In this document: piece by piece, positions 1-53,040 of the stretch | How positions within the stretch are numbered: position 1 is the stretch's first letter | Layout of the letters: each line of letters starts with the position of its first letter | IMG/VR virus record: IMGVR_UViG_3300017962_000016 | Span: 1 to 53,040 of that record | Direction: 5' to 3' (one strand) | Length of the DNA: 53,040 nt | DNA from: a virus | Program-made: the position numbers and the translations under genes | Notes under the pieces: generated by a model | What the model was told of the DNA's origin: nothing | Database searches by the model: none | What the model saw: the letters and a program-made list of their open reading frames with translations, nothing else

Positions 1-2
1 AT

Positions 3-1874
3 GTTGCTGGAGATATCAATTCTTCGGGTTCAACCAACATCGTAACAGGCGATCAATTTATTGATCTTAATGCAAATGCTGATGGTACATCAAAAGCAGG
101 TGGTTTGGCTGTTGTTCATAATGTAATCAACACCGCTAATGTTGATTCTTGTACGGCATCGACCAATCTCATCACCTTTGATGCAGCAATCACTCCTGTT
201 GGAGCCACAGGTTCTATCAATGGTACAGGTTGGGGTGCAGGTGATTCTGTCACTATCACAAATGCAGATGGTTCAACCAACACTTTTACCCAAACAGCCT
301 ATAACTCGCTTGCAAATCTTGCGGCAGTTATTCAAGGTGAATCCACTGTTTCCACAGCAACTGTAAATGGAAATAACATTGATGTCACTTTCGTTGCTGG
401 ATACAGACATAACGCTGCGAAATTTAGTGGAACAATCAATGGATCAGCATTGGCTATGTCCTCCGCTATCTCAGGTGGTGTTGGTTTCAGCGCAGGTGAT
501 ATCATTGTTGCCAAAGGCTTTGAAGCTGATGGTGCTCCTGAGATGAATGGTCTTTATGCTATCACTACCATAAATCTTGATGGAAGTAGTGATCAAGAGA
601 GTGTGAATATTGGTTCTATTGGTGGTGTCACAGGTGCTGATTTCCTTCAAACCAACATTCAAAACGATGTCGCTGCTGGTTCAAGTGGTACTATCTCTAC
701 TTGTGCTTTGACCGCGATTGCTGTTGCTGATGGTGCGAATGTTAAGAATTCTTTAGGAGCAATCTCCAAAGGTTCTCTTGTTAATCTTCGTTTGACAGAC
801 TTTGCGATTTCCTCTGCAAATACAATTCATCGCTATGAAGTATCAAATGTTGGTCTCCAAGATGTCTATAATGTTGGAAATGAAATCACAATGACCACAG
901 GTAACGACTTTATCATCAATAAGCCTACAAGTGGAAATTCTTCGATCTCTCTCCAAGCGAATGGTCAATCTAACTTTACCGTTGAGAGTGCTGGTCTTAC
1001 ACTTGAAACCAATAGCGACAGTAATGGAAATAGTGGTGCTCTCCAAGTTCGACCAAGTGACAAGGGTGCTCAATATGGTATCAAAGAGTTTGTGCAATCT
1101 GCAGGAATTGGCAACGATGCTGCTTTGTATCCTCTTGATCTTGCCACAAGCCTTGCTATTGGTGATCTTGTGAAAATTACCCCTGCTGTTGCACCTTCTG
1201 TGACCTTTACTGTTGCACAAGCCTCTGCTACTGCAAACATTACAAGTATCACTTTGTCTATTCTTTCTGACCTTACAAATGGATCTACACAAAATGTCAC
1301 TCTTAGCCAACCAGCGGACTTTACAGTCACCAATGGGGATGCTAGCGCAACCGCAAATAGTATCAAGACAGCAATTCAAGGAGTGACTCCTACATTGTCA
1401 GGTACCTCTTTGTTTGTTGAGGTTTTGGCTAATGGTAATGACTATGATATCAAGGTTTCTCACGAAGGTGTAGGTGCTCTTGGTAATGTTGGTTCAAATG
1501 CCGTAAGTGGTAGTGACCTTTCTGTAAGTAATGCTAGTCTTCAAGGTGGTACAAATGCAAAGGTTGAGAAAGCGAGTGCAGTTAATTATGATTCTTGCAA
1601 AGGCTTGATTGGTTTCTGTATGGATGCTACAGGTGGTACGGTTAATGCGTTTGACTCTATTCGAGTTGCAGGTGCGGGTTCTCTGTTGGAAACATCAAGT
1701 GCTTCTGTTTCTTATGGTGATATGGGTAAGCCTATCTATCTCTCAGCTTCAACTGCGGGTGCTATGACTGTTCAAGATCCTACAGGATCAAATCAGTGTG
1801 TCTATCAAGTTGGCGTTGCTGTTGGTGTGAATCAACTTTATGTTCTGCCACAATTCATCGCTGAACTCCCATAA
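3..1874 (+). CDS. Phage fibre/decoration-type structural protein (5' end missing)
   Basis: The reading frame is open from base 3 with no stop and no convincing start, so the gene begins upstream of the window. The 600-odd visible residues are Gly/Ser/Thr/Asn-rich and lack Trp and Cys clusters, as is usual for beta-rich fibres. There are repeated beta modules, for example one near the start with GDSVTITNADGSTNTF and one in the last third with SVTFTVAQASATANIT. The last ~50 residues (MGKPIYLSAS, then VYQVGVAVG and LYVLPQFIAEL) resemble the barrel of phage head-fibre and decoration proteins, and a similar ending is seen in the gene at 2680. I infer a trimeric surface fibre or capsid decoration protein. 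Exact role is unknown. A strong terminator follows. Confidence 0.55.
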   Translation, partial: VAGDINSSGSTNIVTGDQFIDLNANADGTSKAGGLAVVHNVINTANVDSCTASTNLITFDAAITPVGATGSINGTGWGAGDSVTITNADGSTNTFTQTAYNSLANLAAVIQGESTVSTATVNGNNIDVTFVAGYRHNAAKFSGTINGSALAMSSAISGGVGFSAGDIIVAKGFEADGAPEMNGLYAITTINLDGSSDQESVNIGSIGGVTGADFLQTNIQNDVAAGSSGTISTCALTAIAVADGANVKNSLGAISKGSLVNLRLTDFAISSANTIHRYEVSNVGLQDVYNVGNEITMTTGNDFIINKPTSGNSSISLQANGQSNFTVESAGLTLETNSDSNGNSGALQVRPSDKGAQYGIKEFVQSAGIGNDAALYPLDLATSLAIGDLVKITPAVAPSVTFTVAQASATANITSITLSILSDLTNGSTQNVTLSQPADFTVTNGDASATANSIKTAIQGVTPTLSGTSLFVEVLANGNDYDIKVSHEGVGALGNVGSNAVSGSDLSVSNASLQGGTNAKVEKASAVNYDSCKGLIGFCMDATGGTVNAFDSIRVAGAGSLLETSSASVSYGDMGKPIYLSASTAGAMTVQDPTGSNQCVYQVGVAVGVNQLYVLPQFIAELP

Positions 1875-1902
1875 TCATCCTTTGATTGTGTGATTTTTTC
1901 AC

Positions 1903-1938
1903 AAACCCCTCAATCTTTTGGTTGGGGGGTTTTTTTAT
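1903..1938 (+). terminator. Rho-independent terminator after the fibre gene
   Basis: AAACCCC pairs with GGGGTTT across a short A/T-rich loop and is followed by a run of seven T. It ends the transcript of the fibre gene. Confidence 0.75.
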
Positions 1939-1982
1939 TCTTTCAATAATTGTGTGGGTATGATACACAAGGAGATTTCATT

Positions 1983-2348
1983 ATGGATGGAAAGAAAGTA
2001 AATCTTGGACTTGGCGATGCAATTATTCGCTTGGTCAAGGTGCAATTCCAATCCCATTTGGGTTTTGGGGATACAAAGGCACAGAACACAGAAGAAACCA
2101 AGTTGCTCATTCAAGCACTCAACCACATCAAGTTGGACTTGGGTTTTGATTGCGACAATGATGGGGTGCTAGACACCACAGAAGATTTTCAAGACATAGA
2201 CATTTTCAATCTCTCTGCCAAGACATCTTGTTGTCGTATTATGGAGGATGATACTCCCCCTCCCGCCAAGATGGACTTTCCTATGGCAGAATCAGCTCTT
2301 GAAAAACCAAAAACTAAAACAGTTCGTAGAAAGAAATTTAGGAGATAA
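1983..2348 (+). CDS. Hypothetical protein, 121 aa
   Basis: The frame could open at a TTG at 1950, but the ATG at 1983 has an AAGGAG ribosome binding site seven bases ahead (CAAGGAGATTTCATTATG) and is preferred. The product has an amphipathic N-terminal half (GLGDAIIRLVKVQFQSHLGF), then an acidic stretch with DCDNDGVLDTTED that looks like a short Ca-binding-type loop, and a basic tail (VRRKKFRR). No family is recognised. It is followed after two bases by the membrane protein gene, so the two are probably co-translated. The acidic loop and basic tail are directly visible; any virion role is only inferred from position. Confidence 0.6.
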   Translation: MDGKKVNLGLGDAIIRLVKVQFQSHLGFGDTKAQNTEETKLLIQALNHIKLDLGFDCDNDGVLDTTEDFQDIDIFNLSAKTSCCRIMEDDTPPPAKMDFPMAESALEKPKTKTVRRKKFRR

Positions 2349-2350
2349 CA

Positions 2351-2680
2351 ATGATTGTTTCAAATATCGGTTTGATTTTATTGGCATTTGGGATTTGCTT
2401 TGGCTTGCAACACAAAGTATCGTTCCTACATAAGAAACACCCTTTTCTTGATAAGATGTTGAAATGCACTTATTGTACGGGATTCCACGCAGGATGGATC
2501 GCTTGGTTGTTCGTATGTGCCATTGATCAAAAGTTTCCCTCTGATAGTGTTTTGAGCAATATCTTGATGACACTCGGATTCGCTTTTGTGTCCGCTATCT
2601 CTTGCTACATTATGGATATCCTTCTTCGTTGGGTTGAATCTCACATAGAAGAATATGAGGTCGTTGAGGAAGAAGAATAA
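2351..2680 (+). CDS. Small membrane protein, DUF1360-like
   Basis: The 109-residue product has a first membrane segment at about residues 3-20, then the motif KCTYCTGFHAGWIAWLF (about 39-55) that begins a second segment, a third segment at about 70-90, and a very acidic tail (EEYEVVEEEE). The CxYCxGFxxG signature is that of the DUF1360 family of small phage and Bacillus membrane proteins, whose function is unknown. It probably sits in the inner membrane of the host. Its stop overlaps the ATG of the next gene by one base (TAATG), showing translational coupling. Confidence is good for a membrane protein and moderate for the family. Confidence 0.65.
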   Translation: MIVSNIGLILLAFGICFGLQHKVSFLHKKHPFLDKMLKCTYCTGFHAGWIAWLFVCAIDQKFPSDSVLSNILMTLGFAFVSAISCYIMDILLRWVESHIEEYEVVEEEE

Positions 2681-3084
2681 TGCCAATCGCTCGAACAGGT
2701 GGTGCTAGTGCAGCGGGGGTGTTCTTTTCCGAACCATACCCCTCTCAAGATGTTCTATTGGCAGGTTCTTTGGTTTCGATAGACACCTCCAATGGCACTC
2801 CTGAAATAATTCTTGCTGATCCCTCCAATGCCGACAGGTTATTGGGCTTTGCGGTATCAGGAATAAACATTGGAGATGTTGGCAAGTATGTTGTGAATCG
2901 AGGAGCTCTCGTCACACCTATCGTTGCGGGCGGGGGTGCTTTGACCCCCAATGATCCTGTCTTTGCTGTCGCCAATGGTGAGGTGTCCCATACACCACCC
3001 ACAACAGGTTTTTCTGTGCAAGTGGGCTTTGCGATTTCAGCCACACAAATTATTCTCACAACGGATTTCAGAGTAGAATTCTAA
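2680..3084 (+). CDS. Capsid decoration-like protein
   Basis: This 134-residue protein is rich in Gly, Ala and Val with alternating beta pattern: DVLLAGSLVSIDTSNG, then LLGFAVSGINIGDVGKYV, GGALTPNDPVFAVANGEV and a final strand VGFAISATQIILTTDF. The order of a small barrel with a final hydrophobic strand is like DUF2190 and head-decoration proteins, and it resembles the C-terminal 50 residues of the fibre gene that ends at 1874. I infer a small capsid-surface decoration protein. It is translationally coupled to the membrane protein upstream. No catalytic residues are seen. Confidence 0.55.
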   Translation: MPIARTGGASAAGVFFSEPYPSQDVLLAGSLVSIDTSNGTPEIILADPSNADRLLGFAVSGINIGDVGKYVVNRGALVTPIVAGGGALTPNDPVFAVANGEVSHTPPTTGFSVQVGFAISATQIILTTDFRVEF

Positions 3085-3121
3085 TGGGTACAATGACAAC
3101 ACACAATCTAGGAGTACAGAT

Positions 3122-4099
3122 ATGCAATTTACAAAAGGACAATTTCAAGAGTACCGAGCCACAACCAAGATTCATATTGGGGCAGAGGGTATTGATATTC
3201 ATCAAGACGATACCTTTGAGTTTGATGGACAAACATTAAAATATGGTGGGAAAGACTATACTGTTCCGACCATTCGTTCAGCCATCAAGGCGGGTTGGTT
3301 CGTTCCAGCGACAGACACCGACACAACCTATGTAGCGAAAAGCGCGGCTATTTCTATTCGTTCTACCAACACAGACGAGAAGAAACAAATGCAAGTACAG
3401 ACCGTACAAAGCGAAGAAAGGGTTGTTGGTCGAGCTGTAGCGGAAACACAAGAAGCCTCTACTGTTCAGGCACAAGATGAGGGAACACCTATTGCGACAA
3501 CGATGAAAACCTCTGCGAAGCAAAAGACTGTCTTGACAGACCGAACCAATGTAGATCAAGAGATTTCCAACCTTGAGAACACACAGGTCAAATCAAGCAA
3601 GTTCAAGGTCATTCGACAAGAAGATCAACAAGTAGAAACACCTCGTTCTTCTGTCACAACAGAAACAACACCTCAAGCACAAGAAACCGATCAAGGGATG
3701 GTCGTTGGGAAAATCAAGACACCAAGTAAGCAAAAACTTTCTCTTGATGGAACGAACAAATCTTTTGACGATGCCTATCGACCACAGAAAGCGGAAATCT
3801 ACAAGATCGCAAAGCCAACAGGAGATGTTGATTCTCAAATTGAGGGTGAGGAGCTCACAGAACTTCTTCCTGAGGCAGCAATAGCGAAAGCAACAATGCC
3901 CAGCGAACAAGTTGAAACAAGTACCACAGAAGAAATGGTCACAACAAATACCGTTGAGTGGGATTTGAAAGCCCATTGGAAAACTCGTGTGAAAGAAGCA
4001 ACGAACTTGTACGAAACAGACCGAGAGGCTTTCGATCAAGTGATGTCAATTGAAACCGAGAGTGTCCAAAAGCGAATCAACGAGGCTATCTCTCAATAA
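3122..4099 (+). CDS. Virion-type protein with folded N-terminus and disordered body
   Basis: Residues 1-65 form a plausible small folded domain (FTKGQFQEYRATTKIHIG, then FDGQTLKYGGKDYTVPTIRS and AIKAGWFVP). Residues 70-275 are low-complexity and Gln/Thr/Glu/Lys-rich with repeated basic blocks such as MKTSAKQKTVLTDRTN and IKTPSKQKLSLDGTN, which are two copies of one short motif. The last 45 residues are helical (WDLKAHWKTRVKEATNLY). The start has AGGAG six bases upstream. The architecture resembles structural proteins in other large phages, but no function is assigned. The duplicated K(T)xSKQKxxL motif may mark contact or processing sites; this is inference. The gene is followed by the promoter-like motif and terminator. 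Confidence 0.55.
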   Translation: MQFTKGQFQEYRATTKIHIGAEGIDIHQDDTFEFDGQTLKYGGKDYTVPTIRSAIKAGWFVPATDTDTTYVAKSAAISIRSTNTDEKKQMQVQTVQSEERVVGRAVAETQEASTVQAQDEGTPIATTMKTSAKQKTVLTDRTNVDQEISNLENTQVKSSKFKVIRQEDQQVETPRSSVTTETTPQAQETDQGMVVGKIKTPSKQKLSLDGTNKSFDDAYRPQKAEIYKIAKPTGDVDSQIEGEELTELLPEAAIAKATMPSEQVETSTTEEMVTTNTVEWDLKAHWKTRVKEATNLYETDREAFDQVMSIETESVQKRINEAISQ

Positions 4100-4102
4100 G
4101 TC

Positions 4103-4119
4103 GATAACCCTTTTATATT
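4103..4119 (+). promoter_or_regulatory. Candidate late promoter motif (GATAACCCTTTTATATT)
   Basis: One of at least eleven intergenic copies of a shared motif, RATAAYnnTTYTATAT. It lies just before a terminator hairpin and 45 bases before the next start codon. Promoter function is inferred from recurrence and position. Confidence 0.45.
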
Positions 4120-4124
4120 TAGCA

Positions 4125-4159
4125 CCCCAATGATAATACTTTGTCATTGGGGTTTTTTT
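4125..4159 (+). terminator. Rho-independent terminator
   Basis: A perfect nine-base stem (CCCCAATGA with TCATTGGGG) with a ten-base loop is followed by seven T. The next gene starts only four bases later, and the promoter-like motif lies six bases ahead. Confidence 0.8.
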
Positions 4160-4163
4160 AGTC

Positions 4164-5189
4164 ATGAAGAAAAAAGCAAATTCTAGTTATGCGTCTTGGG
4201 CTCTCATTATGGAGGGGGTCACCTCTGCGAGAGTGGAAGCCTATCGCCTTCGACATCTTTTGAATAGAACTCTCGCTTTGGTCGAGAAATCTGAAAAGAA
4301 AGACCATCTCTATCAAGTAGGTGGTGATATTATCTCAGGATTCCCTCAACGATTACATCGCCTAGAAGAAACACTCGATAGGACATCCTACGCCCTATCA
4401 AAAATGGGAGAATCTCATCTCCGAGAGCGTTTGCCTATCTCCGACAGAGAAAAGGTAGAGGAGAGCATTGAGCGAGCTGCACCATTATCTCCCTCTATGA
4501 GAAAAGCCTATGAGAATGTTGTCCGAATCGCAAGTCGGAAAGAGTTCTTTGATGTACTTGTCCCACATTACAATCGGTTGGCGATGAATCCAAAGAACAA
4601 GACAGTCGTTCTCCAATTAATTAAGTTTTGGTTTATGGATTCTCTCACAAAGATTCCATCTAAGGATGAAACTTGGTTTGCCCAAAGCCAAAAAGTGACA
4701 GGGGATGCACCCCCTTTCACTTTCGATCTCAAAGCCACAAAGCCAAACAAAGGCTATGGGGGAGGATACCTAGAGATTGGGAATGGTGTTCAATTTGCTT
4801 TTACGGATCACGCTGTCGTTCGTAGTGCTCTCAGAAATGTGACTCTCCAACAAGCGATGAATGTTGTTCGTACTCACCTAATGAGCGTTTCTAAATATGA
4901 ATCGTCTTTGAGCAGAGAATCTCATTTTGCACAGAATTTCAATGATGGTCTTGCCGCAATAGATAAAGGTATTGAGGTTCGCTACACCATTACGGGATAT
5001 CGACCATACCGATACCCAAATAAGGCAAAGATTATGGATAGGGCGAAAATCATTATCCATACGGTCATTCAGAATGGACAAGTGGAGAGCGCGGGTTCTT
5101 TGGATTTGAGTCAATGGTTTGATCCTACAATCATTGGGTTGAAATCTTGGAATGATATGAATTGGAATGATGTCCGAGATAGAAGATAG
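4164..5189 (+). CDS. Hypothetical protein with an FTDHA-R motif, 341 aa
   Basis: The first ~110 residues are helical and charged, with many Arg and Glu (RLRHLLNRTLALVEK, then RLHRLEETLDRT), and suggest a coiled-coil. The C-terminal half carries FAFTDHAVVRSALRNVT with His at about residue 216, followed by a helix and a strand pair (VRYTITGYRPYRY, KIIIHTVIQNGQ). That His-Ala-x-x-Arg pattern resembles DUF4258-like domains and also occurs in the SWIM-finger protein at 6518 (FTEHAITRAISRDIS, His 212). The family match is weak. The gene starts four bases after a terminator and begins a run of closely packed genes to 7651. Confidence 0.5.
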   Translation: MKKKANSSYASWALIMEGVTSARVEAYRLRHLLNRTLALVEKSEKKDHLYQVGGDIISGFPQRLHRLEETLDRTSYALSKMGESHLRERLPISDREKVEESIERAAPLSPSMRKAYENVVRIASRKEFFDVLVPHYNRLAMNPKNKTVVLQLIKFWFMDSLTKIPSKDETWFAQSQKVTGDAPPFTFDLKATKPNKGYGGGYLEIGNGVQFAFTDHAVVRSALRNVTLQQAMNVVRTHLMSVSKYESSLSRESHFAQNFNDGLAAIDKGIEVRYTITGYRPYRYPNKAKIMDRAKIIIHTVIQNGQVESAGSLDLSQWFDPTIIGLKSWNDMNWNDVRDRR

Positions 5190-5194
5190 GCAAG

Positions 5195-5977
5195 ATGAGA
5201 AAGTTCAATAGAAAGGTTGCATATAGCCCACCCGCATCCGAGCTTCCCGGACAACAAACCTATGTTCGAGAAAAAGATGATACGGGAACAGGCGACAAGG
5301 ACAGGTCACCTGATAGTGTCTTGTCACCTGATAAGGCAACTCCAAGATCGCCCACTCGTCCTGACAGTAATGGTGAGGACAATATCAAGCATCTTGGTCC
5401 AGCAACTTTCAATGTTCCTGATGGCTCTGCCGATGAGATTAAATCTCGTACTCGTCCTGCTGAGGGGGAACAATATGGACATCCCTATAATGATCAAACA
5501 TCAAATGTTCGTGTAAAAAAGAACATTCGGACATCTTCTATTGAACAAGCCCTTGAACGAGAAATGATTCAGAGGGTGGCGAGTGCTTGGATAAAAGAAG
5601 CTGTCATTCGTGTGAGAGAAAGACCACATGTGAAACCAAAAGGTTTGTTCAACACAAGATACAAACAAGACCGACCGAAATCACAACAGAATCATCACCC
5701 AACCAGCGACCTCTTGAAGAAGAAACGATACTACCGCAGAAACAAAGCCAAAATCCGAAGAAAGAATAAGGTTCGATACAAGAGAAAGTACAAGAACAAC
5801 AAGAGGTGGAAAAAGGTTCAAGATAGAAGAAAGACCAATCCACAAAAGCACATTCGGAAATCACCGAGCAAATCTATTCTGAAAAGAAATAAGAGAAAGC
5901 ACCAACAGAACTACAAGAAAAGAAACCGTATGGCTATGATTGAGCGAGTTGCCTCAAGATATTTGGGTTTGCTATGA
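5195..5977 (+). CDS. Very basic protein with two RVAS-type tags
   Basis: The first 115 residues are polar and Pro/Ser/Asp-rich, so probably disordered. Residues about 120-135 hold MIQRVASAWIKEA and the extreme C-terminus is MIERVASRYLGLL, two copies of one amphipathic peptide. Between them, residues 135-245 are more than a third Lys and Arg (KKKRYYRRNKAKIRRKNK is typical), a composition suited to binding nucleic acid. The stop overlaps the next start (ATGA). I infer a DNA-binding virion or internal protein. No known domain is recognised. The neighbour at 5974 has the same layout in a different order, suggesting a related pair. Confidence 0.55.
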   Translation: MRKFNRKVAYSPPASELPGQQTYVREKDDTGTGDKDRSPDSVLSPDKATPRSPTRPDSNGEDNIKHLGPATFNVPDGSADEIKSRTRPAEGEQYGHPYNDQTSNVRVKKNIRTSSIEQALEREMIQRVASAWIKEAVIRVRERPHVKPKGLFNTRYKQDRPKSQQNHHPTSDLLKKKRYYRRNKAKIRRKNKVRYKRKYKNNKRWKKVQDRRKTNPQKHIRKSPSKSILKRNKRKHQQNYKKRNRMAMIERVASRYLGLL

Positions 5978-6516
5978 GTGAAGAAAACGACATTGAAGAA
6001 ACAGAGGAACATCTTGCTGAGGAGATGATTGCCTACAAGAGAATGACACCCTCTCAGATTCGCAAGCGAGAACAAACCAAAAAGCGAAATCGAGGGAAGA
6101 ACATTCAAAAGAAGCGCAAGAATCGACAAAATTATCGTAGGAAGCGAAACAAGTTTCGATTGAAAAGAAAAAAGTGGAATAGAAGAACGAGAGGTCGGAG
6201 AAGATATGCCGAGCTCCTAGCTGAGAGGTATGTGATGGAGAATATGATTCAAAGAGTCGCGGATATGTTCTACGAGAAAAGACCTCCCGATGAGGATGAA
6301 ATTTATCATCCAAGTGGAACGAACTATTCTCCGAGTGGTGGGAATGGCTATTACAAGTTTGATCCCTCCAATAAAGAAAGACGCCCCAGCGAATTGCAGA
6401 ACACAGATGGGGAACAACCTGATGTTGGAAATACATCGAGAGTTGTGCCGAATGGTCAATTTGTGAAAGCATCCGCCACAAGAGTCGCACAACGATATTT
6501 ACAAATGAGAAAATAA
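5974..6516 (+). CDS. Second very basic protein with RVA-type tags
   Basis: The 180-residue product has an acidic N-terminus (SEENDIEETEEHLAEEM), then an Arg/Lys-rich block at about residues 26-75 (KKRNRGKNIQKKRKNRQNY is typical), then NMIQRVADMFYEKRP (about 89-103), a Gly/Ser/Pro-rich linker, and a C-terminal tag ATRVAQRYLQMRK. It overlaps the preceding gene by four bases, so translation is coupled. Together with the gene at 5195 it makes a pair of basic proteins that share terminal tags. I infer nucleic-acid binding and packaging into the virion; neither has been shown. No homologous domain is recognised. Confidence 0.55.
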   Translation: MSEENDIEETEEHLAEEMIAYKRMTPSQIRKREQTKKRNRGKNIQKKRKNRQNYRRKRNKFRLKRKKWNRRTRGRRRYAELLAERYVMENMIQRVADMFYEKRPPDEDEIYHPSGTNYSPSGGNGYYKFDPSNKERRPSELQNTDGEQPDVGNTSRVVPNGQFVKASATRVAQRYLQMRK

Positions 6517-6517
6517 G

Positions 6518-7651
6518 ATGTCTAGTTCAAAGAGAGTTGCTTCAAGATATATACAAGCGAAATCAATGGAGAGTATTCTGTCCTCTACATCTCGCAAGGT
6601 CATTGATGCCTCCAAATCTTTGTCTGTTCAGAACAATGGCGATGGAACATTCAAGGTTTCGGGAGGAAAAGATACACATACGGTCAAGACTCAACGGAAT
6701 GGACAAGACATAAAGGTTTCTTGTACTTGTAATGCGTGGGTATTTCAAGGTTCAGAGTATTACGCACACGAGAAAGGTTATCTTTTAGGAAAGCCAAGAG
6801 GTAATCTTGCACCTCCGAAAGTTCGTGATCCGAAAGGAATCAACGCTTCTTGTAAGCATGTGGCAGCTGTGTTCAGCTCTTTGTCCTCAATGGTTCGTTT
6901 AGGTAGGAGAGAGGATATTCTTGAGAACCTAGAGATTCAAAAAAGCATTTGCCAAGATGTTTCCGATTGGAAAAACATTCTTAATGTGATTGAGTTCGAT
7001 CCAAAATTGGATTTCCCCGCTAATGATGAGGCACTTATTTCAGAAACAATACAAGGAGATAAGCGATACAAAGATCAATATGCGTTTTCTCACCCTAAGA
7101 TATATTCTCACAATGGAAGAAAAACACCTACTATCATTAGTTTCACAGAACACGCTATCACAAGAGCAATTTCAAGAGATATTTCTACCACCGAGATTCG
7201 AGATTTAATCGTTTCAACGATAGATAAAAGTCCCGAACGATTCATAAAGAAATTGAACAAGGCAAAAAAGCGCGGCAAGGCACTCTATATAGGGGATGGA
7301 ACTGTGGTGGCGGTCATACGAATCCATACAATAAAGAACCGAACTAAGGCGAAAGACACAAGTTCTATGTATCGAAATCAAGAGGGCTCTTGGTCTTACA
7401 ACAAAGAACTTGGCATAATTGTCAAAGACAAGAACACACACATTAGAGTTTATACTCTTTTCTCAGATGATTCCGATGTGGGAGAACCTCTTGGTGAGGA
7501 TGTCGCTGCTAGGTATCTTCCTTGTCCTTTGCCTGATTTTTACGATGAGTTTAGCACCCACACAGAACAATCCAAACTAAAGAATTACGAGTGGTCATAT
7601 CGTCTTGCTGGTATGGTACAACGAATAACAAAGCGATGGTTGGATCGTTAA
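6518..7651 (+). CDS. SWIM zinc-finger protein with terminal RVASRY tags
   Basis: The protein begins with SSSKRVASRYIQAKS, the same tag seen at the ends of the two upstream proteins, and ends with MVQRITKRWLDR. Residues 67-122 fit a SWIM-type zinc finger, CxCx(40)CxH, with Cys69, Cys71, Cys112 and His114 (SCTCNAWVFQG, then NASCKHVAAVFSSL). SWIM fingers bind DNA or proteins. Residues about 205-275 carry FTEHAITRAISRDIS and later strands, similar to the DUF4258-like motif in the gene at 4164. I infer a virion-associated nucleic-acid-binding protein. The start ATG follows the preceding stop by one base. Confidence 0.6.
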   Translation: MSSSKRVASRYIQAKSMESILSSTSRKVIDASKSLSVQNNGDGTFKVSGGKDTHTVKTQRNGQDIKVSCTCNAWVFQGSEYYAHEKGYLLGKPRGNLAPPKVRDPKGINASCKHVAAVFSSLSSMVRLGRREDILENLEIQKSICQDVSDWKNILNVIEFDPKLDFPANDEALISETIQGDKRYKDQYAFSHPKIYSHNGRKTPTIISFTEHAITRAISRDISTTEIRDLIVSTIDKSPERFIKKLNKAKKRGKALYIGDGTVVAVIRIHTIKNRTKAKDTSSMYRNQEGSWSYNKELGIIVKDKNTHIRVYTLFSDDSDVGEPLGEDVAARYLPCPLPDFYDEFSTHTEQSKLKNYEWSYRLAGMVQRITKRWLDR

Positions 7652-7688
7652 TGTGTCTATACATCAATAACTCATAGGAGAATACCAA

Positions 7689-8084
7689 ATGCCAATATAC
7701 ACATATCAATGTATGTCTTGCGAGAATGTCTTTGACAAGATGCGTTCTTTTTCAGATAAGAGTGCGGTTTCTTGTGTTGAGTGTGATTCTTTGAACACCC
7801 AACGACAATTGACCTCTCCCACCTTTATATTGAAAGGGGATGGTTGGACAGGAAAGAACATCAAGATCAAGGGGCAAATGCGACAGAAGAATCGTGCTAT
7901 CGCACCCAAAGAGCAAGAGTTCGCAAAAGACTCCAAAGAAATGAAAAGTATGCGTATTCAACCCAATGTAGATGGGGAACAAGTAGATAGTTGGTCGGAA
8001 GCTCAGAGATTGGCTCAATCAAAAGGGAAAGACACAAGTACCTATGATGCTCTAGTCAAGAAAGAAAAAAGAGGTGATTTATGA
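7689..8084 (+). CDS. FmdB-type zinc-ribbon protein
   Basis: The N-terminus MPIYTYQCMSCENVFDKM with a second pair of cysteines (SCVECD) is the CxxC-CxxC zinc ribbon of the FmdB family, whose members begin MPxYxYxC. After residue 45 comes a basic linker, and the C-terminus has a helix with SWSEAQRLAQSKGKDTSTYD. AGGAG lies seven bases ahead of the start. The stop overlaps the next start (ATGA). A second member of the family is at 19931, directly before the sheath. In bacteria FmdB proteins are thought to be regulatory, but the role in phages is unknown. Confidence 0.75.
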   Translation: MPIYTYQCMSCENVFDKMRSFSDKSAVSCVECDSLNTQRQLTSPTFILKGDGWTGKNIKIKGQMRQKNRAIAPKEQEFAKDSKEMKSMRIQPNVDGEQVDSWSEAQRLAQSKGKDTSTYDALVKKEKRGDL

Positions 8085-8788
8085 TTAAGAATGTTCGGTT
8101 GGTTGGTCGCCAAGATGAAATGGTAGATATAATGATTCCTGATCGTAAAGGAGTTTCTGCCTACAAGATTTTGGTGTCGCCCACATTAGAGGGTGCGTAT
8201 GATCTCGATCCTGCCACAACAGGTTTGGTCGAGCTTGTTGAGATCGCACCACAACAAGTCTATATTTCTCCCTCGTTGAAAAGACAGGGTAGAGAAAAAC
8301 AAATGGGTAGCAATCGAGGAATCTCTCGTGTTGTATTCAATATCAATGACTTTTCGATTTCTAATCCAAGTATTCCGAATGACGATCAGCAGTTCTATCT
8401 CCGAGTTCAAGAGGTAGATATGGGGGGAACAGCAACAGCTCTATCTCCTATCTTGATCGTTCCTCCACCTGAGTTCTATTATTTCCAACAAGGAACATTG
8501 ACATTGGTAGCGACAATTCCTGACACAGGATTGAGTCAAGGTGATCTCCCAAACAATTCAGCTCTTAGTTTCATTGTTCCAAAGTTCGCCTCCTATGTCC
8601 ATATGCTCCAAACAAGTGGTGCAGGGCAACTATTGTATTCTCCCGTTGAGAGTATGCCTTTGATAAATATCCCCGCAGGTGGATTGAATCTTTTCTCTTG
8701 TGCGAACAAACAATTTATTTTCTCAACCGATGGTGGGGCTGCGACCTTTCAACTCTTTGTTTCGGTTGTTTTGGAAGGATCACCTTAA
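8081..8788 (+). CDS. Beta-rich virion-type protein, 235 aa
   Basis: The product has no recognisable family. It has alternating hydrophobic strands throughout (VELVEIAPQQVYISPSL, YYFQQGTLTLVATIPDTG, FQLFVSVVLEGSP) and a Pro-rich middle (PILIVPPPEFYYF). Length, composition and its place among structural genes suggest a virion protein. Translation is coupled to the zinc-ribbon gene through a four-base overlap. A promoter-like motif and a hairpin follow it, so it probably ends a transcript. Confidence 0.5.
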   Translation: MIKNVRLVGRQDEMVDIMIPDRKGVSAYKILVSPTLEGAYDLDPATTGLVELVEIAPQQVYISPSLKRQGREKQMGSNRGISRVVFNINDFSISNPSIPNDDQQFYLRVQEVDMGGTATALSPILIVPPPEFYYFQQGTLTLVATIPDTGLSQGDLPNNSALSFIVPKFASYVHMLQTSGAGQLLYSPVESMPLINIPAGGLNLFSCANKQFIFSTDGGAATFQLFVSVVLEGSP

Positions 8789-8795
8789 TTCTGTG

Positions 8796-8811
8796 AATAA
8801 TCTTTCTATAT
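8796..8811 (+). promoter_or_regulatory. Candidate late promoter motif (AATAATCTTTCTATAT)
   Basis: A copy of the recurring motif, followed by a second TTTTATAT nine bases on. It lies before a hairpin and 120 bases ahead of the paralogous pair at 8931. Promoter role is inferred. Confidence 0.4.
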
Positions 8812-8823
8812 TCTTTTATATGT

Positions 8824-8850
8824 GCCTCCCAATTTTGATGGGGGCTTTTG
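8824..8850 (+). terminator. Terminator-like hairpin
   Basis: GCCTCC pairs with GGGGGC (one G-T pair) around an A/T-rich loop and is followed by only four T. It is weaker than the other terminators in the window. Confidence 0.5.
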
Positions 8851-8930
8851 GAGAAATCTTCATTAATTGTTCAATACTCATATCTATTTGAGTAAAGACC
8901 CTATCAAAATATCTATTCTAGGAGAAAAAA

Positions 8931-9698
8931 ATGGCTGAACTTTTTGTAATCAATCTTGATGCAGACCTCGATGGTCAGTATCTGTCTGATTTGCCTGTTG
9001 TAAATGCGACACCTGTTGCTCGTCAAATCGGATTTTATTTGGGGAGTGCTTTGACCTCCACTTCTGTTGCCTCTGAACTTGCTACTTATCTTGCTACGGC
9101 TCACATCAGCCTGACGACAGCAGGTGCAGGACAAGATATCGGTGATTGGTATGTGGAAAGTGGTGCGGGTGCTATCACTACCTCTGTTGGAACAACAATC
9201 GTATCCGCAGCAGAAGCGGCTGCTTCCACCTTGCTTTTGTCTGAGGCAATCGGTCGTCTTATTTCTGCTTTTGTTGTTGAGTATGCAAATGGAGATCACG
9301 CAAATGCAATCACATTGGCTAATCTTGAAGCAGAGATTGACGCTGTATTTACTACTATTGCTCTTGACGATACTTCAGGTGGTGGTGGTGCTGTGGACTC
9401 TGTCGCAGGGGCTCCTGCAAGTGATCTTGATCAAGATGGTGATCTTCAAGGAATCTTTCGTATCCTTATGGGTGCAGAGCCAAGTGGTGCAGGAACATTC
9501 GCTGAGGGTTCTATCATTGGAAACCACAGACTTATCGGTGGAACTCGTAGAATCTATTCTCGTGACCGTATTGATGCTTGTATCCACGAAGGTTCTCTTT
9601 CATATTTCAAATCTGCTACTGCTTTCGATGGATCGGCAAAACCCGCTGGTAAAGGTGTTCAATGCCTTATCCTCAACGAAAGTGGCGCAAAGCAATAG
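8931..9698 (+). CDS. Virion-type protein, tandem paralogue 1
   Basis: This 255-residue protein and the next one are clear paralogues: both begin MAE(L/I)FV followed by DADxxGQYxSDLPV(V/I)N and (A/S)RQ(I/V)GFYL, and both have near the C-terminus RILxGA, NxRLIGG and RR(I/L)YxRDR. This copy carries an extra Ala/Thr-rich middle (about residues 50-150) and a Gly-rich linker SGGGGAVDS. No outside family is recognised. The strong GGAG site and position suggest an abundant virion protein. Ten bases separate the two genes. Confidence 0.6.
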   Translation: MAELFVINLDADLDGQYLSDLPVVNATPVARQIGFYLGSALTSTSVASELATYLATAHISLTTAGAGQDIGDWYVESGAGAITTSVGTTIVSAAEAAASTLLLSEAIGRLISAFVVEYANGDHANAITLANLEAEIDAVFTTIALDDTSGGGGAVDSVAGAPASDLDQDGDLQGIFRILMGAEPSGAGTFAEGSIIGNHRLIGGTRRIYSRDRIDACIHEGSLSYFKSATAFDGSAKPAGKGVQCLILNESGAKQ

Positions 9699-9707
9699 GG
9701 AGAAAAC

Positions 9708-10226
9708 ATGGCTGAGATTTTTGTAGTAACGGCTGACGCTGATTTTGCAGGACAATATGTTTCTGATCTACCTGTGATCAATGAAGCTCCTGTATCTCGC
9801 CAAGTTGGTTTTTATCTTCCAAGTTTGGCTTCTGCCTATGCAACCGAGTTGAGTTCTTACTTTTCAGACGAGGGTGCTAATGTAGGCGCACAAGGTGACG
9901 CGGATGGTTTGGCTACTTTCGTTATCGCTCGTGCTCTTGCGGGTGAAACTCTTGATGAGGCAAGCGTGACAACCGCAGATGGTAGTGGTGCCGACTATGG
10001 TACAGGAAGTGTTGAGGGTGTTCTTCGTATTCTTACGGGTGCTTCTCGTGACACCAATGGCAACTTTGCTGAAACAGGAGTCGTAGGAAATGGTCGCTTG
10101 ATCGGTGGTAAGCGAAGGCTCTATCTTCGTGACCGAACCACCGCTTCTTTGGGTGAGGGCTTCTTGCGTACTCATTCAGATGCGGGCAACCTTGTTGTGT
10201 ATCTTGTGGATGGATCTATCGCTTAA
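9708..10226 (+). CDS. Virion-type protein, tandem paralogue 2
   Basis: The shorter member (172 residues) of the pair starting at 8931. The shared blocks are MAEIFVVTADADFAGQYVSD and RQVGFYL at the N-terminus, and RILTGASRDTNGNFAE, NGRLIGGKRRLYLRDR near the C-terminus. The middle is Ala/Gly-rich and about 80 residues shorter than in its neighbour. The arrangement indicates a tandem duplication followed by loss or gain of the middle segment. GGAG lies seven bases before the start. A terminator follows at 10253. Confidence 0.6.
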   Translation: MAEIFVVTADADFAGQYVSDLPVINEAPVSRQVGFYLPSLASAYATELSSYFSDEGANVGAQGDADGLATFVIARALAGETLDEASVTTADGSGADYGTGSVEGVLRILTGASRDTNGNFAETGVVGNGRLIGGKRRLYLRDRTTASLGEGFLRTHSDAGNLVVYLVDGSIA

Positions 10227-10252
10227 AGTTCGGTATCCGTTCAATAATGAGA

Positions 10253-10289
10253 GGGTGGTTGAGAAATCAATCACCCTTTTCTATTTTTG
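10253..10289 (+). terminator. Rho-independent terminator
   Basis: A ten-base stem (GGGTGGTTGA with TCAATCACCC) has a four-base loop and is followed by TTTTCTATTTTT. It ends the paralogue-pair transcript just ahead of the next ribosome binding site. Confidence 0.75.
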
Positions 10290-10302
10290 GAGAATGGACA
10301 TT

Positions 10303-10566
10303 ATGTATCCCAATAAGAAACAGCCCTATGTAGAGGGGAGGTATCGGACGAGTGACCTTTACTATGCCGCCTATTTGAAAGTTGCGGGTGTTGTGTTCCT
10401 AGACACAGAGAAAGAGGGGCATCGGATATTCTTTGTTTTTGAGAACAACAATTCAATCAAAGAGTTGAAGAAAGAATATTTCAATCGGACATCGAGAGTT
10501 CCAGCTCTGACATACGCGGATGAGATTCGCACAATGAAATCACTTACACACATGGGTGGGAGATGA
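10303..10566 (+). CDS. DUF5659-like small protein
   Basis: Two in-frame ATGs are possible. The one at 10303 is preferred because its GGAG is ten bases away; the one at 10294 sits only one base after it. The 87-residue product reads YRTSDLYYAAYLKVAGV, then an acidic/basic strand and IFFVFENNNSIKELKKEY, and ends with ALTYADEIRTMKSL. This order (RTSDLYxAAYL, FVFE, helix, Y, DEIRTxKSL) fits the DUF5659 family of small bacterial and phage proteins of unknown function. The stop overlaps the following start by four bases (ATGA). Confidence 0.6.
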   Translation: MYPNKKQPYVEGRYRTSDLYYAAYLKVAGVVFLDTEKEGHRIFFVFENNNSIKELKKEYFNRTSRVPALTYADEIRTMKSLTHMGGR

Positions 10567-10763
10567 GAGAGAATCTTGTCCTCCTTCTGTCGTTCGTTGC
10601 GATAGCATTGGGCTTGGCGATCATAACAATGGGAGTGACCTTTGTTGTGGGCTTTCTATTGTATCTCTTTGAGAGTTTTTGGGGTGTGTTCATTCTTGTG
10701 TTTCTTCTTTGGTTCATCGCTTGTTTTGCGGGTGGTGTTTTTCTCTCAAAGATGAAACGGTGA
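10563..10763 (+). CDS. Small two-segment membrane protein
   Basis: The 66-residue product consists almost entirely of two hydrophobic segments, about residues 4-34 and 38-62, joined by FESFWG and ending KMKR. It is translationally coupled to the DUF5659-like gene by an ATGA overlap. A hairpin-type inner-membrane protein is certain in outline. Holin function is possible from size and topology but there is no lysis gene nearby to support it, so none is claimed. Confidence 0.6.
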   Translation: MRENLVLLLSFVAIALGLAIITMGVTFVVGFLLYLFESFWGVFILVFLLWFIACFAGGVFLSKMKR

Positions 10764-10766
10764 ATT

Positions 10767-10784
10767 CAATATCTTTTTTATATT
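10767..10784 (+). promoter_or_regulatory. Candidate late promoter motif (CAATATCTTTTTTATATT)
   Basis: A divergent copy of the recurring motif, 24 bases before the start codon at 10808. Confidence 0.35.
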
Positions 10785-10807
10785 TTTACAATGGTGTGGA
10801 GAAATTT

Positions 10808-11155
10808 ATGAACCTACGATCAAAATTAATTCGATTGGCGAAAAACAATCCTGAAATCCGAGAGGACATCTTGCCCTTGTTGGTTGAGAAAAAAGCAAAC
10901 AAAAAGGGCTTTTATGTCGTTGAATCGGAAAATGGTGAGTTCTTTGCTGTCGCTGAGGAATTTATCCGAAAGAAATACATAGGGGATTTTACTCCTTATG
11001 AGAATTGGAATGGTCGTGTTGATGGTGAAATTTTCGCTGGGAGTCACAGAGATCAATTGAAAAGTATTGATGGATTGTTTTGGTCGGTCAATATGATGTA
11101 TGGTCTTTTTGATGAAGGCTTGGTCAATGAAAAAATTATTAAGGCATTTCAATAA
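10808..11155 (+). CDS. Small protein with N-terminal LRSKLIRLA tag
   Basis: The frame is open from 10679 through the upstream gene, but the first credible start is the ATG at 10808, after GGAG. Residues 2-26 are LRSKLIRLAKNNPEIREDIL plus PLL, the same peptide that begins the next gene and lies near the C-terminus of the 982-residue protein at 49411. The remaining 85 residues form a small mixed domain (GFYVVESENGEFFAVAEEFI, then a basic/aromatic region YENWNGRVDGEIFAG) with no family recognised. I infer that the tag targets the protein to the virion and the rest is cargo. Confidence 0.55.
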   Translation: MNLRSKLIRLAKNNPEIREDILPLLVEKKANKKGFYVVESENGEFFAVAEEFIRKKYIGDFTPYENWNGRVDGEIFAGSHRDQLKSIDGLFWSVNMMYGLFDEGLVNEKIIKAFQ

Positions 11156-11166
11156 GAGAAAAACCT

Positions 11167-11703
11167 ATGTCCAATTTAAGAAACAAGATCATTCGTTTGG
11201 CACATAAGAATCCTGAGCTCAGAAAACACTTATTGCCATTGGTTTCAAAGACAGCGGGCAAGTTCAAGCCTGCACCAAAGATCAAAAGCAAGGAAGAAGC
11301 AGAGGCTATTGAGAACACTAAGTGGCAAGATTGGGAACCTGTTCAACTCCCTGATGATCCCTCAAGATATTTCTTGAATAGTCCTAAACTCGTAAAGCCA
11401 AAGTTGAGTGAGGTTAAGCCATCTCGCGCTCGTGAGGGTGGTATCGCAAATGCCAATAGGTTAATGTGGCTGACTTTCAATGGGTACAATCCAAAGCGAC
11501 AACCTATCTCTTTGCGTAAAGAGATAGATGGCTCTTACACAATCCTTGATGGGAGTTCCACCTATGCAAATGCGAAAGCAAATGGCTGGAGAGTGATATG
11601 GGGTGTTGTTGTGGAGGATTTGAGTAAGGTTGATGGTGGAGAATATGGTAGCCAAAGTGGTGGTGGCTTAGAAGAACTCCCAAGAAGAAAAAGGAAGTTC
11701 TGA
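11167..11703 (+). CDS. LRNKIIRLA-tagged protein with a ParB-like fold
   Basis: Residues 3-30 are the shared tag (LRNKIIRLAHKNPELRKHLL). Residues about 90-150 have the order of a ParB/sulfiredoxin-type domain: RLMWLTFNGYNPKRQ, then PISLRKEIDGSYTILDGSS, a helix ANAKANGW and a strand RVIWGVVVEDL. In ParB-like proteins the phrase after the strand is usually a DGxxR; here it is DGSST, so the catalytic arginine is absent. There is no visible helix-turn-helix. It is the last large gene before the six 21-bp repeats at 11970. A DNA-partition link is only a hypothesis. Confidence 0.5.
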   Translation: MSNLRNKIIRLAHKNPELRKHLLPLVSKTAGKFKPAPKIKSKEEAEAIENTKWQDWEPVQLPDDPSRYFLNSPKLVKPKLSEVKPSRAREGGIANANRLMWLTFNGYNPKRQPISLRKEIDGSYTILDGSSTYANAKANGWRVIWGVVVEDLSKVDGGEYGSQSGGGLEELPRRKRKF

Positions 11704-11779
11704 TTCCTACTCTAGTGTGAATATTTGCCATTGAAGAACCTGAGGGTGAAATAAGGCATAAAATTACAACTACAATGTG

Positions 11780-11796
11780 AATAACTTTTCTATGAG
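11780..11796 (+). promoter_or_regulatory. Candidate late promoter motif (AATAACTTTTCTATGAG)
   Basis: A copy of the recurring motif. It touches the hairpin at 11794 and lies 13 bases before the start of the small membrane ORF. The 76 bases between 11704 and here show nothing else. Confidence 0.4.
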
Positions 11797-11830
11797 AGTG
11801 TGTTTGATATGAACGCACTCTCATTTTTTT
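11794..11830 (+). terminator. Hairpin with T-run overlapping a small ORF start
   Basis: GAGAGTG pairs with CACTCTC around a 15-base loop and is followed by ATTTTTTTT. It may end transcription from upstream, but the start codon of the small ORF at 11809 lies in its loop, so it could also control translation of that ORF. Confidence 0.5.
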
Positions 11831-11958
11831 TGGTTCTCGTTTTGTTGATTCTCGCCTATCTCTGTTGGCGAGTTCTTGCCTTTATCAACAAGCACCCATT
11901 CTTCTGTTTGTTTCTCGTCCTGTTTCTATATGAGTGGTTCTTCAAGAAGAAAAAATAA
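11809..11958 (+). CDS. Possible 49-aa membrane peptide
   Basis: The ATG at 11809 opens a frame of 49 codons. The product begins MNALSFFLVLVLLILAYLCW, continues with a short basic link (RVLAFINKHPFF) and a second hydrophobic stretch (CLFLVLFLYEWFF), and ends in four Lys. This is the expected shape of a small bitopic or hairpin inner-membrane peptide with a cytoplasmic basic tail. The ribosome binding site is weak (GAGAG), and the start lies in the hairpin loop, so expression is uncertain. The 21-bp repeats begin 12 bases after its stop. Confidence 0.4.
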   Translation: MNALSFFLVLVLLILAYLCWRVLAFINKHPFFCLFLVLFLYEWFFKKKK

Positions 11959-11969
11959 GTGCGTGTTTT

Positions 11970-12095
11970 GTACCTGAAAGTGTAAATCTTGTACCTTTAA
12001 GTGTAAATTATGTACCTTTTGGTGTAAAAAGCGTACCTCTTAGTGTAATTTATGTACCTCAAAGTGTAAATTGCGTACCTTTTTGCGTACATAAA
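11970..12095. repeat. Six tandem 21-bp direct repeats (GTACCTnnnAGTGTAAAnnn)
   Basis: GTACCT occurs at 11970, 11991, 12012, 12033, 12054 and 12075, exactly 21 bases apart. The second conserved block, (A/G)GTGTA, follows three variable bases later in five of the six units; the sixth reads TGCGTA. A partial extra half-site (AGTGCG) lies 21 bases before the first unit. Each unit contains TACCTnnnnGTGTA, an imperfect dyad of TAC and GTA, so it could bind a protein dimer. Twenty-one bases is two turns of B-DNA, which would place all sites on one face. The array lies between the membrane ORF and the terminator of the AIPR gene. Iterons, a centromere or an operator array are all possible. Confidence 0.85.
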
Positions 12096-12128
12096 AAAAG
12101 AACCCCCAATGGAAGCCAAAGGGGGTTC
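12093..12128 (-). terminator. Terminator of the AIPR gene
   Basis: Read on the minus strand, a perfect eight-base stem (GAACCCCC with GGGGGTTC) with a 13-base loop is followed by seven T. It lies 27 bases beyond the end of the minus-strand gene. Confidence 0.8.
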
Positions 12129-12154
12129 AAGTCACATTACCTAGAAAGAGGGTG

Positions 12155-13330
12155 TTATCGAATCAAGAGCATCTCAACGGTACATCGATCCCAAAGGTCT
12201 TTATTTCGACCTCTCATGTGAGGGGATGTCCCATAGGTTGTACTCTTGGCAATCTCTAACATTTGAGATCCATTTGTATCCCAAATCTTTTTCATTTCCT
12301 TGAGGGTTTTTGTCCAAGTGAATTTGTTGGTTTTCTCATCGTAGTTCAAGAACACTCGGAAAGCACTCAATATTGGATACAGAGCCGATCTCTCAAGAGA
12401 GTAGTTGCCTTGTGTATCAAGGAAATAGAAATCGGTTTTTCCATTCTTTATGATAGAAAGACGACCGCCTTTTCGACCCGCTTTCGCATTGTTCCAAGCA
12501 TCTCTCGCTGTGGAGGAAATGTAATCTGACATCTCAAGAAATATGGGAGTGTGTTCCGCGAGAGAATCGTACAAGTCAAGATTCTTCAAATAGTGATCTC
12601 GATACCCCGCCTTTGCTGAATATGCTCGAATAGGAACAACTCTTGATGAGGCTGAGAAATCTCTTGTGTTGAACATATAGAGATGGGCAAGAATTGTTTC
12701 AATGTCAATCTTCTCGTTCCCATTCTCATTGTAAGCCACATTGTTCTCATACACTTGACCTTTGATAGCATCTTTGATCTTGTCAAACTTGTTATCAAGA
12801 TTCGCAAGGGATTTCTCTTTCACTTGGATTCCTGTATTCAAGCCTCTCGCAATCTCAGAGATCAACTCGTCAGGATAGTTCTCAAGAACCTCCATCTTGA
12901 CAAATTGTTGAATATTGTCGCCTTGTTCGTTTCGTTCCAAAATAGAATCTTGGCTCTCAGAGATAATGGTGTATGTATGTCCTCCATCTAGGATGCCATG
13001 CAAGTGTTGATCGTCAAGAACAATCGAACATTCTTCTCTCTTTCTGTTTCGTTGGAAAGATTCAACAGAGATCGTAATGCCTTTGTTCTTCAAGTGGAAG
13101 ATATTCTCAGGGGCATCGCCATCGTTCAAGAGCTCCGCCTTGATCTCTCTCCACAACTTACGATTGACCTTTGGCTGTCGAGGATTGGGTTTGTCGGAAA
13201 CTCCTTGTGGGAGATCTGACACATTAACAAGTAATGTCCATCTGCGAGTGTTGTACCCATTGGTAGATAGAACATTAGGTTCAGGGATTTGGCGAATTGC
13301 TTTCGCCTTTATCGTGTATTTTGTTTTCAT
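12155..13330 (-). CDS. AIPR-family (abortive-infection type) protein
   Basis: The 391-residue product has FHLKNKGITISVESF at residues 79-93 and HGILDGGHTYTII at 111-123, followed by a helix with ARGLNTGIQVKEKSLANLD. The order of the (K/N)NxGITI strand, the (V/L)DGGHT loop and the ARxxNTxxxVK helix is that of the AIPR family (PF10592), named for abortive-infection phage-resistance proteins such as AbiR-type systems. Biochemical activity of the family is not established. It is the only large minus-strand gene here, with GGAG five bases ahead of its ATG, its own terminator and a private upstream region. This is a moron-like arrangement; a role in excluding competing phages is inferred. No partner gene is adjacent on the same strand. 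Confidence 0.75.
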   Translation of the reverse strand: MKTKYTIKAKAIRQIPEPNVLSTNGYNTRRWTLLVNVSDLPQGVSDKPNPRQPKVNRKLWREIKAELLNDGDAPENIFHLKNKGITISVESFQRNRKREECSIVLDDQHLHGILDGGHTYTIISESQDSILERNEQGDNIQQFVKMEVLENYPDELISEIARGLNTGIQVKEKSLANLDNKFDKIKDAIKGQVYENNVAYNENGNEKIDIETILAHLYMFNTRDFSASSRVVPIRAYSAKAGYRDHYLKNLDLYDSLAEHTPIFLEMSDYISSTARDAWNNAKAGRKGGRLSIIKNGKTDFYFLDTQGNYSLERSALYPILSAFRVFLNYDEKTNKFTWTKTLKEMKKIWDTNGSQMLEIAKSTTYGTSPHMRGRNKDLWDRCTVEMLLIR

Positions 13331-13489
13331 AAAAACTCCATTCTGAAAACTATTTTGCTTATCCTGAAATCCATCAGGGGAACAAGGTCATCTCGTTCCA
13401 TTGTTCTATACAGACATTTGATGGTAAAGTGATCGGAAAGATTGATTTTTCTTTCTATATTGTTCGTTGAAGGAGAACCTCAATAGAGA
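13331..13489. promoter_or_regulatory. Divergent regulatory region between AIPR and the next gene
   Basis: This 159-base gap must hold the minus-strand promoter of the AIPR gene and the plus-strand promoter of the gene at 13490. It holds TGTTCTATACA at 13402, an 11-mer also found ahead of the methyltransferase, and a candidate late motif at 13444. No clear -35/-10 pair for the minus strand is seen. Confidence 0.4.
13444..13460 (+). promoter_or_regulatory. Candidate late promoter motif (GATTTTTCTTTCTATAT)
   Basis: A divergent copy of the recurring motif, 30 bases before the start at 13490. The TTTCTATAT half is well kept; the first half is GATTTT in place of RATAAY. Confidence 0.3.
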
Positions 13490-13759
13490 ATGACTATGAA
13501 AAAAGAAGCCACAGACCAATTGCGAATCTACGAATATATAGATGAAGATGGGAATGTCTTTTGGTCATTTACGGAAACTACCCCTCGTGTGGAGTTCCGA
13601 AAACTAGAACTCGTGGATAGGGCGGGTATGCAATTCAATCGTTGGAATTTCGAGTTGAAGAAAATAGTTCGAGTGGCGGATTCCGAAAGACTTCTTGCCG
13701 AATTAGAGAAAACAACAATCATTGAGGATAAAAATTGGGGCAAAAACCCAAAAAAGTGA
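13490..13759 (+). CDS. Hypothetical protein, 89 aa
   Basis: The product is a small mixed alpha/beta protein (LRIYEYIDEDGNVFWSFTE, then MQFNRWNFELKKIVRVADSE and LLAELEKTTIIED). No family is recognised. The start ATG at 13490 follows AAGGAG by 14 bases; the second in-frame ATG at 13496 is also possible. It is the first plus-strand gene after the minus-strand AIPR gene, and its upstream region shares an 11-mer with that of the methyltransferase gene. Confidence 0.5.
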   Translation: MTMKKEATDQLRIYEYIDEDGNVFWSFTETTPRVEFRKLELVDRAGMQFNRWNFELKKIVRVADSERLLAELEKTTIIEDKNWGKNPKK

Positions 13760-13824
13760 TCACATAGACAACCAAAGTTGGTATATTCAAACACAAAATA
13801 AAACTCACCCCAAAAGGAGAATAT

Positions 13825-14097
13825 ATGTCCGACAATAATTTCGGTGCTGTTGATACAGCAGTCTTACAACAACTAAATAGCCTCAAACAAGCAGCTTCTG
13901 ACATCACATCTGAAATCGGAAGCCTTGAAATCCGTAAAGCACGCTTGATTGGTTCTCTTGGAGAGGTAGAGAATCGCGCTCAACAAATTCTTTCGGATGA
14001 GGGTAAGCGATTAGGTATTCCTGAGGGTACCGCTTGGCAAGTGACATCAGAGGGAGAGGTCATTGTTGCACAAGAAACCAAAGGTGAAACTGAGTAA
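13825..14097 (+). CDS. Small coiled-coil protein
   Basis: Residues 12-58 have the heptad-like pattern of a single long helix (LQQLNSLKQAASDITSEIG, then LEIRKARLIGSLGEVENRAQ), and the last 25 residues form a short hairpin (TAWQVTSEGEVIVAQ). AAGGAG lies seven bases before the start. Similar short coiled-coil proteins are common in large phages, but their roles are not known. A promoter-like motif and terminator follow. Confidence 0.6.
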   Translation: MSDNNFGAVDTAVLQQLNSLKQAASDITSEIGSLEIRKARLIGSLGEVENRAQQILSDEGKRLGIPEGTAWQVTSEGEVIVAQETKGETE

Positions 14098-14110
14098 TTG
14101 AACCAAGTTC

Positions 14111-14127
14111 GTTATTCGTCTTATATG
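14111..14127 (+). promoter_or_regulatory. Candidate late promoter motif (GTTATTCGTCTTATATG)
   Basis: A copy of the recurring motif, immediately followed by the terminator stem at 14128. The next gene starts 36 bases later. Confidence 0.4.
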
Positions 14128-14161
14128 AACCCCATAGATAGAATGTCTGTGGGGTTTTTTT
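14128..14161 (+). terminator. Rho-independent terminator
   Basis: AACCCCATAGA pairs with TCTGTGGGGTT (one mismatch) around a seven-base loop, followed by a T-run that reaches the start codon of the next gene. Confidence 0.8.
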
Positions 14162-15589
14162 ATGGGATACGAAACTAATGTGTGGCGACCTGCCTCTGAG
14201 TTTCCATTTGCACCTGCCAATGTTCAAGTCATACATGGTTTTGACAAGGGAGTGGTAGATTTGAAATGGGATGATCCCTCTGTGATATCTATTGTTGATA
14301 CGACACAGAGATGGGATAACCCTGTTTATTCCGCTTCCGCTAATCTTGGAGGTCAAAATAACGGTGCTTGGGATATTGTGGGTGTCAATATCTATCGTTC
14401 AACGGATGGAGATCGCGGTCCATTCAAGAGATTGAATCAATATCCGATTGGTTCAGGGATGTTCCGAGATAGAACCGATAATGCCTTTGTGGAGAAAGAG
14501 CTCGTACAATGGGCTAGTGGCTGGCACACAAGAGGCGATGCCGCCTCTTTCAATAGTTGGACAATCCAAGTACAAAATTTCCCAATGGTCAAGAAAGAGG
14601 GAGGGGCGATCCACGCCAACTCCCCTTTTGATGTGGCTGTGTATATAAATGGTGTTCGAGTTCAAGTGGATAGAGTCAATGGCACAACAGGACAAATCAC
14701 TCTCATTGATTCACCAACATACGACATCGCAAGGGAACAATTCAATCCTCCGATTCTTCCCAGCGAGAACTCTGTTGTTGAGGTGTCGTACTACCACAAT
14801 GTCAATTTGGTAGATACGACTCTCGATAAGAAAGACAAGATTTGGTATCGAATCACAACGGTCGCAAAGAGTGATGAAACTCCAAGTGGGTTGATAGAAA
14901 CACCTCTTTCTCACGCACCACCTGTTTCTCTCAGAGAGGTAGAAACTCTCGATTACATTTGGAGAGAAGCTCTCCGAAGAAATAATTGGATTCTTGAACA
15001 AGGGGGCGAAAGAGTCAAACTCTTTGTCCGAAAGAGATCAGGAATCACTTGCTATTGCACATTGGATGAGGAACTTGTTGAATACAGTAAGCAACCAAGT
15101 AATCGTTGTGAGAAATGCTATGGCACAGGATATGTCGGTGGGTACGAGGGACCTTATGACATTATTGTTTGTCCTGACGATGGAGAACAAGTGATCTCTC
15201 AAAGTGACAGAGGACGAAGAAAGGAACATACATACGAGTGTTGGATTGGACCAACTCCGAGTGTTTCACAGAGAGATTTTATCGTCAAGCAAGATGGCGA
15301 GAGATACAGCATTGGTTCTGTCAGACGACCAAGCAATCGTGGAAATCAGCTCAATCAATTCTTCAACATTGGGTATCTTGATGAGAGCGATATCCGATAT
15401 CGTGTTCCTGTCACAGGTGTGTCCGAGCTCACATTCCCCGAAACGAGAACAACAAAAGATTACGATGGAGCTCCTTTTCCCGTTGGTGCAGACCGACAAG
15501 CGAGTCCAATGATTACAGAGAAAGACAATACACCTGACGACAAAGAACAAAGAGGTAGGACGCCTGTTTGGGAGAATCAAAATTACTAA
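14162..15589 (+). CDS. Neck-type virion protein with Fn3-like and zinc-binding parts
   Basis: Residues 15-260 look like beta-sandwich domains of fibronectin type (VDLKWDDPSV, WDIVGVNIYRSTDGD, IWYRITTVAKSDETPSG). Residues about 293-335 hold CYCTLDE, then RCEKCYGTGYVGGYEGPYD and CPDD, which fits a zinc-binding module with the CxxCxGTGxxGGY loop of DnaJ-type knuckles seen in phage virion proteins. The last 100 residues include ECWIGPTPSVSQRDFIV and a Pro/Arg-rich tail. I infer a neck or head-tail joining structural protein. The ATG sits directly on the T-run of the preceding terminator, and no clear ribosome binding site is visible. Confidence 0.55.
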   Translation: MGYETNVWRPASEFPFAPANVQVIHGFDKGVVDLKWDDPSVISIVDTTQRWDNPVYSASANLGGQNNGAWDIVGVNIYRSTDGDRGPFKRLNQYPIGSGMFRDRTDNAFVEKELVQWASGWHTRGDAASFNSWTIQVQNFPMVKKEGGAIHANSPFDVAVYINGVRVQVDRVNGTTGQITLIDSPTYDIAREQFNPPILPSENSVVEVSYYHNVNLVDTTLDKKDKIWYRITTVAKSDETPSGLIETPLSHAPPVSLREVETLDYIWREALRRNNWILEQGGERVKLFVRKRSGITCYCTLDEELVEYSKQPSNRCEKCYGTGYVGGYEGPYDIIVCPDDGEQVISQSDRGRRKEHTYECWIGPTPSVSQRDFIVKQDGERYSIGSVRRPSNRGNQLNQFFNIGYLDESDIRYRVPVTGVSELTFPETRTTKDYDGAPFPVGADRQASPMITEKDNTPDDKEQRGRTPVWENQNY

Positions 15590-15987
15590 TGCCCTCCGTT
15601 ATCTTTTCCATACCCGTTATCAAAGAGGCATCGCAGAATGGTCTATTGGAGAGATACATGCTCCAACAGACCAAGCGAGCCTTTTCGGATTATTTCGCAA
15701 GGGGTGGTCGAGGTAAGAAAGTCGCACAAGAGTTTGTGGGTTCTCTCTATGTAGAGAAAAAGGGTGGCGAGTATTCTTTGATGACCAAGTTTGATTTGGG
15801 AAAGCACAAAGACAAGACAACAATCGAGCTCCAAAAGAGTGGAGAGATGAAACGACAGAAATATCCTCGAAATCTTGATAGTGGGGTGTGGGTGTCTGCT
15901 TCAATTGCCGACAAGAACTTTCTCCAACAAGTTCAAGAGGATTGTGTCACCTATTACATCACTCTTTTTTTAGATGGGTTCTTATGA
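15589..15987 (+). CDS. Small protein, possible tail-completion role, 132 aa
   Basis: The frame is open from 15568, but the ATG at 15589 overlaps the previous stop by one base (TAATG) and is chosen. The product starts with a hydrophobic strand (VIFSIPVIKEASQNG), then a basic helix (RYMLQQTKRAFSDYFARGG) and strands, and ends with YYITLFLDGF. It is coupled on both sides (ATGA to the next gene). Position between two virion-type proteins suggests a neck component; the sequence alone does not show which. Confidence 0.5.
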   Translation: MPSVIFSIPVIKEASQNGLLERYMLQQTKRAFSDYFARGGRGKKVAQEFVGSLYVEKKGGEYSLMTKFDLGKHKDKTTIELQKSGEMKRQKYPRNLDSGVWVSASIADKNFLQQVQEDCVTYYITLFLDGFL

Positions 15988-16631
15988 GGAAATACATTTT
16001 GACCTGTATATGCCCTTCCTATATTGTTTCTGAGATCAATAAAACCTTTTATCTCAGAGATACTTGGGTATTGTCTGAAAAAGAATACAACCAACCTTTT
16101 GTTCAGAGATTGCTTCGTATGGGTGTTTTCTCTGTGGCGATAAAGCAGGAGTGTAGAATGAAAAAGAAACCACCAACTACCAAAATACCACCATTTGTGA
16201 AAATGCGAGGGGGTGTTCCTAAGACAACACCTACCCCACCCTCTCAACAAGGGGTTTCTGAACAATCCCTCAAGGACATTGTTCAAGCAGAGATGGCTCA
16301 AATGAAACAACAGATAGTCCAAGAGATTTCAGGAGAGCTCTCCTCAATGTTGCAACAACAAGGGGGCGCACAAATGGATATGGAGGCATTGGGGAAATTG
16401 ATTACACAATCCATACAAGCCTCTCTCCCCGTTGGTGGTGTCGCACCCGCTCAACAAGTGCAAGCGACTCCCATTGATGAGGATGACGAACCGATTTATA
16501 TTCCCTCAAATATCACAGGGAGTGGTATAGTATCGGGGAGTTCTATGTCTGTTGAATCCATTTCAACAGATGATTCTGTTAGTGATGCCGCGAGTGCTCT
16601 GCGTGCTATGAAGAAAAAACGAAAAAAATAA
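15984..16631 (+). CDS. Virion-type protein with disordered C-terminal half, 215 aa
   Basis: The ATG at 15984 overlaps the preceding stop (ATGA), so it is preferred over the upstream in-frame start. Residues 1-55 form a small domain (RKYILTCICPSYIVSEIN, FYLRDTWVLSEKEYN). Residues 56-95 are Pro-rich and basic, residues 95-130 contain a Gln/Met-rich helix (AEMAQMKQQIVQEISG), and the rest is low-complexity with an acidic patch (IDEDDEPIY) and a final KKKRKK. The N-terminal domain resembles those of other large-phage structural proteins. No enzyme motif is seen. Confidence 0.5.
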   Translation: MRKYILTCICPSYIVSEINKTFYLRDTWVLSEKEYNQPFVQRLLRMGVFSVAIKQECRMKKKPPTTKIPPFVKMRGGVPKTTPTPPSQQGVSEQSLKDIVQAEMAQMKQQIVQEISGELSSMLQQQGGAQMDMEALGKLITQSIQASLPVGGVAPAQQVQATPIDEDDEPIYIPSNITGSGIVSGSSMSVESISTDDSVSDAASALRAMKKKRKK

Positions 16632-16647
16632 CTTATAGGAGAACATA

Positions 16648-17655
16648 ATGTCTAAGAAAAAACAACTAGGTGTCGGAATCGATCTTGGCACTATGAATAT
16701 CGTTTCTGCTCGTCAAGGGGAGAAAGGTATCGACATCCGTAGGATTCGAGATGCGTTTCTTGATCTTGACCTTTCTGCAAAGAAAATGTTGAAACTCTCA
16801 GGAGTGGATTTCATTGAGCGAGAGAACGAGATTCTTCTTATTGGAGATGCCGCACTCGAAACAGCGAATGTCTTTGGACAAGAGGCAAGGCGACCTCTTT
16901 CACAAGGTCTTATTTCCGCTGGAGAGATTGATGCCATTGAGGTTCTTGGTATTCTAGTTCGCCATGTGCTTGGAGAACCGACCGAAAAGAATGAGGTGTG
17001 TTATTTCTCTATCCCTGCCGCCCCTGTAGATGACCTCACAAGAGATGTAATTTATCACGAGGGTGTCTTTGAACGAATCGTACAAGAATGTGGCTATGAT
17101 GCCGTTGCGAGTAATGAGGCGATGGCGATTATTTTTTCCGATTGTGCGAAAGAGGGTTTCAGTGGATTGGCGATTTCTTTTGGGGCTGGTATGTGCAACA
17201 TCGCCCTTGCCATCAATACCATTGAGGGATTGTGTTTCTCGGTAGCGAGGGGTGGCGATTGGATTGACGCAGGTGCTTCTAAGGCAACGGGTTCAACTCA
17301 ATCAAAGATCACAGCACTCAAGGAAGCAGGAATTGATCTTCTCAACCCAAAGACACGCGAAGAAGAAGCTCTTGCGGTCTATTACAAGAGTTTGATTAAA
17401 TATTGCTTAAAGCACATCGCCAACGAGTTCAAGAAAATCAAAGGAAAGTTCAGTATGCCCAAGCCTATTCCTCTTGTCATTTCAGGTGGAACATCTAAGG
17501 CAGGTGGATTTGTAGAATTCTTCCAACAAGTTTTTGAAGAACAACGATCTCGTTTTCCAATTGAAATCAGTGAAATTCGACACGCCAAAGATCCCCTCAA
17601 TGCCGTTGCACTTGGACTCTATGTTCAAGCCCAAAACGAATACGATGAGGACTAA
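16648..17655 (+). CDS. Actin-fold ATPase (ParM/MreB/Hsp70 superfamily)
   Basis: Three nucleotide-pocket motifs are in order. Phosphate-1 is GVGIDLGTMNIVSAR (residues 8-22, Asp12). Phosphate-2 is LAISFGAGMCNIAL (174-187). The adenosine loop is PLVISGGTSKAGGF (275-288). There is also an MreB/FtsA-like ARGGDWIDAG (about 201-210). At phosphate-2 the usual acidic residue is replaced by Ser177, so ATP hydrolysis may be slow or absent. Phage actin relatives elsewhere form filaments that move or position DNA; a similar role here, or a chaperone-like role in assembly, is inferred. AGGAG lies seven bases before the start. The gene sits among neck-type genes. Confidence 0.7.
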   Translation: MSKKKQLGVGIDLGTMNIVSARQGEKGIDIRRIRDAFLDLDLSAKKMLKLSGVDFIERENEILLIGDAALETANVFGQEARRPLSQGLISAGEIDAIEVLGILVRHVLGEPTEKNEVCYFSIPAAPVDDLTRDVIYHEGVFERIVQECGYDAVASNEAMAIIFSDCAKEGFSGLAISFGAGMCNIALAINTIEGLCFSVARGGDWIDAGASKATGSTQSKITALKEAGIDLLNPKTREEEALAVYYKSLIKYCLKHIANEFKKIKGKFSMPKPIPLVISGGTSKAGGFVEFFQQVFEEQRSRFPIEISEIRHAKDPLNAVALGLYVQAQNEYDED

Positions 17656-17658
17656 CCA

Positions 17659-18099
17659 ATGGGTGTTCGAGGGATAATGAATGATGTGTTGCGACAACAT
17701 GTTGCATTGGACAATCAAGATGTCCGATCTCCCTTGTATGTTGCGGGTGCTTTTGGGGGCAATCCGAAAGCCTACACAGACAATGCGATCAAGGTAGGAA
17801 AAATCGCACAAGCGAAAGGCTTTGCACCCTTTGTTCCACACACCTCCATTTTGAGTGGTGTCTATGGTTGTGACGAGAAAGAAGAAGAAAGGAACAATGG
17901 GATGGTATCAACACTCTCCCTTTTGATTGCTTTCGCACAGAATCCCTTTGCTCATCTTTGGGTGATTGAGAATGAAGATGGTACTCTATCTCAAGGAACA
18001 CAAATGGAATATGAGGTGTGGTGTCAAGTCCGAGAGGGTTTGGGCTTGCCAAAAAATTACACACAGAAAAACTATCGAGATTGGCTAACCAATCTATGA
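17659..18099 (+). CDS. Nucleoside 2-deoxyribosyltransferase-like protein (DUF4406-type)
   Basis: The motif SPLYVAGAFGGNPKAYTDNA (about residues 24-43), followed by a helix and KGFAPFVPHTS and later ENEDGTLSQGTQMEYEVWCQ, fits the nucleoside deoxyribosyltransferase-like fold: first strand with a Gly-rich loop, a strand with Pro, and a conserved Gly and Glu on a later helix (here GTQMEYE). Family members act on nucleosides or nucleotides in salvage or DNA-base modification. The usual serine before the Gly-Glu helix reads as SQGT here. It begins three bases after the actin-fold gene. Substrate cannot be read from the sequence. Confidence 0.6.
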   Translation: MGVRGIMNDVLRQHVALDNQDVRSPLYVAGAFGGNPKAYTDNAIKVGKIAQAKGFAPFVPHTSILSGVYGCDEKEEERNNGMVSTLSLLIAFAQNPFAHLWVIENEDGTLSQGTQMEYEVWCQVREGLGLPKNYTQKNYRDWLTNL

Positions 18100-18106
18100 G
18101 GATATT

Positions 18107-18226
18107 ATGGACGAGAAAAAACTTGAAGAAATAGACGAGAGAATTGATAATGGTGTAGAAACCGATGAGGACATTGAGGTTCTTGTGGATTTCTACATTG
18201 ACTTTATGGAAACATTGGAAGATTAG
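18107..18226 (+). CDS. Short acidic protein, 39 aa
   Basis: An ATG at 18107 with GAGG six bases ahead opens a 39-codon frame ending at the TAG at 18224. The product is strongly acidic (MDEKKLEEIDERIDNG, then DEDIEVLVDFYIDFMETLED) and probably forms two helices. It fills the gap between the deoxyribosyltransferase-like gene and the next virion gene, which starts three bases after it. No family is recognised. Confidence 0.6.
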   Translation: MDEKKLEEIDERIDNGVETDEDIEVLVDFYIDFMETLED

Positions 18227-18229
18227 GCG

Positions 18230-19417
18230 ATGTATTTTCAATTGACAGAGGCGATCAAGCGAAGAATGATCATTGAGCTGAGAAAGTATTGGAAAGACCA
18301 TCCCAAATACCAAGATCTCATTGATAACATTCAAGGCAAGTTCTCGTTTAGAGAACGCCCCCAACATGGGATTATCGTAAAGACAGGCTCAGCGAATGTG
18401 GTGGGCTTGTCCTCTGACAATTTCGTGGGAACAATTTATTCCTATGTTTCTCTCGCACGAATCGACAATTATTTAGGTCAAGCGATAGAGTGGGTGCGAG
18501 AGGATAGCGCTGCCATTCGTAGAAACAAGGGGGTATTTCCAACACCCGCTGGGATCTATTACATCGAGCTCACACAAGACAATGAGTTCTATGTTGATCC
18601 TCTCCTTGATGTTCGGAACGAGGTGGTCGCACGAGTGACAGACACCGAGTTCCAATTGCAAAATGCTTTTCTCAATGGAACTCTCCGATTGTATATGCAC
18701 CCCTCCCATCTCCCCTTGTACGAGGGAACAAATTATATGGTCGATCCCTCTACGGGTTTAATTACTCTCAATGAACCTCTTGCTGCAACTCTTTCGCTAG
18801 TTGCCGATTATCGGACACCACAAGCATCTTTGGGTCCATTTACTATCAAAGAAAACCACGCAAGGAGAGATATCATTGAGGGTGTGATCCTAGCCTTTGG
18901 TCGCAGATGTAAGAAAGGAGATCGCCTAGCGGTTGTTGTTTCCCCATATCGAGAAATGACCGCACTTGAATATGGGGGTCGGTGGGATTTGTCATTAGAC
19001 TTTGACATTATCGCAAGGGATGTCTATGCCCAGCAAGAGATCGCAGATAGAACGGTCTTTTGGCTTTGGGGTGTCGCCCGTTCTTGGTTCAATCAAGAGG
19101 GGATTGAGATCACAGAGGTTTCTCTCGGTGGAGAAAGCGAGGAGGTCTATGACGAAACGGGAGATGATTACTACTACACATCTTCTTTCAGTATGGGTGT
19201 CACAACCGATTGGAGTATCCATGTGCCTCTCAACAAAAAAATAAGGAGAGTCATTCCTGAAACTCTCCTTACGAATAAGCAAGCCGCTAATATGTCAGAT
19301 GAAGAACTTGCCACCGAACAACTCCCAAGTAATCTTGAGGCGGTCGAACAACTTGGCTTAGAATTGTCCGATCCATATTTCAATGGCAAGAACCAAGCCT
19401 ACGAAACCATCAAGTAG
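18230..19417 (+). CDS. Neck or tail-terminator-type virion protein, 395 aa
   Basis: The product begins with a helical stretch (LTEAIKRRMIIELRKYWKDH), then strands (QHGIIVKTGSANVVGL, FVGTIYSYVSLARIDN), a middle with TPAGIYYIELTQDNEF and VTDTEFQLQNAF, and a distal region with LSLDFDIIARDVYAQQEIAD and WSIHVPLNKKIRRV. Position ahead of the sheath and the mixed alpha/beta layout suggest a neck or tail-terminator protein; the assignment is by context. Its last eight bases overlap the end of the convergent minus-strand gene. Confidence 0.5.
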   Translation: MYFQLTEAIKRRMIIELRKYWKDHPKYQDLIDNIQGKFSFRERPQHGIIVKTGSANVVGLSSDNFVGTIYSYVSLARIDNYLGQAIEWVREDSAAIRRNKGVFPTPAGIYYIELTQDNEFYVDPLLDVRNEVVARVTDTEFQLQNAFLNGTLRLYMHPSHLPLYEGTNYMVDPSTGLITLNEPLAATLSLVADYRTPQASLGPFTIKENHARRDIIEGVILAFGRRCKKGDRLAVVVSPYREMTALEYGGRWDLSLDFDIIARDVYAQQEIADRTVFWLWGVARSWFNQEGIEITEVSLGGESEEVYDETGDDYYYTSSFSMGVTTDWSIHVPLNKKIRRVIPETLLTNKQAANMSDEELATEQLPSNLEAVEQLGLELSDPYFNGKNQAYETIK

Positions 19418-19682
19418 GGTTCTTTCCTGCCCGACAATCTCTACACCAGCTCTGTGGAATGGTCTTTGCTTTCTTTGTACCTCCACTAATGGTTCGGTAT
19501 CCAAAGACCTCGCCAATCTGTCCGACCTTATGACAATTGGGGCAAGATTTGTGAGTCTTTTCGTATCGGTCTATCGCCTCAATGAACATTTTCTTTGAGA
19601 GTTCTCCTTTCCCAATACGATGGTAGATCATAAATATCTTGCCATCACTTGTTTCAAACGATTTGATTTCTTGGTTCTCCAT
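19410..19682 (-). CDS. Small zinc-motif protein, 90 aa, minus strand
   Basis: The product has CPNCHKVG at about residues 47-54 and SWCRDCRAG near the C-terminus (about 78-86), so two CxxC pairs separated by about 30 residues can hold one zinc ion. The first half is charged with KIFMIYHRIGKGELSKKMF. No family is recognised; a small nucleic-acid-binding or adaptor role is possible. Its ATG overlaps the stop of the 43-codon gene upstream (TAATG on the minus strand), so the two form an operon. It ends inside the last codons of the convergent virion gene. Confidence 0.6.
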   Translation of the reverse strand: MENQEIKSFETSDGKIFMIYHRIGKGELSKKMFIEAIDRYEKTHKSCPNCHKVGQIGEVFGYRTISGGTKKAKTIPQSWCRDCRAGKNPT

Positions 19683-19813
19683 TAGATACCCCCATTGTCA
19701 AAGATTTCTCTTTCTTCAGGGGTGAGAGAGCTTCTGCCATTTGCTCTTACTTTTCTTCGTACCTTGCGATATTCTTCTAGTTTTTTCTTTTGTTCATCGG
19801 TCATTTCATTCAT
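19682..19813 (-). CDS. Short basic helical protein, 43 aa, minus strand
   Basis: On the minus strand an ATG at 19813 with GGAG eight bases ahead opens a 43-codon frame. The product is MNEMTDEQKKKLEEYRKVRR, then VRANGRSSLTPEEREIFDNG and a short end. It is a charged helix followed by a Ser/Thr-Pro helix cap. Its stop overlaps the start of the CxxC-motif gene by one base. No family is recognised. Confidence 0.6.
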   Translation of the reverse strand: MNEMTDEQKKKLEEYRKVRRKVRANGRSSLTPEEREIFDNGGI

Positions 19814-19930
19814 TGGAACACTCCTTTGTTGGTATTTTGTAATGTATCTACCAAATAGGGTTCTAAATGTGATCGATTTGGATGATTTTTTAATAACTTA
19901 TCTATAACAATTTATATGTGGAGAGTATTT
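19814..19930. promoter_or_regulatory. Divergent promoter region with a candidate late motif
   Basis: The gap between the minus-strand operon and the plus-strand zinc ribbon holds AATAACTTATCTATAAC at 19892-19908, a copy of the recurring motif, 23 bases ahead of the start at 19931. The promoter for the minus-strand pair must also lie here but is not obvious. Confidence 0.4.
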
Positions 19931-20371
19931 ATGCCAATCTATCAATTTCAATGTCAAGCCTGTGGGTTATCTTTTGATAAACGATGGGCATACGCACAAG
20001 CCAAAGAAAAGGATTTCACAACCAAGTGTGGTTCTTGTGGTGAGCAAGTAAGACGAGAAATGACACCCGCGAACTTTCAATTTCAAGGCAAGGCAAACTC
20101 AGCCCTTCCTCAGAATACAGGAGTTCAATCTTTCGATACAAATTATGATCGAGTGATTGGTTCTGACGCTGAACAGAAGTGGAAAATAGTACAGAAAAGA
20201 CAAGAAGAAAAAGCAGCCTTGTTGAGAGATAATCCTGACAAGAGTGGCAAACACATCCGAAGAAATATTGATAATCACTATGAGGTGGTTTCTGACAAAG
20301 AGAAAAATGCTTTTGAGTTTGGTAGTGCCGTTGGTAGCGCCGCGAAAGACAAAGGTAAGAAGATACAATGA
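19931..20371 (+). CDS. FmdB-type zinc-ribbon protein (second copy)
   Basis: The frame opens at 19916, but the ATG at 19931 follows GGAGAG at a normal distance and gives the family's MPIYQFQCQACGLSFDKRW start. A second pair, KCGSCGEQV, completes the CxxC-CxxC ribbon. A long Lys/Gln-rich helix follows (EQKWKIVQKRQEEKAALL) and a tail with VGSAAKDKGKKIQ. It is a paralogue of the protein at 7689 and lies directly before the sheath gene. A regulatory or assembly role is inferred only from position. Confidence 0.75.
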   Translation: MPIYQFQCQACGLSFDKRWAYAQAKEKDFTTKCGSCGEQVRREMTPANFQFQGKANSALPQNTGVQSFDTNYDRVIGSDAEQKWKIVQKRQEEKAALLRDNPDKSGKHIRRNIDNHYEVVSDKEKNAFEFGSAVGSAAKDKGKKIQ

Positions 20372-20373
20372 TC

Positions 20374-20390
20374 GTTATTGTTTCTATAAA
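20374..20390 (+). promoter_or_regulatory. Candidate late promoter motif (GTTATTGTTTCTATAAA)
   Basis: A copy of the recurring motif 44 bases ahead of the tail sheath gene, where a strong late promoter would be expected. Confidence 0.45.
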
Positions 20391-20433
20391 CTCATTTGAC
20401 AGAGAACACATCTTTTTACAATGAGAGGTAAAT

Positions 20434-23400
20434 ATGGCATTTCCAAGTTCAAACTATGCACCGCCAAGTGTATATACTCGTACAAATTTTGAATCACCTA
20501 TTCAAGGGACACTAGCGGGTGCAAAAATCCCTTTCCTTATCGGAGTTGGTTCTGAGATTCTTACTCAATCCGATTTAGAGGTGGTTCGAGGATCGTCCGC
20601 TGTTGTTGATCAACAAATCGTTCAAGAAGATATGGCAGGTCGAGTTGTTGTTTCAGAATTGCAAAGCGGCGAGGTTGTTCTTGGTTCTTACGATGGTGAA
20701 ACCGCTAAGATTCAAGTTCGCAACTACCCTATCGTCACAGGGAATGGAACAGGCACCACCTCTACAAAGCCAAGCGATGTTTCTGTGGTTCTTAATGGAA
20801 ACCCCGTAGTGGTTATCGCTCTTGATGGTGCAAAAGGTATTTTGACTCTCTCTGAGATTCCAAAAGAAAACGACATTTTGAAAGTGACCTATTTCTTTAA
20901 TAGAACAGACACCCTAGTGACAGACGATGTGTCCTCTCAAGTATCTAGCGAGGGTGTGGCTCTGTTTTCTCAGAAAGCAGAGAATTATTCTTTTGAGAGT
21001 GGTGTCACCGACACTCTTGTCTTGATTGTGGATGGGACAACTCTTGCGATTCCAATGTCAGGTTCAAGTGTTTCAGCTGCTCAAGCCGTTGCACAAATCA
21101 AATCGGGTGCAGGTTCAACATCTTTGTCTGCTACCACTTTTGTGAATAACGAGGGCAACACAGCGGTATCTATTACTGCCGATAGTGAAATCATTATTGG
21201 AGATGGTGGTGCTAATGTTGTTCTTGGCTTTGCACAAGGCGAGAGCTCAGGTCGAGTTAAAACCTTTTACACATTCAATGGTCCGATTGTTGATGGTTCA
21301 AATGGTGGGGTTGTCACAACAGACACCGCCCATGTTGTTGTTAAGGTAGATAATATTCAAGTGATTCCACAATCTGTTGATGGATATTCTCGTGCGGTGA
21401 CTCTTTCTGTTCCACCTGCGGCTGGTTCTACGGTCACCATTCAATATCATTTCAACACTTGGGAAGACACTTTCGATTATCTTGCACACACAGGAATCAC
21501 CGAGATTTCTCTTGTGGGTGAAACTCCAAGTAAAGCAACATTTATCAATGGTGTTGATTATATTCTCAAAGATGACAAGATCATTTGGGGAACAGCAACT
21601 CTCGTTGAGAGTGGCGACTACACACAAGGTGGAACTCTTTTTGGAGAGAACCAAGTGACATCTACTTTGGTAGATCACAAGGCATATTTTGAGCCTTGTA
21701 GTGCCGTTGTTGATACAAGTGTATCTCCAGCAATCGCAAGTAAGACCAAGTTCCAATTGCCTTTCGTACCAACCACAGGAAATGGTCGAAATACTCCAAT
21801 CGGATTGAGCCTTTTCCAAACGGTATCAAATGGTCGTATTGATCTTCCAACCAATCGCCCTGACCTTGTGAAAGCATATTGGGGGTATTCAGCTCAAGAT
21901 GCTATGGACAGAGGAGAGGTCGCAATCGTTTCTGTAGATCACGAAACATCCACCATCACTCTCAAAGATCCAATCCCAACGGGTGCGAGTGTTTGGGCTA
22001 CCCTTTACTACAACACTATCCAAGACACAGAAACATCAATTGTATGTTCTGTTGCGGGTATCTCAGGTGTGGGAGAGTATTCACTCCAAGATTCCAATGG
22101 AAATCCCATCCACATCCCACAATTCGTTGAGAAATCAGCAAGTTTGGCTACGGTCACAGTAAATTTCCCAAGTGGTTCTGAGTTGTTGAGTGATGTTCGA
22201 TTTGAATCTCCTCATGTGGGAACAAATTTCAAAGGACAAGTTGAGGAGATCGTAACGGTCACTTTCACAAGCACAGAAGATACCCCCGCAAAGTATGCTC
22301 TCAAATCTGTATCTCCTTTCGCTTTCATTAGTGGAAACTCGGACACTCTCAAGCTGAATGTTAATAGTTCAGACAAGACGATTGAGCTCAACACCTCTTT
22401 TGAGGCACATCTTTTGGGTGATGAGATTGTTTATACCAATGCAGGATATACCGCGTTAGAGATTTCTGCTGGTGTGAATGACAATCTTGTATTGACCATT
22501 GATGGACAACAAGTAGATGTAACATTGACCGCTGGAACAGGAAAAGCGGCAAGTGATTTCGTGTCAGATATCAATACCGCTGTTGATGCTGTCAATCCGA
22601 CCTTTACAGGGCTTACCAAGTTCCTTGTTGGCTTTACGATTGTTAATGGTGTTAATGACGAATTGACTTTCAAGTTGAGTTCAGGAGATGTAACGATTAC
22701 TCTTACCGCCGCAACTTATTCTACAGCTTCTGATTTGGTAGATCACATCAATGCTATAATTGCGGCAGAGGCTACGGGAAAAATTGCTAAACTCACAGGC
22801 AATAATACATCTTCGGCTACCGATCCAACAGAGGCTCGTATTGAGGCAAGTGTTAATACATTAGGACAGATCGTATTCACCTTTGCTGAAAGCAACACTC
22901 CAAGTGCCACCTCTTGTTCTTTCAACACCTCAGAAAAACTTGCACAACAAATCGGTTTGGATGCCTCTGTCATTACCTTTGACGCTGATTATGTTGCAGC
23001 ATCTTTCGCCTCTATTACAGGAACAGGTTCTGAAAAATTCCACGATAGATTGATCTTGAAGAATCGTATCGAGCCAAAAGGCTACATCGGTATGGCTCAG
23101 AGTGGTATCTCTGTGGATGTCTGTACGGCAATCTCAGAACTAGGACTCCAAAGAGGGGATTATGGTATCGCTTCTACAAGTGCTGTCGTAAAAGCCGCTA
23201 CTGTCATTGGAGAGATTGGTCTTTCAGGAACACAAGATGCCGTTGATTCTGATGTTCTTGTGACTCTCTATCAATCAGGTGGAACAACTCCTCAGAACAA
23301 TATTTTCAAGTTGAATGTAGATGGAACTCCTTTCACAATTGAGTTGAAAGACAACGCGGGTTCATCAATCACAAGTGGTTCAAGTGCAGATGTTAAGTTC

Positions 23401-25209
23401 GAGATCATTGTTTCTCAATTGAACACAGCCATTACAAATGCGACAGTCACACGAGAAGGTTTCTCTATCCGTATCACCTCGAATACAACAGGAGCTTCTT
23501 CTGCGGTTATCATTGGTGATGGAAACGCCAACAACACTCTTGGATTCTCTCAGAATCAATCAGGTTCTCGTTCTTTGGTTTCTACCTCTGAACTTGTTTC
23601 TTGTATCGCTGGAGATGGTGATTGGACAGGGTTGGTTCAACTACTTGAAGATGAGGCTGGCACAGAGTATGTGTTCCTCCAAAGCACAACCACAGGGACA
23701 AGTTCTAATGTTTCTGTTTCTTCTGCAAGTGGAAACACAGCTCTCCGACAAGGCACAAACTTTGTTGATGAGGCAGGAGATGGTGCCGTCGGTGAAAGTG
23801 GTGTATCGGGATTTGTTGTTTCTTCTTCCGATAGTTTTGATGGCTCAGGTTCGGTCAATAACTCTGTTCTTTCAGGAACGGGTGTTGGACAAGATGGTGT
23901 CGTTGGACAAACCTATCGTGACCTTGTTACGGGCTTGACCTTTACTGTACTCCCACGAGATACAGGAACGGCTTATCCAAGTGGAGGCACATTGACTTTC
24001 CAAGTTTCTAAGTCTGCCACTACCGATGCCAACATTCCTGTATATGCAATCGCTGGTGTTGCTCTTTCTGTGGCGAATACATCTAATGTTGTTGTGGGAG
24101 ATAGTGCTGTTGTTTCTACTTTCAAGAGAACAGGTGCTCAACCTGAAATTAGCGACAACTACTTTGTATCGTACAACTATGCAAAGCAAGATTTCCAACC
24201 AAGAGTATTCACAAAGTTTGGTACGGTCGAATCTCTTTATGGAGAACTTGATCCTAGCAATCCATTAACATTGGCTTGTTATCTTGCTATGACAAATGGT
24301 GCTAGTCTTGTTGGTATCCAACAAGTTCAAAAGGATGAAATGTTGATTGGTGGTTCGTTCGCTCAAGCGAGTGTGACCAACTATCGTGATGCCGTTGATT
24401 CTCTCGCTGGAACATTACAAGGTGGAATCTCAGCCGATATTCTTATTCCATTGAGAGGAGATAGCCTAGAGCTCTATAAGTATATAGCTCGACACGCCAA
24501 TCTCCAAAGTTCTATTCGTTATCGTTCAGAGAGAACTGTTATCGCAGGTTTCGCTGCAGGAACACAGAGAGAAACAGCACAAAATTGGGCTAAGGCAATC
24601 CAAGAAACTCGTTTCCGATTGGTTTATCCTGACATTGTATATGTCACAACGACAGATCAATTTGGAAATGACACTCAACATCTTGTAGGTGGGGAGTATA
24701 TGGCAGCGGCTCTTGCTGGTCTTGTTGTTTCTCCAAATAGAGATGTGGCGACTCCTTGGACTAACTCTCGATTGTTCGGATTTGATAATCTTGCTCGTGT
24801 AAGTGACGCGGTTCAGAAGAATCAACTCGCAAGTGCGGGAATCACCGTTATCGAAGATGCCAATCCAGCTCTCAAGATTCGTCATGGTCTGACAACCGAT
24901 ATGGCAAATGTTCTCACAAAGACACCTACTGTCATTCAGATTGCAGATGAGGTACAACAAACTTGTCGTGTTGCTCTCGACAAGTTTATTGGAATCAAAT
25001 TCCTTCCCGGAATCCTTTCTCAAGTTGAGGGTACTCTCGCTATGACAATGAAAGAGTTCGTTCGTCAAGAGGTCATTACAGCCTATACAGGTATCAAGGC
25101 GAATATTTCTCCTGACGATCCAACGGTCGCAGAGGTTGAGGCATACTATCAACCTGTGTTCCCATTGTTATATCTTGTTGTGACATTCAATATGCGAGCA
25201 AGTTTGTAA
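20434..25209 (+). CDS. Tail sheath protein, oversized (1591 aa)
   Basis: The N-terminus (APPSVYTRTNFESPIQGT, then AKIPFLIGVGSE) and the C-terminal ~350 residues are sheath-like. In the latter, ADILIPLRGDSLELYKYIAR, GGEYMAAALAGLVVSPNRDV, SAGITVIEDANPALKIRHGL and FIGIKFLPGILSQVEGTLAM follow the order of sheath C-terminal domains, which end in a strand that links neighbours. Typical sheaths have 400-700 residues. The extra ~850 residues lie between these parts and are beta-rich. They contain at least three copies of one module, at about 193-266, 680-790 (two shorter copies) and 955-1040, each with a strand like LVLxVDGxxxxI and, in two copies, IGDGxANxxLGF. I infer that these inserts decorate the outside of the contractile tail. 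The protein contracts to drive the tube through the host envelope. Confidence 0.85.
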   Translation: MAFPSSNYAPPSVYTRTNFESPIQGTLAGAKIPFLIGVGSEILTQSDLEVVRGSSAVVDQQIVQEDMAGRVVVSELQSGEVVLGSYDGETAKIQVRNYPIVTGNGTGTTSTKPSDVSVVLNGNPVVVIALDGAKGILTLSEIPKENDILKVTYFFNRTDTLVTDDVSSQVSSEGVALFSQKAENYSFESGVTDTLVLIVDGTTLAIPMSGSSVSAAQAVAQIKSGAGSTSLSATTFVNNEGNTAVSITADSEIIIGDGGANVVLGFAQGESSGRVKTFYTFNGPIVDGSNGGVVTTDTAHVVVKVDNIQVIPQSVDGYSRAVTLSVPPAAGSTVTIQYHFNTWEDTFDYLAHTGITEISLVGETPSKATFINGVDYILKDDKIIWGTATLVESGDYTQGGTLFGENQVTSTLVDHKAYFEPCSAVVDTSVSPAIASKTKFQLPFVPTTGNGRNTPIGLSLFQTVSNGRIDLPTNRPDLVKAYWGYSAQDAMDRGEVAIVSVDHETSTITLKDPIPTGASVWATLYYNTIQDTETSIVCSVAGISGVGEYSLQDSNGNPIHIPQFVEKSASLATVTVNFPSGSELLSDVRFESPHVGTNFKGQVEEIVTVTFTSTEDTPAKYALKSVSPFAFISGNSDTLKLNVNSSDKTIELNTSFEAHLLGDEIVYTNAGYTALEISAGVNDNLVLTIDGQQVDVTLTAGTGKAASDFVSDINTAVDAVNPTFTGLTKFLVGFTIVNGVNDELTFKLSSGDVTITLTAATYSTASDLVDHINAIIAAEATGKIAKLTGNNTSSATDPTEARIEASVNTLGQIVFTFAESNTPSATSCSFNTSEKLAQQIGLDASVITFDADYVAASFASITGTGSEKFHDRLILKNRIEPKGYIGMAQSGISVDVCTAISELGLQRGDYGIASTSAVVKAATVIGEIGLSGTQDAVDSDVLVTLYQSGGTTPQNNIFKLNVDGTPFTIELKDNAGSSITSGSSADVKFEIIVSQLNTAITNATVTREGFSIRITSNTTGASSAVIIGDGNANNTLGFSQNQSGSRSLVSTSELVSCIAGDGDWTGLVQLLEDEAGTEYVFLQSTTTGTSSNVSVSSASGNTALRQGTNFVDEAGDGAVGESGVSGFVVSSSDSFDGSGSVNNSVLSGTGVGQDGVVGQTYRDLVTGLTFTVLPRDTGTAYPSGGTLTFQVSKSATTDANIPVYAIAGVALSVANTSNVVVGDSAVVSTFKRTGAQPEISDNYFVSYNYAKQDFQPRVFTKFGTVESLYGELDPSNPLTLACYLAMTNGASLVGIQQVQKDEMLIGGSFAQASVTNYRDAVDSLAGTLQGGISADILIPLRGDSLELYKYIARHANLQSSIRYRSERTVIAGFAAGTQRETAQNWAKAIQETRFRLVYPDIVYVTTTDQFGNDTQHLVGGEYMAAALAGLVVSPNRDVATPWTNSRLFGFDNLARVSDAVQKNQLASAGITVIEDANPALKIRHGLTTDMANVLTKTPTVIQIADEVQQTCRVALDKFIGIKFLPGILSQVEGTLAMTMKEFVRQEVITAYTGIKANISPDDPTVAEVEAYYQPVFPLLYLVVTFNMRASL

Positions 25210-25232
25210 TCATAAAGATTCAGATACACACA

Positions 25233-25265
25233 AAGCCTCTTGGATTCTTTCAAGGGGCTTTTTTT
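25233..25265 (+). terminator. Rho-independent terminator after the sheath gene
   Basis: AAGCCTCTTG pairs with CAAGGGGCTT (one G-T pair) around an eight-base loop, followed by seven T. Confidence 0.8.
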
Positions 25266-25302
25266 ATGTCAAAGCGATCTCTAATGGATAGATTGTCGGT
25301 AC

Positions 25303-25313
25303 TGTTCTATACA
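25303..25313 (+). promoter_or_regulatory. Shared 11-mer TGTTCTATACA upstream of the methyltransferase
   Basis: The same 11 bases occur at 13402 ahead of the gene at 13490. It resembles an extended -10 box but has no clear -35 partner. It may mark a promoter class for non-structural genes. Confidence 0.25.
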
Positions 25314-25335
25314 ATAAAAATCTATTGGAGAAACA

Positions 25336-27462
25336 ATGAAGTTTATGTCTTTTTTTAGTGGGATTGAAGCAGCTTCTGTCGCTTGGAAGCCACTAGGGTG
25401 GGAATGTGTAAGTGTGAGCGAGATAGACGAGTTCGCAAGTGCTGTTCTAGCCCACAGATACCCAAATGTACCAAATCTCGGTGATATCACCAAAATATCG
25501 GAGGATAAATTAAATGAAATCAAACGAAAGCACAACGGAATCGATCTTATCATTGGAGGATCTCCTTGTCAGTCCTTCTCAATTGCAGGACTCAGAAAGG
25601 GACTTAAAGACCCTAGAGGCAACCTTATGCTTGAGTACGCTCGAATCGTCCATACCATCCGTCCAAGATTCTTCATATGGGAAAATGTTGTCGGTGCTTT
25701 ATCCACAAACGGAGGACGAGATTTTGGAACACTCCTCACAACAATGGCAAAATTCGGGTATCGTCTCCAATGGCGAGTGCTGGATGCTCAGTTCTTTGGA
25801 GTCGCCCAAAGAAGGCGTCGAGTCTTTCTTGTGGGATATCTTGGAAACAAACCAAATTGGGACAGAATACTATTTGAGCCCAATTGCGGCAAAGGGAATC
25901 ATACGGAGAGCCAAAACGAATGGGGTGACGATTCATCCGAAATTGAGGACAGCCTTGATGGAGATTATTCAGAACGAGAGCTGAGTCTTTCTGATATGCT
26001 TTTCGGTGGCTCAAATGAGGTTGAAGAAGAACCACAAGAATCACAAGAACCACAACCTAAAAAAGAAAATCCTTTTGTGTTTCCAAGTAATTGGCATCCA
26101 AACGAGGGAGAACACACCAATGTTTCTCCAACTCTCACAACAAAGGGCTCTGTTCGAGTAGTTGAAAATGATCAAGATGGTGTGTGGTTTCTTCCAACAA
26201 CACAACCGAATGGTGTGACCTTGTTTCGGAAAACAAACATCTCCTCAACCCTTGTAGCCGCTATGGGTGGCGGGGGTGGACATATCCCTAATGTGGTGGA
26301 AAATAAAACTTGGGTTATGGCAAGTTTGCACAACAATGATGTAGCAGGTTTTAAGGCTTCAAATGTATCTCCCACACTCCTTGCCACTATGTCACACGAT
26401 GTCGTTCCAAGAGTTTTTGATGAAGAAAAACCTAAGTCGGTTTGGATAATGCGAAATAGCCTTGTGGGTGGCATACAAGGGTTTGGTCTTTCTAGTGTAT
26501 CTCCCACACTCCTTGCTGGTATGGGTCTTGGGGGGAATGTTGTACCCATGCTCCTAGATGAAACTTCACAAGAAGATATACCAAAGGTGTTCATAACAAG
26601 AGGGGATAATTGGGGTGCGATTTCTTGTGGTCGATATGACCATGTGGCACCAACGCTTGTTTGTTTTGTGGGTTCTCGTCCTGTTATTATAGACGAGAAA
26701 CCAAAGCCTTTCGTTATGGCAAGTACCAACTCAAATGACATATCAAATGCAAAACACTCCAATGTTGCACCAACCTTATGCACTTTTGTTGGACAGAAGC
26801 CAATGATCCTAGAAGAACCTTTCTTGTTTCACAACAACTACAAGAACCACCCACCTAAGCCACAGAGTAATTGCCCTACTTTGATGGCATCAATGGGTGG
26901 TGGTGGGGGGCATATCCCTTTTGTTGTGGAAAATGTTTCTTTCTATCAATCAAACAACTTTAGTGGATCACAATATGCTCTTTTCCATTCCAATTATTCG
27001 TCTTATGGACAATTGAGAGAACCTGTAGAGAAAGCACACACTTTGATGGCGGCTATGGGCAAAGAACCTCGTATGGTTCCGATGGTGATGGAAGAAAACA
27101 TTATTGCAAGTATCGTTCAACCAAAGGAAGATATCGAACAAGTACCTATCAGTCTCTACAATGGTGCGGTCAATACAGATGTCTTTCATACACTAACAGC
27201 CGCGACAGCAATCAATGCAAGTGGTCCTCGTTTGTGGGAACGATCTACTTATCGGAATCGTATTCGCAAACTCACAGAGATTGAATGTGAAAGGCTACAA
27301 GGTTTTCCTGACAATTGGACAAAGATTCCATACAAGGGCAAGCCTGAGAGTAATTGTCCGAAATCTCCTCGATATAAATGTCTAGGAAATTCAATGGCTG
27401 TTCCTGTCATTGAGTGGATCGGTACAAGAATTGAAAAATTTGATAACAACCAATTAACATAA
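25336..27462 (+). CDS. Cytosine-C5 DNA methyltransferase with many target-recognition modules
   Basis: The classical motifs are present: I, MSFFSGIEAASVA (residues 4-16); IV, GGSPCQSFSIAG (74-85) with catalytic Cys78; VI, FIWENV (113-118); VIII, QFFGVAQRRRRVFLVG (152-167); IX, IRKLTEIECERLQGFP (643-658); X, CLGNSMAVPV (682-691). It transfers a methyl group to cytosine C5 in a specific DNA sequence. The region between motifs VIII and IX is about 475 residues; a single-specificity enzyme has about 80-150. It holds nine repeated modules (see the repeat entry). It stands alone between terminators with its own GGAG. I infer a multi-specific methyltransferase protecting phage DNA from host restriction. 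No restriction partner is present. Confidence 0.9.
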   Translation: MKFMSFFSGIEAASVAWKPLGWECVSVSEIDEFASAVLAHRYPNVPNLGDITKISEDKLNEIKRKHNGIDLIIGGSPCQSFSIAGLRKGLKDPRGNLMLEYARIVHTIRPRFFIWENVVGALSTNGGRDFGTLLTTMAKFGYRLQWRVLDAQFFGVAQRRRRVFLVGYLGNKPNWDRILFEPNCGKGNHTESQNEWGDDSSEIEDSLDGDYSERELSLSDMLFGGSNEVEEEPQESQEPQPKKENPFVFPSNWHPNEGEHTNVSPTLTTKGSVRVVENDQDGVWFLPTTQPNGVTLFRKTNISSTLVAAMGGGGGHIPNVVENKTWVMASLHNNDVAGFKASNVSPTLLATMSHDVVPRVFDEEKPKSVWIMRNSLVGGIQGFGLSSVSPTLLAGMGLGGNVVPMLLDETSQEDIPKVFITRGDNWGAISCGRYDHVAPTLVCFVGSRPVIIDEKPKPFVMASTNSNDISNAKHSNVAPTLCTFVGQKPMILEEPFLFHNNYKNHPPKPQSNCPTLMASMGGGGGHIPFVVENVSFYQSNNFSGSQYALFHSNYSSYGQLREPVEKAHTLMAAMGKEPRMVPMVMEENIIASIVQPKEDIEQVPISLYNGAVNTDVFHTLTAATAINASGPRLWERSTYRNRIRKLTEIECERLQGFPDNWTKIPYKGKPESNCPKSPRYKCLGNSMAVPVIEWIGTRIEKFDNNQLT
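26107..27231 (+). repeat. Nine target-recognition-like modules inside the methyltransferase
   Basis: The modules are centred on a Thr-Leu pair at residues 266, 305, 347, 391, 440, 480, 515, 569 and 619, so spacing is 35-54 residues. Typical cores are NVSPTLLATM, SVSPTLLAGMG, HVAPTLVCFVG and NVAPTLCTFVG, each followed by a hydrophobic strand (such as VVPRV, RPVII or KPMIL) and a variable segment. Two modules share an identical MGGGGGHIP loop (310-318 and 520-528), which suggests recent duplication. Target-recognition domains of SPR-type multi-specific enzymes are of this size and contain a conserved T-L pair. Confidence 0.8.
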
Positions 27463-27483
27463 TAGGTATTATGTAAAACCAAT

Positions 27484-27506
27484 GAGAGGGGACACCCTCT
27501 CTTTTT
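27484..27506 (+). terminator. Rho-independent terminator after the methyltransferase
   Basis: GAGAGGG pairs perfectly with CCCTCTC around a four-base loop, followed by five T. Confidence 0.75.
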
Positions 27507-27526
27507 CAACCCACAGGAGAATCGCT

Positions 27527-27721
27527 ATGAGTGATAAATCAGTAAAAGAAAATGTACAAGTTCTCGTTGATACATTAACCTCTGCCTTAGAAGATGCTGA
27601 AAAGTTTTCTGACAAAGGAAACGCCGCTGCGGGAACACGAGTTCGCAAGGCACTTCTTGATGTGAGTAAATCTTGCAAAGAGATTCGTCAGCAAGTATCG
27701 GACGAGAAAAACACAAAATAA
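27527..27721 (+). CDS. Histone H1-like (Hc1-type) small DNA-binding protein
   Basis: The frame opens at 27482, but the ATG at 27527, seven bases after AGGAG, gives the natural start. The 64-residue product has KENVQVLVDTLTSALEDAEK, then GNAAAGTRVRKAL (31-43) and a helix SKSCKEIRQQVSDE. The block FxxKGNxAAGTRVRKxL is typical of the Hc1-like histone family (PF07432) found in Chlamydiae and Bacteroidetes. Such proteins bind and compact DNA. It is the first of two related small proteins between the methyltransferase and the tail tube gene. A role in condensing phage DNA or displacing host proteins is inferred. Confidence 0.65.
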   Translation: MSDKSVKENVQVLVDTLTSALEDAEKFSDKGNAAAGTRVRKALLDVSKSCKEIRQQVSDEKNTK

Positions 27722-27750
27722 TTTTCTAGGCTAGATATTTTGATATGGGT

Positions 27751-27780
27751 AAGGTGGTTGTGATGACCACCTTATTTTTT
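27751..27780 (+). terminator. Rho-independent terminator
   Basis: An eight-base perfect stem (AAGGTGGT with ACCACCTT) with a seven-base loop, followed by ATTTTTTTT. It separates the two histone-like genes; the next ribosome binding site lies directly in its wake. Confidence 0.75.
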
Positions 27781-27791
27781 TGGAGTGAGAA

Positions 27792-28010
27792 ATGTTTTTG
27801 GAGATTAGAGCTCTGTCTATTATGGAAAAGGCAAAGGAAATGCGAAAAGACCTACAAGCCTTTGAAGATCCCGCTATGAAAAGTACAAGAGCGGGTATTC
27901 GTGCAAGAAAGATGGCAAAAGAGATAGAGAAAGACCTTATAGCACTCCGAAAAGAAATTATGACCATTCGTAGGAAGCGAGTCGCAACAGGAGAGAAAAA
28001 AACATTGTAG
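27792..28010 (+). CDS. Second small histone-like protein
   Basis: The 72-residue product is helical and basic: IMEKAKEMRKDLQAFEDPAM, then KSTRAGIRARKMAKEIEKDL, ALRKEIMTIRRKR and a Lys-rich end. The segment STRAGIRARKM (31-41) is similar to AAGTRVRKALL in the preceding protein, and both are followed by a charged helix of the same length. I infer a diverged paralogue or at least the same fold. The Lys/Arg content fits DNA binding. GGAG lies eight bases ahead. Confidence 0.5.
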   Translation: MFLEIRALSIMEKAKEMRKDLQAFEDPAMKSTRAGIRARKMAKEIEKDLIALRKEIMTIRRKRVATGEKKTL

Positions 28011-28020
28011 GGGGTTTTTC

Positions 28021-28037
28021 AATAAAGACTTTATATT
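28021..28037 (+). promoter_or_regulatory. Candidate late promoter motif (AATAAAGACTTTATATT)
   Basis: A copy of the recurring motif 64 bases ahead of the tail tube gene. TTTCTATATC follows ten bases on. Confidence 0.45.
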
Positions 28038-28100
28038 TCTATATCTTTTGTAGGAGTATCATCCTTCGTTAATGAGCAAAAAATGTAGAGAGGTGTATCA

Positions 28101-28913
28101 ATGGCAACCCCAAAAACAAGTGGTTTTACCAACCCTGATTTAAGTCCTGCGAATGGCGTTCAAGGTTCTTCTTATTTGTATCAATACGGTACAACACCAA
28201 ACACTCGTGTGGCTATGTCACAGAAAATCCGACTTTTGACTCCCGCTTATGGTGGAGGTCAGGCTTTATTTCAAATCGGTCTAGTCGCGGATTTTAGTGC
28301 GTCACAGAGCAAAGGGAATGAACCTGTTCGTGGAATCGGTTTTGGTGATCATGTGGCAGAGATTGTTCCTACGGTCACAGATCCCGTAGAACTTTCAATC
28401 ACAAGGTCATTGATGTATTTGTCTAACATTTGGCAAGCCACAGGCTATGCGGGTGGAATTGATGGTCCTGTTCGTTCATTAAAGCACCACAGGTGGCCCT
28501 TTGATCTCGAACATCAGTTGGTTTTCTCCTCTCTTGTTGATGCCGATCTTTATGGTTTAGAAAATGCGAACAATTCTGATGCTGGAAAGAAAGATGGTTT
28601 CCATCAAGGACATAAGGCACTCCAATATCCTAAGTTGCATGGTGACTACGGAAACAATCCTGCCCATAGTGTTCTTATTACAATGTACGAGGCTTGTTGG
28701 TGGACTTCTTGGGATTTGACCAACCAAACAGCCGATGGTGGTGTTCTTCAAGAAAGTGGTTCAGCTGCTGTCACCGATGTTCATGACTATGCTTCTGTGT
28801 ATGGTGAGTTCCTTGCAAGTGGAAACGATCCAACAATCGGTCAATATGGTTCTATTCGCTTTGCTGGGACAACAAACATTCCCACACAAACTGCAAGTAC
28901 CTCTCTTACTTAA
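28101..28913 (+). CDS. Tail tube protein
   Basis: The 270-residue product is beta-rich with little charge and sits at the canonical place between the sheath and the chaperone/tape-measure genes. Visible pieces are PAYGGGQALFQIGLVADFSA, EIVPTVTDPVELSITRSLMY, and HSVLITMYEACWWTSWDLTN, followed by AVTDVHDYASVYGEFLASG. Tube proteins of myoviruses share the plan of a strand-rich core with a helix carrying aromatic residues, stack as hexamers and line the DNA path. The assignment rests mainly on position and composition. The 195-base gap that follows holds only a weak hairpin (28999-29019) and A/T-rich stretches. Confidence 0.7.
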   Translation: MATPKTSGFTNPDLSPANGVQGSSYLYQYGTTPNTRVAMSQKIRLLTPAYGGGQALFQIGLVADFSASQSKGNEPVRGIGFGDHVAEIVPTVTDPVELSITRSLMYLSNIWQATGYAGGIDGPVRSLKHHRWPFDLEHQLVFSSLVDADLYGLENANNSDAGKKDGFHQGHKALQYPKLHGDYGNNPAHSVLITMYEACWWTSWDLTNQTADGGVLQESGSAAVTDVHDYASVYGEFLASGNDPTIGQYGSIRFAGTTNIPTQTASTSLT

Positions 28914-29108
28914 TAGGGGTACAATGCTTACAGATCGCTTTGATCTTGTTCAGATGTAAATACACAAATAAACAAACACACTTACTTTTTCGCTCAAACC
29001 CAACACCTATGTGTTTGGACAATACAAACATAAATATATAAACACTAATGTAGAACATCTTTTCAAGATCAGATCGACTCCAAAAGATACAACACACAGG
29101 AGAATTTG

Positions 29109-30149
29109 ATGTTGAACCTTGCCCAATTAAAGAAAGCCCTAGAACCCATTAAAAGCCTCACAAGAGCAGAATCTTCAATTGTTTTGTCAGGAGTGGAGAT
29201 ATTTGTTCGTGTTCTCACTCCCGAACAAGATTTTGCTGTTCAAAAAGAGTCACAGTTTGTACTAGAAGAAATTCAAGAGGTTATGGAGGGGGGAGATAGG
29301 GTTAAACTCCTTGCGTATCTTGACGAGTTTCGCCTCCAAACATTGACTCGATGTATTGTGCAAATCGGTGACCTTGACTTGAGAGATGTCACCCATATAG
29401 AAACAGGCGAGTTGCTAGAGAATGGCACACCTATAAAGGTGTCCAAAGAGAAAGCACTCAAAGAGATTCTCTCCGAATGGAATCGTCCGATGCAAATCTC
29501 TATCTTGGATTGCTACAATGCTTTGGTAGAGAAAATAGAGAAAGAAACAAATACCTCTGTCAAGGGTGACTTTGCAGATGAGAGCTCAGAGATCACTTAT
29601 CTCAAATCTCGTCTTGCTGAATTAGAGGAATCGCAAAGCACAAAGCAATTGCAGAAAGAACAAGATGTCCGATCTACTTTCCGTAGTGTTGTAGAAACAA
29701 GTAAAGCGAAACAAACGGAAGAACAACGAACGAAAGACGCAAGCGATTACTTGAAAGAAAAGAAAGTTCAGCAAGAGAAAGTTCAACAACAACAACAAGA
29801 AGCTCCTCCTTCAAAACCAGAGACTAATCAGACTTCAGCAGAAACTCCCGTTTCTCGACAACCAATTTTTCCAACTCAATCAACACCCCCTCAACAAGTT
29901 CAACAAACTCAATCAAAACCACAAACACAAACACCACCCCTTTCTCCACAAACGACATCCTCTCCTAACGAAGACTCGGTGTTTTTCCAAGAGCAAGAGT
30001 TCCCACCGCAGAAACAAGAAACACTTGATGGCATAGAGGTCTATCGGCTTCCAACTCAGACATTGGGCGAAGAAATCGTTTCTCCAAACAAAACACAAGT
30101 ACAACCTACATCAAGAAACCCAAGATTCATCACACCTAATCAGAGCTGA
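29109..30149 (+). CDS. Tail assembly chaperone-type protein 1
   Basis: The ATG at 29109, with AGGAG ahead, is preferred to the TTG three bases before. Residues 1-150 look like a folded helical domain (LTRAESSIVLSGVEIFVRVL, then VKLLAYLDEFRLQTLTRCIV). Residues 155-230 are a charged coiled-coil and the remaining ~115 are Pro/Gln/Thr-rich and disordered. Position directly before a second such gene and the tape measure gene suggests a tail assembly chaperone. No ribosomal frameshift joins the two: a TGA in the second frame sits just before its GTG start. Confidence 0.6.
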   Translation: MLNLAQLKKALEPIKSLTRAESSIVLSGVEIFVRVLTPEQDFAVQKESQFVLEEIQEVMEGGDRVKLLAYLDEFRLQTLTRCIVQIGDLDLRDVTHIETGELLENGTPIKVSKEKALKEILSEWNRPMQISILDCYNALVEKIEKETNTSVKGDFADESSEITYLKSRLAELEESQSTKQLQKEQDVRSTFRSVVETSKAKQTEEQRTKDASDYLKEKKVQQEKVQQQQQEAPPSKPETNQTSAETPVSRQPIFPTQSTPPQQVQQTQSKPQTQTPPLSPQTTSSPNEDSVFFQEQEFPPQKQETLDGIEVYRLPTQTLGEEIVSPNKTQVQPTSRNPRFITPNQS

Positions 30150-30160
30150 GGGGGTGTTGA

Positions 30161-31216
30161 GTGAATGAGGAACAGAACAAGCCTTACGATGATATCCAAG
30201 CATTGATTGAGGTGGGTTATCTCACACACAATTTGGTTGTGAGAGGTGTTCCCATTGTTCTTCGTTCTTTGTTTCCTCAAGAAATTCAAGAGGTTCTTCT
30301 CCAATCTTATGGATCAGATTTCATCACTTATCAGAGATATGTGGTAGCCAAGAGTATGTACTCGGTTCGAGGTATTCTCTTGACAAGGAACACATCTCAT
30401 TTGGATACCTTTGAGCTCGTTTCGGACATCCCTGCCTCCATAATCAAACGACTCTATTATGAGATTCAAGGACTGTTGGCTCGTTACTCCAAGTGTTTTA
30501 CTTTGGTTGAGGGTTTCTCTTACGAACCCTCGTCTAGGACATTGTGGTTCTCTAATGGTCGTAGCATACCAAAGAATGTTTTTGGAATGGAGAATGGGGT
30601 TCAACAATTGTGGCAAGTGTATAACTTGTACGATGATTTTAGAGATGAACACGATGAGAATTGGAACAACACAAAGTTTCTCGCCTCCGCCTTTTCTCCG
30701 AAAGGTGTGAAGAAAATATACGACAAGGACAAGAGTGCAAAGAGAGAAGAAAAAGCAAGGAGAGAAAGAAAAATACAAGAGTGCATCGCCAAGTATCAAG
30801 GAGAATATGTTGAGTTGTCTGAAACAGAACAACAGAAGCCTATCTTAGTGACCGCAAAAACAGAAGAAGAACTGATGGAAGAATATCACCGATGGGTTCG
30901 AGGTGAAAAAGACTCTCACGATCTCATTGTAGAACAATACAAGAACAACATCCGAAATAAGATGGACGACCAACGGAGAGAGTACGAACAAAAGAGAGCG
31001 GAGCTCGAAAACCTTGAAGAAACAAGAGGAATCTTCGCTTCTACTCAACTTGCACCCGCCACCAAAGAGCAATTGGAGGAGGCAGGATTCCGTAGAGGGG
31101 TCAGCACTTTGCAAGGAGAAAATCAACGAAACCGTCTATATAACCGTTATCTAGGAAAGGATGAGGTACATGGAGATTTCTATGTAGGCTCGGATGGGAA
31201 TGTCAAAATAAGGTGA
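30161..31216 (+). CDS. Tail assembly chaperone-type protein 2
   Basis: The gene starts with GTG, after a GAGGGGG ribosome binding site. Residues 1-150 hold strands and helices (GYLTHNLVVRGVPIVLRSLF, then QEIQEVLLQSYGSDFITYQR and PASIIKRLYYEIQGLLARY). Residues 190-290 are a highly charged coiled-coil (DKSAKREEKARRERKIQE, then DDQRREYEQKRAELENLE). It ends four bases before the tape measure start. In other myoviruses the gene in this place encodes a chaperone that coats the tape measure during tube assembly. Confidence 0.6.
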   Translation: MNEEQNKPYDDIQALIEVGYLTHNLVVRGVPIVLRSLFPQEIQEVLLQSYGSDFITYQRYVVAKSMYSVRGILLTRNTSHLDTFELVSDIPASIIKRLYYEIQGLLARYSKCFTLVEGFSYEPSSRTLWFSNGRSIPKNVFGMENGVQQLWQVYNLYDDFRDEHDENWNNTKFLASAFSPKGVKKIYDKDKSAKREEKARRERKIQECIAKYQGEYVELSETEQQKPILVTAKTEEELMEEYHRWVRGEKDSHDLIVEQYKNNIRNKMDDQRREYEQKRAELENLEETRGIFASTQLAPATKEQLEEAGFRRGVSTLQGENQRNRLYNRYLGKDEVHGDFYVGSDGNVKIR

Positions 31217-31220
31217 TACC

Positions 31221-34200
31221 ATGTCAACAAGTCAAAATCTTACCAACTTAATTAGCAGTCTAGGAACTGTATCCTCATCTTTTCGGTCTGAGATGCAGAG
31301 TGCGAGTAGCGAATTGACCAATGCTCTTTCTCAAGCAAGAAAGGCGGGTGCTTCTCGATATGCAGCAGAGATGCTCAATCAGAAAAGACTCAATTCTACA
31401 ATGAACAAGTTTCAACAGAAATATCTCCAAGCACAAGCGTCAGGAGATACTCTCAGGATGGCACGACTTGAGGAGGGATTCAAGAAAGAGTTGAAACACA
31501 TCAAGACTCGTTTGGAATCACACGAAGAAGCAAACAAGATTATGCAAGATGGTGTGGATGATTTTGTTAAGAAATACAAATCGGGCTTGTTAGAGGGGGC
31601 GGAGAACGCGGCAGAGGCACTTGAAGCGGGCTTTGAGAATCTTCAAAACAACTTGAAGAATCTTGATATCAAGGGCTTTGGATCTATGCTCAAAAGTGGA
31701 GGTCAAGGCTTACAGAATATGGGTGGGGCTATGGGAGGCAGTCTTGGTCCTATGGTTGCCCAATTAGGGAAAGTAGCCGCTGGTTTGGGGGCGGTAGTTG
31801 CTGTCTTTGGTGTCTTTGCCGCTGTGATGGCAGAGGCAGATAAGAAAGCAAAAGAAATGAATAGTTCTCTCCTAGATGGGATTTCTGTCTTTGATGCGGG
31901 TGCGAATCAAGTAGATAATTTTAGTCACCATCTTCACACACTCCGACAACAAGCCTTTGATATTGGGAGTGAGTTTCGCTTGGCGGGGGAGGAGATTTCT
32001 CAACTCCAAAACGCGTTTATGGCGGCTGGTATGACGATGTCAGAGTTTGAGGGTTTTACGGGTGCTGGTGATAGTGTGACAGGTTTGGGGGATGCTCTCC
32101 GAGAAACATTGACAATGTCTAGGCTATTGGGGATGGATGCAAAGACTCTCGCAGAAACATACACAAAAATGAATGAAGATTTTGGTTTGGATATGTCCCA
32201 AATTTCAGATGCCTTTCGAGATATCTATACGGCAGCCAATCTCTCTAGTATCGGAACACAAAAATTCACCGCTATGATCACACAAGCCACAGGGAGTATG
32301 GCATTGTTCAATGTTGATTTCTCAGAAACAGCGGCATTGGCAAGTGAGTTCATTGAGGCATTGGGCGAGGAGGGTGCAAGTGACCTTCTCCAAAATCTCT
32401 CAGGAAAGTTTGGGAATATGGGATATCAAGAGCGATTCAAGACCAATATGTTGTCAGGTGGTGGTGTTGCAAAAGGTATGAAAGCTGGTATGAAAGCTGG
32501 TGCCGCAAGATTGGAATCAAGTGCAGCGGGAGGTCAAATAGCAGATATCTTAACGGAGATGGGCTTTGGAGGTAAAGGACTAGCAGAAGCCTTAATGGAT
32601 AAGAAAATGGGTGCAAAGCAACAGCGAGAGTTGATAGACCGAGCCTCTATGTCAGGAATGGATGATGCCTTTGTTAGACAATTACAAACTGTTTCGATTC
32701 AAGCCAACGCTCTCCGAACAGGTGTAACCAAAGGAATGGGTGCATTGGACGCAGGAGGTACTCTTTCTGTAATGCAATCCATAGCCGAGAATTTCGGTGG
32801 TGGAGATATGCGAAAAATTGGCGATACAGGAATGATGGTTCTTGAAGAAGTGACAGGGATGAGTGGAAAAGAACTTGATTCCTATACAAGAGTTATTGAC
32901 AAAATGAGAGGTCAATACGAGGGTATCAATCGACAGTTCAAAGAGTTAGAGAGCATGGAAGATCCCAAAGAAAAAGCGAAAAAAATCAAACAAATAGAGG
33001 AAGAATACAAGGTCACCATTGGCGAATCAGGTCAAATGATCAATATGCAAACAGGTGAAGAAATCAAATCTTTCACAGAGTACCTCGCAGGGATGTCAAC
33101 ACCAAAAGACCTTGAGGCAGCTCTCACAAAAGATCAAATGTTGGCTCAAGAAGCGGTTGAAGAAACAAGGACATTGGGTGCTATTATGGAGAACACCATC
33201 GGTGCGATTCTCGATAACATCTACACACTCCTTACGGGTTGGATGTCAATGGGGAGAGATGAGGGTGAGGCTAAGGTTCTCACAGATTTTGTGTCAAAGA
33301 TGTCAGACAGAAAGATGAACTTGACCGAACAAGAAACAGCCTTGAAAACAGAACTCCGAACGAACAAAGATCTAACAGACGACCAAAAAGCAAAAATTGA
33401 AGAACAACTAGGCACAATATCAAAACAAAAGCGTCTTGTAGATACCGCTATGCGCCGAGCTCCATCGCAAGGTGTTGGTTTCTTTGATGATTATGGTGAC
33501 ACTGACGAAGAAATGATGGGGTATATGAATAAATTGACAAAAGATGTTCGCCACAAGGAATTTGGGAGAAAAGAAACAAGGCAGTATCAGGTATATGAAA
33601 CTAGAAAAGTAGGCGGGGAGTTTGAACAGGTTCCAACGGGTAGGTATAGAGAGGAAACTGTGACCGTTGCAGATTCAATGGAAGATCTTCTCAAGGGTTC
33701 TGAAAAAGACGCTGAAACTTTGGTGAATACTCTCACAAAGTCAGAGGAAACGGCTAAGAACACAGGCAAAGATGGAACCCTAGAGAAAGCCTCCGACCGA
33801 ACAACAACTGCGGTACAAGCCTTGCTCTCCTACCAAGAATCAATGGACTTAGCCACAGCATTGGGTACGGACAGAGCCACCGCCTTGAAAGTCTTGGAAG
33901 AAGAAAGGAAAAAGAAAAGTGTTCATGGTTTGGGAGGCTCAGGTGCAGCGGAGGGCTTTTTCGATAAAGTGGGTGCGGACGAAACAATGACTCCCGATGA
34001 GTACAATAAGAGGCGAGACACTCTCGTTGGTATGGGTTTGATTAGTGCTGGTTCTTATGCAAGACGAGCACCCCCCGTAGAAGATTTCGTTTATCAAGGA
34101 GATGCTTTCGGTCGAGGTACGATCACACCTATCCACGATCAAGATGCCCTATTGTATGGGAAACCCAATGGTCCCTTCGACAAGGCGATGGCTAGTGGAG

Positions 34201-34337
34201 GGGGTGGTGATGTTATCAACATCTTTGTCAATGCTGGAGATAAACACATCGCCCAATCTATCGCAAGCACCCTAAAGAGCAAGAAAGGTTCAGGTGCGAT
34301 GGGAACAACACCTTATGGTGGTGGAGTGAGAGCATAA
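31221..34337 (+). CDS. Tape measure protein
   Basis: The 1038-residue product has the hallmarks of a tape measure: long helical regions, a Gly/Ala-rich hydrophobic segment at about 165-215 (GPMVAQLGKVAAGLGAVVAV, FGVFAAVMAEAD), a repeat-like Met/Ala-rich body, and a C-terminal membrane-like stretch near 655 followed by charged coiled-coil. The end is a Gly-rich tail. Tape measure proteins sit inside the tube, set its length and are ejected first. Assuming 1.5 angstrom per residue in a helix, ~1000 residues would match a tail of roughly 150 nm; this is an estimate. It follows the two chaperone-type genes. Confidence 0.8.
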   Translation: MSTSQNLTNLISSLGTVSSSFRSEMQSASSELTNALSQARKAGASRYAAEMLNQKRLNSTMNKFQQKYLQAQASGDTLRMARLEEGFKKELKHIKTRLESHEEANKIMQDGVDDFVKKYKSGLLEGAENAAEALEAGFENLQNNLKNLDIKGFGSMLKSGGQGLQNMGGAMGGSLGPMVAQLGKVAAGLGAVVAVFGVFAAVMAEADKKAKEMNSSLLDGISVFDAGANQVDNFSHHLHTLRQQAFDIGSEFRLAGEEISQLQNAFMAAGMTMSEFEGFTGAGDSVTGLGDALRETLTMSRLLGMDAKTLAETYTKMNEDFGLDMSQISDAFRDIYTAANLSSIGTQKFTAMITQATGSMALFNVDFSETAALASEFIEALGEEGASDLLQNLSGKFGNMGYQERFKTNMLSGGGVAKGMKAGMKAGAARLESSAAGGQIADILTEMGFGGKGLAEALMDKKMGAKQQRELIDRASMSGMDDAFVRQLQTVSIQANALRTGVTKGMGALDAGGTLSVMQSIAENFGGGDMRKIGDTGMMVLEEVTGMSGKELDSYTRVIDKMRGQYEGINRQFKELESMEDPKEKAKKIKQIEEEYKVTIGESGQMINMQTGEEIKSFTEYLAGMSTPKDLEAALTKDQMLAQEAVEETRTLGAIMENTIGAILDNIYTLLTGWMSMGRDEGEAKVLTDFVSKMSDRKMNLTEQETALKTELRTNKDLTDDQKAKIEEQLGTISKQKRLVDTAMRRAPSQGVGFFDDYGDTDEEMMGYMNKLTKDVRHKEFGRKETRQYQVYETRKVGGEFEQVPTGRYREETVTVADSMEDLLKGSEKDAETLVNTLTKSEETAKNTGKDGTLEKASDRTTTAVQALLSYQESMDLATALGTDRATALKVLEEERKKKSVHGLGGSGAAEGFFDKVGADETMTPDEYNKRRDTLVGMGLISAGSYARRAPPVEDFVYQGDAFGRGTITPIHDQDALLYGKPNGPFDKAMASGGGGDVINIFVNAGDKHIAQSIASTLKSKKGSGAMGTTPYGGGVRA

Positions 34338-34338
34338 T

Positions 34339-34932
34339 ATGAGAATACCTAGTGCATTTGAACACCCAAACGATGAATACAATGGACTTGGTCGCAAGCC
34401 CGTTGTACTTGATGTCCTTGCTCCCGACAGGAGAACCTCAATGTTGCCTGAGGGAGTGAAATTTGTATTCCATGTGAATCCAAATGAGCTCTCTATCAAC
34501 TACGCCAAGACAATATCGAGAATACAAACAATGGGTGGGTTCGTAGAACAAGTTTGGGGTGATGATGCCCAAGAGATATCTATGTCAATGAATAGTGGTG
34601 CGTTCATTCGACCTTATGTGGGAGTGAGTGCTATCACAAATCCTGATTATGGTGGCACAAGACGACAGACTATCGCCTATGACAAGTATCTTGATCTTCT
34701 TGCTTTGTTTCATAGTAATGGGATGGTGTATGGTATCAATGGTCAAGTGATTCAAGCGGGAATCATTTCTCTCTACTTTGATAATGTGATTTACTATGGG
34801 TGGTTTACGAGCTTCACCGTAACGGAAAGTGCTGAATCTCCCTACAAGTTAGATCTCCAAGCCAACTTTACAGTGGATACAGAGGAACATTTAACTTTTC
34901 TTCCTTATGAAGATTTATCGGTGAGGTTCTAA
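34339..34932 (+). CDS. Baseplate/tail-tip protein, gp53-like
   Basis: The 197-residue product reads VKFVFHVNPNELSINYAKTI, then MGGFVEQVWGDDAQEISMSM and later YDKYLDLLALFHSNGMV and VIYYGWFTSFTVTESAESPY. The VNPNxxSxxYxK strand followed by a WGxxxxxISxSxxxGxF strand also occurs in the next gene. The layout is like the small tube-initiating and gp53/LysM-type baseplate proteins of contractile systems. It starts two bases after the tape measure gene, as expected for a tail-tip protein. Its stop overlaps the next start by one base. Confidence 0.6.
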   Translation: MRIPSAFEHPNDEYNGLGRKPVVLDVLAPDRRTSMLPEGVKFVFHVNPNELSINYAKTISRIQTMGGFVEQVWGDDAQEISMSMNSGAFIRPYVGVSAITNPDYGGTRRQTIAYDKYLDLLALFHSNGMVYGINGQVIQAGIISLYFDNVIYYGWFTSFTVTESAESPYKLDLQANFTVDTEEHLTFLPYEDLSVRF

Positions 34933-35954
34933 TGGGAAAGCCAACAATAACGGATCAAATGGGGATTGTCGGAGGACAACCATCTGAACCCTCCCAAACT
35001 TTTGAGTCAGATTACGAGGTGGTCGTAACGGGTGCCTCCCTACAAGAGGTGGCGGTGACTTGGGATTTGATAGAAACAGGAAGAAGATTTGATTTGTCTT
35101 ACGAACCACAAGTGGGGAAACCCATTGATGGGGGCTCAGAGCAACTCAGGAAATTCTCCCCATTTACGATTGGGTTTGAACTCCCTGCTGATGTGAAAGA
35201 CTTGATTCCAACCTTGCGTGTGGGGGGTGAGGGGGCTTCTTTTGAACAAGATATCACCAACTTGGGTAATGCTTTCGCTGATGTTATGGGCAACGGCAAT
35301 TATACATCGGATGGCTTTGTGCAAGAGAGTGCTTTCCAACAAAACCAAGACTATCCTGATGCGTCTTTCATTGGTCGGACACAGATTAGTAATTATGTCG
35401 TTCAACTATTGCGACTAGCGAATATCCCTGAGCTCCAAGTTCTTGTGAATCCCAATTCGATGTCGGTCACATATACAAAAGTTCAAGATTTCTCTGCCCG
35501 TACAAGAAAGAATCGTATCTTTCGTGCGTGGGGTGAAGAACAACCTACCATCTCTTTCAGCTTTCAAACGGGGGGTTTCATCGCTGGACAAGAAAGACAT
35601 TTTTGGGGGAGTGATAGCAACACACCATCAGGACTCCAATATGCCAGCAAGAAGCTCTCGGCGGCTTGGCAGAACTTTATGAAAATCTTTCAAGTGTATC
35701 AAAACTCTGCTTTGCTTTACGACACCATTTTTGACACAGAGGCACATTTGGGAGTGGGTGGCTTGGTCATAAGATACGACCAAATGATCTATCGAGGGAT
35801 GATTGAAAGTTTTGAGTTCTCGTATGGAGATGAAACACCCAATATGCTGACTTTCGATATCTCGTTCATTGTTTCTCAAATGGAGGATGTTTCGGATGAT
35901 TCAGGTATAGTGGCACCACTATACAATCCAAATGGGGAGGATTTCTTTCTATGA
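34932..35954 (+). CDS. Baseplate protein, paralogue of the preceding gene
   Basis: Residues about 160-330 repeat the plan of the preceding protein: LQVLVNPNSMSVTYTKVQDF, then AWGEEQPTISFSFQTGGFI, a helical segment and MIYRGMIESFEFSYGDETPN. An extra N-terminal ~155 residues have a beta domain (EVVVTGASLQEVAVTWDLIE, PFTIGFELPADVKDLI). I infer a baseplate or tube-cap protein that stacks on the preceding one. It is coupled to its neighbours on both sides (TAATG before, ATGA after). Confidence 0.6.
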   Translation: MGKPTITDQMGIVGGQPSEPSQTFESDYEVVVTGASLQEVAVTWDLIETGRRFDLSYEPQVGKPIDGGSEQLRKFSPFTIGFELPADVKDLIPTLRVGGEGASFEQDITNLGNAFADVMGNGNYTSDGFVQESAFQQNQDYPDASFIGRTQISNYVVQLLRLANIPELQVLVNPNSMSVTYTKVQDFSARTRKNRIFRAWGEEQPTISFSFQTGGFIAGQERHFWGSDSNTPSGLQYASKKLSAAWQNFMKIFQVYQNSALLYDTIFDTEAHLGVGGLVIRYDQMIYRGMIESFEFSYGDETPNMLTFDISFIVSQMEDVSDDSGIVAPLYNPNGEDFFL

Positions 35955-38900
35955 GCATACATAAAAGACCATTTGCAGGGACTTGGACAAAGACCGTACA
36001 GAACAAGGAAATCAGACGACTTGTTCCTGATATGATCGTAAAGTTCAATGGAGAAACCTCGTACCCCTCTTGTGCGGGTTGTTCAGGAAACATTGACCTA
36101 CAAGATTTAATCACAAGTGTGACCGTTTCTAACTCTACGGACACATCGCCCGCCAATGTATCTATTTCTATGTCGATACCAACAAACAGATACGCGTGCC
36201 TCTTTCGAGATAACAAATTCGTTCTCCATCCCGGAATAGAAGTCCATATCTATATGAGAGGCTTTTTCTCAACACAAGAACTTGTGAAAGCACAAGGCGA
36301 CACCTCTGAAAGCGACATTCCAATGAAACCCTATTATCAAGTCTTTCATGGTGTGGTGACAGAAACCTCTTTCTCGTTTGGAGGGGGATTCTACGAATGT
36401 TCAATGAGTGCCGCTGACCTCTTTCATTTTTGGCAATATCAGAACATCAATACCAACCCATCGGCTCTTGGTTCAAAGGTTTCGGGTGACCGAACGAGAA
36501 TGAACTTTGTGGGAGGGAAACATGTTCGTCAAAATGCTTACAGCGTTATCTTTGATTTGTACTCAAGCAAGCATGGGGATGCGGGTGCTCAAGATTTCGT
36601 CTTGGGTGATTTCACAAACATTGGTATCAAGTCCGATCTCTACCAAGACAGCTTTTGGGATGTGACAGGGTGGTATTGGGCGAAACGCTTCCAACAACCA
36701 ATGTCCAAGTTGAAAATGTATGGGGCAGATGGTCGTCAGTTTACGACATTAGAACAACTCGCGGTCGCTGATCCCGCCCTTGTGAAAGATGAGGGTTTGG
36801 CGAAGAACGCGAGTTCTTGGTTGAGTCTTGGAGAGGGCAAGGGGGATTCTAAATTTAGGATATCTAAGTTGCTCGGTGTTCTTCGAGCCGCAAATCCAAA
36901 TTATGCCTTTCCCACATCCTCTTTGTTCTATGTCCAACAATCGGCTTTCGCTCTCTACAAAGATGGTTCTTATCAAGGAGATCAAGGTTTGGGGGGTGAT
37001 AATATTGCAGCTCAAACAGCCTTTGCACAAGAGCTGAGCTCAATGGGGCAAGTGAATATCTTTGAGGCACAGGTCACAACCAAGATGGACATCGCAAGTA
37101 CGGTTTGCACAGAGAGTGGTTTTGAGTTCTACATTGATATGAATGGCGACTATGTATTCAAGCCCCCTCTCTACAACCTTGATACGAGCGACAGTAGGGT
37201 TTATACCATCAAGGCGATAGACATCATTTCTTTCGACAATACAGAAAGCGAACCCACCGCGACCGTAATGAAAGGAACAGGGGGCTACTTTGCCAATTGG
37301 GGTTCATTACTTGGTTCGGAGTACGAGAATCGAGGAATGTATGTTGATTGGAAATTGGTTGCCAAATATGGTTGGAGAGAGGCAGATTTCTCTACCACTT
37401 TCTTCACTGATCCAAAGAGTATCTATTACGCTTGCATCAACAGACTCTATCTTGAAAATAAAGAGGTTCAATCGGGGAGTGTTTCTATTCCTCTCCGACC
37501 TGAAATGAAATTGGGTTTCCCTGTGTATATCGAACCCTTTGATTGTTTCTATTATGTGAATAGCATCTCTCACTCTTTCTCTTTCGGTGGGGAATGTACT
37601 ACCGATTTGGGTTTGATAGCAAAGCGAGCCAAGTTTTTCCCACCTATGGTAGTGAAAGACGACCAAATACCAACTCTCAATGACATAGACCTAGAGAATA
37701 TCTACCGAGCTTCTCGTCCTCTCTACACAAGAAACAACGAAGGGTTGCCTAAGTTAATGGGCTTACCAAATGTCGTAATGGCACTTGATGTTCATCTCTT
37801 GAATCCTCTATGGGTTGCTTCAGGGGAAATCACCGCAGAGGTGATGGGTTCTGCTTTGAATCTCAAAGGGAGTTCAGCAGGGGGTAACAAGAACCAAGAA
37901 CAAACGCGTGTTTTTCTTCAAGCCTTAGCAGAGGAGGGTTTGATCTCTCTAGGACAAAGTAGTACAGATGGTTTCACAGACACAGTTTTCTTTTACGATC
38001 AAAGTGGAATCCCAAGTGAGTCTTTGACTTTCTCACAAGTGGAGGAGATTTTTGCGATTCTTTTTGTGGCAACAGAGAGAGCGAGAGAAACAACAAGTTC
38101 TTGGAATCGTGGGGAAACCAGCTCTTATATGCAATTGTACAAAGATAGTCCTGAGTTGTTCTCGAACAATTTGAGCGGCAGCAATATGGTAGATCAAGAC
38201 TTGTTTTACAAAGATGAAGAACATATCCGAGATGACCTACAGGTGGTTCAAGCAAAGTTTAATCAACGAAATAACTTTTTGGGCAAGAGTGTTTTCACTT
38301 TATTCCTTGCGACTCTCGACAGATATCGAGAAACAAAGTTGAACACCCCTTTCGGGAAAGACCGAACGCCCATACAGAATTACCTATCTGCGATGAGCTT
38401 CATGAAAAGTTCATTCAGACCTGACGATATGCAACCCGGAGCATATCGCTACTACACCGATGCGATCCCAAAGACACACCCAAACTATGCGATGTTTCAA
38501 GGTCAATCCCAAGTGTATGAATCAAGGGTGTATATAGATGGCAAGATTGAGGTCACAAACACACTCCTTGCACCACAAAAATTGAAAACGCCACTAGCAA
38601 CAACAAAGGTTCTCCCAAATGGGGATGGCACTCTCCGAATTAGTGTTCCGAACAGAGATCCCAAAACAAATGGGAACGATCCTATCTATCTAACGGAATA
38701 TGGCATCAAGGTTCTTGTGCCAAGAGGCACAACGGATGCCGACAAGTTTCCTCCGATTGAAGGTTCAAGTGAATATTACAAGGCAATTCCGACATCACAA
38801 ATAAGAACAATTATGTTTGCTATCCCACGAGCGGGGCGCGGACAGCATTTCTTGAAATATGAATTCAAAAGTCTTTCTATTCTCGCAACAGCGGAGAGCC

Positions 38901-40567
38901 GATGGGATAAATTTAGAGAGATTTTTTGGGGTAGGGACCTTACATCTTTTCAACATGGTGGCTTGGAGTTTAAGGGGGTTGTTGAGAGAACAAAAATCTT
39001 TTTGACAAAGATAGTTCAAGTCTTTGGGGAATATATCCCCGAAAAGGAACAAGGTACTTGGCAACAAGAGTTAGATGGAATCCTTGCAAAGACCTATACG
39101 GGGGCGTACGCCACAAGACGCGGGAGATTTGAGCCTGACTATACAGGAGAAACAACCAACACTCCAATTCCTATTGTACAAGTGCCTTTTGATGCAGGCT
39201 ATTTGTTGGACGGGGGGTTTTCTGACATAGAGAGTATCGCCATAGGGGAAAGAATCATTATGGCGACCTTTGATCAAATGTTGGATTTCATTAAGACAAA
39301 GTTTGAGTTTGTGTCTAAGGCGATTGACAAAGAAATGCTAGATGGGTTCAAAACAGACTTGAGGACAAGACTCGTAGATCCCAATGTTTCTTTTGAGGAT
39401 ATTCAAGAAGATTTTCGTGCGACAAGGAAAGCACTTGTCACCTCTATGTATGACTTTTGGATAAGTTATTTTCAAACAGCGAATTTCTCCTCCATATTTG
39501 GCTATGGCAAAGATGAATCCTACGACAAAGCCGCAAAATCAATATTGTACAACTACGACAACAGCTCGGTCGATATGGCTATCCCCCAAAAGCAAGAAAT
39601 AGAAAACCTAGACAATGCGGGGGAATGGTATTACTCCCCTGTTCTTCCTGTGTCGGATAACAAGGGTTTTGAACATTTTGGAACATACGCCTATGGGCGA
39701 GATTTCAATCTTCGTTCTTTCTCTCAAGTTCTCGCCACCACTCCTGATTATTGGGCAAACTTGAATCCCGAACAGATGTTTGATTTCGTATATGCTCTCG
39801 CAGAGGCACAAGATCCCGAAACGGCTATTTCGGATATATTCCTTGCAAACAGCAATATTTCTCAAGAGGCTCAGGTTTCAGGGAATACAAGATTAGGTCT
39901 TGCAGAGGTTTTGGCACAGAGTATCACCGATAATCCCTCCACTGTCGCAACAATGGATGGTGGGATACCTCAAGAATTAAAAGAGGCTTTGGACAATGGC
40001 ACTCTTACGGGAGAAAAGATTCTTACATACGCTAAGTCGAGCCCCACACAAGAAGGTCAAGTGGCGGCGATGTTTCAGCTTCAATTTGCGAATGATATCC
40101 TAAAACTGACGACCGAGTATGGTTCGGACTATGGGGTTTCTACGGAGAATGTTCCTATTTCTCTTGCTCAACTAGACAAAGAATATGCTCCTTTCCAATG
40201 TAGTGGTGCAGCGGGATCGGTCGCCCTTGATAAGAGTTATGGTTTCCAAGTCACAAACCAAGTCCTCAGCTCTGATCTCAATATCGCAGATTATGTGAAA
40301 GGGGAATCTACACTACAACTCCAAGATTGGAGATTACGACAAGAGGCTCTACGAGGCAATCCTGTTCCTGATGGCTCAAGTGGTGTCACTCTCCAAAATG
40401 GATGGGAGGCTCTTTCTGATTTTGGATCTCTTTTCGGTGGTGCAGATGTTGAAGGTTCTATTCTTGAACAGGGTTCTGTTTTGGGAGAAGATATCGGAAA
40501 TGCTATCCAAGAGGGCATTGAACAATTCAATGCAATTGGAGCAGAAGAAGATGAAGAAGATAACTAA
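35951..40567 (+). CDS. Baseplate hub protein, very large (1538 aa)
   Basis: The first ~250 residues look like a hub of the gp27/VgrG type: LVPDMIVKFNGETSYPSCAG and CSGNIDLQDLITSVTVSN, then PANVSISMSIPTNRYACLF and FHGVVTETSFSFGGGFYECS. Residues ~360-560 continue with FDNTESEPTATVMKGTGG and MKLGFPVYIEPFDCFYYVNS, which also fits hub domains with a barrel. The remaining 900 residues are not recognised; there is no visible lysozyme or peptidase motif. Cys in SYPSCAGCSG could hold a metal. Such proteins join the tube end to the central spike. The start overlaps the preceding stop by four bases. Confidence 0.65.
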   Translation: MSIHKRPFAGTWTKTVQNKEIRRLVPDMIVKFNGETSYPSCAGCSGNIDLQDLITSVTVSNSTDTSPANVSISMSIPTNRYACLFRDNKFVLHPGIEVHIYMRGFFSTQELVKAQGDTSESDIPMKPYYQVFHGVVTETSFSFGGGFYECSMSAADLFHFWQYQNINTNPSALGSKVSGDRTRMNFVGGKHVRQNAYSVIFDLYSSKHGDAGAQDFVLGDFTNIGIKSDLYQDSFWDVTGWYWAKRFQQPMSKLKMYGADGRQFTTLEQLAVADPALVKDEGLAKNASSWLSLGEGKGDSKFRISKLLGVLRAANPNYAFPTSSLFYVQQSAFALYKDGSYQGDQGLGGDNIAAQTAFAQELSSMGQVNIFEAQVTTKMDIASTVCTESGFEFYIDMNGDYVFKPPLYNLDTSDSRVYTIKAIDIISFDNTESEPTATVMKGTGGYFANWGSLLGSEYENRGMYVDWKLVAKYGWREADFSTTFFTDPKSIYYACINRLYLENKEVQSGSVSIPLRPEMKLGFPVYIEPFDCFYYVNSISHSFSFGGECTTDLGLIAKRAKFFPPMVVKDDQIPTLNDIDLENIYRASRPLYTRNNEGLPKLMGLPNVVMALDVHLLNPLWVASGEITAEVMGSALNLKGSSAGGNKNQEQTRVFLQALAEEGLISLGQSSTDGFTDTVFFYDQSGIPSESLTFSQVEEIFAILFVATERARETTSSWNRGETSSYMQLYKDSPELFSNNLSGSNMVDQDLFYKDEEHIRDDLQVVQAKFNQRNNFLGKSVFTLFLATLDRYRETKLNTPFGKDRTPIQNYLSAMSFMKSSFRPDDMQPGAYRYYTDAIPKTHPNYAMFQGQSQVYESRVYIDGKIEVTNTLLAPQKLKTPLATTKVLPNGDGTLRISVPNRDPKTNGNDPIYLTEYGIKVLVPRGTTDADKFPPIEGSSEYYKAIPTSQIRTIMFAIPRAGRGQHFLKYEFKSLSILATAESRWDKFREIFWGRDLTSFQHGGLEFKGVVERTKIFLTKIVQVFGEYIPEKEQGTWQQELDGILAKTYTGAYATRRGRFEPDYTGETTNTPIPIVQVPFDAGYLLDGGFSDIESIAIGERIIMATFDQMLDFIKTKFEFVSKAIDKEMLDGFKTDLRTRLVDPNVSFEDIQEDFRATRKALVTSMYDFWISYFQTANFSSIFGYGKDESYDKAAKSILYNYDNSSVDMAIPQKQEIENLDNAGEWYYSPVLPVSDNKGFEHFGTYAYGRDFNLRSFSQVLATTPDYWANLNPEQMFDFVYALAEAQDPETAISDIFLANSNISQEAQVSGNTRLGLAEVLAQSITDNPSTVATMDGGIPQELKEALDNGTLTGEKILTYAKSSPTQEGQVAAMFQLQFANDILKLTTEYGSDYGVSTENVPISLAQLDKEYAPFQCSGAAGSVALDKSYGFQVTNQVLSSDLNIADYVKGESTLQLQDWRLRQEALRGNPVPDGSSGVTLQNGWEALSDFGSLFGGADVEGSILEQGSVLGEDIGNAIQEGIEQFNAIGAEEDEEDN

Positions 40568-40590
40568 TCATTCTATATCGGAAACAGAGT

Positions 40591-41667
40591 ATGAGTTTTG
40601 ATTTTCAAATAGGGTTTCCTTGCCCACATTTAATCCAAGAAGAACGAGTGCCATTGGACTCGGATCGGATGGGTATGCTCATCTCTCAACCTGTCGCCTC
40701 TACGGGTACGGTTCAGGTTCTAGTGGATGACAAGTATCTTGTTCCTCCAAGTGGATTGCACACACAAGCCTTCTTGCAAAGCAGCCTTTCGGGTGGCTAC
40801 CGAATACCAAAGTACGAAACAACACTTGTGGTTTCTTCTAACACAGAAACACATACCATTGAGTTGCCCGTATCTAAGTCTATCTCTACGAACAATCTTG
40901 TGGATATTCTCAACGCCCATTTCAAAAACATAGAGGCGACCAACTATGAGGGATATCTTGTATTTGTTGAAAGACAATCGAGAGGAGGAGAGAGTCGTAT
41001 AAAAATAACAGGGAGTGCTCGTCAAGCATTGGGTTTTGATTTCTGTTCTACGGCAAAGGGCAAGACACTCTATCCCGCTTGGCGAATGGAACGAGTTCCA
41101 AATAAAATCAATGAGCGATATCCTAAGTTCGTACAGCCTTTGAAGAATAATCCAATTCTCAAGGTGACCTACTCTACTCCAGCGGAGAGATGTTTGCGTT
41201 GTGGTGCGACCTATGTGGAGAACGATTTTCGAGTAGACTCCAATGGAGAGCTGCAAACCATAACGGACGAGAACTTGCTCTACCAAATATGTTTGAAAGC
41301 CTTGCTGACAAAGAAAGGTTCAAATCCTTTTTTCAGATTCTATGGGACAGGCTTGTTGGATGCCATTGGTTCAAAGGCTCTTATGGGGGTTCAAAACTTT
41401 TTGCGATTTGAGATCAATGATGCCTTACGGATTGTTCAGAAAGCCCAAACATCCCAAAGCAAATACCAAACGGTCACTCAAAAAGAGAGATTGCTGAATG
41501 TTCTCAATGTTACGGTCATTCCACACGAGAATGATCCTACCGCTTTCTTGATTGAGGTGACCGTACAGAACGCCTCTCAACAACCTATATCATTGTCGAT
41601 AGTCTATACCGCCCCAAGTGCAATAGCACTTGCTGGAACAAATGGATTGTCGCTTGGAGTACGATAA
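40591..41667 (+). CDS. Baseplate wedge protein with gp25-like C-terminal domain
   Basis: The C-terminal ~130 residues (LYQICLKALLTKKGSNPFF, RFYGTGLLDAIG, LRFEINDALRIVQKAQ, LLNVLNVTVIPHENDPTAFL) follow the gpW/gp25 family, which starts the baseplate wedge and sheath. Residues about 77-149 carry a module also found in the sheath (TTLVVSSNTETHTIELP, then LVDILNAHFKN and ITGSARQALGFDF). A pair CLRCGATYVENDF (about 200-212) may bind metal with other ligands. The gene overlaps the next by one base. The usual gp25 is 130 residues, so this is a large fused form. Confidence 0.65.
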   Translation: MSFDFQIGFPCPHLIQEERVPLDSDRMGMLISQPVASTGTVQVLVDDKYLVPPSGLHTQAFLQSSLSGGYRIPKYETTLVVSSNTETHTIELPVSKSISTNNLVDILNAHFKNIEATNYEGYLVFVERQSRGGESRIKITGSARQALGFDFCSTAKGKTLYPAWRMERVPNKINERYPKFVQPLKNNPILKVTYSTPAERCLRCGATYVENDFRVDSNGELQTITDENLLYQICLKALLTKKGSNPFFRFYGTGLLDAIGSKALMGVQNFLRFEINDALRIVQKAQTSQSKYQTVTQKERLLNVLNVTVIPHENDPTAFLIEVTVQNASQQPISLSIVYTAPSAIALAGTNGLSLGVR

Positions 41668-44600
41668 TGACACCCACTATATTAGGCTTCGATGGAGCAT
41701 ACCGAGAAAAGTTTATCTACAACACAACACTCTCCGAGCAATTCTTATCGGGAATACTCCCTCCCAATACAATAGATGTGCAAGTATCTGTTAGAGGTTC
41801 GTCTTTTGTGGCAGATCCTGACCTTATTGTCTTTGAGGATTCTTCTTGGTCTTTTCCAAATCCTAGTGTCTATCCTGAGGGATTTGAGCTGGTTGATGGT
41901 GTCAATACCATTTTGATTCGGGCTATTTTGTCGAATGGAGATGTGACACCCCCTTGTGAAATACACATCACCTATTCAAAAGAAGCGAGTGTTTCCGTCG
42001 TTGGACAACCTCCAACGAACATCTCCCTTGAAAAGTTCGACACACACATTGAGGTGTTCTGTGATGGTGTCGATTCACCCTATGTCGTTGGCTACAACTT
42101 TTATGCCTCATTGGATTCAGGGGGTGGTGCATCAGGATACATTCGTGTCAATCTGAACCGAGTTATCTCAGGAATATCCCTACAAGAAGAAACCGAAATC
42201 ACATCCATTGAACTTGATGAGGACATCCTTTTGAATGATGAGGGAAATCATGTCACCGATCCCTTGTTTTTTGGCATCGCCTCCCAACAGAGAACACAAC
42301 TAGGCGAGATTCTCCAACAGAAGTTGGTTTCCCTCTCAGAGATTCCTGAAACAACCAAGACCATTCGAGCTTCCGTTTCTATCAAGGCACTTGATACTAA
42401 ACAACGATTCTCTTTCAAGCATTTCAGAAAGGCAGGTCGGAGTTCTTCTCCTGCGACCGTTCCAAATGGTTCTTTTTCTTCTTTGTCTGTGACCGATCCT
42501 ATTTACTATGTGGCGACATCTGTCTTTTATGATCCGACACTCAATCTTCAATTTGAGAGTCCTTTCTCCGCAGAGGTGGTTGGGAAACCTTTGAGTATCA
42601 CAACAAGTGTTGCCAATCTCCCACAGGTCACTCGACAAGATGTTCGAGATAATTTCATCTCAAGTATTTTGAGAACCCAACCCAATCTCCGAGTTGAGCC
42701 AAATTCTGTCATTTCGGACACGGTCATCCAACCTTTCGCCTCAGAGGTGGAGAGAATGAGATTCATCTTGGATTTCATACATCGTTCTCAATCTTTGGCG
42801 ACACTCCTTGTCTTAGATGATCCAAATAATACAGGGGAATCACAAGAGGTCAATCAATCTCTATACAAGAGAGCCTTGCAGACCGCTTTCAATCTCCGTA
42901 TTCCATCTCAAGTTCAGACAATGATCAATCAGATGTTTGACCAAAGAGCTCAGAACTTTGGTGTCATTCGGCACAATGGTCGTAACGCCATTGGGAGAGT
43001 GACCGTATTCACAAGAACAAGACCAACACAAACAATCTATCTTCCAAGTGGAACTCCTTTACAAGGAGGGGGTGTTTCCTTTCGTACAACTCAGAATGTG
43101 AATATGTTTGTGGATCAACTTGCGACCTACTATAACCCTGTTTCAAAAGTGTGGGAGATAGACATCACCGCCGAAGCTGTGGAATTGGGTGCAAAGGGAA
43201 ATGTTTCTTCGGGAGTGATTTCTTCCATAGCGGCAAGGAGTTTGAGTGTCACAAACAAAGCCGCTTTCTTTGGAGGACAAGACGAAGAAACCAACGCACA
43301 ACTTGCTCGAAGAACAATGAACGCATTGGCGAGTGTTGATACAGGAACAGAGCGAGGCTATCTACAACTTGCCGCTGACATTGTGGGAGTGCGTAATGTG
43401 GAGATTGTTCCATCAGGTCACGACCTAATGCAGAGAGATTTGGATGAGAACAATGTACATCGTGGTGGAAAAGTGGATATTTGGATTCGAGGGGAGAATC
43501 TCTCTAGGGTTACGGACACTTTCGCCTTTGAATATAAACTCGCAAAAGACATCCAATTTGAGGTAGTGGGTTCTCCAGCCAATCTTATTTTCCGAGCTGG
43601 TGATTCTGAACTTTCTGAGGAATCTCCCATCCTTGAGATGTTGGACAATGAAGAAGCGGGATTCTCTTTCCGTAATGCAAGCACAGGAGAAACCTTTGAT
43701 TTGACAGGTGTGAAGATTCTTTCGTACAACACCATTCAACTTTCGTCAGATGTGGTACAACCAAGTGTTTCCTATGGGCATCTCCTCTTTGGAGATTACA
43801 GGCGACAAGAGGGTTCTGAGTTTTTATTGACACGACAACCTCCAAAAGAAATCGTTTCGGTTCAAGGAACAATCAGTGGAATCTTGCCTACGAGTGCTTA
43901 CGACCTTATCATTCCAACCGCACCTTTGGCGGAGGGCTACTCTACAAAGACCAATGCGCTCTTGAAAATCAATGGCTATACAAATGACGAGGGGAACAGA
44001 GTTCCCTCAGGGCAACCTCTCTTTGCGACAGACGAAGAACATACCTTGCTAGGCAACTATTCAGAGTATGTTGGCAATCTTGGTGCAGATCCACTCACAT
44101 TGGTCGTAAAAAGCCTAGATGGACTAATCACCTACCGATCTCCAAGTCACCCAAGTGGCATTTCCGATTACACTTTCGTTTTGGGAGATGGTGTCACTCC
44201 TCTTGGTATCAAACGAACGGACAATAGTGAAATCAAGTCAGGAGAAACAGTTCTATTCTCTTATCAATACGATGAAGCCTTTACGGTCACCTACACTGTC
44301 AATTCTTCTTTGAAAGCAATCCAAGACAAGGTTGATGAAATGAAACACATCACCGCCGATGTGTTGGTGAAAGGTGCGATTGAGGTACCAATTGATCTTG
44401 AAATGACAGTCGCACTTGTCACAGGGGCAGATCCAGCTTCCGTAGATAGATCTGTACGAACGAACCTACAAAACTTTTTCAACAACTTGAATATGGGAGA
44501 TCCCATTCGTCAATCGGATATCATTGAGGTTGTGGATTCTGTGAGTGGTGTTTCTTATGTTGTTGTTCCTCTCTCAAGGATGACTCGACAAGAAAATGCC

Positions 44601-45173
44601 CTTGTGGTTCGAGAGTTATTGGCAACCTCTCAGATCAATGATTCATTGTTATTGCCTCAACTCTCAACGGCAAAGGCATCTGTTTATCTGATACAAGATC
44701 CATTGGATTTTGCGACCTACGACACAGGCGGTGTCGGTGAAGATTTTCGAGGTGTCTTTATAGACGATTCTCTATTGGTAAATGTAGATAGATTGACATC
44801 CACCGCAGAGAATGTTCTTGCTGCCTCAGCGCTCTCTACTGCACCGAATCGTTCTTTCATTATTGGGGATGGTGGTGCTGTTATTTTGGGATACACAGAC
44901 GACCAAACACTCATTGATCAAGGGTATGTGGATATCTATGACCGTCAAGAAAGAAGAAAAGAACTGACAAAAAACCGAGTGATGGTTTCTTTGGCACCCA
45001 GCGATGATATTCAACTCCGAAATCTGAAAGCGACTTATTATGTTGCTTACGATTCGGCGGTGAAGAATCTTGATCCAATCAATGCGGAATACCATACACT
45101 AGGCAATCTGACAATCACCTACGATGAAGATGTAGCCCTTCAAACTAGGAACATATCGAGAGGAACATACTAA
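41667..45173 (+). CDS. Baseplate J/gp6-like wedge protein (1168 aa)
   Basis: Residues about 425-700 match a Baseplate_J-type body: AIGRVTVFTRTRPTQTIYLP, then WEIDITAEAVELGAKGNVSS and GGQDEETNAQLARRTMNALA. Residues about 885-975 give the C-terminal part (AIEVPIDLEMTVALVTGADP, LNMGDPIRQSDIIEVVDSVS). The N-terminal ~190 residues contain a Fn3-like beta domain (NISLEKFDTHIEVFCDGVDS). The usual J protein is 300-650 residues; this is enlarged by N-terminal and insert domains. J/gp6 proteins form the wedge ring of the baseplate and trigger sheath contraction. It overlaps neighbours by one base on both sides. Confidence 0.8.
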   Translation: MTPTILGFDGAYREKFIYNTTLSEQFLSGILPPNTIDVQVSVRGSSFVADPDLIVFEDSSWSFPNPSVYPEGFELVDGVNTILIRAILSNGDVTPPCEIHITYSKEASVSVVGQPPTNISLEKFDTHIEVFCDGVDSPYVVGYNFYASLDSGGGASGYIRVNLNRVISGISLQEETEITSIELDEDILLNDEGNHVTDPLFFGIASQQRTQLGEILQQKLVSLSEIPETTKTIRASVSIKALDTKQRFSFKHFRKAGRSSSPATVPNGSFSSLSVTDPIYYVATSVFYDPTLNLQFESPFSAEVVGKPLSITTSVANLPQVTRQDVRDNFISSILRTQPNLRVEPNSVISDTVIQPFASEVERMRFILDFIHRSQSLATLLVLDDPNNTGESQEVNQSLYKRALQTAFNLRIPSQVQTMINQMFDQRAQNFGVIRHNGRNAIGRVTVFTRTRPTQTIYLPSGTPLQGGGVSFRTTQNVNMFVDQLATYYNPVSKVWEIDITAEAVELGAKGNVSSGVISSIAARSLSVTNKAAFFGGQDEETNAQLARRTMNALASVDTGTERGYLQLAADIVGVRNVEIVPSGHDLMQRDLDENNVHRGGKVDIWIRGENLSRVTDTFAFEYKLAKDIQFEVVGSPANLIFRAGDSELSEESPILEMLDNEEAGFSFRNASTGETFDLTGVKILSYNTIQLSSDVVQPSVSYGHLLFGDYRRQEGSEFLLTRQPPKEIVSVQGTISGILPTSAYDLIIPTAPLAEGYSTKTNALLKINGYTNDEGNRVPSGQPLFATDEEHTLLGNYSEYVGNLGADPLTLVVKSLDGLITYRSPSHPSGISDYTFVLGDGVTPLGIKRTDNSEIKSGETVLFSYQYDEAFTVTYTVNSSLKAIQDKVDEMKHITADVLVKGAIEVPIDLEMTVALVTGADPASVDRSVRTNLQNFFNNLNMGDPIRQSDIIEVVDSVSGVSYVVVPLSRMTRQENALVVRELLATSQINDSLLLPQLSTAKASVYLIQDPLDFATYDTGGVGEDFRGVFIDDSLLVNVDRLTSTAENVLAASALSTAPNRSFIIGDGGAVILGYTDDQTLIDQGYVDIYDRQERRKELTKNRVMVSLAPSDDIQLRNLKATYYVAYDSAVKNLDPINAEYHTLGNLTITYDEDVALQTRNISRGTY

Positions 45174-46444
45174 TGAGTAATCCTTTCAAGACAGGACTCC
45201 CACAGAATCCAAGCCCCTTAGAGGAGGAGGGTCACGAGTACGAGAAGAAAGTTCAAGAAGAAACCGAGTACATTATGCAAAGGTTTCTTCGGATGCTACC
45301 GAGCAACTATGTCGCTCAGAAAACAGGACCTTTCTACACACTACAATTCAAGGCTATGGCAGAATCATTGGCGAGGGTTCAAATATCTGCACAGAGTGTT
45401 GGCTTGGATACTCTCTATGGATTCACAAGGTCGGAGTTTATGTGGAGTTTGTTGGGTTCAATGGTCTTTCCTAAAATAGACGAGAACTTACTCCAGCCCC
45501 CAATCGTTGATGGGGATGTGGCTTACAGAGATTTCTTGCAAAGAATGGTTGTGCTTCTCATACAAGGTTCTACTAAGAAAACCATTGAGGAGGGTGCGGG
45601 GTTATTGACAGACGCAGATATGACCGTAATAGAAAAATCCGTTGCGAGTCACATTGAGAATTCTGCGTGGGGCTTTGACGACCAATACACCTTTGAGATC
45701 AATGTGGAGAAAGATGGGGGAACATCTTTTCCAAAGAATCCTTTCGAGCTCCATTACAATGTGTCGGTCATCCTAGACGCACTCAAACCCGCTCATACAC
45801 TCTTTGAATATCGCCATGTGTTTCGAGAGGTCTTTGGGTACCTCTTTCAAGATGAGATGTTCCTACAACAAGATATGTACTACTATGACGATATCCGAAA
45901 GTTCTGTTTGGGAGTGAAGAACATTGTGGGAGATGGAGTAGTGTTGTCCGACAGACATTATCTATCAGATCCCAATAGGTCTTTCTCAAATGTGCAAGTG
46001 GGTGCGATTCTATATGTAGATAACAAACCCTATGAGGTGTCCTCTGTCAAATCTATTCTTGTTGGAGATGAAGAAACAGCTCGATACTATACAACAAGTC
46101 CAACGGGATTGAGTGGGTATGCCTCTGTGAGTGGAGATGTCTTGACAGACACTTGCCAAGATTGGTCATTGGCAACGGAGGGAGAAATCTTGACCTTTCA
46201 AGAGGGTGTCAATATGGAAGCCTCCTATCGACTCCAAGATGTTCTTGGATCAAATGGAGGGAGTGTTGGCTTTGTGAATGGCGGTGGAACACAAGTTCGA
46301 GTTGCACCAAGCATCGTACAATTGAAAGAAAGACTCCCTGTGCCCGCTGGTACTGTGTCATATAATATGACAATTGATAGATTAGGTGTCCAAGAAACAA
46401 AGGTTGTGGTGTCAGAAAACGCCTCGCTACAGTGTTATCTTTGA
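45173..46444 (+). CDS. Baseplate wedge protein, gpI/gp7-position
   Basis: The N-terminal helical part (QRFLRMLPSNYVAQKTGPFY, then FKAMAESLARVQISAQSVG) and the middle (YNVSVILDALKPAHTLFEYR) are like tail protein I-type wedge proteins, which form the arm next to gpJ. The last ~170 residues are beta-rich (VGAILYVDNKPYEVSSVKSI, ASYRLQDVLGSNGGSVGFVN). Assignment relies on its place right after the J-like gene, overlapped by one base (TAATG). A promoter-like motif follows. Confidence 0.6.
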   Translation: MSNPFKTGLPQNPSPLEEEGHEYEKKVQEETEYIMQRFLRMLPSNYVAQKTGPFYTLQFKAMAESLARVQISAQSVGLDTLYGFTRSEFMWSLLGSMVFPKIDENLLQPPIVDGDVAYRDFLQRMVVLLIQGSTKKTIEEGAGLLTDADMTVIEKSVASHIENSAWGFDDQYTFEINVEKDGGTSFPKNPFELHYNVSVILDALKPAHTLFEYRHVFREVFGYLFQDEMFLQQDMYYYDDIRKFCLGVKNIVGDGVVLSDRHYLSDPNRSFSNVQVGAILYVDNKPYEVSSVKSILVGDEETARYYTTSPTGLSGYASVSGDVLTDTCQDWSLATEGEILTFQEGVNMEASYRLQDVLGSNGGSVGFVNGGGTQVRVAPSIVQLKERLPVPAGTVSYNMTIDRLGVQETKVVVSENASLQCYL

Positions 46445-46459
46445 TAATCTCTTTATATC
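46443..46459 (+). promoter_or_regulatory. Candidate late promoter motif (GATAATCTCTTTATATC)
   Basis: A copy of the recurring motif 34-50 bases ahead of the next gene, starting at the stop codon of the baseplate gene. Confidence 0.45.
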
Positions 46460-46492
46460 TCCTTTGTCATAGAAATGTACTTTGGAGATTAT

Positions 46493-47545
46493 ATGACTGC
46501 TGTCTCTCGTATTGCTGATAGATATATGATTCGTAAGGCTTGCGAAATTGCCTATTCGGATATTTCAAACATAAGAACGGCATCTTTGAATAAGAGTGCT
46601 CAACGAGTTCGTAGAGAGTTCTCTGTGGAACTCCTAGAAGCCTTCGCCTCTCCTATTATGGGGAGAATCGCAGGATTGGGCATTGGCATTAAAGACATCA
46701 CCAAGAAAGTGAAAGACATTTGGGGGGCTTTCAAGCAAGCCCCTAAATATTGGGAAGAATTTAAGAAAATGTTGGGTATCAAATCGACCTCTCTCATTGG
46801 ATTGGTTGCCGAGTTGCCAAAAAAGGTGTGGAACTTTTTCAAACAAGGAGGCAAGTCTTTGATCTCTTTTGGGAAAGGACTCGCAAAGCAAATCGGGGAT
46901 TTTGCAAAGGTGTTCTCTGCTGTCAGCGGTCAAACAGCTCTTTTCAATCAAGTGGTGGAGAAAGGAACCTCTTTGGCGACCAACTCTACAGTGTATCAAG
47001 AAAAGGTCAAGCCTCTCCTCGATAAGGCGAAAGCCTTTGCTCAAAAGTTTATGGGCAAGTTTGGTGGTAATGGCAACGGAAAAATCACTGAGTTTTTCAA
47101 GAATGTCATTCAGACTTTCCTAGATGGCAAACTTTCAAACCTTGTGGGAACACCTCTCAAAGCCTATGTTTTCTTCAACATTTGGATCAATGTGACCGAG
47201 ATTTCTTGGGATTTCACAGGCATCGCCAAAGGGATGTTGGGTTTGATTTCTTGGAGAGAACTTTTCGCCTCTCTACCTGAGAGTGGTGTTGGGTTGATTA
47301 TCTCCATCTTTTTGGGTGCCGCCTTTCCAAGTATCACATTGTTCGGTCCTGCAGCGGGTTCCCTTCTCACAAAGATCACAGGGAATTGGTTGATGTTCAT
47401 CGCCCCTGTTTTTCAGATTATAATTCTTGCTAAGAACAAGCTCATTGAGTTTGGGAAATCTGCTATCAAGTTCTTTTGGGACAAGATGGGAGTAGATAAT
47501 TGGAAAGAGCAAGGGCTTCCTGAGGTCATTCCATTAAAGGGCTAG
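46493..47545 (+). CDS. Hydrophobic protein with N-terminal RIADRYM tag, 350 aa
   Basis: The ATG at 46493 has GGAG seven bases ahead; the ATG at 46475 lies upstream of that site and is less likely. Residues 2-16 are TAVSRIADRYMIRKA, similar to the RVASRYL tags of the proteins at 5195-7651. The middle (about 70-200) is amphipathic with Lys-rich helices (GIKDITKKVKDIWGAFKQA). The C-terminal ~130 residues have two membrane-like segments (GVGLIISIFLGAAFPSITLF, WLMFIAPVFQIIILA). I infer a virion protein with membrane contact, perhaps an ejected pore protein; no family is recognised. Confidence 0.55.
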   Translation: MTAVSRIADRYMIRKACEIAYSDISNIRTASLNKSAQRVRREFSVELLEAFASPIMGRIAGLGIGIKDITKKVKDIWGAFKQAPKYWEEFKKMLGIKSTSLIGLVAELPKKVWNFFKQGGKSLISFGKGLAKQIGDFAKVFSAVSGQTALFNQVVEKGTSLATNSTVYQEKVKPLLDKAKAFAQKFMGKFGGNGNGKITEFFKNVIQTFLDGKLSNLVGTPLKAYVFFNIWINVTEISWDFTGIAKGMLGLISWRELFASLPESGVGLIISIFLGAAFPSITLFGPAAGSLLTKITGNWLMFIAPVFQIIILAKNKLIEFGKSAIKFFWDKMGVDNWKEQGLPEVIPLKG

Positions 47546-47548
47546 ATC

Positions 47549-47565
47549 AATAACTCTTTTATATG
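47549..47565 (+). promoter_or_regulatory. Candidate late promoter motif (AATAACTCTTTTATATG)
   Basis: A best-match copy of the recurring motif, 34 bases ahead of the next start. Confidence 0.5.
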
Positions 47566-47598
47566 AATCAATAAGAGAAAATCTATTGGAGAAAAGAA

Positions 47599-48900
47599 AT
47601 GCGAAATAAAAAAGTTGCTCGCCAAAATGATTGCACCTTGAACAAGGTAGAAATTGTAGATAATCGTGCGATTCCTGATAAGGATATGAAAATCGTTTTA
47701 GAGGATTTGGGTTTTGCCTCCCTTGAAGATATTCACGATCAAACAATCCTTGATCCTTTCAATGAACTTGTTGGATTTCTTGATACCTTAGAAGAAATAG
47801 CGAAGAACTTACGAGAGGTCGTTGATGATAGTAATTCTTCTCGACCAAAGGGAAAAGCACTCACAAGTACTCGTGATCAACTCACCACTTTGATTGAGGA
47901 TATTGATGCGAGTGAGAGCACTCTTTCTGTTGCACTAGAGGATTTGAATGATGTCTTTGACGATACATCTATGTCTTTCTCCGAAATTATTTCAGCCTTT
48001 GATGAATCCGTAAAAGGGTTGCTTTCTGTGACAGAAGAACCAATGGTTTTTTCAATCTACAAAGATCCCGCGTTTCAAGCCCAAATGGAAGCTCGTAGAA
48101 TGGAACTTGAGTCGAGCATTGATCAAGGAGAAGCCGATCTTGAGCAAGCCGAAAACGATTACTTTCAAGTTTTGGAACAAATCCGAGCTTTCTATGAGAG
48201 AAAAAGTGGGAATCTCTCCTCCTTAGAACAAGAATTGGTTGATAAGATTCGCCAATTGAAAAAGATGAGAGGGAAAGCATCAAAAAGACAGAGAGCCCTT
48301 TACAATAGACAACGCCGAGAGTTGAATGAACAATTGAAAACTTTCCAACAGACTATGGATCTTGGAAATCTCAGACAAGAACAAGAAAACCTTTGGCAAG
48401 AAATGGAAGATCTTGAAAATGAGGTTGAGGCACAGAAAGACGAGTTGTTGAATGGTGATGAAATGAGAGCCTCAAGGGGTTCAAGAGGTGTGTTCTTGTT
48501 GGAGAATCATTACAGCACTCTCAATGCCACTATGATAGAGCTCGGTAGCGCCCTTGAAAAGATGTTGGAGTTGGAGAAAGCAGGGAGTGTCAAGAAAATA
48601 GATATCCCATATCTTGATGCCGCTTGTCTATTGCTCCACACCGAAAGCAAGATCAAGCCAAAAATGGTACAAGATTTCTTACAAAATTCCCTCTTAGGAA
48701 ATGGTTGTATGACTCGTAAAGAGTGGAGTGACAACAAATTCTTCAATGAAAAGACTTGGAAAAACCTCGCAAAGGAAATGGCAAACAAGTATGGCAAGAA
48801 ATACGGAGATGTTTCTGTGGTCGTTGATGGTATTAAGGCAGCAGCTTTCTCTAACAAGTTGCCAAGAGATTTTGCTAAGTTCTTGGTGGGTAAACTTTAA
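47599..48900 (+). CDS. Coiled-coil protein, 433 aa
   Basis: Residues 155-275 are a long coiled-coil (MELESSIDQGEADLEQAEND, then QELVDKIRQLKKMRGKASKR and LRQEQENLWQEMEDLENEVE). The N-terminal 130 residues are acidic helices (LTTLIEDIDASESTLSVALE), and the last ~110 form a basic helical region (KTWKNLAKEMANKYGKKYGD). No family is recognised. It is preceded by a good GGAG and ends one base into the ATG of a short leader frame before the next gene. A structural or assembly role is inferred from its place. Confidence 0.55.
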   Translation: MRNKKVARQNDCTLNKVEIVDNRAIPDKDMKIVLEDLGFASLEDIHDQTILDPFNELVGFLDTLEEIAKNLREVVDDSNSSRPKGKALTSTRDQLTTLIEDIDASESTLSVALEDLNDVFDDTSMSFSEIISAFDESVKGLLSVTEEPMVFSIYKDPAFQAQMEARRMELESSIDQGEADLEQAENDYFQVLEQIRAFYERKSGNLSSLEQELVDKIRQLKKMRGKASKRQRALYNRQRRELNEQLKTFQQTMDLGNLRQEQENLWQEMEDLENEVEAQKDELLNGDEMRASRGSRGVFLLENHYSTLNATMIELGSALEKMLELEKAGSVKKIDIPYLDAACLLLHTESKIKPKMVQDFLQNSLLGNGCMTRKEWSDNKFFNEKTWKNLAKEMANKYGKKYGDVSVVVDGIKAAAFSNKLPRDFAKFLVGKL

Positions 48901-48920
48901 TGAATATTAAGGAGCGTATT

Positions 48921-49382
48921 ATGGATCCATTAACAATTGGTATTCTTTGTTTCTTGGGTGGTAGTTTGGTTACAGGCGGTACCATTTGGGGAATACAAGA
49001 AGCGAACAAAGATAGAACACAAGAAACAACAGAGCTGGTGAAAGCAATCGGTGGCTTGAAAGACACATTGGCAGATGGACAAAAGCAAGTGATGATCAAC
49101 TTGACCGACCAAGACCTCCTGAAAGATGCTTGTTCTACTACCTATATTGAGAAGAATGGTGATTTGCTTTGCAGAGAGATGTTCTGTCGTATGCAAAATC
49201 GTGGTTTAGACAAGGGTGCGACACAAGCAGAATGTGAAAACATTAGTCATATCACCAACAGTAAGCACAGATTGGATACTTGTATGGAATATTGGGATAA
49301 AGACACCATCCTTGAAGATGGGGGGTTCAATAAGAACTCCAAGTATGCCCTTTGTATGCAAGTATTTGAAAACCGCGAATAG
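48921..49382 (+). CDS. Membrane-anchored cysteine-rich protein, 153 aa
   Basis: An ATG at 48900 overlaps the previous stop, but AAGGAG at 48908-48913 serves the ATG at 48921. The product starts with a membrane anchor (DPLTIGILCFLGGSLVTGG, about 2-20). The remaining 130 residues hold six cysteines (DACSTTY, LLCREMFCRM, AECENI, DTCMEY, ALCMQV), enough for three disulfides if the domain is outside the cytoplasm. It has no family match. Export with an N-terminal anchor is inferred from the sequence. Confidence 0.55.
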   Translation: MDPLTIGILCFLGGSLVTGGTIWGIQEANKDRTQETTELVKAIGGLKDTLADGQKQVMINLTDQDLLKDACSTTYIEKNGDLLCREMFCRMQNRGLDKGATQAECENISHITNSKHRLDTCMEYWDKDTILEDGGFNKNSKYALCMQVFENRE

Positions 49383-49410
49383 TTATCATTTTTTTTTTGG
49401 AGTATATATT

Positions 49411-52359
49411 ATGTTAAAATTTGAAACGAAAGATCTCCCTTCGAGCTCTTTGAAAGATATTGAAAGAGCCCTTGCAGCCTCTCCCAAATTAAAGACAAGG
49501 GGTAAGATTGAGTTAGAAATACGAAAGACCGATGGTATTCCTCGATATGAAATAGATGGTGGCAAGTTGATTTTCCACCATAGTAAATTTGGAAGCAGAA
49601 ACACAAAGATTATCGGTACATATTTCATAATTGCGGATTACATTCTACAACAAGCCTCTAATGGACAACAATGGAAAAAGCATTGGAAACCAAACAAGAG
49701 AGAGGTCAGACGCTTGATCGCAGAGAACAAAGCCGCGTTTTCTCCTTTGAGAGATATTATTGGTCAGAAGCAAATTGATGTCTTAGGGTTTGCCGTTGTT
49801 CTTCTTGTTTATGTTCAATATGCGAAAGGCAAATACGAGGATGAGGGCAAGACTTTCAAGAACACTTTCTTGAACTTTTTCAAGCGAGATACATCGGACG
49901 AGATTTCAGCTCAAACCAATGACGAGAAATTGATTCATCTCCAAAGTAGTACAAGGATCATTCAGCAATATAATGATCTTCCTGAAAAAGGTGTATCAAC
50001 AAACTTAGATTCTTACTTGCCTGATGGCTTAAAAACTCGTTCGGTTGATTTTCTCAAGGAAAAAACGACAATTGCGGAAGCCATTGATTTTCTTGAGAGT
50101 GAAATTGACGAAAAAAGTGGTGTGAAACGAGAGCAACAGATTTTGGCTTTCACATCAACGGTTGAGAAAGAGCTCACCGAAACCTTTATGAAAGAGGTTC
50201 TTGGCAAGCCCGAAGAAAAAGTAGTCGATGGGGAAACCGTAAAGATCAAACCTGCGTCCTTTGAGGCACAAAAATGGCAAAAAGAACAACGAGAGATGTT
50301 GGATTCTTTTGCAGATGTTTTTAAGGTAGAAACGGGTTCTGTTATCATCAATGATCTTCAAAGCACATTGGACAATCAAAATCCCAAAGACTTTGAGATG
50401 GTTTCTAAACTAGACAAAAAACAGAAAGACATTTGGAAAGACCTCATTGAGAAAACAAACTCAACAGACATTGATTTTTCAGAGCTGTTCAAACCATTTG
50501 AATTAGAGATTGAGGATGGGAAAGTCAAGTCTAGTGGATTCACTTGGTATACCGCTGCCAACAATAAACTAGAAGATTTTCGTGTATTGGTTCAACGGGC
50601 AAAAGAGAGTGGTGAGACGGGTTATGATGATATGGAGTTGGAAGCAGCCCTAGAACAAGTTGTTGAAATGCTACAGCCACCTATCCCTGATCCTGAAACT
50701 CCTGTTGTCACAATTGGACCAATCAAAGGTGCTGACAGAGCGATTCAGAAGATTGCTAAGTACGACCAAGACATATCTCGTTTGGGTGATATTGTTCGTT
50801 TCACAATTGTTGTGGATAAAGACTTGAGCAACTTTGAAGAAATCTTTGAAACCCTGCGACAACAAGTAGAAATGCAAGGGGGAGAAATCGCTACAAGGAT
50901 TGAGAATCGCTATGAGGAACCCACTCCTGTGGCTTATGGTGATGTCACATTTTCTGTTCGATATAAGTCAGGTCTTGTTGGAGAGGTGCAAATCACAACA
51001 CCCGTAATGGCAGCGGCAAAAGAACGATTGCACAAAGAGTACGAGAAGCAACGAAATGTTGATTCATACACAGAGTACTTAAAGGGGATGGCAAAATCTG
51101 TAGAAGACATTATGTTGTTGGAGGATAAAAGACAAGCGGGTGACTTGGCATCAAATCTGAAAAAGACTATCGCTGAGATTCAGTCCAAATTGATTGACGA
51201 TGCCAAACCAAAGCACAAAGAACAAATGGAATCTGAGTTCAACAAGGTTATCGCCCCCATACAAGAGGCGATTGCTAAGTTGGAATCGGGAGCGATGTCG
51301 GTCGCACAAGTTGCTTCTTTGGTTTCAAAGACAGCAAAGTTCTTCCCTTCTATCAAAGACTTGTACGAATACGAGCAAACACAATTGAATCAGATACAAG
51401 GATATATAGAGGCGAGAACCGCTATGGGTATGCCTGATTTCATTCAACCTTTCCCACTCAGAACAACTATGAAAGGTGGAGAGATTGTGTTCAAAGATGA
51501 TTTCCTTGAACACATTATGGAGAATGTTGAACAGAACCTTGATGTTGGCTCTGAAAACAATCCAACTCAAGAATATCTTGAAAGTGTCGCCAAGCAGATT
51601 CTTCTTGCTAGGAGTTACGACAAAGATACCTATGGATATCCAGCATCATACACAAAGCAAGTACAAAAAGCTCTCCAAAAGAAATCTTCTTCTTTGCACA
51701 CAAAGGTCGCTGCGGACATTGGTGTAGATGGTAGTGGATACTATATGATTGAGGGAATTCCTTATTCTTGGGATGGCTTTATGACGCTTCCTAAATTCTT
51801 CACAGGAAATGATCCTGCTGGTGAGGTCGATGCGGAACTTGCTGATTTCTTGAGAAAGGCAACTCCAATCACAGAGGATGCTTTCCACAAAGCCGTTGCT
51901 GAATTGACAATGGAGAAAGCACAGAAGCGTGAAGAAATGCTAGAGCTCGGAGAGGCGATGATTCAAGCCTATCGTCAAGCGAAAGCAACAGGTGAGATCA
52001 AGACAGCCTCAACCAAGACCGCGAAAGAGAAAGTTCTTCGCAACAAGTTGATTCGTCTTGCACATACCAAGCCCCATCTTCGTAAGCACATTCTTCCTTT
52101 GTTGAAAAATGCCACAAACTCCTCAGAGTTGTTGAAAGCAAAGACTATCTCTATCAAAGGTTATGGTATGTTTACCGTTGTAGGTGCTGATGTGAAAAAA
52201 CAAGACATCTATCTCAAAGAGATGGGTGGCAGAAAAGAATACACTCTTTCTGTAACACTTGGGGCTTCGTTAGAGGGGAATGGTGCAGAGTTAAAGGCTC
52301 GTGGGAACACAAGAATGAGACCAAGATTCATAGATGGAAAATTAATTACCATTATTTAA
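49411..52359 (+). CDS. Large protein with RelA/SpoT-like fold and an LRNKLIRLA tag (982 aa)
   Basis: The frame opens at 49216 inside the previous gene, but the ATG at 49411, after GGAG, is the real start. Residues about 440-545 fit the RelA/SpoT nucleotidyltransferase fold: a basic stretch GADRAIQKIAKYDQ, then LGDIVRFTIVV with Asp460, ENRYEEPTPVAYGD, GEVQITTP with Glu525, and AKERLHKEYEKQ. Asp and Glu at these places are the metal and catalytic residues in (p)ppGpp synthetases. Residues 876-897 are the shared tag (LRNKLIRLAHTKPHLRKHIL), followed by a small beta domain of ~80 residues. Substrate, and whether it is active, cannot be told. I infer a virion-associated or ejected effector. Confidence 0.55.
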   Translation: MLKFETKDLPSSSLKDIERALAASPKLKTRGKIELEIRKTDGIPRYEIDGGKLIFHHSKFGSRNTKIIGTYFIIADYILQQASNGQQWKKHWKPNKREVRRLIAENKAAFSPLRDIIGQKQIDVLGFAVVLLVYVQYAKGKYEDEGKTFKNTFLNFFKRDTSDEISAQTNDEKLIHLQSSTRIIQQYNDLPEKGVSTNLDSYLPDGLKTRSVDFLKEKTTIAEAIDFLESEIDEKSGVKREQQILAFTSTVEKELTETFMKEVLGKPEEKVVDGETVKIKPASFEAQKWQKEQREMLDSFADVFKVETGSVIINDLQSTLDNQNPKDFEMVSKLDKKQKDIWKDLIEKTNSTDIDFSELFKPFELEIEDGKVKSSGFTWYTAANNKLEDFRVLVQRAKESGETGYDDMELEAALEQVVEMLQPPIPDPETPVVTIGPIKGADRAIQKIAKYDQDISRLGDIVRFTIVVDKDLSNFEEIFETLRQQVEMQGGEIATRIENRYEEPTPVAYGDVTFSVRYKSGLVGEVQITTPVMAAAKERLHKEYEKQRNVDSYTEYLKGMAKSVEDIMLLEDKRQAGDLASNLKKTIAEIQSKLIDDAKPKHKEQMESEFNKVIAPIQEAIAKLESGAMSVAQVASLVSKTAKFFPSIKDLYEYEQTQLNQIQGYIEARTAMGMPDFIQPFPLRTTMKGGEIVFKDDFLEHIMENVEQNLDVGSENNPTQEYLESVAKQILLARSYDKDTYGYPASYTKQVQKALQKKSSSLHTKVAADIGVDGSGYYMIEGIPYSWDGFMTLPKFFTGNDPAGEVDAELADFLRKATPITEDAFHKAVAELTMEKAQKREEMLELGEAMIQAYRQAKATGEIKTASTKTAKEKVLRNKLIRLAHTKPHLRKHILPLLKNATNSSELLKAKTISIKGYGMFTVVGADVKKQDIYLKEMGGRKEYTLSVTLGASLEGNGAELKARGNTRMRPRFIDGKLITII

Positions 52360-52372
52360 TCTTGGAGCAAAA

Positions 52373-53040
52373 ATGTCTGTCGTATTTCAACAAGGTCAAA
52401 CAATTGGGAGAGGGGATTTAGATATCTTCCTCTCCAATTCCAATGGCAACGCTGCAAATGCGTATGACATATACTTTGCCCTTTATTATGTAGATGCCAC
52501 AACCTCTCAAGAGGTTCTTATTGGTAGTGATAGAAGAACACCCGCCAACCCCTCCGTTGGCGAATATTACGCTGCTCTTGCGATTCCGAATGGTGCCCCT
52601 GTGGGTGACTATCGAATCCGATGGACATTCAAGGAGTTGGCGAGTTCTCCCTATCAACAAGTTGTGCAAGAGTTCGCTGTTGTAGGAGAAGCCCTTGTGA
52701 CATCTGCTAGTCCTTATTCTACTTATGAACAAGAGATGATACACAAGTTGAGAATTCTTCTCCGAGATCAGAATCCTGACAAGTTCTATCGTTTCCGACC
52801 CCCTGAACACGAGGGAGATATTGGTCGATACAATCAAGTCTTTGGGTACATTTGGGAAGATGCCGAGCTCTTAGAATATATCGAACGGGCATTGGATTGG
52901 TGGAATATGATGCCACCTGAAACAGAATCCTTGAATACGGTCGATAAGTTGGTTGGAAATAAGCCCGTATGGAGAACGGCTATCTTGTGGGGTGCTATTG
53001 TCCATGCAGCGACCGCTCTCACCTTCACTTGGATCGCAGA
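52373..53040 (+). CDS. Ig-like neck-type virion protein (3' end missing)
   Basis: The ATG at 52373, with TTGGAG ahead, opens a frame that runs off the window after 222 codons with no stop. Residues 1-105 form an Ig-like beta domain (GRGDLDIFLSNSNGNAANAY, then EYYAALAIPNGAPVGDYRIR). From residue about 120 the sequence is helical with MIHKLRILLRDQNPDKFYRF, NQVFGYIWEDAELLEYIERA and WRTAILWGAIVHAATALTF. This order of a beta domain and then a helical domain with RILLRDxNPD and IWEDxEL resembles neck or structural proteins of large phages. It follows the RelA-like gene by 13 bases. Confidence 0.6.
   Translation, partial: MSVVFQQGQTIGRGDLDIFLSNSNGNAANAYDIYFALYYVDATTSQEVLIGSDRRTPANPSVGEYYAALAIPNGAPVGDYRIRWTFKELASSPYQQVVQEFAVVGEALVTSASPYSTYEQEMIHKLRILLRDQNPDKFYRFRPPEHEGDIGRYNQVFGYIWEDAELLEYIERALDWWNMMPPETESLNTVDKLVGNKPVWRTAILWGAIVHAATALTFTWIA

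Follow-up and report, generated by a model that had tools for sequence, protein, structure and literature searches.

Positions 25336-27462 (+) of the window, as we call the 53,040-nucleotide stretch of viral DNA analysed here, form a single uninterrupted frame of 708 aa encoding a C5-cytosine methyltransferase (Table 1). The Pfam DNA_methylase family matches residues 1-238 and, a second time, the C-terminus, and phrog_116, which also matches (E 1.8e-91), is annotated as DNA methyltransferase. Motifs I, IV (PCQ), VI (ENV), VIII (QRRRR), IX and X are all present and in order, and the product is classed from its sequence as a DNA (cytosine-C5) methyltransferase. AlphaFold gave a catalytic core of high confidence for the full protein and a pLDDT of ∼ 30 for the region between motifs VIII and IX. 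For a relative with only two of the modules described below, these were partly modelled (pLDDT ∼ 40-55), and a PDB fold search found the whole fold to be M.HhaI-like, that of a C5-methyltransferase.

The gene is flanked by the tail sheath gene on one side and by small genes preceding the tail tube gene on the other. No restriction endonuclease gene lies beside it, and in this sense the methyltransferase is an orphan. The neighbouring genes (sheath, tape measure, baseplate) are related to those of LR745208, a 485-kb uncultured phage, and their order is conserved, which indicates that the window represents one piece of a huge-phage genome; a huge myovirus is the best explanation for the window virus. 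LR745208 itself has no C5-methyltransferase. In L287, the closest relative (its sheath and tube are 90-92% identical), the interval between sheath and tube is an empty site of 646 bp, compared with 2,895 bp in the window. Neither L287 nor any other sheath-tube locus examined carries the gene, so it is dispensable cargo. Two hairpins resembling intrinsic terminators, each identified by consensus match only, frame the gene, which therefore looks like an independent cassette. A comparison of window positions 25210-28100 with L225, L247, L287 and other huge-phage loci marks the sheath-tube interval as a cargo hotspot of 0.1-9 kb with varied contents in this huge-phage clade; judged by eye, the cargo in several relatives seems to include MerR-type regulators, a large VIT/VWA-like protein and phospholipase-D-type nucleases.

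Elsewhere in the window, a Volactin-family actin-like protein (16648-17655; Pfam PF25216, E 1.8e-68) lies among the tail genes, and an AIPR-family protein (12155-13330, minus strand; PF10592, E 3.4e-23; a family named from abortive phage infection) has its neighbours on the opposite strand. An ORF of 1047 aa (49216-52359) contains a weak RelA/SpoT-like region (E 2.8e-4, below the Pfam cut-off). At 10814, 11176 and 52036 and at 5945, 6481 and 6533, the peptide LRxKLIRLAxxxPxLRxxLLPLL recurs in several proteins and RVAxRYL is found near the ends of others. Similar peptides occur in the related huge-phage loci L229 and L226; they are possibly tags for virion targeting or processing.

The module array

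The ∼ 480 residues between motifs VIII and IX hold nine tandem modules, each with a Thr-Leu (TL) pair, between residues 266 and 619. The nine segments share the core (N/S)-V-(S/A)-P-T-L-x-A-x-M-G, and acidic turns separate most of them. Residues 241-640 contain ten TL pairs compared with 1.6 expected from shuffled sequences (maximum 7 in 20,000); the tenth, at residue 295, lies inside the variable loop of module 2 and lacks the module core. Compared pairwise, the nine cores score 8.5 on average, whereas random windows give -7.3 (sd 1.35). An HMM trained on 299 modules from IMG/VR relatives in other phages, with no window sequence included, found exactly nine domains at the TL sites (E 2.9e-17). 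It found no domain in the reversed protein, 0-2 when the module region was shuffled, exactly two in the methyltransferase of phi3T, an enzyme with two specificities, and a single domain in each of six single-target-recognition-domain (TRD) enzymes of the GCNGC type. Taken singly, the modules scored between about -1 and 12 bits, with modules 4 and 5 weak on their own. A tblastn search of phages with the repeat region alone gave no match, because the modules are too short and too diverged for a single-sequence search.

The GCNGC type takes its name from enzymes such as that of plasmid pAF22, where the single-TRD methyltransferase gene adjoins an endonuclease gene of the family of Bsp6I, whose target is GCNGC. 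In hhalign comparisons the module profile aligned TL-on-TL with the GCNGC-type TRD (P 1.3e-9), with the phi3T TRD (2.9e-4) and, weakly, with M.HhaI (0.013), whereas a column-shuffled control gave 0.3. On these alignments the window modules are homologous to experimentally defined TRDs, and the predicted arrangement, several tandem TL-core TRDs between motifs VIII and IX, is that of the SPR/phi3T type. Both the count of nine tandem TL modules and their identity as TRDs of this kind had been proposed in an earlier note made from the DNA alone. The former is confirmed by the TL excess, the core scores and the independent HMM, and the latter is supported by the profile alignment and the matching domain counts in control enzymes. 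Judged from the sequence and by analogy with M.HhaI, each module would consist of a strand, variable loop I, the TL core, variable loop II and a second strand.

Table 1. Coordinates of the methyltransferase gene, its parts, its internal repeats and the flanking hairpins (TL, residue of the Thr-Leu pair; trimers are given as N-TL/C-TL)
Feature	Position	Strand	Basis
Hairpin before gene, intrinsic-terminator-like	25232..25261	+	consensus match only
C5-cytosine DNA methyltransferase, 708 aa, predicted nine-TRD multispecific type	25336..27462	+	Pfam DNA_methylase 3.9e-64; phrog_116 1.8e-91; M.HhaI 2.3e-27
N-terminal catalytic part, motifs I-VIII (FSGIE, GGSPCQ with Cys78, WENV, QRRRR)	25336..25920	+	Pfam, M.HhaI, AlphaFold core
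Acidic linker, motif VIII to first module	25921..26067	+	sequence
TRD module 1, TL 266, WHP/GSV	26068..26166	+	core score, HMM, trimers
TRD module 2, TL 305, NGV/MGG, MGGGGGHIP loop	26173..26304	+	core score, DNA repeat, HMM, trimers
C-terminal half-module repeat, copy 1 (module 2)	26263..26304	+	83% identical to 26893-26934
TRD module 3, TL 347, NDV/MSH	26305..26433	+	core score, HMM, trimers
TL-core repeat, module 3	26364..26384	+	21 nt identical to 26496-26516
TRD module 4, TL 391, GGI/MGL, C-terminal half like GCNGC-type TRDs	26434..26565	+	core score, HMM (weak alone), trimers
TL-core repeat, module 4	26496..26516	+	21 nt identical to 26364-26384
TRD module 5, TL 440, GAI/VGS	26575..26706	+	core score, HMM (weakest alone), trimers
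TRD module 6, TL 480, NDI/VGQ	26707..26823	+	core score, DNA repeat, HMM, trimers
TRD module 7, TL 515, YKN/MGG, MGGGGGHIP loop	26824..26940	+	core score, DNA repeat, HMM, trimers
C-terminal half-module repeat, copy 2 (module 7)	26893..26934	+	DNA repeat comparison
TRD module 8, TL 569, SYG/MGK, longest module	26941..27105	+	core score, HMM, trimers
TRD module 9, TL 619, SLY/TAI, LYNGxxxxD type	27145..27255	+	core score, HMM, trimers
C-terminal catalytic part, motifs IX and X	27256..27459	+	Pfam positions 269-324, E 6.3e-13
Hairpin after gene, intrinsic-terminator-like	27484..27501	+	consensus match only

Repeats and turnover of modules

The MGGGGGHIP loop is present in modules 2 and 7, as the earlier note had observed; its claim that this reflects recent copying was overstated, the DNA match of 42 nt being only 83% identical and confined to the C-terminal halves, with N-terminal halves that differ. 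The 21 identical nt over the TL cores of modules 3 and 4 make a better case for recent copying. Modules 3 and 6 have 12 nt in common in their N-terminal halves, and module 6 resembles module 3 in its N-terminal and module 5 in its C-terminal half. Together these repeats suggest exchange at the TL core. Support for half-module exchange comes from the repeats of the window alone, since many of the apparent cases in a family-wide test were shifts in alignment register.

Exchange between phages is seen at the level of whole modules. Individual window modules match modules from unrelated phages: module 2 is among those with such matches, and the LYNGxxxxD type of module 9 occurs in many phages. Two IMG/VR enzymes, L357 and L361, share modules that are mostly 80-94% identical and whose order is permuted. 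In the sister huge phage G002 (289 kb), an enzyme whose catalytic core is 67% identical over 180 aa carries two or three modules rather than nine; its gene lies elsewhere in the genome than the window gene does, and G002 has other C5-methyltransferase-like frames too. On sequence comparison, related phages thus carry the same enzyme with either a short or a long chain. Module content does therefore differ between related phages, a comparison that had been proposed as a check, and the permuted modules of L357 and L361 together with the short chain of G002 indicate that module gain and shuffling are real. Closer to the window, a near-identical contig differs by eight SNPs (six synonymous), none of which alters the number of modules, and two other IMG/VR contigs of the window virus are 99.85-99.89% identical, too similar to show turnover.

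Nine modules had also been thought exceptional. Among 301 distinct viral C5-methyltransferases, a sample biased towards relatives of the queries, one to seven modules are normal and the window protein is joint third: L443 also has nine, L361 ∼ 12 (849 aa) and L357 ∼ 15 (883 aa), although these counts are rough because of a lenient threshold with 0-3 false positives per protein. L357 and L361 exceed the window protein and rule out nine as the known maximum. In another relative, L011 (Mannheimia phage 587AP2), an apparent intein or homing element interrupts the methyltransferase frame directly after the PC of the catalytic PCQ motif.

Restriction pressure and proposed function

Several restriction palindromes are avoided to an extreme degree in the window (positions 1-53040; observed/expected GGCC 1/85, ACGT 0/69, CCGG 4/62, CATG 34/185, CCNGG 4/33), and this avoidance is far stronger than in LR745208. 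The near-absence of GGCC, ACGT, CCGG and CCNGG points to strong restriction pressure on the phage. These four sites presumably lie outside the coverage of the enzyme and, since they are still almost absent, any shield cannot be general. AGCT behaves differently, with 0/119 and 0/253 in two closer relatives against 96/158 in the window, where the sites are evenly spread; CGCG and GCGC are nearly absent from the two relatives and partly restored in the window. Matching methylation, once acquired, could yield this recovery of AGCT, CGCG and GCGC, but the AGCT difference would be explained equally well by a different host or by further methyltransferase genes beyond the 53-kb window. GCNGC, the target to which the loop II type points, is not avoided in the window, which might be taken to support a GCNGC module; this argument fails because neither of the two relatives, which lack this enzyme at the locus, avoids GCNGC.

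We are largely confident that the gene encodes a multispecific C5-methyltransferase of the SPR/phi3T kind, with nine TRDs on one catalytic core, in a huge myovirus, and the enzyme probably disguises the phage DNA from many bacterial restriction enzymes at once. One catalytic domain (motifs I-VIII and IX-X) would serve nine TRDs inserted where a TRD normally lies, each module reading a short DNA target, as in M.HhaI, via two loops beside the TL pair. Presented to the DNA one at a time, the modules would allow up to nine different cytosine targets to be methylated, and the phage DNA would thereby be protected from the matching type II restriction enzymes, while recombination between phages adds, removes and reorders modules. 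For activity, the number of working specificities, their targets and protection, this is what we infer. Contact trimers assigned by the scheme of PMC2413257 differ among the modules (all nine N-TL trimers are distinct, and the C-TL trimers are of eight kinds), which suggests more than one methylated target; none equals those that PMC2413257 gives for GGCC, CCGG or GCGC. We would put the chance that at least five modules have distinct working targets at roughly even. A fuller account, in which all nine specificities exist, whole modules and half-modules (the loops before or after TL) are exchanged, acquisition of the enzyme relaxed the avoidance of AGCT, CGCG and GCGC, and the uncovered GGCC, CCGG, ACGT and CCNGG stay purged, seems to us rather unlikely as a whole.

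The strongest rival holds that only some modules work and that the chain, maintained by copying and recombination, is a store of TRDs in partial decay, with one to four targets methylated. This is compatible with the nine-TRD architecture; what it contests is solely that all nine modules work. Modules 4, 5 and 9 are weak alone in the HMM, the C-TL trimers match no published diagnostic, and targets may overlap (loop II is common to modules 2 and 7 and part of loop I to modules 3 and 6, and loop II is similar in modules 5 and 6); conservation of modules across phages, moreover, does not show activity in the window protein. On the other hand, none of the nine has a frameshift, a stop or a lost TL pair, the SNPs between near-identical contigs are mostly synonymous, and both modules that the HMM finds in phi3T correspond to specificities known from the literature. 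We regard partial activity as a serious contender, somewhat short of an even chance. A role in regulation, packaging or replication instead of anti-restriction is improbable: the gene does sit among virion genes, between sheath and tube, and such roles are on record for other phage methyltransferases (reviewed in PMC12707154), but its absence from the closest relative and the other examined sheath-tube loci marks it as dispensable cargo, the phage DNA bears strong signs of restriction pressure, and variable multi-target recognition is better explained by anti-restriction. Least credible is a protein-binding or low-complexity insert in the TRD region, an idea that draws on the low-confidence structure prediction and some glycine-rich loops, since known TRDs match by profile with TL in register, the control enzymes give the right domain counts, and the only TRD of the single-target enzymes, encoded beside a Bsp6I-family endonuclease gene, is one such module.

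Comparison with known methyltransferases

Textbooks treat multispecific methyltransferases as a curiosity of a few Bacillus phages, where they have two or three targets. The window case and the census of viral enzymes around it suggest that environmental phages commonly have long TRD chains, which grow to nine modules or beyond. If such chains work, one gene would give protection against many restriction enzymes, and its modules could supply new cytosine-methylation specificities. Both the number of TRDs that a single catalytic core can serve and a possible division of labour between methylation and site avoidance become testable with it. Multispecific C5-methyltransferases as such are an already known kind (PMC12707154, PMC5923457, PMC8936443). 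A search of the open literature for chains exceeding about five TRDs found none described, and neither the length of the window chain nor the frequency that such chains seem to have in environmental phages was reported there.

Five IMG/VR enzymes (L357, L361, L443, L051 and L039), themselves uncharacterised, have the same architecture with about 7 to 15 modules, mostly different from those of the window. The TRD core of the GCNGC single-TRD enzymes (e.g. that of pAF22), NVCPTLTANMGTGGHNVP, resembles the C-terminal halves of window modules 2, 4 and 7; these enzymes differ in having one TRD, a restriction enzyme partner and another loop I. With nine modules and no adjacent endonuclease, the window enzyme is not a single-target GCNGC methyltransferase partnered with Bsp6I. 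M.phiBssHII is reportedly also multispecific, with TRDs at separated places (Sethmann et al. 1999, cited in PMC8936443); it resembles the window enzyme in combining several specificities (predicted ones in the window) in one phage enzyme, whereas the window modules all lie in one region between motifs VIII and IX. In a C5-methyltransferase of L483 (protein starting at 3001) a TRD-like module follows motif X, away from where TRDs usually lie, and the layout of this enzyme is closer to the separated TRDs of M.phiBssHII than that of the window enzyme is. The nearest known counterparts in layout are M.SPR, M.phi3T, M.rho11S and M.H2 of Bacillus phages, which have the same single core and tandem TL-pair TRDs of ∼ 40 aa between motifs VIII and IX. 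The phi3T TRD core, GLSPTLTTMGGG, is closely similar to the window module cores; the Bacillus-phage enzymes have two or three TRDs, whereas the window enzyme, from a different phage group, has nine.
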